Shown: positions 1-43,136 of the stretch, piece after piece | Numbering within the stretch: position 1 is the first letter of the stretch | How the letters are laid out: each line of letters opens with the position of its first letter | Origin: Methylophilaceae bacterium | GTDB lineage: Bacteria > Pseudomonadota > Gammaproteobacteria > Burkholderiales > Methylophilaceae | Assembly: GCA_026419515.1 (NCBI GenBank) | Contig: JANZZG010000059.1 | Coordinates: 1-43,136 of the forward strand | Direction: 5' to 3' | DNA length: 43,136 bases | Made by a program: the position numbers and the translations under genes | Notes under the pieces: model-generated | What the model was told of the DNA's origin: nothing | The model's input: the letters and a program-made list of their open reading frames with translations, nothing else | The model's database searches: none

Positions 1-1
1 C

Positions 2-457
2 TTCCTGGAGATCAACCATCCGCAGCGCGGCGAGGTGATGGTGTTCCGCTACCCCAAGGATCCCTCGCTCGATTACATCAAGCGTGTGGTGGGCCTGCCG
101 GGCGACCACATCGCATACCGCAACAAGCAGATTTTCGTCAATGGTCAGCCGGTCCCCCAGCAGGAAGATGGTTATTATGATTATGTCACCCCAGGGCTCA
201 ACCAGGTGAGTTTGCGTAGGCTCGTGGAGCAGCTTGGCGAGCATCGCCACCACATCCTGATCGACGATGCCGCTCCTGTGCTGGATGGTGAGATCACGGT
301 GCCGGAAGGGCATTATTTCGTGATGGGCGACAATCGTGACAACAGCAATGACAGCCGGTTTTGGGGATTCGTGCCGGAACGCAACGTGGTGGGCAAAGCG
401 TTCATGATTTGGTGGAATTTCGATAAACTAGACAGAATCGGTACTTCCATCGACTGA
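2..457 (+). CDS. lepB: Signal peptidase I, C-terminal part (5' end outside the window)
   Basis: Membrane-bound serine/lysine protease that removes signal peptides from exported preproteins. The reading frame is open from base 2, so the gene continues upstream; 151 residues are visible. The catalytic-lysine region reads YIKRVVGLPGD and the late conserved box reads GDNRDNSNDSRFWGFVP, both diagnostic of the family. The membrane anchor and the catalytic serine box must lie before the window. An internal GTG at 35 and an ATG at 38 are not starts, because typical family sequence (FLEINHPQRGEV) precedes them. DUF4845 follows after 12 bases and then rnc-era, the usual betaproteobacterial lep-rnc-era operon. 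Confidence 0.95.
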   Translation, partial: FLEINHPQRGEVMVFRYPKDPSLDYIKRVVGLPGDHIAYRNKQIFVNGQPVPQQEDGYYDYVTPGLNQVSLRRLVEQLGEHRHHILIDDAAPVLDGEITVPEGHYFVMGDNRDNSNDSRFWGFVPERNVVGKAFMIWWNFDKLDRIGTSID

Positions 458-469
458 AAGGGCATCGAC

Positions 470-898
470 ATGGGTTATGCGCGGACTGGCCGCAAACAGC
501 GCGGCATGAGTTTCTGGGGTGTCATCACGATGGTGGTGGGGATCGCGTTCGTCGCCGTCATCGGCATGAAACTGATTCCTGCCTATATCGAATATGGCAA
601 GATCAGGCAGGCGATCGCTTCCATCAAGTCGAAATCCGACCTGAGCACCGAGGAAGACATCCGCAAGGCGTTCTACAATGCGATGACGATAGACGACATC
701 AAGAGCGTGACGGAAAAAGACCTGGTGATCAAGCAAAGGGCTGACGGCTCACCTCTGATTTACGTGGAGTACCAGGTGGTGGTGCCGCTGATCGGTAACG
801 TTAGTGCCCTGCTCGACTTCGTCGCGTCTTCGGACGGGTCGGTTGTCGCTGCGGCTGAGGCCAATGAAGGTGCTTCGAGGGAGTCTTCGGGGCCATGA
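470..898 (+). CDS. DUF4845 membrane protein
   Basis: A 142-residue protein with one predicted membrane segment at about residues 14-36 (FWGVITMVVGIAFVAVIGMK), followed by a soluble domain. It matches the DUF4845 family, typically found between lepB and rnc in betaproteobacteria and some gammaproteobacteria. Its function is unknown to me; the position suggests a link to signal peptidase I or to envelope export, which is inference from location only. The ATG is preceded by AAAGGG at a reasonable distance, and the gene starts 12 bases after the lepB stop, so it is almost certainly co-transcribed with lepB and rnc. The last 20 or so residues are low-complexity (Ala/Ser/Glu). Confidence 0.85.
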   Translation: MGYARTGRKQRGMSFWGVITMVVGIAFVAVIGMKLIPAYIEYGKIRQAIASIKSKSDLSTEEDIRKAFYNAMTIDDIKSVTEKDLVIKQRADGSPLIYVEYQVVVPLIGNVSALLDFVASSDGSVVAAAEANEGASRESSGP

Positions 899-910
899 TG
901 ATGGCGTGGC

Positions 911-1582
911 ATGTCGGTTGAGTCGCTGGCCCGCCGTCTCGGCTACCATTTCAGTCACCCAGAATTGCTGCAAAGGGCGCTGGTGCACCGCAGCCACGGC
1001 GCCACTAATTATGAGCGGCTGGAGTTCTTGGGTGACAGCGTGCTCAATTGCGTGATCAGCAGCCTGCTCTACCACGGTTTTCCCAACCTGCCCGAAGGCG
1101 AACTGAGTCGCCTGCGTTCCCATCTGGTCAAGGAATCGACCCTTTGTGAGCTAGCGAGTGGTTTGAATCTGGGGGAGTATCTCAAGCTCGGGGAGGGCGA
1201 ACGGCGTAGCGGTGGTTCGACACGCGCTTCGGTGCTGGCCGATGCCTTGGAGGCCATCATTGGGGCGACTTATCTGGATGGCGGCTTTGCAGCGGCACAA
1301 GCCTTGGTCAGCCGGTTGTACGAAAGCCGTTTGAAGGGACTGGATCCCAAGAGTCTGGGCAAGGACCCCAAGACACGTTTGCAGGAATATCTACAAGGGC
1401 GCAAGTTGGCGCTGCCGCAGTATACCGTGTTGGCCGTCGAAGGCGAGGCGCATTGTCAGACGTTTCGGGTCGAATGCGCCATTCCCGCGCTGGGGATACG
1501 CACCGAGGGCGTGGGTGCCAGCCGCCGCGCGGCGGAGCAGCAGGCGGCACGAGCTGCCTATGAGGCGGCTGACCATGACTGA
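911..1582 (+). CDS. rnc: Ribonuclease III
   Basis: Double-strand-specific endoribonuclease acting in rRNA processing and mRNA decay. The 223-residue length is normal. The nuclease signature ERLEFLGDSVL lies at residues 35-45, and the metal-binding acidic residues E38, D42, D111 and E114 are all present, with ADALEAIIGA around 110-119. A double-stranded RNA-binding domain fills about residues 152-221 and ends in SRRAAEQQAARAAYEAA. The ATG at 911 has only a weak ribosome binding site, and several ATG triplets just upstream are in another frame, so coupling to the preceding gene is likely. The stop overlaps the start of era by 8 bases, the classic rnc-era coupling. Confidence 0.97.
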   Translation: MSVESLARRLGYHFSHPELLQRALVHRSHGATNYERLEFLGDSVLNCVISSLLYHGFPNLPEGELSRLRSHLVKESTLCELASGLNLGEYLKLGEGERRSGGSTRASVLADALEAIIGATYLDGGFAAAQALVSRLYESRLKGLDPKSLGKDPKTRLQEYLQGRKLALPQYTVLAVEGEAHCQTFRVECAIPALGIRTEGVGASRRAAEQQAARAAYEAADHD

Positions 1583-2459
1583 GGCGTTCCGTTGTGGCAC
1601 CATCGCCATCGTCGGACGTCCCAATGTCGGCAAGTCCACGCTGCTCAACCACATCCTCGGCGTCAAGCTCAGCATCACTTCGCGTAAGGCGCAGACGACG
1701 CGCCATCGCTTACTGGGCATACATACCACGCGAGATGCCCAATACCTGTTCGTGGATACCCCCGGTTTTCAGCTCAAGCACGTCAATGCGCTCAACCGCG
1801 CGCTCAATTGGACCGTACGGCAGGTGCTGTCCGAGGTCGACGTGGTGCTCATGGTTGTGGAGGCATTGCATTTTGGTGATGCCGATGAGAAAGTGCTTGG
1901 GATTCTGCCTCGTAAGGTCCCGGTGTTGTTGGCCGTCAACAAAGTGGACCTCGTCAAAGACAAAAGCCAGTTGCTCCCCTTCCTGGAGCAGCTGGCCGCG
2001 CGTTTTCCTTTCGCCGAGATAGTGCCGGTCAGCGCCGAGAAGCATCTGCAGATCGACGTACTGCTGACCACCCTGCGCCGCTATCTACCCGAGCAACCAG
2101 CCATTTATGGCGGGGACGAGCTGACCGACCGCAGCGAGCGCTTTTTGGCCGCCGAGATCATACGCGAAAAGCTGTTCCGGCTTTTGGGTGACGAAGTGCC
2201 TTATGCTTTGACCGTGGAAATCGAGCAGTTCGAGCAAGTGGGCGAGGTAAGACGCATCCATGCCGTCATCATCGTCGACAAGGACAATCAGAAACCCATC
2301 GTCATCGGCAAAGGAGGGGAGAGGCTCAAGCGCATCTCGACCGAGGCGCGCCAGGACATGGAAGCCTTGTTCGGCGGCAAGGTCTGGTTGGAGACTTGGG
2401 TCAAGGTACGAAGCGGCTGGGCCGACGACGAACGCGCAGTGAAGAGCCTGGGGTATTAG
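1575..2459 (+). CDS. era: GTPase Era
   Basis: Essential GTPase that binds 16S rRNA near its 3' end and checks 30S maturation. With the ATG at 1575 the protein has 294 residues, close to the usual length. The G1 loop GRPNVGKST is at about residues 14-22, followed by DTPG (G3) and NKVD (G4). A C-terminal KH domain carries GKGGERLKRIS. The frame stays open upstream to an ATG at 1515, but that start would add unrelated residues inside rnc; MTEAFRCGTIAIVGRPNVGKS is the family-like start. The gene overlaps rnc by 8 bases and is followed by recO 8 bases later. Confidence 0.97.
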   Translation: MTEAFRCGTIAIVGRPNVGKSTLLNHILGVKLSITSRKAQTTRHRLLGIHTTRDAQYLFVDTPGFQLKHVNALNRALNWTVRQVLSEVDVVLMVVEALHFGDADEKVLGILPRKVPVLLAVNKVDLVKDKSQLLPFLEQLAARFPFAEIVPVSAEKHLQIDVLLTTLRRYLPEQPAIYGGDELTDRSERFLAAEIIREKLFRLLGDEVPYALTVEIEQFEQVGEVRRIHAVIIVDKDNQKPIVIGKGGERLKRISTEARQDMEALFGGKVWLETWVKVRSGWADDERAVKSLGY

Positions 2460-2467
2460 CGGTTTTC

Positions 2468-3190
2468 ATGAGCTCTGGGTTCGCGCGTCAGGACAACCAG
2501 CAGGTTTACGTACTCCATACTTACCCGTTCAAGGAAACCAGTCTGGTCGTCGAACTGTTCAGCCGTCAGTTTGGCCGCATCGCGGCTGTTGCCAAGGGCG
2601 CACGCCGTCCGCGCGCGGCGATGCGCGGCATGTTGCAGGCCTTCCAACCGCTGGCGGCCAGCTGGTCCGGCAAGTCTGAACTGCGTCTTTTGCATGGCGT
2701 GGAATGGCGCGGCGGCATGCACCTGCTGCATGGCCAAGCCCTGATTTGTGGGTTCTATCTCAACGAGCTGATCCTGCGTCTACTGCCGCGGGAAGACCCG
2801 CATGAGGTTTTGTTCGAACATTACGAGGCAGCACTTGTCCAGTTGGCGAATGCGCGGCAGCTGGAGCAGATATTGCGCCGTTTCGAGAAACGGCTGCTAC
2901 AGGAACTGGGTTATGCGCTGCCGTTGGAACATGAGGCAGATAGTGCGCTGCCGGTGGAGGCTAACCGGGAATATGATTATGTGCCGGAGCGTGGTCCAGT
3001 GCCGCGGGGCGAGGCGCAATCTGGTGTACAATTGCGTGGCAAGACCCTGCTCGACATGGCGCGCGACGACTATTCCGACGCGCTGACTTTACAGCAGAGC
3101 AAACTTTTGATGCGGGCCCTGATCAGCCATTATCTGGGCAACCGGCCGCTCCATACCCGACAACTTTTGATCGATCTGCAGCAACTATGA
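2468..3190 (+). CDS. recO: DNA repair protein RecO
   Basis: Recombination mediator of the RecFOR pathway that helps load RecA onto SSB-coated single-stranded DNA. The predicted product is 240 residues, about the E. coli length. The N-terminal OB fold is recognisable ([20 protein letters not shown], then [12 protein letters not shown]), and the helical C-terminal part contains [17 protein letters not shown]. The frame is open upstream within era, but the ATG at 2468, 8 bases after the era stop, gives the family N-terminus. Its stop overlaps the pdxJ start in an ATGA arrangement, so translation of the two is probably coupled. Confidence 0.95.
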
Positions 3191-3915
3191 TACGTCTCGG
3201 CGTCAACATCGATCACGTCGCCACGCTCCGTCAGCAGCGTGGCACGCGTTATCCCAGCGTGGTACAGGCCGCGCTGCGCGCCGAATTGGCGGGGGCGGAT
3301 GCCATCACATTGCATCTACGCGAAGACCGGCGTCACATCCAGGACGCCGACGTGCGCATCCTGCGGGCGTTGCTGCAAACGCGCATGAATCTGGAAATGG
3401 CGGTGACCGAGGAGATGCTCGGCATAGCCTGTGAAGTGAAACCGCACGATGTATGCCTGGTGCCGGAACGACGCGAGGAACTGACCACCGAAGGGGGGTT
3501 GGATGTGGTGCGCCATTTCGACAAAATTCGGGAGGCTTGCCACAGATTGGCAGAGTCTGGTATTCGGGTATCGTTGTTCGTCAACCCGGACTGTGCTCAA
3601 CTCGACGCCGCAAAGGCAGCCGGCGCGCCGGTGGTGGAAATCCATACGGGGGCTTATGCCGAGGCCGAAGGCGATGCGCAGGTGGAGGAACTACGACGCA
3701 TCGAAAACGCCGTGGTGTATGGCGTCGCACTGGGATTGTCGGTCAACGCCGGCCATGGTCTTCATTATCACAACGTGCAACCCATCGCCGCGCTGCCCGG
3801 TGTGCAGGAACTCAACATCGGCCATGCCATCGTCGCCCACGCCCTGTTCGTCGGTTGGGACGACGCCGTGCGCGAGATGAAAGCGTTGATGATGGCCGCG
3901 GCGGCAGGCCGATGA
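3187..3915 (+). CDS. pdxJ: Pyridoxine 5'-phosphate synthase
   Basis: Condenses 1-deoxy-D-xylulose 5-phosphate with 3-amino-2-oxopropyl phosphate to form pyridoxine 5'-phosphate, the ring-closing step of DXP-dependent vitamin B6 synthesis. The product is 242 residues of full family length. The start [20 protein letters not shown] is highly characteristic, and catalytic positions H10, H43 ([10 protein letters not shown]) and E70 ([11 protein letters not shown]) can be seen, as can the glycine-rich phosphate site [10 protein letters not shown]. The gene overlaps recO by 4 bases and acpS by 4 bases. The recO-pdxJ-acpS order is also found in E. coli, supporting the call. Confidence 0.97.
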
Positions 3916-4289
3916 TCTACGGCATTGGCACCGACATCGTCGAAGTGGCCCGCATCGAGGAAGCCCTTGCGCGTTTCGGTGAGGCATTTGCCCAGCGGAT
4001 TTTGAACGAGCGTGAATGGCAGGCATTTGAACAGTCATCGACCCGCGCTCGTTTTCTTGCCAAACGTTTCGCTGCCAAGGAAGCGTTCGCCAAGGCGTTT
4101 GGCAGCGGTCTGCGCGGTGTGGTGTCCTTCCAGAACATCGGCGTGGCGCATGACGACCTGGGTAAGCCCGTGTTGGACCTCGCCCCGGTGTTGCAGCAAC
4201 TGCTCGACCAGCATGGGATCCGCTTTCAGCATCTTTCCATCAGCGACGAAAAAGCTTTGGCGGTGGCGTTCGTCGTGCTCGAAACCTGA
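3912..4289 (+). CDS. acpS: Holo-[acyl-carrier-protein] synthase
   Basis: Transfers the 4'-phosphopantetheine arm of coenzyme A to acyl carrier protein, activating it for fatty acid synthesis. The 125-residue product begins [12 protein letters not shown], with the magnesium ligand D8, and contains [13 protein letters not shown] with the catalytic E57. Length and motifs are typical. The ATG at 3912 overlaps the pdxJ stop (ATGA). It is the last gene of the lepB operon: 156 bases follow before htpG, which has its own heat-shock promoter. A longer open stretch of the same frame reaches back through pdxJ but has no family similarity. Confidence 0.96.
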
Positions 4290-4376
4290 CTTTTGTTTTT
4301 CATCATCGGAATGATGGCGTGCCGGCTGCCGTTATGCTGGATAAAGGCGGAGCTTGCATCGTACCGCCGCAACAGA

Positions 4377-4405
4377 CTTGAAATCATTTTGGTTGGCCCC
4401 ATTTA
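4377..4405 (+). promoter_or_regulatory. Sigma-32 (RpoH) heat-shock promoter of htpG
   Basis: The -35 element CTTGAAA (4377-4383) and the -10 element CCCCATTTA (4397-4405) are separated by 13 bases. Both match the established RpoH consensus (CTTGAAA and CCCCATNT) almost exactly. Transcription would begin near 4411-4413, leaving a leader of about 35 bases before the htpG ATG. This supports heat-inducible, acpS-independent expression. Confidence 0.88.
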
Positions 4406-4445
4406 AGCCGTCGTTAATCAAAATCAACCAGGGAGTTTCAAGGGC

Positions 4446-6341
4446 ATGACCACCACAAAAGAAACCTTGGGCTTTCAGGCCGAGGTCAAGCAGCTGCTGC
4501 ATCTGATGATCCATTCCTTGTATTCGAACAAGGAAATTTTTCTACGCGAACTGATTTCCAATGCGAGTGATGCTGCCGACAAGTTACGTTTCGAGGCGTT
4601 GTCCGACCCCGCGTTGTTCGAGAACGACAGCGAGCTCAAAATCCGCATCGCCTTCGACAAGGCCGCCCGCACCCTCACCATCACCGACAATGGCATCGGT
4701 ATGAGCCGCCAGGAGGTGATCGATCACATTGGCACCATCGCCAAGTCCGGCACGCGCGAGTTCCTGGCCCGACTTTCGGGCGATCAGCAGAAGGATGCCA
4801 CCCTCATCGGCCAGTTCGGCGTCGGTTTCTACTCGGCCTTCATCGTGGCCGACAAGGTGACGCTGACCACCCGCCGCGCCGGGCTGACGCCCGAGCATGG
4901 CGTGCGTTGGGAGTCGTGCGGGGAGGGTGAGTACACGGTGGAAATGGTCAACAAGCCCACGCGTGGCACCGAGATCGTGCTGCACTTGCGCGAAGGAGAA
5001 GACGAGTTTCTCTCGGACTGGAGGCTCAAGAGCATCATTCGCAAGTACTCCGACCACATCACGCTGCCCATCGTGATGAAAAAGACGGAGTGGAAGGATG
5101 GCGAGCAAGTGCCGACCGACGAGGACGAGGTGGTCAATCAGGCCTCTGCGTTGTGGGCACGCCCCAAGAACGAGATCACCGAGGCGCAGTACGAGGAATT
5201 CTACAAGCACGTGGCACATGATTTCGAGAAGCCATTGGCATGGAGCCATACCCGTGTGGAGGGCAAGCAGGAATACATTTCTTTGCTCTACATCCCTTCC
5301 CGGGCACCGTTCGATCTCTACGACCGGGAACGTCGCCATGGCATCAAGCTCTACGTCAAGCGCGTGTTCATCATGGAGGATGCCGAGCAGCTGATGCCGG
5401 CCTATCTACGTTTCGTGCGCGGTGTGATCGATGCTTCCGATCTACCACTCAACGTGTCGCGTGAAATGCTGCAACATAGCAGGGAAATCGATGCCATCCG
5501 GGCTGGCTCGGTGAAGCGGGTGCTGGGACTCCTGGAGGATATGGCCGAGCACCAGCCGGAAAAATACGCCATCTTCTGGCAGGAATTCGGTCGTGTGCTC
5601 AAGGAAGGTCCCGGTGAGGATTTTGCCAACCGCGATCGAATTGCTGGCCTGTTGCGGTTTGCTTCTACCCACACCGATACTGCGGAAGCAACCGTGTCTC
5701 TCAAGGATTACGTCGGCCGTATGAAGAAAGGGCAAGACAAGATTTATTACATCACGGCGGATTCCTTCGCCGCTGCCAAGCATAGCCCGCATCTGGAAAT
5801 CTTCCGCAAGAAAGGCATCGAGGTGTTGCTGTTGTTCGACCGGGTGGATGAGTGGTTGGTATCCAGCCTGCCGGAGTTCGACGGCAAAAGGTTACAGTCG
5901 GTGGCCAAGGGTGACCTCGATCTGGGTGAGCTGGAAGACGAAACGGAAAAAGAAGCACACAAGCGAGCCGAAGACGAATACAAGGACCTGCTCGAAAAAA
6001 TCAAGACCACCTTGGGAGAGGACAAGGTTCGCGAAGTGCGCGTCACTCACCGGCTCACCGATTCACCTTCCTGCCTGGTGACCGGCGAGCACGACATGAG
6101 CATTCATCTGGAACGCATGTTGAAAGCCGCTGGACAAAAAGGGCCGGGGGTCAAACCGATACTAGAAATCAATCCCCAGCATGCGCTGGTGGCACGCCTG
6201 AAATCAGAAGCCGATGAAGCGCGTTTCACCGACTGGGCGCATTTGTTGTTCGACCAGGCGCTTTTGGCCGAGGGTGGTCAGTTGGACGACCCAGCAGCTT
6301 TCGTCAAGCGGCTAAACAGCCTACTCGCCTTGCTCAAGTAG
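4446..6341 (+). CDS. htpG: Chaperone protein HtpG (bacterial Hsp90)
   Basis: ATP-dependent homodimeric cytosolic chaperone that remodels client proteins with DnaK. The 631-residue product has the full N-M-C layout. The GHKL ATPase pocket is clear: [19 protein letters not shown] near residues 31-49, DNGIGMS, and [19 protein letters not shown]. The middle domain includes [23 protein letters not shown], and the C-terminal dimerisation region ends in [19 protein letters not shown] stands about 10 bases before the ATG. Regulation is probably by RpoH, given the promoter at 4377-4405. Downstream it converges on the DUF2934 gene, with 45 bases between the stops and no clear T-tailed terminator. Confidence 0.98.
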
Positions 6342-6386
6342 GCGGCGGTAGATGCTTGGTATCCTGGCGCACCGGCAGCCAAGGGG

Positions 6387-6674
6387 TCACCCTTCTTCCA
6401 GCATGCGAGTGATATAGACCTCGGCTTGGGCCCAATAATCTTTTGGGTCTCCCCGGAAACCATCGGCTTCGGCGATGAAGTAAGCGCGATTCTGAATCCA
6501 GACATAACGCTCTTCTGGACTCAGGGTGATCTTGGGGGCGGCAGCTTCCTTGCGGGCGGTGGCCTTCTTGGGGGTTGCAGGCTTGGTCGCCTTGGTGGCG
6601 GATGCCGGTTTCGTCGTGGCGGATTTTGCAGCTGGTTTGGTGGCTGCAGCAGACTTGGTCTTGGTTTCAGCCAT
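6387..6674 (-). CDS. Small DUF2934 protein with basic Ala/Lys/Thr/Pro-rich N-terminal tail
   Basis: A 95-residue protein. Residues 1-48 are almost entirely Ala, Lys, Thr, Pro and Ser with repeated TKPA/TKAT-like units, resembling the unstructured tails of bacterial histone H1-like and AlgP-type proteins. Residues about 54-90 (from EERYVWIQNRAYFIAEADG to a WAQAEVYI motif) fit the short DUF2934 domain, of unknown function. The start at 6674 is set by AAAGGAGG, a near-perfect ribosome binding site, 5-6 bases upstream; the open frame extends 16 codons further without support. It has its own sigma-70-like promoter (6722-6750) and probably forms a single-gene transcript. Nucleic-acid binding through the tail is inference from composition only. 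Confidence 0.75.
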   Translation of the reverse strand: MAETKTKSAAATKPAAKSATTKPASATKATKPATPKKATARKEAAAPKITLSPEERYVWIQNRAYFIAEADGFRGDPKDYWAQAEVYITRMLEEG

Positions 6675-6721
6675 GGTAGCCTCCTTTCCTGGAAGATTGA
6701 GCAGCTGTATGACCAGAATCA

Positions 6722-6750
6722 ATCATAGAGGAATAGGGGCCGGTTATCAA
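6722..6750 (-). promoter_or_regulatory. Sigma-70 promoter of the DUF2934 gene
   Basis: Read on the minus strand, a -35 TTGATA (6750-6745) and a -10 TATGAT (6727-6722) are separated by exactly 17 bases; each matches the consensus at 5 of 6 positions. It lies in the 109-base gap after tldD and would start transcription near 6715, about 40 bases before the ATG. The quality suggests abundant, constitutive expression. Confidence 0.72.
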
Positions 6751-6783
6751 CTTCGAGAAGCGATGTCCATTCCCGGGTCACTA

Positions 6784-8259
6784 TTACGTATGGGTTCCGC
6801 CTACGGTCAATCCGTCGATACGGATGGTGGGCTGGCCGACACCGACGGGTACGCTCTGACCCTCCTTGCCGCAGGTGCCCACACCAGGATCCAGTGCCAT
6901 GTCGTTGCCAATCATGGAGACACGCTTGAGCACATCCGGCCCGTTGCCGATCAGGGTGGCGCCTTTGACCGGATACGTGAGCCTGCCGTTTTCGATCATC
7001 CATGCCTCGGCGGCCGAAAACACGAATTTCCCGCTGGTGATGTCCACTTGTCCGCCCCCAAAGTTGACGGCATATAGCCCTTTTTTTACTGAACGGATGA
7101 TTTCTTCCGGTGCCATGTCGCTGTTCAGCATGTAAGTGTTGGTCATGCGTGGCATGGGGATGTGCGCGTAAGATTCGCGTCGGCCATTGCCGGTCAGGCC
7201 GACCCCCATCAGGCGGGCATTGAGGGTGTCTTGCAGATAGCCCTTGAGGATGCCATCTTCAATCAGCACGGTGCATTGCGTGGGAGTGCCTTCGTCGTCG
7301 ATGTTGAGCGAGCCTCTACGCCGCGCCAAGGTACCGTCATCCACGACCGTGACGCCACGCGCAGCCACCTGCTGCCCGATACGACCGGCGAAGGCGGAAC
7401 TGCCCTTGCGGTTGAAGTCGCCTTCCAAGCCGTGGCCGATCGCTTCGTGCAGTAGGATGCCAGGCCAGCCCGGACCCAGTACCACGGTCATGGGGCCTGC
7501 CGGCGCTGGGCGCGCCTTAAGGTTGGTCACGGCCTGATGCACGGCTTTTCTCGCATAATCTTGCAATACGTCATCGGTGAACACGGAATAGTCGAAACGG
7601 CCGCCACCGCCACTTGTTCCTTGTTCACGTCGCCCCCCCTGCTCGGCGATCACCTGCAGTGACAGGCGCACCAACGGGCGGATGTCGGCAGCCAGCATGC
7701 CGTCGTGGCGCGCGATCAGTACCACCTCGTATTCACCGGAAAGGGAAGCCATGACCTGCGTGATGCGTGGATCCAGCGCGCGGGCGTAGCGTTCCAGGCG
7801 TTCCAGCAGTTTGACTTTTTGATCGTCCGCCAGTGAGGCGATCGGATCCTCCGGCACATACAGTGAAAGTTTCCTCCCCGAACGGGGGGCGATGGTGCCG
7901 GCACTTCCATTGCCTCCTAGTGCAGCGATGGCACGGGTGGCCTGAGCTGCCTGTTGCAAGGCTGGCAGGCTGATCTCGTCGGAGTAGGCGAACGCCGTCT
8001 TTTCGCCTGATACGGCACGTACACCCACCCCTTGGTCGATGTGGAAACTCCCTGATTTGACTTGGCCTTCTTCCAGCCCCCAGCTTTCGGCGCGGCTGTA
8101 TTGAAAGTAGAGGTCGGCGTAATCCACGCGGTGGGTCAGTAGGCTCCCCAGGACCGACTGAAGTGCGGCAAAGTCCAGGCCATGGGGGGCCAGCAGGGTG
8201 CCACTCGCGGTGACGAGCAGCGTGCCAGGCTCTGGGCTGGAAGCCGCATGGTGTTTCAT
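6784..8259 (-). CDS. tldD: Metalloprotease TldD
   Basis: Large-subunit partner of the TldD/TldE(PmbA) heterodimeric zinc protease, known for unfolded-peptide cleavage, CcdA antitoxin turnover and microcin B17 maturation. With the ATG at 8259 the product is 491 residues, near the usual 480. The active-site motif [11 protein letters not shown] is at about residues 271-281, followed by NRKGSSAF, and the C-terminus [11 protein letters not shown] is typical. The chosen start has GAGG about 5 bases upstream; the frame continues 25 codons further into the spacer after the amidase gene without family similarity. TldE/PmbA is not encoded in this window. The order yhdP, amidase, tldD is conserved in many proteobacteria. 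Confidence 0.95.
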
Positions 8260-8327
8260 GGTGTCCTCAACGGATTCCAGTCCAGCAGCGAAGCCAGGAT
8301 CGCCCGTGTCCGGGCTCATGGAGGCCG

Positions 8328-9197
8328 TCAACATTCATGCAGCACCCGGTGCTGGAGCGCAGGCAGGCTTTTGCGCAGGCTGGCCTGGTAAGCCGGGTTG
8401 ACGTTGGCGATGACCACGCCGGAACCACGCGGCAGGCGGTCCAGCACCACACCCCAGGGATCGACGATCATGCTGTTGCCATGGGTTTCGCGTCCAGAGA
8501 TGTGGTAGCCGCCTTGCGCCGGCGCTAGCACATAACACAGGTTTTCGATGGCGCGGGCACGTACCAGAATCTCCCAGTGGGCCTTGCCAGTGGTGTCAGT
8601 GAAGGCAGATGGCACCACGATCAGGTCGACTTCCCCCATGGCCCGGTAGAGTTCTGGAAACCGTAAGTCATAACAGATGGAAAGCCCGATGCGCCCGAGC
8701 GGGGTGTCCACCACCACCACCCCGTCGCCGGGCTCTATGGTGTCGTCTTCGTGGTAGTGCTCGTTGCCGAGGTCGAGGTTGAACAGATGGATTTTGTCAT
8801 AGCGTGCCGCCAGCTTCCCACTGGGGTCATACACCAGACAGGCGTTGCGTACCTTATGAGGGTCGTCGGCTTCCAGTGGTACGGAGCCGCCGACCAACCA
8901 GATTCGGTGTTTTTTGGCCATCCTGGACAAAAATCGTTGTATGGGACCCGTACCTTCCTTTTCCCTCACGGCGACCTTGTCGGTGTCCTTGAGTCCCATG
9001 ATGGCGAAGTACTCCGGTAATGCGACCAGCTGGGCCCCTTGTCCCACCGCGATTTCGATCAGGCGTTCCGCCTCGCTCAGATTGGCCGATACCTGCGGAC
9101 CAGAAGCCATCTGGATGCCGGCGATTTTGATGATGCTCGCACTCGAAACAGCAGACTGTGCCGTTTGTTCCAATTGCGAGCGCGATTTGATGGCCAT
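8328..9197 (-). CDS. Nitrilase-superfamily carbon-nitrogen hydrolase (Nit1/YbeM type, probable deaminated glutathione amidase)
   Basis: A 289-residue cysteine hydrolase with the complete Glu-Lys-Cys triad: E62 in [13 protein letters not shown]135 in [12 protein letters not shown], and C175 in [14 protein letters not shown]. These motifs match the Nit branch whose characterised members remove deaminated glutathione, a by-product of transaminases; exact substrate assignment here is inference from family resemblance. About 20 polar residues precede the first beta strand ([12 protein letters not shown]), so a slightly later start cannot be excluded, but no better start codon is obvious. The ribosome binding site is weak. 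It sits between yhdP (59 bases upstream) and tldD (68 bases downstream), probably in one transcript. Confidence 0.88.
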
Positions 9198-9256
9198 GTC
9201 TTTTGAGCGGGTGCGGTGGTTCTGGAAAGTGCTTCGGTCCGTATTCTACCCCTTCG

Positions 9257-12200
9257 TCACTTGCCGGGCAAAGGCAAAGGTCTTGGGTTGGGATTTTTCT
9301 CGTCGGCCGGTTTGAGTTCCTGGGGGTCGTCCCAAGTGCCTCCAATGTCGTACTCATAGGAAACCAGTTTGTTGAGCGGATCACGCAGGATCTTCTGGGC
9401 GACGAAAGCAGCGGCACCAGCCACCGGACCGCCAGCCAAGGCTGCGAGCGAAACCGTATCGCTGACGCGGGGTGTGACTTTGACACGCAGACTGAGCGTT
9501 TCTTTTTCGAGATGGGTTTCACCGCTGATCTGGACCTGGGCTGCCGGGCCTTCCATGCGGAAATTCTTGCTTTGCATCACGCCGCGCTCGATTTTGATGT
9601 TGGCGCTGATGCTGTCGAAGGCAAAGCCCTCGTTGAATACGTCGCGGAAATCGAACAGCAGCCGGCGTGGTAGCGCTTGTAGGCTCAGAATGCCGAGCAA
9701 CCGGCCGACCCCGGGCTGCATCTTGAGGAACTGGCCACGTTTGGCTTCCAGGGACAGGTTACCATTGAGGGCGGCGGGCGTGAACTCGTTGGGGCTACCC
9801 GGCCAGTTGATCTGTCCAGCCAAGTTGGCCGTACCGCCTTTGATGGTATTGGGATAGCCGAATCGCTCCAGTGTCTTGCCGACGTCGTCGATTTCCCAAT
9901 CGAGTGTGAGGTCGGTGGACGGCCTGCTCTTCCAGCTATGCCATTTGCCGGTGGCGTTGAGCGTGCTCTCGGGGTTGCCGATGTGGAGCCGATCGATACT
10001 CCAGTCTTCTCCTTGCGGGGTGGCGAGCAATTCCAGTCGCCCCAGTTTTTTGTTTTTGGCGACGAATTCTTCGGCTACGATGTCGAGCGCCGGATAATCA
10101 CGGCGGGGATCTGCTTCGCTCGGCTCACTGAGCTTGGCCGGGGCCGGACTCGGTATGGTAAAGGTCTTCAGGCGCGCCAGCAGCTTGCCTTTGCCTTGAT
10201 TTTGCCACAGCACGTCCCCATTGATTTCGTTGCTTTGCAGCCGAGCCGTCCAGCCGTTCTCGACCGGTTTGACTGCCAGACGCAACGCATTGATGCGCCG
10301 TCCGAAGACGTCCCAGACCCCGATGTCGAGATCGGCTCCCGCAAAGTTCACGGTCGATGCGTCCTGAGAAGGAGAGGTGTCCAGTCCATCCAGCAGCGTG
10401 CTCCACTGATCCCAATCGAGCGCAGCCAGTTTGCCGCTGACGAACAATCCACGCTGGGTAGGAAGTTGCGCGTCGCCGGCAAACCGGATTTCTCCACGTT
10501 CGAATACCGATTTACTTCTGGTCGTGCCGTATAGTAGCTTGGCGTTGACGAGCCCACCGTAGTCGATGTTCCAGAGTTCCTCCCGCTCGTTTTTTTGTTG
10601 CCGCTCCAAGCGCAGCGGTATGGATTCTGCCGCAGCCTTGTTGAAAGGGGGGGGCAGGCTGCTGGAGAGGCCCACCAACTGTGTATGGATCACGACGTTG
10701 GCCAGATGGTTGCGTACCAGGATGTCCGCTTCCCAGTCGGTCGTGCCTGATATCTTGGAGAACAGGGGATGACGGAATATTTGGCGGATACCGCTTTCAC
10801 CGATACGACCGCTGGCGGTTGCACGCAGCAGCCCCCCGCTGCCCGCCTCCAGGTTGATGAGGACGGGTTCGCCATACAGACTGGCACTGACATTCTTGGC
10901 CTGCAAGGTATTTTCGGTGAAATCCAGTCGTCCTTCCACGGCTTCGAGCGGTGGGAAGTCGTCCGCCCCCGTCAAGGTGTCCGCTGCCATGATGAAGCTG
11001 CCCTTGATCCGTGCAGTCTCTGGTTTGTCGAGCGGTAACGCGATGTCCAGTACGACTTTGCCTTTGCCATTGGCGTGCAGACCATCCGTCAGATGGTCGA
11101 TGGCCGTACTGACGGGACTGTTGGCGATGAATTTCAACGCATCGGGGATCGAGGTCTGGAGTTCGCCCTGAATCTGCAGCACGGGGTGATCGGCATCCAG
11201 TACTGGAATGGAGATCTTGGCTCGGCTGATCTGGGCGCCATAGATACGGCCACGGCTGACGTTCAAGTCCATGCGGTTGCCTTGGAACAGCATGTCGAGT
11301 TGGATGCCATCGATTTTGGGCCAGCCGTTGGCGTAGTCCAGCACCCCGTCGGCGATGCGGGCACTCACCTTGAACTCGCCGTTTTTGCCGTCGGCAAAGG
11401 GGAAGTCATCGAGATAGCCCTTGATTACCACGTTGACGTTCTCACCACGGCCGTTGAGGATGGAGGTGTCCAGCCAGTCCAGTGTTTCCCGGTCGAGCAC
11501 CAATGGGTAGTAGAATTTGGCGTAACGGCCGTCGGCTTGGCCGAAATTGCCGGTGAGATCGAGATAGCCGCCCTTGTTGCCGTTGTAGCGGTAGCTTGCC
11601 TCCAACGTGCCCCGGATGTGGGGGTTGGCGATGGCGAGGCGGCTGATCTGCACGTGGGTGGTACCCTCACGAGTCTCCCATCGCACGCGCCCGCTCAGTT
11701 GATCGGCCGGTATCGGCCAACGCAGGATGCCCTTGAGGTCCAGCATGGCATTGCGCGCATCCACCGTCAGGGTGCCGTCTTTTTCGCTGGCCTGCAATGT
11801 ACCGGCGAGGTTGTTGAAGCCGGGAATGCCGTCAGACGCCTGGATGCCCAGGCCAGTGAAGTGGCTGGTCAATTGGTAAGTATGGATGGTGTTGCGGTTG
11901 CCCGTCCAGGAAAATCGCGTCTTCTCCAGTCGGCCTTTGGGCGCTAGCGTAGCCAGTCGAGCGTGCAGGGCCGGGCCCAGCGGGAGGGTGGTCGAAAAGG
12001 GGGCGAACGATTCCAGTTCGATGTCATCGATGGCCGCTTCGCCTTCGATCACTTCCCGTGTTCCTGATAGGCGGCTTCTGATTTTCAATGTCCCATGCTG
12101 GATGCTAAAGCCCGATGGAGTGGCAAGCTGCAGTTGGCTCCCTTGGATTTCTTGGCCGTCCCCGAGTTTTTTCCAGATCACCCGTCCGGAAAGCGCTTGC

Positions 12201-13093
12201 AGGCGGGTTTCGCTCGCCGACGAGCCCAGGTTCAGGCGTGCGTCTGCCAATCGCACGTCGGCAGTGACGCGGTGGACGCGACCATTGGCGAAATCCAGCC
12301 AGAATTGCGTGGCACCATATCCTTCGGTCAGATCGAATGGATAATCCACCCACCTACGCCAGCCGGCCAAGTCGGTACCATCCAGACGAACATAGAGCGT
12401 GCCATGCCACTGTTTGAAATCGGCGATGGATTTGCCCCATACGTTGCCGCGTAGGTCGAGAGGGGCGGATGCACCGGCCGAAGGCGTGGCCCGGAGCCCA
12501 AAGCGGTGGTGGCCAAGCAACGATTCCCAGGGCGGGCTGGAGATGACCAGCGTGAGGTGGTTGAACGAAAGCGGTGGTGCTTGGCGCATGTCGTCCTGCC
12601 AGATCACGGTAGCGTTGTCCACCGTGATACGTGACTGGCGCAACAGCCAATCGAAGAACTCAGGGCGCGTGGGGGCATTGAGCGAAATCCCCGCCACGAA
12701 AATCTCGCCATTCTGGGCGCGCCGGATCAGCAGATTGGGCTGGTCGATGTAGAGTTCGGAAAGACGCGGTTCGGCCAGCAGCATGCTGAGCCAGGACAGC
12801 CGGGTGGCGACGTGATCGAGCCGTAATACCGGACGGTTTTGGGCATCGTGAAGCACGACCTTGTAGAGGTCGAGGTAAGGGTGCATGCCATCCCAGCCGG
12901 CCTCGATGTCGCCTATGGTGACACGCTGGCCGACCGCTTGGCTGGCGTAGTGCGCGATGGCATCGCGGTAGTCCTTGGCGTGCGGCAGCACGTAGTAACG
13001 CAACGCCAGCACCGTGCTTGCCACTATGATCACAGCGGCCCATAGCAAATAAGTCGCGGCGCTGTAGAGCCAGACCAGGGATTTTTTGATCAT
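9257..13093 (-). CDS. yhdP: YhdP-family AsmA-like envelope protein (DUF3971)
   Basis: A giant 1278-residue protein, close to E. coli YhdP. An N-terminal membrane anchor lies at about residues 8-32 (YSAATYLLWAAVIIVASTVL). It is followed by a very long beta-rich periplasmic region typical of AsmA-like bridge proteins, which in E. coli contribute to phospholipid transport to the outer membrane. The C-terminal part (GPVAGAAAFVAQKIL, then YDIGGTWDDP) matches the usual AsmA-type ending. The ATG at 13093 places the anchor at the N-terminus; the frame is open 57 codons further upstream, but those residues arise from the acs 3' repeat region and are not protein-like. It heads the yhdP-amidase-tldD group. 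Confidence 0.93.
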   Translation of the reverse strand: MIKKSLVWLYSAATYLLWAAVIIVASTVLALRYYVLPHAKDYRDAIAHYASQAVGQRVTIGDIEAGWDGMHPYLDLYKVVLHDAQNRPVLRLDHVATRLSWLSMLLAEPRLSELYIDQPNLLIRRAQNGEIFVAGISLNAPTRPEFFDWLLRQSRITVDNATVIWQDDMRQAPPLSFNHLTLVISSPPWESLLGHHRFGLRATPSAGASAPLDLRGNVWGKSIADFKQWHGTLYVRLDGTDLAGWRRWVDYPFDLTEGYGATQFWLDFANGRVHRVTADVRLADARLNLGSSASETRLQALSGRVIWKKLGDGQEIQGSQLQLATPSGFSIQHGTLKIRSRLSGTREVIEGEAAIDDIELESFAPFSTTLPLGPALHARLATLAPKGRLEKTRFSWTGNRNTIHTYQLTSHFTGLGIQASDGIPGFNNLAGTLQASEKDGTLTVDARNAMLDLKGILRWPIPADQLSGRVRWETREGTTHVQISRLAIANPHIRGTLEASYRYNGNKGGYLDLTGNFGQADGRYAKFYYPLVLDRETLDWLDTSILNGRGENVNVVIKGYLDDFPFADGKNGEFKVSARIADGVLDYANGWPKIDGIQLDMLFQGNRMDLNVSRGRIYGAQISRAKISIPVLDADHPVLQIQGELQTSIPDALKFIANSPVSTAIDHLTDGLHANGKGKVVLDIALPLDKPETARIKGSFIMAADTLTGADDFPPLEAVEGRLDFTENTLQAKNVSASLYGEPVLINLEAGSGGLLRATASGRIGESGIRQIFRHPLFSKISGTTDWEADILVRNHLANVVIHTQLVGLSSSLPPPFNKAAAESIPLRLERQQKNEREELWNIDYGGLVNAKLLYGTTRSKSVFERGEIRFAGDAQLPTQRGLFVSGKLAALDWDQWSTLLDGLDTSPSQDASTVNFAGADLDIGVWDVFGRRINALRLAVKPVENGWTARLQSNEINGDVLWQNQGKGKLLARLKTFTIPSPAPAKLSEPSEADPRRDYPALDIVAEEFVAKNKKLGRLELLATPQGEDWSIDRLHIGNPESTLNATGKWHSWKSRPSTDLTLDWEIDDVGKTLERFGYPNTIKGGTANLAGQINWPGSPNEFTPAALNGNLSLEAKRGQFLKMQPGVGRLLGILSLQALPRRLLFDFRDVFNEGFAFDSISANIKIERGVMQSKNFRMEGPAAQVQISGETHLEKETLSLRVKVTPRVSDTVSLAALAGGPVAGAAAFVAQKILRDPLNKLVSYEYDIGGTWDDPQELKPADEKNPNPRPLPLPGK

Positions 13094-13100
13094 CGGCCTG

Positions 13101-13130
13101 ATTTTACTTGGATGGGCGCAAGACTGCCAT
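13101..13130 (-). promoter_or_regulatory. Possible weak sigma-70 promoter of yhdP
   Basis: On the minus strand, ATGGCA (13130-13125) and TAAAAT (13106-13101) are 18 bases apart. The -10 is good and the -35 matches 4 of 6. The -10 lies only 7 bases before the yhdP ATG, which would give a nearly leaderless transcript or place the real start later, so confidence is low. Confidence 0.3.
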
Positions 13131-13199
13131 GTTAAGTAGACCATGCTGCAGTCCGGCAGTTCAGGGCAAGCCCGTTCGGCCTGCCCACCGTTCTTTGAG

Positions 13200-13343
13200 C
13201 TGCTCCAGGATGGCTGGATTGTAGCTCCGGCATCACCTGCTGCGCAGATGAGCCTGCACTGCAATCCAGCCTTCCATGCGGATCATGTCTGCGGCTGTAT
13301 CAGGAAATGGTCGTTCTCAACTGCTCCAGGATGGCTGGATTGT
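13200..13343. repeat. Duplicated acs 3'-end segment with an inverted copy between the two
   Basis: A 23-base sequence occurs exactly twice in the same direction, at 13200-13222 and 13321-13343. The second copy is the end of the acs coding region (NPAILEQL); the first lies in the spacer after acs and encodes the same eight residues in another frame register. Between them, 13262-13275 is an inverted partial copy (13 of 14 bases). It can pair with either direct copy, giving a 14-17 bp stem with 13208-13224 or an alternative stem with 13329-13342. No U-run follows, so it is not a standard terminator. The 206-base spacer 13094-13299 holds no gene that I can support. Confidence 0.7.
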
Positions 13344-15261
13344 CCAGGGTGGAGACGTCCGAGGTGATTTCCTCGCCCTTGGCCAGCGAGCGCAGCAGGC
13401 GGCGCATGATTTTTCCGGAACGGGTTTTGGGCAGGTTCTCGCCAAAACGGATTTCGTCTGGCTTGGCGATGGGGCCGATCTCTTTGCCCACCCAGTCGCG
13501 TAGCTGGGCAGCGATCCTGCGCGCTTCCTCGCCTTCCGGGCGCGGCCCTTTGAGCACCACGTAGGCGACGATGGATTCACCTTTGATTTCGTGCGGCTTA
13601 CCGACCACGGCGGCTTCCGCCACCAAGGGGTTGGCGACCAGGGCGGATTCGATCTCCATGGTGCCCAAGCGGTGGCCAGAGACGTTGAGCACGTCGTCGA
13701 TCCTCCCCAAGATCCAGAAATAGCCGTCTTCGTCCTTGTGCGCGGAATCCCCCGCCAGGTAATAGCCGGGCAGGGTGTCGGGATAGTAGCCACGCTTGAA
13801 GCGCTCCGGATTGCCCCAGATGGTGCGCAGCATGGAAGGCCAGGGTTTCTTGATCACCAGCAGTCCGCCCTCGGTGCCATTGACCGGGGTGCCGTCCTCG
13901 TGTACCACGTCGGCCAGGATGCCGGGTAGCGGCAAGGTGCAGGAGCCGGGCTTGGTGGCGACGGCACCGGGCAGCGGGGCGATCATGTGGGCGCCGGTTT
14001 CGGTCTGCCACCAGGTGTCGACGATGGGGCAGCGGCTGCGACCGACTTTTTCGTAATACCACATCCACGCTTCCGGGTTGATCGGCTCCCCCACCGTGCC
14101 CAGCAGGCGCAGGCTGGAGAGGTCATATTGGTCGGGCAAATCCCCTCCCAACTTGATGAGGGAGCGGATTGCGGTGGGTGCGGTGTAGAAAATGCTGACC
14201 TTGTGTCGTTCGATCATCTGCCAGAAGCGTCCGGCATCCGGATAAGTGGGGACGCCTTCGAAGATGACCTCGGTGGCGCCCAGCGCCAGCGGGCCATAGG
14301 CGACATAGCTGTGGCCGGTGATCCAGCCGACGTCGGCAGTGCACCAGAAAATGTCGTTGTCTTTGTAGTCGAACACCCATTGCATGGAGACCATGGTGCC
14401 CAGCAGATATCCCGCCGAGGAATGCTGCACCCCCTTGGGCTTGCCGGTGGAGCCGGAGGTATAGAGCACGAACAGGGGATGCTCGGCATTGACCCAGACC
14501 GGCTCGCAGGACGCGTCCTGGCCGGCTTCGGCGTCATGCCACCAGACATCGCGCGTGCTCCACTGCACCTCCCCGCCGGTACGTTTGTAAACCACCACTT
14601 TCTCCACGCTCTCGCAGCCGCCCTGGGTGAGCGCTTCATCCACCGCAGGTTTGAGCGGCATAGTCTTGCCGCCACGGCACTGGCCGTCTGCCGTCACCAC
14701 CAGCTTCGCGCCGACGTCGGTGATGCGCTCGTGCAGGCTCTTGGCGGAAAAGCCGCCGAACACCACGGAATGGATGGCGCCGATGCGGGCACAGGCTTGC
14801 ATGGCGACCACTGCCTCAATACTCATCGGCAGATAGATGACGACACGGTCGCCCTTGGCAACCCCCAGGCTTTTCAGGGTGTTGGCGAAACGGCACACGC
14901 GGGCGTGCAGCTGCCGGTAGGTGATGCGGGTCACGCTGCCGTCGTCGGCCTCGAAAATGAGGGCGGTCTTGTCGCCTTTGTCCGGCAGGTGACGGTCCAG
15001 GCAGTTCCACGAGACGTTCAGCTCGCCGTCGTAAAACCAGCGATATAAGGGGGCATTCGATTCATCCAGGACCTGCGTGAACGGGGTGTGCCAGCCGATG
15101 TTGCAGCGCGCCAGCTCCGCCCAGAAGCCGGTGTAATCGGCCTGCGCCCGCTGGCACAGTGCACGGTAGGCTTCCATGCCGGGGACGGTGGCGTTTTTCC
15201 TGAATTCGGCACTGGGCTCGAAGACGCGGGTTTCGGTCAGCACGGACTCGATGGAACTCAT
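13300..15261 (-). CDS. acs: Acetyl-coenzyme A synthetase
   Basis: AMP-forming ligase that converts acetate, ATP and CoA to acetyl-CoA. The 653-residue product has the standard length. Motifs seen in order are the P-loop-like [13 protein letters not shown], the AMP-binding [10 protein letters not shown], and the C-terminal RSGKIMRR with the regulatory acetylatable lysine at about K617. The start at 15261 has GGAG upstream and gives the family N-terminus MSSIES; the frame remains open 67 codons further upstream without support. A strong promoter lies at 15307-15335, so it can be transcribed apart from glgP. The last codons carry the sequence duplicated in the downstream spacer. Confidence 0.97.
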
Positions 15262-15306
15262 GGGTTTCTCTCCGGGGGTGTCTAGTGTCTCGATACCGGG
15301 AGCAGC

Positions 15307-15335
15307 ATCATAGCAATTCTGCTCGTATTGTCCAA
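15307..15335 (-). promoter_or_regulatory. Sigma-70 promoter of acs
   Basis: On the minus strand, a -35 TTGGAC (15335-15330) and a -10 TATGAT (15312-15307) are separated by 17 bases. They lie in the 89-base spacer between glgP and acs, with predicted initiation near 15300, about 40 bases before the acs ATG. I do not see an obvious CRP or other operator around it. Confidence 0.72.
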
Positions 15336-15350
15336 AGAGTAGCCGAGGAT

Positions 15351-17828
<2,478 letters not shown>

Positions 17829-17858
17829 GAACATCTCCTCATCGTCGTGCTCAACCGC

Positions 17859-17886
17859 ATTGTCCTCGTAGCAAGCTGGCTGTCAA
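17859..17886 (-). promoter_or_regulatory. Sigma-70 promoter of glgP
   Basis: On the minus strand, a consensus -35 TTGACA (17886-17881) is followed after 16 bases by GACAAT (17864-17859), a 4 of 6 match to the -10. Initiation would fall near 17852, about 25 bases before the glgP ATG. It lies in the 123-base divergent spacer shared with glnE. Confidence 0.62.
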
Positions 17887-17951
17887 TAGGGAACAATGGC
17901 AGCATGTGGGTAAAATCGCAACCATTGTACTCACCTGTGCTCATCCACGAC

Positions 17952-20630
17952 ATGGAACCCGATCGATACGACCTCATGTTGCGGCATGCCCGTGCCTGCA
18001 GCCCTTACGCCGCTCGCCTGCTGGATGCCGATCCCGCCCTTGCCGAAATGTTACGGCAACAGCTGGAGCATCCTTGGGATGCACAACAGATGCGGGCTTT
18101 GCTCGCTACGTTCTCGGTCACGGACGAGGCTACGCTCAAACTTGCTCTACGCAGGGTGCGCAAGCAGGTCATGCTGTGCACTCTCGTGCGTGACCTCAAT
18201 GGCTTGGCCGACCTCGGCGAGGTGATGGAAACCTGCACCACCTTGGCCGAAGTGGCGATCCATTTTGCCCTGGAACATCTGGAGCCATGGCAGCAGGCGT
18301 CATATGGTGCGCCAATCGGCGAGCATGGAGATGTCCAGCCTTTCATCGTGGTGGGCATGGGCAAACTCGGCGGGCGCGAGCTCAACGTGTCTTCCGACAT
18401 CGACCTCATCTTCGCCTACCCGGAGGACGGAATGACCCAAGGGCCGCGTCAGATCACCAATCACGAATACTTTACCCGTCTCGGCAAGAAACTGATCGCG
18501 GCGATCGGCGAGGTAACGTCGGATGGTTTCGTGTTCCGGGTGGACATGCGCCTGCGGCCCTATGGCGACAGCGGCCCGCTGGTGGGGAGTTTTGCCGCGC
18601 TGGAAGCGTATTACCAGACCCAAGGACGTGAATGGGAGCGCTACGCCTGGATCAAAGGACGCGTCATCTTCGGCCCGGAACAGGAGCTGCAGGCGCTACT
18701 GCGCCCCTTCGTGTTCCGCAAGTATCTCGATTATGGTGCTTTTGCCGCGATCCGCGACCTCAAGTTGCAAATCCGGCGCGAGGTCAGTCGGCGCGTGATG
18801 CATGACAACATCAAATTGGGGTCGGGAGGCATCCGCGAGATCGAGTTCATCGCTCAGGTATTCCAGTTGATTCGCGGCGGCCGCGAGCGCGATCTGCAGG
18901 TCCGCCCCACGCTGGAGGTGTTGGCGCGGCTGCAGCACAAAGGGTTGCTGCCAGCGCATGTGGTAACGGAACTGTCGGAAGCCTATGTGTTCCTGCGCAA
19001 CTTGGAACATCGCCTCCAGTATCTCGAGGATGCCCAGACCCAAACACTACCGAATGACGCAGAAAACCGTGCGCGGTTGGCTGCCAGCATGAATTTTCCG
19101 GATTGGGAGTCCCTGCAGACTGTGCTGGATGCGCATCGGGCGCGGGTGGAGCGGCATTTCGGACAGGTGTTCGAGGCATCCACGGACGACGTGGAGCACC
19201 CGCTCGCAGCGCTCTGGCTGGAGCGTCTCGACGAAGCCGCGGCCTTGCAGCAGCTGGCCGAGGCTGGTTACCGGGATCCCGAGGCGACGCTCGACAGGCT
19301 GCATCAGCTCCATGCGGATGCTCGCTATCAGCAATTACCGGAATCGAGCCGGGCGAGACTGGATGCGCTGGTTCCTCGGTTGGTGGAAGCGGCGGGCAAG
19401 CTGGATAATGCAGATGTCGCCTTGGGGCGTGCGCTTGTCCTGCTGGAGGCAATCTGCCGGCGCGCCAGTTATCTCGCCTTGCTAGCCGAGTATCCGCAGG
19501 CATTGGAACTGGTCAGTCGACTGTGCGGCGCCAGTCCATGGATGGCCGAGTATCTGGCCCGCCATCCCATCCTGCTCGATGAGCTGCTGGATACGCGCAC
19601 CCTGTATGCGCCGCCCGATTTCGCCGCGCTGGCGGCCGATCTGGAACGCATGCTGGTGGCAAGCGGAGCGGACGTCGAACAGCAGCTGGACGTGTTGCGC
19701 CATTTCAAACATGCGCAGACCTTCCGCTTTGCAGCGCAGGATCTTTTCGGCCAGCTACCTTTGGAAAAGCTGGCGGATGATTTGAGTGCATTGGCCGATC
19801 TCATTTTGAATGCCGTGATCCGTCATGCCTGGCCAGGATTGCGCGGACGACACCGCGAGACCCCGGCGTTCGCCATCATCGGCTATGGCAAGCTGGGCGG
19901 TCGGGAACTGAGCTATGCTTCCGATCTGGACATCGTTTTTCTTTATGAGGACGCGGCCCACGAAGCCGGCGAGGTCTATGCCCGCTTCGGACAGCGTATC
20001 AATGCTTGGTTGACCAGCTTGACGCCGGCCGGAATGCTGTATGAGACTGATCTGCGGTTACGTCCGGACGGTGCCAGCGGGCTGCTGGTGAGCTCGGTGG
20101 AAGCGTTTGCCGAGTATCAGCGTAACAAGGCCTGGACTTGGGAACACCAGGCATTGACGCGGGCGCGCTTTTGCGCCGGTGACCCAACCGTCGGCGCCGC
20201 TTTCGAGCGGATTCGTCGCGACGTGTTGTGCCGTTCTCGCGACCTTGCCGCGCTACGGGAAGAGGTGGTCGCCATGCGCCGCAGAATGCACGACGGGCAC
20301 CCCAACCCCAGCGGGCTGTTCGACCTCAAGCACGATCCCGGCGGCATCGTCGACGTCGAATTCATCGTGCAGTATCTGGTACTGGCTTATGCGCATACCT
20401 ATCCGGAACTGGCCGAGAATCGCGGCAACATTGCGCTGTTGCAGCAAGCCGGTATGCTCGGGCTGGTCGATCGATCGCTGGCGGATGAGGTGGCCGAGGT
20501 CTACCGTTCCTACCGTCGTATCCAGCATACCTTGCGACTGCAAGGCGTAGAAAAGAGTCGGGTCGATCCCCAGCCCTATGCCGCGCAGCGTGAGCTGGTC
20601 GCAACGCTATGGCGACAGGTGTTGGGTTGA
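17952..20630 (+). CDS. glnE: Bifunctional glutamine synthetase adenylyltransferase/adenylyl-removing enzyme
   Basis: Controls glutamine synthetase by adding and removing AMP in response to PII protein, tying activity to nitrogen status. The product is about 892 residues with two nucleotidyltransferase domains: an N-terminal adenylyl-removing domain with GKLGGRELNVSSDIDLIF near residues 134-152, and a C-terminal adenylylating domain with GKLGGRELSYASDLDIVF near 644-662. Both catalytic SDxD motifs are intact. The start is uncertain: the frame is open back to a GTG at 17847 and an ATG at 17904, none with a strong ribosome binding site. I prefer the ATG at 17952 (MEPDRYDLML) because a TAAAAT -10-like element lies at 17911-17916. 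Confidence 0.93.
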   Translation: MEPDRYDLMLRHARACSPYAARLLDADPALAEMLRQQLEHPWDAQQMRALLATFSVTDEATLKLALRRVRKQVMLCTLVRDLNGLADLGEVMETCTTLAEVAIHFALEHLEPWQQASYGAPIGEHGDVQPFIVVGMGKLGGRELNVSSDIDLIFAYPEDGMTQGPRQITNHEYFTRLGKKLIAAIGEVTSDGFVFRVDMRLRPYGDSGPLVGSFAALEAYYQTQGREWERYAWIKGRVIFGPEQELQALLRPFVFRKYLDYGAFAAIRDLKLQIRREVSRRVMHDNIKLGSGGIREIEFIAQVFQLIRGGRERDLQVRPTLEVLARLQHKGLLPAHVVTELSEAYVFLRNLEHRLQYLEDAQTQTLPNDAENRARLAASMNFPDWESLQTVLDAHRARVERHFGQVFEASTDDVEHPLAALWLERLDEAAALQQLAEAGYRDPEATLDRLHQLHADARYQQLPESSRARLDALVPRLVEAAGKLDNADVALGRALVLLEAICRRASYLALLAEYPQALELVSRLCGASPWMAEYLARHPILLDELLDTRTLYAPPDFAALAADLERMLVASGADVEQQLDVLRHFKHAQTFRFAAQDLFGQLPLEKLADDLSALADLILNAVIRHAWPGLRGRHRETPAFAIIGYGKLGGRELSYASDLDIVFLYEDAAHEAGEVYARFGQRINAWLTSLTPAGMLYETDLRLRPDGASGLLVSSVEAFAEYQRNKAWTWEHQALTRARFCAGDPTVGAAFERIRRDVLCRSRDLAALREEVVAMRRRMHDGHPNPSGLFDLKHDPGGIVDVEFIVQYLVLAYAHTYPELAENRGNIALLQQAGMLGLVDRSLADEVAEVYRSYRRIQHTLRLQGVEKSRVDPQPYAAQRELVATLWRQVLG

Positions 20631-20884
20631 GTGTCTTGGAATCCTCTGGATGACGCGGTGCGTGGCCGGAGGGTGATGGGGCGGGATATTTGGGTTTCGG
20701 CCGCTGCGTTGCAGCTTGACGTTCGCTACATTCACGCGACCCTCCGCTGCCCCCCGGGTGCCGCTTTCTCGACCGACTTCTGTTTTCGCTGCGTGCGCGT
20801 GGCCTTTGAGCCACTCAAAACGGTTTTTCAGGGGTTCCTTAAGATTTCGGTCCTCGCTGAAACAGCGCTGGGTGAAAAAATTCT
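20631..20884. other. 254-base spacer between convergent glnE and rpsT with an inverted repeat and a four-run G tract
   Basis: No convincing gene is seen. An 8-base inverted repeat, CGGAGGGT (20667-20674) and ACCCTCCG (20739-20746), encloses 64 bases. Its left arm overlaps four G-runs at 20671-20694 that fit the G-quadruplex rule (runs of three or more G, loops of up to seven). Smaller hairpins are CTGC-GTT-GCAG (20704-20714), TTTGAG-CCA-CTCAAA (20805-20819, followed by five T at 20824-20828) and CGCTG-AAA-CAGCG (20855-20867). The second could be a weak glnE terminator. An open frame through the region runs on antisense to rpsT and has no recognisable similarity. Confidence 0.5.
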
Positions 20885-21148
20885 TTACGCCATTGCCTTG
20901 ATCGCAGCGGACAAGCGGCTCTTGTGGCGCGCCGCCTTGTTCTTGTGGATGATCTTCTTGTCGGCGATGCGATCGATCACTTTTTGAGACTCTTTGAAAA
21001 CGGCCTGCGCTGCGCTCTTGTCACCCGCCATGATGGCTTTGACGACCTTTTTGATCGCCGTGCGCAATTCGGAACGCAGGCTCGCGTTATGGGCGCGTCG
21101 CTTGATGGCCTGACGGGCACGCTTTCTTGCCTGTGCGGTGTTAGCCAT
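20885..21148 (-). CDS. rpsT: 30S ribosomal protein S20
   Basis: Primary-binding small-subunit ribosomal protein. The product is 87 residues, the same length as in E. coli, strongly basic and helical, beginning [14 protein letters not shown] and ending in [14 protein letters not shown]. The start is ATG here, with AGGAG 6-7 bases upstream; E. coli uses UUG. A further 12 open codons upstream are not used. It has a clear promoter at 21188-21216 and stands alone, divergent from murJ, as in E. coli, where rpsT is also near ribF-ileS-lspA. That conserved neighbourhood supports both calls. Confidence 0.98.
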
Positions 21149-21187
21149 TGAAACTCCTGAAGAAGGTGTTGAAATCCAAAACACGCA

Positions 21188-21216
21188 ATCTTACAGAGTC
21201 AGTCAGTTTTTTGCAA
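21188..21216 (-). promoter_or_regulatory. Sigma-70 promoter of rpsT
   Basis: On the minus strand, TTGCAA (21216-21211) and TAAGAT (21193-21188) are separated by exactly 17 bases. Transcription would begin near 21181, giving a leader of about 33 bases before the rpsT ATG. It lies in the 130-base divergent spacer with murJ. A TAAAAT at 21238-21243 on the other strand may be the murJ -10, though I see no good -35 for it. Confidence 0.75.
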
Positions 21217-21278
21217 GGACGGGTTGAGCCAACGTGTTAAAATCGCGCCTTCGCACCAAGGCATCCTGATCCATTTCG

Positions 21279-22817
21279 ATGAATCTGCTCAAAGCGCTTT
21301 TTACCGTCGGCAGCATGACTTTGGTCTCGCGCGTGCTCGGTTTCATACGCGATATGCTGATTGCCCGGGTATTTGGCGCGGGGTTCTATACCGACGCTTT
21401 CTTCGTCGCATTCAAGATTCCCAACCTGTTGCGCCGGCTGTTCGCGGAGGGTGCTTTTTCCCAAGCCTTCGTGCCGGTGCTGGCGGAATACAAGGAGCGG
21501 CGGGGGCATGCGCAGACGAAGCTGCTGGTGGATGATGTGGCAACCCTGCTGTTCCTCGCGCTGGCCGCCGTGACCGTGCTGGGCATACTCGCGGCGCCGG
21601 CGGTGGTTTGGCTGAGTGCGCCGGGATTCCGGTCCGAACCTGACAAGTTCGCACTGACGGTGGATATGCTGCGCATCACGTTTCCCTACATCCTGTTCAT
21701 CTCGCTGGTCTCGCTGGCGGGCGGCATTCTCAATACCTACAGCCGCTTTTCGGTGCCGGCCTTCACGCCGGTACTGCTCAATCTGTCATTCATCATCGCC
21801 GCCCTGTTCCTCGCTCCCTATTTCGATCCGCCGGCCATGGTGCTGCCGTGGGCCGTGCTGGTCGGCGGCATGCTGCAACTGGGGTTTCAGCTGCCGCATC
21901 TGAAGCGCATCGGCATGCTGCCGCGCTATAACCTCAATCTGCATGACGAAGGTGTATGGCGTATCCTGAGGCTCATGGGCCCCGCGGTATTCGGTGTTTC
22001 GATTGCCCAGCTCAGCCTGCTCATCAATACGATTTTTGCCTCTTTTCTGGAAACCGGCAGTGTATCCTGGCTGTACTACGCCGACCGTCTGATGGAGTTC
22101 CCCACCGGCATGCTGGGGGTGGCGCTGGGGACCATCCTGCTGCCCAGCCTCTCCAAATCCTACGCCGACCGGGATCATGACGAATACTCCAAACTGATGG
22201 ACTGGGGGTTGCGCCTCACCTTCCTGCTGGCCTTGCCGGCGGCGGTCGCGTTGGCCGTGCTTGCCGTTCCGCTGGTATGCGGCCTGTTCCACTATGGCGC
22301 GTTCAGTGCACACGATGTATGGATGACGCGCCAGGCACTGATGGCTTATAGCTTAGGCTTGCTGGGACTGATCATGGTCAAGGTGTTGGCCCCGGGCTTT
22401 TACGCCCGTCAGGACATCAAGACACCGGTCAAGATCGCCCTGTTCACGCTATGCGCTACCCAGCTGATGAACCTGGCTTTCGTCTGGAATCTCCACCATG
22501 CCGGGCTGGCACTTGCCATCGGGCTGGGGGCCTGTATCAACGCCAGTCTGCTCTACTACCATCTGCGCAAGGCCGGCATCTACCGTCCGCAGCCCGGCTG
22601 GCTCGTCTTCATGGTCAAGATGGCTATCGCCCTCGCGACCATGGCGTTGACCCTGACGCTGATCGCAGGTCCCGACGAGGACTGGCTGCTCTATGCCGCG
22701 CATGAAAAATTGCTCCGTCTGGCGGTGTTGGTGATCGCCGGAGCCGGCATCTATTTCGCCACCCTCTGGCTGCTCGGGTTTCGCCCACGAGATTTCGTGA
22801 AGCGGGCCGCCGTGTGA
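21279..22817 (+). CDS. murJ: Lipid II flippase MurJ
   Basis: Polytopic inner-membrane flippase of the MOP superfamily that moves lipid II to the periplasmic face for peptidoglycan synthesis. The 512-residue product begins [21 protein letters not shown] and has about 14 hydrophobic segments. The conserved cavity region [20 protein letters not shown] is present with its basic residues. Length matches the E. coli protein. The ATG at 21279 is the first in-frame start and gives the family N-terminus. The stop overlaps the ribF ATG by one base (TGATG), so murJ-ribF-ileS-lspA is one translationally coupled run. Confidence 0.97.
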
Positions 22818-23737
22818 TGCAGATTTTCCGCCATCTTCCTACCCATCCCGAAGGGCCGTCGGCGCTGGCGATCGGCAACTTCGACGGCGTGCACCTTGGG
22901 CATCAGGCTATCCTGCGACGTTTGGGCGCAGTGGCAGCCGCGCGGGATTTGACCATGTGCGTGCTGACTTTCGAGCCACACCCGCGTGAGTTTTTCGCTC
23001 CTGACCAGGCACCTGCCCGCTTGACATCGATGCGAGAAAAGCTGGAGTTGTTTGCCGAACTGAATGTGCAGCGTACTTATGTTTGTCGTTTCGACACCAC
23101 CTTCGCGACCATGGAGGCCCCGGCATTCATCGCAAATGTGTTGCGAGGCGCTTTGGATGTACGAGTTTTGCTGGTGGGCGAAGATTTCCGGTTCGGGGCC
23201 AGGCGTCGTGGCTCCGTAGCCGATTTGCGCAACGCTGGCATAGAAGTAGAGATTTTGCCTGATGTGCGGGTGGATGGAGTACGGGTATCCAGTACCGCGG
23301 TGCGTGAAGCATTGGCGACGGGAGATATGGCGGGGGCGAAAAAGCTGCTGGGGCGAGTCTATAGCATCAGTGGTCATGTAGTACACGGTGACAAACAAGG
23401 CAGAGTATTGGGGTATCCCACAGCCAACGTGGAGATGCACCACGACAAACCGCCGTTGACCGGTGTCTATGCAGTAAAATTGAGCGGACTCGAAGAAGGG
23501 GAGCAATGTGGTGTAGCCAGTCTAGGCATACGGCCGACGCTAAAGCGGGATGGCAAGCCTACCTTGGAGGTCCATTTGTTCGATTTCGAGCGTGACATCT
23601 ATGGACAGCACGTACGGGTGCATTTTTTGAAAAAGATCCGCGCAGAGCAAAAATTTCCCAACCTGGAAGCTTTGAAGCGCCAGATCGACCTGGATGTACG
23701 GGTGGCGCGTGAATATTTTGCAACGGAAGTTCGATGA
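22817..23737 (+). CDS. ribF: Bifunctional riboflavin kinase/FAD synthetase
   Basis: Phosphorylates riboflavin to FMN and adenylylates FMN to FAD. The 306-residue protein has the N-terminal adenylyltransferase domain with [17 protein letters not shown] near residues 20-36 and SSTAVREAL near 158-166. The C-terminal kinase domain carries GYPTANVEM near 194-202. A GTG three bases earlier could also serve as a start; the ATG at 22817 gives the normal beginning MQIFRHLP. It overlaps murJ by 1 base and ileS by 4. No FMN riboswitch is visible, as expected for ribF in proteobacteria. Confidence 0.97.
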
Positions 23738-26532
23738 CCAAGCCTGAAAACGACAGCAAAGTCAATTTACTCGATACGCCATTCCCCATGCGGGGCGACC
23801 TCCCCAGGCGGGAGCCTGGCTGGGTCAAAGCCTGGCAAGAGAAAAAACTCTACCAGCGCATCCGCGCCGCCCGCCGACGTGCCAAGAAATTCATCTTGCA
23901 TGACGGCCCGCCCTACGCCAATGGCGACATCCATATCGGCCACGCGGTCAACAAGATCCTCAAGGACATCATCGTCAAGGCCAAGACGCTGGATGGTTAC
24001 GATGCGCCTTATGTGCCGGGTTGGGACTGCCATGGGCTACCGATCGAGCTGCAAGTCGAAAAACAGCATGGCAAGGACATCCCGCCAGCCAAGTTTCGTG
24101 AGCTCTGTCGCGCCTACGCTGCACAGCAGGTGGAACGGCAAAAGAAAGACTTCATCCGGCTCGGCGTTCTGGGCGATTGGGACAATCCGTATCTGACCAT
24201 GGACTACAAGACCGAGGCCGACATCATGCGCGCGCTCGGCGAAATCTACAAGAACGGTTACCTCTACCAGGGTAGCAAGCCGGTGCATTGGTGTGTGGAT
24301 TGCGGCTCGGCGCTGGCCGAGGCTGAAGTCGAGTATGAAGACAAAGATTCCCCGGCGATCGACGTGGCATTCAGGGTACTGGACAATGCTGCGCTGGCCA
24401 AGGCATTTGGTGTGGCCCATCTCAACAAGCCAGCGTCTGCCGTCATTTGGACGACGACTCCATGGACCTTGCCTGCCAATCAGGCGGTATGCGTACATCC
24501 CGAACTCCGTTACGATCTGGTGGAGACCAGCCGTGGAATCCTGATCTTGGCGCATGAATTACGGGATGTGACGTTGGCACGGTATGGTCTCGAGTATGGT
24601 TACGTACTTGGTTCCTGTGTGGGCACCGCCTTGGAGCACCTGAAATTGCAGCATCCGTTTTATGACCGCCAGGTGCCCGTGATCTGTGGCGATCATGTGA
24701 CCATCGATGCCGGCACCGGGCTCGTTCACACTGCTCCTGCGCATGGTCTGGAAGACTATGTGGTCGGTGTGCGTTACGACCTGCCGGTGGACAATCCGGT
24801 CGGCGATGATGGGAAGTTTTATGCCTCGGTGGCATTGTTCGCTGGCATGAGTGTGTGGGATGCCAATCAGGCCGTGATCGAAAAGTTACAGAACAACGGC
24901 GTGTTGCTCGCATCGACGCGCATCAGCCACAGCTACCCGCACTGCTGGCGCCACAAGACGCCGGTGATCTTCCGCGCCACGCACCAGTGGTTCATCGGTA
25001 TGGGACAGCACGGGCCGGACGGCCAGACCTTGCGCGGCCACGCCAACGCTGCGGTCGAACAGACGCAGTTCTTTCCAGCCTGGGGACGCGCGCGCCTGGA
25101 GGCCATGATCAGAAATCGTCCCGACTGGTGCGTGTCGCGTCAGCGCAACTGGGGCGTCCCCCTCCCTTTGTTCGTACACAAAGTAACCGGTGAGCCGCAT
25201 CCGCGGACGCTGGAGCTGCTGGAAAAAATCTGTCAGCAGGTGGAACAGCAGGGCATCGAGGCCTGGTTTAGTCTGGATGGTGCAGCCTTCCTCGCCCAGC
25301 ATGCTCCGGAACACGCCGATCAGTACAAGAAAGTCACCGATACCCTGGATGTTTGGTTCGATTCAGGCGTCACTCATGCAGCGGTGCTCAGGCGTCGTCC
25401 CGAGCTGGCATATCCGGCCGATCTCTATCTGGAGGGCTCCGACCAGCACCGCGGTTGGTTTCAGTCCAGCTTGCTGACCGGCTGCGCCATCGATGGCCGG
25501 GCGCCGTATCGGGCATTGCTGACCCATGGCTTCGTGGTCGATGGGAGTGGCCACAAAATGAGCAAATCCAAGGGGAATGTCATCGCGCCGCAAAAAGTGG
25601 TAGAGCAATACGGCGCAGATATCTTGCGATTATGGGTGGCCTCTACCGACTATTCCGGCGAGTTGACCATCTCCGATGAAATCCTCAAGCGCGTGGTGGA
25701 AAGTTACCGTCGCATCCGGAACACGCTGCGCTTCTTGCTTGCCAATCTGGCTGATTTCGATATACAGAAAAATGCACTCCCCGTACAGGACTGGTTGGAG
25801 ATCGACCGCTACGCTCTGTATTTGTTACGGCAGCTGCAACAAGGTATGCTGGCCGACTACGATCGTTATGAGTTCCACCTGGCTTTGCGGAAATTCGTCG
25901 GCTTCTGCTCTGGCGAACTCAGTAGTTTTTATCTGGACATTCTCAAGGATCGGCTTTATACCACGGCGGCTCACTCTCATCCGCGCCGCGCTGCCCAAAA
26001 TGCGTTATGGCACATCGCCCAGGCGTTGACCCGACTGATTGCGCCGGTGCTGAGTTTTACTGCTGATGAAGTTTGGCAGATGCTCGCCCCAGGGGATGAG
26101 TCTAGCGTGTTCGAACAAGTTTGGCATACTTTGCCTGACCACGGGCTCGATGATGAGCGCTTGCAGGCCTGGCAGACCATCGTTGCCATGCGTGCGCAGG
26201 CAGCCAAGGAAATCGAGATCTTGCGGGCAGACGGCCAGATCGGTTCTTCATTACAGGCGGAGCTGGTGTTCCATGCAGCGTCCTCGACATATGAGGCACT
26301 GGCCAGCCTGGGTGAGGATCTGCGTTTCGTCATGATCACCTCGGCCGCAGTCGTTTATCCCGTGCCAGATGAAACCCGTCAGAAAATAGTGGTGCGGGTA
26401 AGTTCCCATCAAAAGTGTCAACGTTGCTGGCACTACCGCGCCGATGTCGGGGTCGATCCCGGCCATCCGCACATTTGTGGGCGATGCGTGAGTAATCTGT
26501 ACGGCGATGGCGAGCCACGTCGTTATGCATAA
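23734..26532 (+). CDS. ileS: Isoleucyl-tRNA synthetase
   Basis: Class I aminoacyl-tRNA synthetase charging tRNA-Ile, with an editing domain that clears mischarged valine. The 932-residue product contains the HIGH motif ([14 protein letters not shown]) near residues 57-70, the KMSKS loop ([10 protein letters not shown]) near 606-615, and a C-terminal zinc finger made from CQRCWHYR and CGRC. The zinc finger places it in the typical bacterial type. The ATG overlaps the ribF stop by 4 bases. No T-box or other leader element would be expected or is seen inside the operon. lspA overlaps its 3' end. Confidence 0.98.
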
Positions 26533-26995
26533 ATGGTTGGGATTGAGCGCGGTCGTATTCGTACTCGATCTCACCACCAAACATTGGGTGCAGTCAGCGC
26601 TCGCCCACGGCGAGCGTCTTCCCTTGACGCCGTTCTTTGACCTGGTGCTATTTCACAACCAGGGTGCGGCGTTCAGCCTGCTGGCCGAGGCGGGAGGCTG
26701 GCAACGCGCATTCTTCAGCCTGTTCGCCATCGTCGCTTCCATCATCATCATTCGCCTGCTCTACAAGCATCCCGAGCGTAAGCTGTTTTGCTTGGCGTTG
26801 AGCCTGGTGCTGGGCGGGGCACTGGGCAATCTCTATGATCGGCTGACACTGGGCTATGTCGTGGACTTCCTTTTTTTCCACTACCGGGAATATTACTGGC
26901 CCGCTTTCAACGTGGCCGATTCCGCCATCGTAGGCGGTGTCGGTCTGTTGCTGTGGGATGGCTTCCGCAAGCCGCAACCGGACCAGGCAGGGTGA
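26525..26995 (+). CDS. lspA: Lipoprotein signal peptidase (signal peptidase II)
   Basis: Inner-membrane aspartyl protease that removes signal peptides from prolipoproteins after diacylglyceryl transfer. The product has 156 residues and four membrane segments. The catalytic aspartates are visible as D114 in YVVDF and D132 in NVADSAI, together with the conserved HNQGAAFS and GNLYDRL motifs. The ATG at 26525 (MHKWLGLS) overlaps ileS by 8 bases; an in-frame ATG at 26507 would add six residues and is the alternative. A lipoprotein gene starts 2 bases after its stop, which makes joint expression nearly certain. Confidence 0.96.
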
Positions 26996-26997
26996 CC

Positions 26998-27723
26998 ATG
27001 GCAAGCGGAGGGCGGTTGTTTGCCACGTTGTGCAGCATCGTCCTGCTCTCATCCTGCGTCGTCGCGCAGCCCAAACCGGGCGAAAAGCCCGTCCCGGCGC
27101 AACAAGATCGCAGTTCAGTCGCGCAATTGGGGAAATCAGACCTCGATCGCATGGCGGACGTGGAAATGCGTGAAAATACGCAAAGCCTGCGTCTGCTGAT
27201 GATCAAGCTCTACAAGCGCAATCCGCGCGAGCTACGCAAAAGTACCCCGGACTCTCTAGAGAAAATGGTGGATTGGGTGTTCGAGGGCGATCATGGATGG
27301 AAGATCAAGCGCATCAATGAAGCACAGGGCATCGAGGCGATCCAGATGGCACTCAACCCCGATTATCAGGGTGACCGCGTGCTGCCTTTGATCGTTGGAC
27401 TGCAAACCATGCTGATCAAGGCACATGGCGGCAAGACGGAATTTTATCTGACGGATACGCTAGACCCACAAAATATCTACAACGCTGCGCGCAATGTCGA
27501 GATCGTGGCTTGGAAGCTTGCCAATGCGAAAGATGCGCATGGCCAGCCTTTGCTGCTCACCAACGAGTTGACCGAAACCGAGCGCAATCTCAGTTTTGAG
27601 CGGGAATTCGGTAAGATCATCGCTCGGCTCGATCTTTATGCGCTGACGCTGTCCGAAAAAACTCAGCGCATGATTTCACGTGTGGTACAAAATCTTGCCA
27701 CCGCTTTGTTTTTGCCGTTTTAA
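26998..27723 (+). CDS. Predicted lipoprotein of unknown function
   Basis: A 241-residue protein whose N-terminus is a short lipoprotein signal peptide: a basic start, a hydrophobic stretch and the lipobox LSSC, with C20 as the lipidated cysteine. Residue 21 is Val rather than Asp, so outer-membrane sorting by Lol is expected. The mature part is charged and probably helical, with the most distinctive stretch at MADVEMRENTQSLRLLMIKL (residues 60-79) and a hydrophobic C-terminal helix ending in TALFLPF. I do not recognise the family. It begins 2 bases after lspA, and its last 4 bases overlap the convergent phoR stop. Confidence 0.82.
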   Translation: MASGGRLFATLCSIVLLSSCVVAQPKPGEKPVPAQQDRSSVAQLGKSDLDRMADVEMRENTQSLRLLMIKLYKRNPRELRKSTPDSLEKMVDWVFEGDHGWKIKRINEAQGIEAIQMALNPDYQGDRVLPLIVGLQTMLIKAHGGKTEFYLTDTLDPQNIYNAARNVEIVAWKLANAKDAHGQPLLLTNELTETERNLSFEREFGKIIARLDLYALTLSEKTQRMISRVVQNLATALFLPF

Positions 27724-29027
27724 TGGTCGCTTCGTACGATACGGTCCCGCGGGAATACCGCACTGAACGTGCTGCCTTTGCCATAATCGCTGCTGATTTC
27801 CAAACGCGCTTGATGACGGGTCAGGATGTGTTTGACGATGGAAAGACCAAGGCCAGTTCCTCCCGTTTCTCTCGAGCGCGCACGATCTACCCGGTAAAAA
27901 CGTTCCGTAAGTCGTGGAATGTGTTGGGGTTCGATGCCGATGCCCGTGTCTTGCACACTGAATACGGCCTCCTGACCGCGTAGCTTCCAACTCAAGCGGA
28001 TTTCGCCACCGTCCGGAGTGTAGCGGATCGCATTGTTGACCAGGTTGCTGAAAGCGCTATGAATTTCTTCTTCACTGCCGATGAGATGTAGGCCGGGTTC
28101 GATGCCATCTAGGATGATGCAATGGCGTCCTCCACTCAAATTGAGTGCTTCCTTGTGGAGGTGTTCGAGGAGCGTGTCGACATCTATTTCCTTTTCTTGA
28201 GCCGGTGTGGGACTACTCTCCAGACGCGACAGGGTGAGTAGGTCGTTTACCAAATTACGCATCCGATTGGCTTGCGTTTCCATCAGGTCGAAGTAATGGC
28301 GTATCGTTTCCGGGACGGCGCCCTCGATGTCTTTGAGGGTTTCCAGAAAACCGCTTATTACGGTCAACGGTGTTCGGAGCTCATGTGATACGTTGGCTAC
28401 GAAGTCTCGCCGCATGGTCTCGATTTTCTCCAGATGCGTGATGTCTCGGCAAATCAATAGCTTTCTGTTGACACCAAAAGGCACCAGCTGTAGCTCCAGT
28501 GTCATGTCAGGGTTGCGAGACAATTTGAGCATGAGCGGGGTGGCATAATTGCGCGCGTTCAGGTACTCGCTGAATTCGGTTTGACGCAACAGATAGCTGA
28601 TGGGTTGATGGGCGTCGTGTTCCAGGCGCAAACCGAGCAGGCGTTCGGCGATGGGATTACACCATTCGATCTGGTCGTTTTCATTGAGCATCACCACACC
28701 GTCGGGAAGGGCGCGCGCCGCTTGACGCAATCTTTCCAGCTCCGAAATCAGCTGCGTCTCATTGCGCACATGCCGGCGCAATTCTTGGTAGAGGCTGGCA
28801 AATACGTCTTCCCAGATGCCACTGCCCCATGGGAAGGCTTCGAGGTCGGGCCGTTTCAGCCAGGTCATCAGCTGGCGCAACTGGAATAAGTGTTTTAGCA
28901 GCAATAGCAGCATGGCCGCACAAAGCACGGCCAAAGCAATGTGCGCGCCCGCCGTGGGCCATAGGATCAAACTTATGAGAGCGGCCGGCAATAGCGGCCA
29001 CGTGGTACGCCACCAGAAATCTTGCAC
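27720..29027 (-). CDS. phoR: Phosphate regulon sensor histidine kinase PhoR
   Basis: Membrane sensor kinase that phosphorylates PhoB when phosphate is scarce. The 435-residue protein has two N-terminal membrane segments (about 10-24 and 27-45) with almost no periplasmic loop, a PAS domain near residues 95-195, the phospho-acceptor motif FVANVSHELRTPL with H214, and an ATPase domain with NLVNNAIRYT, DTGIGI and GGTGLGLSIVK. This layout is the one of E. coli PhoR, which senses through the Pst transporter and PhoU rather than a ligand. The start is GTG with GAGG 10 bases upstream. It follows phoB by 39 bases. pst and phoU are not in the window. Confidence 0.94.
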   Translation of the reverse strand: MQDFWWRTTWPLLPAALISLILWPTAGAHIALAVLCAAMLLLLLKHLFQLRQLMTWLKRPDLEAFPWGSGIWEDVFASLYQELRRHVRNETQLISELERLRQAARALPDGVVMLNENDQIEWCNPIAERLLGLRLEHDAHQPISYLLRQTEFSEYLNARNYATPLMLKLSRNPDMTLELQLVPFGVNRKLLICRDITHLEKIETMRRDFVANVSHELRTPLTVISGFLETLKDIEGAVPETIRHYFDLMETQANRMRNLVNDLLTLSRLESSPTPAQEKEIDVDTLLEHLHKEALNLSGGRHCIILDGIEPGLHLIGSEEEIHSAFSNLVNNAIRYTPDGGEIRLSWKLRGQEAVFSVQDTGIGIEPQHIPRLTERFYRVDRARSRETGGTGLGLSIVKHILTRHQARLEISSDYGKGSTFSAVFPRDRIVRSDH

Positions 29028-29066
29028 GTGTCAAATGCCTCAGGATGCGTTGGCGGCTATTATCGG

Positions 29067-29753
29067 CTAGCGCGCGGAAAAGCGATAGCCAACTCCGCGT
29101 ACGGTCTGGATCATTGTATCGTGACCGCTGGTCTCCAGTGCTTTACGCAGACGGCGGATGTGTACGTCCACAGTACGATCCTCTACATAGACGCGGTCTC
29201 CCCAAACTTTGTCCAACACATGGGCACGCGAATGAACACGTTCCGGATAGGACATCAGGAAATGGAGCAGACGGAATTCGGTAGGGCCGAGTTCTATCTC
29301 CTTGCCGTTTCCGGTGACGCGATGGGTGATCGGGTCGAGGCGTAAACCGCCAATTTCGATGGGATCGTCTGTCATTTGAGGGGCGCGTCGACGCAGTACG
29401 GCTTTTACACGTGCCAATAATTCGCGGGGGCTGAATGGCTTGGTGACGTAATCGTCGGCACCCACCTCGAGTCCCCGTACTTTGTCAGTCTCTTCTCCTC
29501 GCGCGGTCAGCATGATGATGGGGATGGCCTTGTAGTGCTCATCCGACTTGAGCCGGCGCGCAAACTCGAGACCGCTCATCCCTGGTAACATCCAGTCTAG
29601 GATGATGAGATCAGGCAAGGTTTCGCGCATCAGGACTTGTGCTTGTTCCACACTCGTGGCCTGTAATGGGTTGTGGCCCACCTGCCGCAGGTTGAGGCTG
29701 AGCAGTTCCTGGATGGCGGGCTCGTCTTCTACGATTAGAATGTTAGCAGGCAT
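29067..29753 (-). CDS. phoB: Phosphate regulon response regulator PhoB
   Basis: OmpR-family transcription activator of the phosphate-starvation regulon. The 228-residue protein has a receiver domain with the phospho-acceptor D53 in LIILDWMLPGMSG, acidic D10/E11 and K105 in DYVTKPFSPREL. Its winged-helix DNA-binding domain has VYVEDRTVDVHIRRLRKALE and ends in TVRGVGYRFSAR. The length matches E. coli PhoB. An array of three Pho-box half-sites lies 41-69 bases upstream of the ATG, so autoregulation is expected. It heads a phoB-phoR operon. Confidence 0.97.
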   Translation of the reverse strand: MPANILIVEDEPAIQELLSLNLRQVGHNPLQATSVEQAQVLMRETLPDLIILDWMLPGMSGLEFARRLKSDEHYKAIPIIMLTARGEETDKVRGLEVGADDYVTKPFSPRELLARVKAVLRRRAPQMTDDPIEIGGLRLDPITHRVTGNGKEIELGPTEFRLLHFLMSYPERVHSRAHVLDKVWGDRVYVEDRTVDVHIRRLRKALETSGHDTMIQTVRGVGYRFSAR

Positions 29754-29793
29754 CGTATGCTCTCACATTGATGGGGTGTACATAATTTAATTT

Positions 29794-29822
29794 ATGACAT
29801 CAATGTGACATATTGATGACAG
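29794..29822 (-). promoter_or_regulatory. Three-unit Pho box upstream of phoB
   Basis: On the minus strand, three 7-base direct repeats CTGTCAT (29822-29816), ATGTCAC (29811-29805) and ATGTCAT (29800-29794) are spaced at exactly 11-base intervals with AT-rich 4-base spacers. This is the established PhoB-binding pattern. A possible -10, TATGTA (29784-29779), lies 9 bases beyond the last unit, so PhoB would replace the -35 contact. Confidence 0.88.
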
Positions 29823-29842
29823 CTTTTGGGTGATTGCCATAA

Positions 29843-29868
29843 AACGAAATTTATTAGACCATTTCGTT
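29843..29868. promoter_or_regulatory. Inverted repeat upstream of the OFA transporter gene, possible operator
   Basis: Perfect 8-base arms AACGAAAT (29843-29850) and ATTTCGTT (29861-29868) are separated by 10 bases. The centre-to-centre distance of 18 bases is a little under two helical turns, compatible with a dimeric repressor. It lies between the Pho box and the transporter start, 64 bases before the ATG. No regulator gene for it is adjacent, and I cannot assign a protein family. Confidence 0.45.
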
Positions 29869-29906
29869 CATTGTTTCAATCGGTGATTTGCAAGAGCAGC
29901 CACGGC

Positions 29907-29926
29907 AACAACAACAACCAATGGAG
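29907..29926 (+). promoter_or_regulatory. AAC-triplet leader next to the Shine-Dalgarno sequence of the OFA gene
   Basis: Four consecutive AAC triplets (29907-29918) stand just before GGAG (29923-29926), which lies 6 bases before the ATG at 29933 and fixes that start. Tandem A-R-N triplets are the known binding pattern of the Hfq distal face; translational control by Hfq here is inference. Confidence 0.4.
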
Positions 29927-29932
29927 AAGCGC

Positions 29933-31567
29933 ATGTCTGGATTTTTTTCCAAGGAAAGGATTATCGCCCACCACGGCTTCAATCGCTGGCTAGTGCCGCC
30001 AGCGGCGCTGTGTATCCATCTTTGCATCGGGATGGCCTATGGATTTTCGGTGTTTTGGCTGCCATTGACCAAAGCGGTCGGTATTACCACTTCCATCGCT
30101 TGCCCAGCCGACATGAGTTGGATCGAGATGCTCTATACCACCACCTGCGACTGGAACAAGCCCATTCTCGGCTGGATGTTCACCTTGTTTTTCGTGGTGT
30201 TGGGTTCCAGTACGGCCATCTGGGGCGGTTGGCTGGAACACGCCGGGCCTCGCAAGGCGGGCATGGTGGCCATGCTGTGTTGGTGCGGGGGACTGGTAAT
30301 TTCGGCCGCGGGTGTATATTGGCACCAGCTTTGGCTGATGTGGCTAGGTTCCGGCATCATTGGGGGCATTGGATTGGGGCTCGGCTACATTTCACCGGTA
30401 TCCACTTTGATCAAATGGTTTCCGGATCGGCGCGGTATGGCAACAGGCATGGCTATCATGGGTTTCGGTGGTGGTGCCATGATCGGTTCCCCGCTCGCCG
30501 ACAAACTGATGCATTACTATGCAAGCCCCACTTCGGTGGGCGTGTGGGAAACCTTTCTGACTTTGGCAGCGATTTATGCTGTGTTCATGACCATAGGGGC
30601 GTTGTCCTATCGGGTCCCACCCACGGGCTGGACTCCGCCTGGCTGGGTTCCGCCGGCGGAGGACCAAAAAAGGGCGCTCATCACAACGGGGCACGTCCAT
30701 GTCGACAAAGCTTGGCGCACCCCCCAGTTTTGGCTGCTGTGGGGCATCCTTTGCCTTAATGTGTCAGCGGGCATCGGCGTGATTGGTATGGCTTCGCCCA
30801 TGCTGCAGGAAATTTTCGGGGGCCGTCTGATCGGTCTTGATCTCAAGTATGACGAATTGAGCCAGGAGCAGCTGGTGGAAGTCTCTGCGATCGCCGCCGG
30901 ATTTACGGGGCTGCTGAGCCTGTTCAATATCATCGGGCGTGTGTTTTGGGCTTCACTGTCCGACTACATTGGCCGTAAGATGACTTATTTCATTTTCTTC
31001 ACCTTAGGCTGCCTGCTTTATGCATCCGCACCGACGGCAGGCCATACCGGCAACCTGGCGTTGTTCGTCGCTCTGTTTTGCGTCATTCTGACCATGTATG
31101 GAGGGGGGTTCGCGACTATCCCGGCCTATCTAGCCGACATTTTCGGCACTCAAATGGTGGGGGCGATTCATGGTCGACTATTGACGGCATGGTCGGTGGC
31201 TGGGATCCTCGGCCCAGTGCTGGTCAACTACATCAACGACTACCAAATTCGGCAAGGGGTTCCCAAGAGCGCTGCTTATGACACGACGATGTATATTCTC
31301 GCCGCGTTGCTGGTAGGGGGGGTCATTTGCAATTATTTGGTGCGACCCGTTGCCCAGAAGTGGTACATGACGGAGGCCGAACTGGAAGCCGAACGCAAAA
31401 TCTCGCATGAGTCGACGGGTAAGAGCACCGTCGCAGGCGGGGGCGAGGTCATCACCGGGCGTGGAGAGCACCGAGGCCTGGTGGTGGCGGCCTGGTTGCT
31501 GGTGGGCATCCCACTGGCCTACGGGGTATGGAACAGCCTCGCCAAAGCATGGGTACTGTTCCAGTAG
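29933..31567 (+). CDS. OFA-family (oxalate/formate antiporter type) MFS transporter
   Basis: A 544-residue major facilitator. Family features include the N-terminal GFNRWLVPPAALCIHLCIGM with GFSVFWLPL, the loop motif KWFPDRRGMATGMAIMGFG, and the second-half GRVFWASLSDYIGRK motif. OFA members exchange oxalate, formate or related carboxylates; the substrate here is unknown, and I see no oxalate-catabolic gene in the window. Two oddities are a long first external loop with C57 and C72, and a C-terminal extra membrane segment (about residues 513-544) joined by a polar linker after residue 485. The ATG at 29933 has GGAG at the correct spacing. It is a lone + strand gene between two minus-strand operons. 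Confidence 0.88.
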   Translation: MSGFFSKERIIAHHGFNRWLVPPAALCIHLCIGMAYGFSVFWLPLTKAVGITTSIACPADMSWIEMLYTTTCDWNKPILGWMFTLFFVVLGSSTAIWGGWLEHAGPRKAGMVAMLCWCGGLVISAAGVYWHQLWLMWLGSGIIGGIGLGLGYISPVSTLIKWFPDRRGMATGMAIMGFGGGAMIGSPLADKLMHYYASPTSVGVWETFLTLAAIYAVFMTIGALSYRVPPTGWTPPGWVPPAEDQKRALITTGHVHVDKAWRTPQFWLLWGILCLNVSAGIGVIGMASPMLQEIFGGRLIGLDLKYDELSQEQLVEVSAIAAGFTGLLSLFNIIGRVFWASLSDYIGRKMTYFIFFTLGCLLYASAPTAGHTGNLALFVALFCVILTMYGGGFATIPAYLADIFGTQMVGAIHGRLLTAWSVAGILGPVLVNYINDYQIRQGVPKSAAYDTTMYILAALLVGGVICNYLVRPVAQKWYMTEAELEAERKISHESTGKSTVAGGGEVITGRGEHRGLVVAAWLLVGIPLAYGVWNSLAKAWVLFQ

Positions 31568-31582
31568 ACAGCGCGAGCAAGA

Positions 31583-31924
31583 CTAGCGTTTGCCTTCCTT
31601 GGCCAGGTTGATCGAGTACTTCGGGATTTCGATCACGAGGTCGGTGTTTTGCACGATGGCCTGGCAAGACAGTCTGGAGTTGGGTTCCAGCCCCCACGCT
31701 TTGTCCAGCAAGTCTTCTTCGTCTTCCTCGGCAGGAGGTAGGCTGTCGTAGCCTTCGCGTACGATGACATGGCAGGTGGTGCAGGCGCACTGCTTGTCAC
31801 AGGCGTGTTCGATCTCGATGCCGTTTTCCAGCAGGCTGTCACAAATCGAGGTACCCGGTTGGGCCTCGATGACGGCGCCTTCCGGACAGAGCTCCACATG
31901 GGGAAGTACGACGATTTGCGTCAT
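31583..31924 (-). CDS. fdx: ISC-type 2Fe-2S ferredoxin
   Basis: Adrenodoxin-like [2Fe-2S] ferredoxin that supplies electrons during Fe-S cluster assembly. The 113-residue product carries the ligands C42, C48, C51 and C87, the same positions as E. coli Fdx, in [13 protein letters not shown] and RLSCQAIV. It overlaps the hscA stop by 4 bases (ATGA) and is the last gene of the isc operon; iscX, which follows fdx in E. coli, is absent. The 3' end faces the OFA transporter, with 15 bases between the two stops. Confidence 0.97.
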
Positions 31925-33789
31925 GAGTCGATTTCTTCCAGCTTATGGCCAGCAAGCGCCTTGCGTATGCTCATATCCATGCGGCGGGCTGCGAATGCTT
32001 CCGTCGCTTGGTTGAGTGCGGCTATTTCACGGCGGATGGCGTTGGCATCATCGCGGGTTAAGGCTTGACGTAAATTCGAGACGGCAGCTTCGATACGGGC
32101 ACGTTCTTCTGTGCTGAGCAGACTATCGCCATCGGCTTTCAGCGCCGCAGCCACGGTTTCCAGTAAGCGGTTGGCTTCTACCTGTGCTTCGCGTAGCGCC
32201 CGTGCTTGCTTGTCTTCATCGGCATGGGCAAAAGAAGCTCGTAGCATGTCGGCGATCTGCTCCTCACTCAAACCATAGGAAGGCTTGACAGTCACATGCG
32301 CTTCGACACCGCTGGTCAGCTCGCGTGCGGAAACCGACAGCAGGCCATCGGCATCGACTTGGAAGGTGACGCGTACACGCGCTGCCCCTGCGGCCATAGG
32401 GGGGATACCGCGCAACTCGAAACGGGCCAGCGAGCGACAGTCGGAAACCAGCTCGCGTTCTCCTTGGACCACGTGGATGCTCATGGCGGTTTGCCCATCC
32501 TTGAAGGTGGTGAAATCCTGGGCACGGGCAATCGGAATGGGAGAATTGCGCGGAATGATTTTCTCGATCAGTCCCCCCATGGTTTCCAGGCCGAGGGATA
32601 GCGGTACTACGTCGAGCAGGAGCAACTCGTCATCGTTTTTGTTGCCGACCAAGATATTGGCCTGGATGGCAGCGCCGAGTGCCACCACTTTGTCTGGGTC
32701 GAGGTTGGTGAGAGGTTCGCTGCCAAAGAATTCGGCCACGGCGTGCCGGATCTGCGGCATACGTGTCGCCCCACCCACCATCACCACCCCCTTGATGTCG
32801 GTCACATCGAGTCTGGCATCGCGCAAAGCCTTTCTGACGGGGGTCATGGTCTTGGCGACCAGGGTGGCGGTCAGTTCGTTGAAAGTTGCGGCCGTCAGGG
32901 TCAGATCGATGACGCGACCGTGCGAAAGCACGCAGGTTATGCGTGCTTCGTGATGTTCTGACAGCCATTCCTTGGCCTCGCGTGCTTTCGTCAGCAGCAA
33001 GCGGTTGTCTTCGGCAGACAAGGGCGGGAGTTGGGCTTGTTCCAAGATCCAACAGTATATTCGACGGTCGAAATCATCCCCTCCCAAGGCTGAATCGCCA
33101 CTGGTGGCGAGCACTTCGAATACCCCCCGGGTCAAACGCAGGATGGACACGTCGAAAGTGCCCCCCCCCAGGTCGTATACGACATAAATTCCCTCTGCGG
33201 CATTGTCCAGTCCATAGGCGATGGCTGCTGCAGTGGGCTCGTTGAGTAGGCGCAGCACATTCAATCCTGCTAGCCGTGCGGCATCTTTAGTGGCTTGGCG
33301 TTGGGCATCGTCGAAATAGGCCGGGACAGTGATCACGGCTCCTGTGATTTCTCCGCCCAAGGATTTTTCCGCGCGTCGTTTGAGCACCTTGAGGATTTCC
33401 GCGGAGACCTCCACTGGGCTTTTGATTCCCGTAATGGTATTGATCTGCAACATGCCAGGCGCATCCACGAAACGATAGGGGAGATGCGCAATGTCCGCGA
33501 TGTCTTTCAGACCACGCCCCATGAAACGCTTGACCGAAACGATGGTGTTTTGCGGATCGAGGGCCTGCGCGGCCTGCGCATCATGCCCGACTACCACGCT
33601 ACCATCGGCGCAGAAGCGTACCACGGACGGCAACAAGGCACGCCCCATTTCGTCATTGAGCACGACACTCATACCACTGCGGACGGTGGCGACGAGCGAG
33701 TGGGTGGTGCCAAGGTCAATGCCAATCGCCAATTTATGCTGATGTGGCGCGGCACTCTGACCGGGCTCTGAGATTTGTAGTAAGGCCAT
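31921..33789 (-). CDS. hscA: Fe-S assembly chaperone HscA
   Basis: Specialised Hsp70 that binds the LPPVK motif of IscU and uses ATP to promote cluster transfer. The 622-residue protein has the ATPase domain with [15 protein letters not shown] near residues 22-36, [15 protein letters not shown] and [11 protein letters not shown], then the substrate-binding domain beginning near [18 protein letters not shown]. Its length and the HscA-like N-terminal leader, rather than a DnaK-type start, separate it from DnaK, and the position between hscB and fdx confirms the assignment. It starts 2 bases after hscB and overlaps fdx by 4. Confidence 0.97.
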
Positions 33790-33791
33790 GA

Positions 33792-34316
33792 TTATTGTTC
33801 CAGGTCTTCAAGGGCGAGCTCGATTTCGTCTCGCACTTTTTCGAGGAAGCGCAGCTTGCACACCATCTCGGCAGCGCTGGCATAATCCCCGCGTACGTCC
33901 AATGCCGTGCCGAGGGCGTGTTTCAACGCTTCCATTTCGTGTTCCAATTCCCGATTCAGAGCGACCAAGGTGTTGAGATTCCGAGTATGTCGGGCATCTT
34001 CGATGGCTTCGCGCCACTCCATCTGCTGCATGAGGAACTCTGCCGGCATGGCGGTGTTGGCTCCTTCATGGATTTCGAAACCATGGAGTTGCAGTAGATA
34101 ACGTGCGCGTAGCAGCGGGTTTTTCAAGGTCTGGTAAGCCTCATTGATGCGCGTCGCCCACGCCAAGGACTGTAGCTTTTCTTGTGCGGTGGCCGTGGCG
34201 TAACGATCCGGGTGGACCTCGGCCTGTAGCTTGCGGTAGGCTTGATCAAGCCGGGCGGTATCGATTTCGAATGCGGGCTTCAGACCAAACAGCGCAAAGT
34301 GGTTCTGCTGCAGCAT
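33792..34316 (-). CDS. hscB: Co-chaperone HscB
   Basis: J-domain protein that delivers IscU to HscA and stimulates its ATPase. The 174-residue product has an N-terminal J domain with the essential HPD at residues 35-37 (AEVHPDRYA), followed by the three-helix IscU-binding C-terminal domain ([16 protein letters not shown], then [14 protein letters not shown]). Length is typical. It begins 9 bases after iscA and ends 2 bases before hscA. Confidence 0.96.
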
Positions 34317-34325
34317 AAAGCCTGC

Positions 34326-34649
34326 TCAAACGGTGAAGCTTTCGCCGCAGCCACATTCTCCCTTGACGTTAGGATTCTTGAACTTGAACCCCTCATTGAG
34401 TCCTTCCCTGGCATAGTCCAGTTCAGTGCCATCGAGATAAGGCAAACTCTTGGGGTCGAGCACTACTTTGACCCCGTGGCTTTCGAAAACGATGTCGTCT
34501 GGTTCTACTACGTCGGCGAATTCCAAGATATAAGCCATTCCCGAGCATCCCGAAGTCTTGACGCCGAGGCGCAAACCGACCCCCTTGCCCCGGTTGGCAA
34601 GAAATTTCTGCACACGCGCAGCAGCGGCTTCCGTGAGCGTAATGGCCAT
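34326..34649 (-). CDS. iscA: Fe-S assembly protein IscA
   Basis: A-type carrier that binds iron or Fe-S clusters and passes them to target proteins. The 107-residue product has the three invariant cysteines C35 ([10 protein letters not shown]), C99 and C101 ([11 protein letters not shown]). The ATG at 34649 gives the canonical [13 protein letters not shown] start; the frame is open 33 codons further into iscU but without similarity. It lies 10 bases after iscU in the operon. Confidence 0.97.
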
Positions 34650-34659
34650 ATTCGCTGCC

Positions 34660-35082
34660 CTATTCCTTGCAGGTTGCCGTGCAGGCAGGGGTTTCCACAT
34701 TTTTTGCTTGCTTCTGGCGCAAATCGGCGATGGCGGCCTTGATGGCATCTTCTGCCAGCACCGAGCAATGAATTTTCACTGGCGGCAAGGCCAACTCTTC
34801 GGCGATATCCGAATTTTTGATGGTCATGGCCTCGTCCAGTGTTTTTCCTTTTAACCACTCGGTTACCAGCGAGGAAGAGGCGATGGCCGAACCGCAACCA
34901 TAGGTCTTGAACCGCGCATCTTCGATGATGCCTTCATCGTTCACCTTGATTTGCAGTTTCATGACGTCGCCACAGGCAGGCGCGCCAACCATGCCGGTGC
35001 CGACGTTTTTTTCGTCCTTGCTGAAAGAGCCCACGTTACGGGGATTCTCGTAGTGGTCCAATACTTTTGCACTGTAAGCCAT
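34660..35082 (-). CDS. iscU: Fe-S cluster scaffold protein IscU
   Basis: Scaffold on which IscS-derived sulfur and iron are assembled into [2Fe-2S] clusters. The 140-residue product carries the ligands C37, C63 and C106, the regulatory D39 and the HscA-recognition motif LPPVK at residues 99-103. It is about 12 residues longer than E. coli IscU (128); the added C-terminal tail contains two more cysteines, C134 and C138, in a CxxxC arrangement. It begins 16 bases after iscS. Confidence 0.97.
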
Positions 35083-35098
35083 AAGATACTCCTTTCAT

Positions 35099-36316
35099 CT
35101 AGTGGATTGCCCACTCGACCTTGTTCAGATCAACCCCTTCCTGGTACATCTCCCATAGCGGCGAGAGCTCGCGTAACTTGCCGATCTTGGCGCGTACCAA
35201 GGCTATCGTGTAGTCGATCTCCTCCTCGGTGGTGAATCGACCCAGGGAAAAACGAATCGAACTGTGTGCCAGTTCATCACTCCGGCCCAGAGCACGCAGG
35301 ACGTAAGATGGTTCCAGACTCGCCGAAGTGCAAGCCGAACCACTGGACACGGCTACGTCTTTGATCGCCATGATGAGGGACTCTCCCTCGACGAAATTGA
35401 AACTCATGTTCAGGTTGTGAGGTACGCGATGTTCCAGGCTACCATTGACGTACACTTCTTCGATGGTTTGTAAACCGGCGAGCAGCTTGTTGCGCAATTT
35501 CAGGATGCGTACATTTTCTGCGGCCATTTCTTCGCGGGCGATGCGGAAGGCTTCCCCCATGCCGACGATCTGGTGCGTAGGCAAAGTGCCAGAGCGCATG
35601 CCACGCTCGTGTCCTCCACCATGCATCTGAGCTTCGAGACGCACACGTGGCTTTCTACGCACATAAAGCGCCCCAATGCCCTTGGGACCATAGGTTTTGT
35701 GCGCCGAAAAGCTCATCAAGTCGACCGGGAGTCGTTGCAGATCGATTTCGACCTTGCCAGTCGCTTGCGCGGCATCGACGTGGAAGACCACGCCCTTCTC
35801 GCGGCAAATCGCGCCCAAGGTCGCGATATCTTGGATTACGCCGATTTCGTTATTGACCAGCATCACCGAGGCCAGCACCGTGTCAGGGCGCAGCGCTGCC
35901 TTGAATTTCTCGATGTCCACCAACCCGTCCGGCTCGGGGTCGAGATAAGTGGCTTCGAAGCCTTGGCGCTCCAATTCGCGCACGGTGTCCAGCACCGCTT
36001 TGTGTTCGGTAGAAATGGTGAGGATGTGCCTGCCACGGGTGGCCGCGTAGAAGTGCGCCGCACCCTTGATGGCGAGATTGTCCGATTCAGTCGCGCCAGA
36101 AGTCCAAATGATTTCCTTAGGATCACAGTTGACCAGTGCGGCAACCTGTTCGCGTGCCGTTTCCACCGCTTTTTCGGCCACCCAGCCGAACACGTGGCTA
36201 CGACTGGCCGGATTGCCAAAATGCTCGGTCAGGTAGGGAATCATTTTTTCTGCCACCCGCGGATCGACTGGCGTGGTCGCCGCGTAGTCCAAATAAATGG
36301 GAGTTTTGATGCTCAT
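35099..36316 (-). CDS. iscS: Cysteine desulfurase IscS
   Basis: PLP enzyme that removes sulfur from cysteine, yielding alanine and an enzyme persulfide used for Fe-S clusters and tRNA thiolation. The 405-residue product matches E. coli IscS closely: H105, the PLP lysine K207 in [12 protein letters not shown], and the catalytic C329 in [17 protein letters not shown]. The ATG at 36316 has GAGG 5 bases upstream, so the six earlier open codons are not used. The C-terminus [19 protein letters not shown] is the IscU-binding tail typical of true IscS. It begins 7 bases after a second desulfurase gene. Confidence 0.98.
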
Positions 36317-36323
36317 CGTTTCC

Positions 36324-37454
36324 TCATGCCGCAATCGCGGCCATTTGCCTCAAGTTGGACAATACGCTGTCTAGCGCTTGCAAAAATCCTTCGACTTCCT
36401 GCAAAGTGTTCTCGGGCCCTAGGCTTACGCGCACCGCGCCCTGGGCCAATTCGGGGGATACCCCCATCGCCAGGAGTACATGGCTGGGATCACTGCTGTC
36501 ACTGGAACATGCCGATCCGCTGGCGACAGCATATCCAGCACGATCCAGCGCCATGACCAGCGTTTCGCCGTCGATGCCAGGGAAGGCGAAAAAGCTGGTG
36601 TTGGGTAAGCGGGGAGCCCGTGCGCCGAAAATCACGGCATTACGCTGCCTTAATCCTGCTTCCAATACATCACGTAAGGCTTCCGTCATGAGTGGCGCAG
36701 TCTTCAGTGATTCGCAGGCCACCCCGAACCCCACGATGGCTGCGATGTTTTCGGTCCCGCTGCGCCGCCCCTTTTCTTGCCCGCCTCCATACAGCAAAGG
36801 CCGCAAATCCAGGCGTTTGTCAACGATCAATGCGCCACACCCTTGCGGGCCACCGATTTTGTGGGCGGAAATGCTCATGGCATGCACGCCCAGCGCGGCA
36901 AAATCCACTTTGATCCTGCCCAGGGCTTGTACCGCATCGGTATGGAACAGGGCCCCATGCGATCGCGCGGTTTCTGCCAGTTCCGGGATCGGCTGCAATA
37001 CGCCGGTTTCATTGTTCGCCAGCATGACCGACACGAGCGCCGTAGGTTTGCGTAACGTCTCTTTCAGCCGTGTACGACTCACTTGCCCATTACTTTCGAC
37101 CTCCACACTGGCTAGCTGCCATCCTTGTCGCTGCAAGGCCTGTGCTGGTCTCATCACGGCCGGGTGCTCGATGGCACTGACGACGAGCCGTGATGGTTCC
37201 ATACCACCACAAACGCCTTGAATCGCCAGATTGTCCGCTTCCGTGCCTCCACTGGTAAAGATTACCTGGGTGGGATGCGCTCCGACTGCGGCTGCTACTT
37301 GCTCGCGCGCCTGTTCCAAGGCCCGTGAAGCGGCGCGGCCAAATTGATGGCGACTCGACGCGTTCGCCGGGACCCCCAGCCAAGACCACATTGCTTCGCG
37401 CACTCGCGGACTGATGGGGGTGGTGGCATTGTGATCGAAATAGGTTGGGGCCAA
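36324..37454 (-). CDS. Second NifS/IscS-like cysteine desulfurase
   Basis: A 376-residue group I desulfurase, clearly related to but distinct from the downstream IscS. Its catalytic set is complete: H97 in SAIEHPAV, K199 in [12 protein letters not shown], and C316 in [17 protein letters not shown]. It lacks the long IscU-binding C-terminus of IscS and ends soon after the last helix, so it may use another acceptor or serve another sulfur pathway. The start must be the TTG at 37454, because the family start (YFDHNATTP) follows within a few residues and no ATG or GTG fits; GAGGAG lies 11 bases upstream, inside the iscR 3' end. The iscR stop is 1 base away. Confidence 0.9.
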
Positions 37455-37455
37455 C

Positions 37456-37911
37456 TTAAGCGATACTCCTCATACGCTTGGAGCCGGAGAGCGCGATTTT
37501 CTTGCCCCCTTTCTGGGAGGCAACCAGCTGGGCCAGACTCACGCTCTCCAAATACTCCAGAATTTTGTAATTGAGCGCGGTCCACAGATCGTGCGTCATG
37601 CAACGGTGGTCATCTTGGCAGTTTTCGTTGCCACCACATTGAGTGGCGTCGATCTGCTCATCGACCGCGCGTATGATGTCGGAAACCGAAATGGCTTTGG
37701 GTTCTTTCCCGAGCCGATACCCGCCGCCAGGTCCACGCACGCTTTTGACCAGCCCTTTGTTGCGCAACCGGCTGAAGAGCTGTTCTAGATAGGATAAAGA
37801 AATACCCTGACGCTCGCTGATGGCGCTCAGAGTAACCGGGCGCCCCATTTCATTGAGGGCGAGATCCAGCATCGCGGTGACGGCGAAGCGTCCTTTGGTC
37901 GTTAGTCTCAT
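37456..37911 (-). CDS. iscR: Fe-S cluster-binding transcription regulator IscR
   Basis: Rrf2-family repressor that, when loaded with a [2Fe-2S] cluster, shuts down the isc operon. The 151-residue protein has the N-terminal winged helix ([18 protein letters not shown], then [13 protein letters not shown]) and the full ligand set C92, C98, C104 and H107. It is the first gene of the operon and is preceded by a sigma-70 promoter overlapped by a type 1 IscR site (37952-37984). Beyond the ligand region the protein ends in a short basic tail, [17 protein letters not shown]. Confidence 0.97.
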
Positions 37912-37951
37912 CGCAGTTTTGCTTCCATACCATGATTAGATAACGATGAAC

Positions 37952-37984
37952 ATTATTTAATACTTTAACGTTTTAGTCAACTAT
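37952..37984 (-). promoter_or_regulatory. isc operon promoter with overlapping IscR type 1 site
   Basis: On the minus strand, -35 TTGACT (37980-37975) and -10 AATAAT (37957-37952) are 17 bases apart. The 25-base stretch 37984-37960 matches the published type 1 IscR consensus at 22 of 25 positions by my count, with intact outer arms ATAGTTGACT and AAAGTAT and changes only in the inner part of the second half. The site covers the -35 and most of the spacer, so bound IscR should block RNA polymerase. The cysE stop codon lies inside it. Confidence 0.82.
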
Positions 37985-38725
37985 TTTGTTCAGATGGTTC
38001 ACATCGAACGCGTCCCCCACTTTTTTGCTCACTTCCACGTCACCGCCGAGTTTGGCGACTTGTTCCGCCAACTCTTGAAGACGTTGATCCACTTGTGCGG
38101 CATGGTCGAGCAGAGCATGGATCGCCTGGGCTACGGGATCGCTCCCATCGTTGCTGACGGCGTAAGCGGAAAACCCCATTTTTTGGGCAGCCTCATCGCG
38201 CTGTCGAGTTTTTTCTTGGTCGAGAATACGGGCAGGAATGCCGACAGCCGTGGCACCCCGGGGAACATCTTTGACGACCACGGCATTGGAGCCAATTTTG
38301 GCGCCAGCGCCTATGGTGATGGGCCCCAAGATTTTGGCTCCAGCCCCGATGATCACGCCGGCTTCCAGTGTGGGATGGCGCTTGCCTTTGTTCCAGGAAG
38401 TGCCCCCTAGGGTGACGCCATGGTACAAGGTGCAGTCGTCTTGAATGACGGCGGTTTCACCGATGACGACCCCCATGCCATGATCGATGAACACACGCCG
38501 CCCGATGACCGCCGCGGGATGAATTTCAATCCCGGTCAGCCAGCGGTTCAGATATGAGATGAAACGTGCCAGCCAGCGCAGACCGATGCCCCATAGCCAG
38601 TGTGATAGACGATGGATGAGTAAGGCATGCACGCCCGGGTAGGTAGTCAAGACCTCCCACATGTTGCGTGCGGCTGGATCGCGCTCGAATACGACCGCAA
38701 TGTCTTCTCGTAATTTATCGAACAT
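37973..38725 (-). CDS. cysE: Serine O-acetyltransferase
   Basis: Acetylates L-serine with acetyl-CoA to O-acetylserine, the committed step of cysteine synthesis. The 250-residue product (ATG 38725) shows [20 protein letters not shown], the catalytic region [27 protein letters not shown], and the left-handed helix hexapeptides [20 protein letters not shown]. The C-terminal 70 residues are helical and charged. A GTG at 38773 would add 16 low-complexity residues and is less likely. The spacer of 163 bases after trmJ contains a small hairpin (GCTTGG/CCAAGC, 38779-38800) but no clear promoter. The 3' end runs into the isc promoter. Confidence 0.95.
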
Positions 38726-38888
38726 GCCAGAGCCGGAACCCGTTGAGACCGAAGATAGTCGGTATTGTGCCACAAAGGGCTTGGGCTCGCTCGGCCAAGC
38801 TCGGCTGCATGCTCATGGTGAACGGAATGATCGGGGTGTTGACCGCGCAACGGTCGCCGGTTTGGATTTAGAGATGCTCCGCAACCGA

Positions 38889-39605
38889 CTAGGATTGGCG
38901 CGAAATACAGTTGAGGATGCCGCGTAGAATGTCGATCTCCTCTTTTTCTAGACCAGCGCGGCTGAATAACCGGCGTAAGCGTGGCATCAGGCGTTTGGGC
39001 ATCGCGGGGTCCAAAAAGCCGATTTCTACCAAGGTGCGCTCGAGATGAGCATAAAACCCTTCCATCGCTTCATGTGTGGCCAAAGTGGGTGCGTTGTCTA
39101 AGGTGGCCGGTTGTGACTCGGCTGCTAAACGGAGTTCGTAGGCCGCCACTTGCACCGCGGCGGCCAAGTTGAGTGAGGCATATTCCGGATTGGCCGGAAT
39201 ATAGGCCAAGCGTTGACAGCGGATCAGCTCATGGTTGGACAGGCCGGATGTCTCATTCCCGAATACCAGGGCCACTTCTTGATGAGCGGCTATCTGGATG
39301 GCTTCCACTGCCGCCTCATGCACCGTGATGGCCGGAGGGGACAACTCACGGCTGCGTGCGGTGAATCCAATCGTCAGCGCACAGCCCGTGAGCGCCCGTT
39401 CCAGTGTTTCGCACACGCTGGCCCGTTGCAGCACGTCGGTGGCGCCGGAGGCCAGGGCGTCGGCTTCGGTATGTGGAAAGCTGCGCGGGCGGACCAGCAT
39501 GAGATGCGACAGTCCCATGGTTTTCATGGCGCGCGCTGTCGCGCCGATGTTGCCGGGGTGGCTGGTCTGGCACAGCACGATGCGGATATTGTCCAGTTTA
39601 TTCAT
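38889..39605 (-). CDS. trmJ: tRNA (cytidine/uridine-2'-O-)-methyltransferase TrmJ
   Basis: SPOUT-family enzyme methylating the 2'-O of C or U at tRNA position 32. The 238-residue product has the knotted-fold motifs: [20 protein letters not shown] near residues 10-29, [15 protein letters not shown] near 112-126, and [20 protein letters not shown] near 135-154. The C-terminal extension is the dimerisation part typical of TrmJ (YfhQ). In E. coli trmJ also sits directly upstream of iscR, with suhB on its other side; here cysE is inserted between trmJ and iscR, while suhB still diverges. An AAAGG stands very close to the ATG. Confidence 0.95.
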
Positions 39606-39659
39606 GACCTTTCAGACGGTAGAATAAATGCTTCGATTATCCCAGTTCTTTTTCCAGAT

Positions 39660-40466
39660 ATGCATCCCATGCTCAACACGGCGGTCAAGGCCGCCCGCCG
39701 CGCGGGTGCCCTCATTGTGCGCGCCTCGCAGAATGTGGACATACTCACCGTCCACAGCAAGAAGCAAAACGATTATGTCAGCGAGGTCGATCACGCCGCC
39801 GAGCAAGCCATCGTCGAAACCTTGCTGGAGGCTTATCCCAGCCATGCCATTCTGGGCGAGGAATTCGGCGAACAGGGCAAGAATACCGAGTACTTGTGGA
39901 TCATCGATCCGCTGGACGGTACGACCAACTTCCTGCATGGGTTCCCGCATTATTGCATCTCCATTGCCCTACAGCATCGCGGCGTGCTGGAGCAGGCGGT
40001 GATCTACGACCCCAACCGCAATGATTTGTTCACGGCCACCAAGGGGCGTGGTGCTTTCCTCAACGATCGCCGTATTCGGGTCAGCAAGCGCGCCAAGCTG
40101 CAGGAAGCACTGATCGGCACTGGCTTTCCGTTTCGCCACTGGTCCCATCTCGACCCCTACCTCGCCATGTTTCGCGACATGATGCAACGCACCTCCGGCT
40201 TGCGCCGCCCCGGTTCTGCTGCGCTCGATCTGGCTTATGTCGCCTGTGGCTGGGACGATGGCTTCTGGGAACTCGATCTCTCGCCTTGGGATATCGCTGC
40301 CGGCGCACTGATCGTCAAGGAGGCGGGCGGGCTGGTGGGCGATCTGGAAGGGAACGAGCGCTGGCTCGAAACCGGCAACATCGTGGCCGGAAACCCCAAA
40401 ATTTTCGTCCAATTGCTGCAGGTACTGGCGCCGCACCTCACGCCGGACCTCAAGACACCCTGCTGA
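39660..40466 (+). CDS. suhB: Inositol-1-monophosphatase SuhB
   Basis: Magnesium-dependent phosphatase, which in E. coli also works as an rRNA transcription antitermination factor. The 268-residue product contains the metal-site motifs ILGEEFG (E67) and [15 protein letters not shown] (D83, D86), then the C-terminal [15 protein letters not shown]. The ATG at 39660 gives [16 protein letters not shown], the normal start, although the frame remains open far upstream opposite trmJ. Divergent from trmJ with a 54-base spacer containing a TAGAAT (39620-39625) that could be its -10. The stop overlaps the next ATG by one base. Confidence 0.96.
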
Positions 40467-40825
40467 TGCTGGCCTTCGACCTCATCGCCGAGCAACGGAT
40501 CAGCGAGGCGCTCGAACGTGGTGAATTGGATCATTTGCCGGGTGCGGGTCAGCCGCTACAACTGGATGACGACCGGCTGGTGCCGGAGGATGTGCGCATG
40601 GCATACCGCATCCTCAAGAACGCCGGCTTCGTACCGCCCGAAGTGCAGACCCTGAAAGAAATCGGGGCGCTGCAGCGGCTGGTGCAGTCGCTGGAAGAAG
40701 GTGAACAGCGTACGCTTGCCCTGAAAAAACTGCACTTGCTGGCCATGCAACTGGGCGAGACGCGTGGCGGCTACTTGCAGCAAGCAATCACCTATTACGA
40801 CAAGATCGTTTCCACCCTCGCATGA
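40466..40825 (+). CDS. DUF1992 protein (DnaJ-homologue C28 conserved-domain family)
   Basis: A 119-residue protein matching the DUF1992 family, also called the DnaJ-homologue subfamily C member 28 conserved domain; it does not itself contain a J domain or HPD motif. The core is [20 protein letters not shown] followed by GQPL, then [16 protein letters not shown] and a charged helical end. The biochemical role is unknown. It is coupled on both sides: TGATG with suhB and ATGA with mutS, so the three form an operon-like group. The true start is the ATG at 40466, since the upstream open frame runs inside suhB. Confidence 0.88.
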
Positions 40826-43136
40826 GTACCCCCCTCGATCTGCAGCAGCACACACCCATGATGCGCCAATACTTAAGCATCAAGGCGGAGTATCCCGACA
40901 TGCTGCTGTTCTACCGCATGGGAGATTTTTACGAGCTGTTTTACGACGACGCGGAAAAAGCGGCGCGCCTGCTCGACATCACCCTGACGCAACGGGGTGT
41001 CAGCAACGGTGAACCCATCCGCATGGCAGGCGTGCCCGTCCATGCCGTCGAGCAGTATCTGGCGAGATTGGTGAAGCTAGGTGAGACGGTGGCCATTTGT
41101 GAGCAAATCGGCGATCCGTCCACTTCCAAGGGACCCGTAGAGCGCAGGGTGACCCGCATCATCACGCCGGGTACGCTGACGGACAGTGCATTGATGGATG
41201 AGCGTCGTGACAGCGTGCTACTGGCACTGTGCCAGCATGAGGCCATCATCGGGTTGGCGCGCATCAACCTGGCCTCCGGGCGTTTCGTGCTGTGCGAAAC
41301 CGGGACACATGGCCTGGCGCAGGAACTGGAACGGATCGCGCCAGCCGAGTTGCTGTTGCCCGAAGATTTCCAGCATCCAGCATTGGAGCTGATCAAGTGT
41401 GCCCAAAAGCGTTTGGCGCCCTGGCAGTTCGACGGCGAGCGAGCCACGCTGGCATTGTCCCGTCAGTTCGGTACGCACAACCTGGCGGGCTTTGGCGTAG
41501 AGGGTATGACGGCTGCCATTGCAGCTGCCGGCGTGCTGCTGGAATACGTGCGCGATACCCAGCGCAGTGCCTTGCCGCACATTTTGGGGCTGGCCGTGGA
41601 ACACAGCAGTGATTTCATCCAGCTCGATGCCGCTACCCGGCGCAACCTGGAAATCGACCAGACTTTACGCGGCGAGCCGTCTCCTACCCTGTACGCTTTG
41701 CTCGATACCACCTGCAGCGCAATGGGAGCACGTCTGCTGCGTCATTGGCTGCATCACCCGTTACGTGATGTCGTTCTGGTTTCGAGGCGGCATGCTGCGG
41801 TCGAAGCACTGATCGAGACCAGGCGATATGAAGCGCTGCGCACGGTACTACGTCAAGTCGGCGACATCGAGCGCATCACGGCCCGGGTGGCACTGCGTAC
41901 GGCCAAGCCACGCGATCTGTCGACGTTACGCGAAAGCCTGAAACTGCTGCCAGCACTGACACAGCGGCTGGAAGGCGCGCAGGAACGCCTGGCCGCCCTG
42001 GCCGACCAGCTGGTCGCCCCGGCCGAAGTGGTGGATCTGCTGGAACGTGCCATCCGGGCAGAGCCGGCGGCGGTGCTGCGCGAAGGCGGGGTCATTGCCG
42101 ACGGCTACGATGCCGAGCTGGATGCGCTGCGCGCCCTGCAGGCCAACTGTGGCGACTTTCTATTGCGGTATGAAGCGCAGGAGCGCACGCGCACCGGCAT
42201 CCCCAATCTCAAGGTCGAATACAACAGCGTACATGGCTTCTACATCGAGCTTTCCCGTACCCAGGCCGACCACGTCCCCCCCGACTATCGCCGCCGCCAG
42301 ACGCTGAAGAACGTCGAGCGTTACATCACCCCGGAACTCAAGGCGTTCGAGGATCAGGTGCTCTCCGCCAACGAGCGTGCGCTGGCACGCGAAAAAGCGC
42401 TGTACGAGGCAGTGCTGGACGCGCTGGCACCCTACATCGCCCATCTGCAAAAAAACGCCGCGGCCGTGGCGGAGCTGGATGTGCTGGCTTGCTTTGCCGA
42501 GCGGGCTCAGGCACTGGGTTATGTCAAGCCTGAGTTCACTACGGAGGCGGCACTCGAGATTCGTGGGGGACGGCATCCGGTGGTGGAACAGCTGGCGCAG
42601 CCCTTCATCGCCAACGATACCCTGCTCAGCCCGTTCCGGAAAATGTTGCTCATCACCGGCCCCAACATGGGTGGCAAATCCACCTACATGCGCCAGACGG
42701 CGCTGATCGTGTTGCTGGCGCACTGCGGCTGCTTCGTGCCGGCGGCCTCGGCGAAGATCGGTCCGGTGGACCGCATTTTCACCCGTATCGGTGCTTCCGA
42801 CGACCTTGCCGGCGGACGGTCCACTTTCATGGTGGAAATGACCGAAACGGCCAATATCCTGCACAACGCCACCGAACACAGCCTGGTGCTGCTGGACGAA
42901 ATCGGGCGCGGCACCTCCACCTTCGACGGTCTTGCGCTGGCCTGGGCCTGCGCCAGGCACCTATTGGAGCGCAACCGCTGCCATACCTTGTTCGCCACCC
43001 ACTATTTCGAACTGACGCGGCTGGCGGAGGACTACAAGCAGGTGGCCAACGTGCATCTGGACGCCGTCGAACATGGCGATGGCATCGTATTCCTGCACAG
43101 CGTGGAAGAGGGGCCCGCCAGCCAGAGCTACGGCCT
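40822..43136 (+). CDS. mutS: DNA mismatch repair protein MutS, 3' end outside the window
   Basis: Mismatch-recognition ATPase of methyl-directed repair. About 771 codons are present and the frame is open to the end of the window, so roughly the last 90-100 residues (rest of the ATPase and the C-terminal tetramerisation part) are missing. The mismatch wedge F36-Y37-E38 in MGDFYELF is intact. Walker [10 protein letters not shown] is at about residues 613-621, the signature region [18 protein letters not shown] follows, and Walker [14 protein letters not shown] places D692 and E693. The signature has Gly where E. coli has Ser (DDLASGRST), which is common among homologues. It overlaps the DUF1992 stop by 4 bases. 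Confidence 0.98.

What the first reader, a model, noticed from the sequence alone, without database searches (positions are those of the whole stretch)
6387..6750. Histone-tail-like DUF2934 protein with its own strong promoter
Half of this 95-residue protein is a Lys/Ala/Pro/Thr tail like those of bacterial H1-like proteins, joined to a short DUF2934 domain. It has a near-consensus promoter and an excellent ribosome binding site, so it is probably abundant. A nucleoid-associated or RNA-binding role would be new for DUF2934.
Basis: partly seen in the sequence, partly recalled or inferred. Interest (0 to 1): 0.5.

Follow-up and report, generated by a model that had tools for sequence, protein, structure and literature searches.

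The report
Histone-H1-like tail on DUF2934 hairpin
A small, uncharacterised bacterial protein really does carry a lysine-rich tail like that of histone H1, its relatives keep that tail and a strong promoter, and it is probably an unrecognised DNA-coating or tethering protein, although no binding has been tested.

Summary
Window 6387-6674 (minus strand) encodes 95 aa: a disordered Lys/Ala/Thr/Pro tail (net +10) and an acidic DUF2934 domain (net -4; Pfam 4.4e-9), predicted to be a two-helix hairpin. The tail is no local oddity: of 80 named relatives found with a pattern from the domain alone, 77 carry such an N-terminal tail (31 of 31 Methylophilaceae), against 4 of 622 neighbouring ORFs. The tail is under purifying selection (dN/dS 0.26; domain 0.07); between families little beyond composition is kept. 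In other classes of the phylum some DUF2934 proteins carry a similar tail on the other side. A TTGAC/TANNNT promoter precedes 50 of 79 relatives, against 7 of 460 control genes. In 18 of 31 Methylophilaceae loci the gene lies between tldD and mfd; the htpG neighbour here is not conserved. PHA synthase is nearly absent from the family (4 of 150 genomes), arguing against a phasin; polyphosphate kinase is common (120 of 150), so an AlgP-like granule tether stays open. Best reading: an H1-like nucleic-acid-binding protein whose hairpin dimerises or docks a partner. Binding is inferred, not shown.

The parts
6387..6674 (-). CDS, 95-residue protein: basic tail plus DUF2934
   Evidence: aligned relatives start at the same ATG
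6534..6674 (-). Residues 1-47: disordered Lys/Ala/Thr/Pro tail, H1-like
   Evidence: composition; block-mean pLDDT 47-54 for residues 1-40; kept in 77 of 80 relatives
6420..6512 (-). DUF2934 domain (Pfam match residues 55-85; predicted helices 53-70 and 77-94)
6680..6687 (-). Shine-Dalgarno AAAGGAGG, 5 nt before ATG
   Evidence: sequence; SD-like motif in 76 of 80 upstream stretches (window plus 79 relatives)
6722..6750 (-). Promoter-like site: -35 TTGATA (6750-6745), 17 nt, -10 TATGAT (6727-6722)
   Evidence: sites of this type upstream of relatives
6784..8334 (-). Upstream neighbour tldD (ORF; exact start not settled), same strand; within 300 bp upstream in 23 of 31 Methylophilaceae relatives
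   Evidence: Pfam; synteny
4446..6341 (+). Convergent neighbour htpG; adjacency not conserved
   Evidence: Pfam; no htpG match in the 80 relatives' loci

Best explanation
A small H1-like nucleic-acid-binding protein made from its own sigma-70-type promoter. The flexible Lys/Ala/Pro/Thr tail (net +10 here; median +16.5 in the 80 relatives) binds DNA electrostatically, as the tails of AlgP, PhaF and mycobacterial MDP1 are reported to do. The acidic DUF2934 helical hairpin does not touch DNA; it dimerises or docks a partner, so that two tails are bridged or a partner is held on the nucleoid. Shown here: architecture, tail conservation and constraint, predicted disorder and hairpin, promoter-type site upstream of most relatives, linkage to tldD and mfd. 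Inferred: promoter activity, nucleic-acid binding, preference for DNA over RNA, dimerisation or docking, abundance.
For: Tail in 77 of 80 relatives against 4 of 622 other ORFs (first 55 residues; 13 of 622 in any window); the search pattern came from the domain only. Tail dN/dS 0.26 against 0.07 for the domain over 11 close pairs. Between families tails align only slightly better than shuffled ones (mean z 1.44, 84 pairs; within families z 4.92, 66 pairs), as expected if composition matters most. Tail disordered, hairpin confident. Domain net charge zero or below in 78 of 80. C-terminal tail flagged in 11 of 29 phylum-draw loci, clear on sight in L206, L217, L220, L229, L230 (all from other classes); N-terminal in 15 of 30 class-draw loci (controls 5 and 4 of 367), so the pairing recurs. 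Promoter-type site. Neighbour mfd acts on DNA (L110 neighbour confirmed by NCBIfam). Precedents: AlgP and PhaF (PMC9239181, passages), MDP1 (PMC5974015, passages).
Against: No binding, localisation or expression data. Basic disordered tails also bind RNA, polyphosphate or membranes. DUF2934 occurs in proteins with no evident link to DNA: a PAS-GGDEF protein, cytochrome b561-type and fatty-acid-hydroxylase proteins, and one with DUF6781. Not every DUF2934 is tailed: 10 of 30 family loci, 11 of 30 class loci and 17 of 29 phylum loci met no tail criterion. The promoter pattern was absent in 29 of 79, including 6 of 6 Rhodocyclaceae-like loci. DUF2934 proteins are listed in tables of vesicle and released proteins of two other bacteria. 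Small genomes of the family (g14, g16) gave no match, so the gene is dispensable there. No sequence or structural relative of known function in PDB.
Confidence: 0.5

Rival explanations
1. Polyphosphate-granule tether or organiser: the tail binds polyphosphate and/or DNA, and the hairpin links granules, as proposed for AlgP of Pseudomonas aeruginosa.
For: AlgP has an H1-like KPAA tail and is needed for even spacing of polyP granules (PMC9239181, passages). KPAA occurs in 42 of 80 relatives' tails and in the window's. Polyphosphate kinase in 120 of 150 family genomes including this one, and in 73 of the 79 with a P0001 match.
Against: Ppk is common anyway (47 of the 71 genomes without a P0001 match also have it), and small genomes confound the comparison. 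Ppk was not looked for beside the relatives. AlgP's helical N-domain is 124 aa and is not known to me to be DUF2934.
Confidence: 0.15
2. RNA- or ribosome-associated protein: the tail binds structured RNA rather than DNA.
For: Composition fits general polyanion binding; small size and strong SD resemble ribosome-associated proteins (inference only). An elongation factor P gene lies within four genes in 10 of 80 loci (one exemplar checked by Pfam).
Against: Nothing direct; the EF-P gene was next to the relative in only 3 of those loci, on the other strand.
Confidence: 0.15
3. Phasin-like PHA granule protein with a nucleoid-binding tail (PhaF or PhaM type).
For: H1-like tail plus helical module, as in PhaF.
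Against: PHA synthase (PF07167) in 4 of 150 family genomes and not found in this one, whereas 79 of the same 150 handles have a P0001 match.
Confidence: 0.03
4. A stress-protective or released protein in which the tail acts as a charged spacer or cell-envelope anchor, without specific nucleic-acid function.
For: DUF2934 proteins listed in Chlorobaculum vesicle and Asaia released-protein tables and up about 4-fold in a Sinorhizobium rpuS mutant on pyruvate, a state that the authors call consistent with starvation.
Against: No hydrophobic signal-like start in the 80 translations (seen by eye; no signal program run). Those proteins are from other groups of bacteria and I did not see their sequences, so they may not be tailed.
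Confidence: 0.12

Closest known systems
DUF2934 (Pfam PF11154)
   Same: Member by profile: 36.3 bits over the 22-bit cut-off
   Different: The Pfam model covers only the 37-position hairpin; the H1-like tail is outside it
AlgP / PhaF (Pseudomonas H1-like KPAA-tail proteins)
   Same: Long disordered Lys/Ala/Pro tail joined to a helical module (PMC9239181, passages)
   Different: Tail here is N-terminal, shorter and with more Thr; the folded module is a short acidic hairpin; no PHA synthase found
MDP1 (mycobacterial HU with H1-like tail)
   Same: Tail rich in Lys, Ala, Pro with short repeats; IDR-dependent DNA compaction reported (PMC5974015, passages)
   Different: MDP1's folded part is an HU-type domain with a DNA-binding arm; none here
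Chlamydial Hc2 and Bordetella BpH1
   Same: Hc2 varies in length through lysine-rich pentamers (PMC2848022, start of abstract in listing); BpH1 recalled as similar
   Different: No DUF2934 in them as far as I recall; no Pfam histone-H1-like model among this protein's matches at E up to 1

Membership tests
DUF2934 (PF11154) | Profile match over the curated cut-off | tested here: met
   36.3 bits against 22, E 4.4e-9; the only match in this genome assembly
DUF2934 (PF11154) | Conserved A-Y...A-E...F...W..A-E hairpin core | tested here: met
   A64 Y65 A68 E69 F73 W81 A84 E85 invariant in 18 aligned sequences; two helices predicted
Bacterial H1-like tail proteins (AlgP, PhaF, MDP1, Hc2) | Long disordered tail rich in Lys, Ala, Pro with few acidic or hydrophobic residues | tested here: met
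   criterion met (set by me after seeing the tails); low pLDDT
Bacterial H1-like tail proteins (AlgP, PhaF, MDP1, Hc2) | Binds DNA through the tail | not testable with these tools
   needs EMSA, ChIP, imaging
Existing H1-like profile families (Pfam HC1/HC2, names recalled) | Match to such a profile | tested here: not met
   not among the four Pfam matches at E up to 1 (DUF2934; weak DUF6465 0.0042, YqeC, DAB2P_C below cut-off); NCBIfam none
PHA phasin (PhaF/PhaM) | PHA synthesis in the same organism | tested here: not met
   PF07167 in 4 of 150 family genomes, none found in this 92.94% complete assembly
AlgP-like polyP granule protein | Polyphosphate synthesis in the organism | tested here: met
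   PF02503 in this genome and 120 of 150 in all
AlgP-like polyP granule protein | Localisation to polyP granules | not testable with these tools
   needs microscopy

The most novel reading that the evidence does not exclude
DUF2934 marks a phylum-wide, unrecognised class of bacterial H1-like chromatin proteins: a short acidic hairpin repeatedly joined, on either side, to a linker-histone-type tail, bridging DNA or loading partners (perhaps repair or granule factors) on the nucleoid.
Probability: 0.3. Interest if true: 0.75.

Novelty: new variant of a known kind. Interest (0 to 1): 0.45.

Why it matters
Few bacterial proteins with linker-histone-like tails have been studied. A conserved family with such a tail and a defined small partner domain, found in culturable methylotrophs, would give a simple system to ask what H1-like tails do outside eukaryotes, and would give a first functional handle on DUF2934.

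Tried and rejected
P0001 alone against genome contigs found nothing; the alignment was needed. No NCBIfam family; PHROG matches only at 0.076 and weaker. PDB sequences: best E 0.25, an antibody chain. Foldseek against PDB: no match at E 0.001 or better; a two-helix hairpin is uninformative. No Rfam match at 6300-6900. htpG adjacency as a functional clue: rejected, no match in 80 loci. PHA phasin: rejected for this family. Codon-bias test of abundance: inconclusive. S/T-P-K/R-K/R minor-groove motif as a signature: only 11 of 80 tails, though the window has one (TPKK). I first read the mfd neighbour as typical of Gallionellaceae (second note); the check showed it in the next position in 18 of 31 Methylophilaceae and 2 unresolved loci, and two genes away in 3 Gallionellaceae. 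The regex missed the domain in 18 of 59 loci; one search repeated the work with a profile and its counts are used. A Pfam scan of the first 150 residues of an mfd exemplar gave nothing; the whole neighbour in L110 was then identified.

Full report
What is there. The minus-strand ORF 6387-6674 encodes MAETKTKSAAATKPAAKSATTKPASATKATKPATPKKATARKEAAAPKITLSPEERYVWIQNRAYFIAEADGFRGDPKDYWAQAEVYITRMLEEG. Residues 55-85 match Pfam DUF2934 at 4.4e-9; it is the only match in this 1.86-Mb assembly. Residues 1-51 have net charge +10, the remaining 44 have -4. AlphaFold on an 18-sequence alignment gives a low-confidence tail (block means 47-54 for residues 1-40) and a confident two-helix hairpin, 53-70 and 77-94 (block means 93-97 for residues 51-90).

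Where it is. The family group f1 is Methylophilaceae: contigs of f1 genomes and named records have the same lengths and places (G010 C11 and NZ_JAJAVC010000003.1, Methylobacillus arboreus, both 1,041,989 bases; G018 C21 and a Novimethylophilus contig, both 101,621). The genus search held only this genome.

Is the tail general? P0001 matches 79 of 150 family genomes, this one included, and 20 of 24 genera. The 29 relatives' loci L063-L091 fetched there all show a Lys/Ala-rich N-terminal tail (read by eye). A search of named genomes with a pattern drawn only from the domain core kept 80 loci, the best of 150 confirmed. After hand correction of one start, 77 of 80 tails meet a fixed criterion (K+R at least 18%, A+P+T+S at least 40%, D+E at most 12%, hydrophobic at most 20%): Methylophilaceae 31 of 31, Gallionellaceae/ales 26 of 27, Rhodocyclaceae-like 5 of 6, unresolved 15 of 16; the failures are L150, L153 and L162. 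Of 622 other ORFs of at least 85 aa in the same loci, 4 meet it in their first 55 residues and 13 in any window; many of these look like spurious frames. Caveats: I set the criterion after seeing tails, and the final ranking of the 80 used tblastn with the full window protein, which could favour tailed relatives.

Wider DUF2934. DUF2934 is in 88 of 150 family genomes, 96 of 369 class genomes and 88 of 398 phylum genomes. Only the best-scoring loci were fetched. With a looser 40-residue criterion, 15 of 30 class loci have an N-terminal and 4 a C-terminal tail (19 either); of 29 phylum loci 1 has an N-terminal and 11 a C-terminal one (two of the 11, L210 and L219, come from the window's own order and do not look H1-like); 20 of 30 family loci, which include a second DUF2934 type, are N-tailed; the first or last 60 residues of 367 conserved neighbour genes give 5 and 4 (these controls come from the 80 named loci only). 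The clearest C-tailed cases (L206, L217, L220, L229, L230) lie outside the window's class. The pairing of hairpin and basic tail therefore seems to have arisen more than once, in either order; no tree was built. DUF2934 also sits in PAS-GGDEF, cytochrome b561-type, fatty-acid hydroxylase and DUF6781 proteins, which suggests a docking or oligomerisation module rather than a DNA-binding one.

Selection. Over 11 close ortholog pairs, dN/dS (Nei-Gojobori) is 0.26 in the tail and 0.07 in the domain: the tail is translated and constrained. Of 150 sampled pairs, 84 between families give tails that align only slightly better than shuffled ones (mean z 1.44) although the domains are 53% identical; the 66 within a family give z 4.92. 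Between families, composition is mainly what persists; tail length runs from 28 to 141 residues.

Promoter. In relatives, TTGACN-(16-18)-TANNNT lies within 200 bp upstream in 50 of 79, against 7 of 460 other genes: Gallionellaceae/ales 22 of 26, Methylophilaceae 20 of 31, unresolved 8 of 16, Rhodocyclaceae-like 0 of 6. Three caveats: relatives are not independent; control genes are often operon-internal, which lowers their count; and in many loci with tldD adjacent, TTGACG falls in the last codons of tldD (sequence). But Methylophilus loci without adjacent tldD and the Gallionellaceae loci have it in other contexts. The window's own -35 is TTGATA and meets only a looser pattern (54 of 79 against 9 of 460; the window is not among the 79).

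Neighbours. tldD was detected in 35 of 80 loci and nit in 29; tldD ends within 300 bp upstream in 23 of 31 Methylophilaceae. A gene with an mfd-type motif follows in 18 of 31, and all 18 also have tldD adjacent; the one in L110 is transcription-repair coupling factor by NCBIfam and Pfam. No htpG match in the 80 loci. The window keeps the nit-tldD side and has htpG where mfd often lies. The mfd link hints at DNA transactions but may be only positional.

Function. PHA synthase is nearly absent (4 of 150), so PhaF/PhaM-type granule binding is unlikely. Polyphosphate kinase is common (120 of 150; 73 of 79 with a P0001 match, 47 of 71 without), leaving the AlgP-like rival open. Tail proteins of this composition are reported to act on DNA in AlgP/PhaF (passages) and MDP1 (passages). 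I therefore commit to tail-mediated DNA binding with the hairpin as dimeriser or dock, at 0.5.

Literature. 'DUF2934' occurs in 4 papers of the library and 'PF11154' in none. The passages read give no function: entries in tables of vesicle and released proteins, a gene up about 4-fold in a Sinorhizobium rpuS mutant on pyruvate, and a neighbour of quorum-sensing genes. The rows shown by searches on H1-like, lysine-rich or Methylophilaceae terms (some lists were capped) include no report of this family; most subscription journals are not held.

Noticed in passing
L237:238-1395 (minus), a family genome: DUF2934 of the same subtype fused in front of PAS and GGDEF domains, a diguanylate cyclase-like protein; the fusion may point to a signalling or docking role of the hairpin.
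   Followed up: partly
L236:166-1038 (+), L028:1438-2205 (minus): DUF2934 at the C-terminus of cytochrome b561-type membrane proteins in two family genomes.
   Followed up: partly
L043:661-1656 (+), L035: DUF2934 at the C-terminus of fatty-acid-hydroxylase-like membrane proteins (L043 by Pfam; L035 by sight).
   Followed up: partly
L127 (Gallionella MAG): Tail of 141 residues with a tandem TAASK-type repeat, the longest of the 80; a sign of repeat expansion as in other H1-like proteins.
   Followed up: no
L113 (contig titled Kiritimatiellae MAG): A tailed DUF2934 protein of the same type in a record labelled as another phylum; mis-binning or transfer.
   Followed up: no
L034, L048: Two class genomes have DUF2934 embedded in longer proteins with a similar N-terminal stretch and no other Pfam match; L034 also ends in an H1-like tail.
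   Followed up: no
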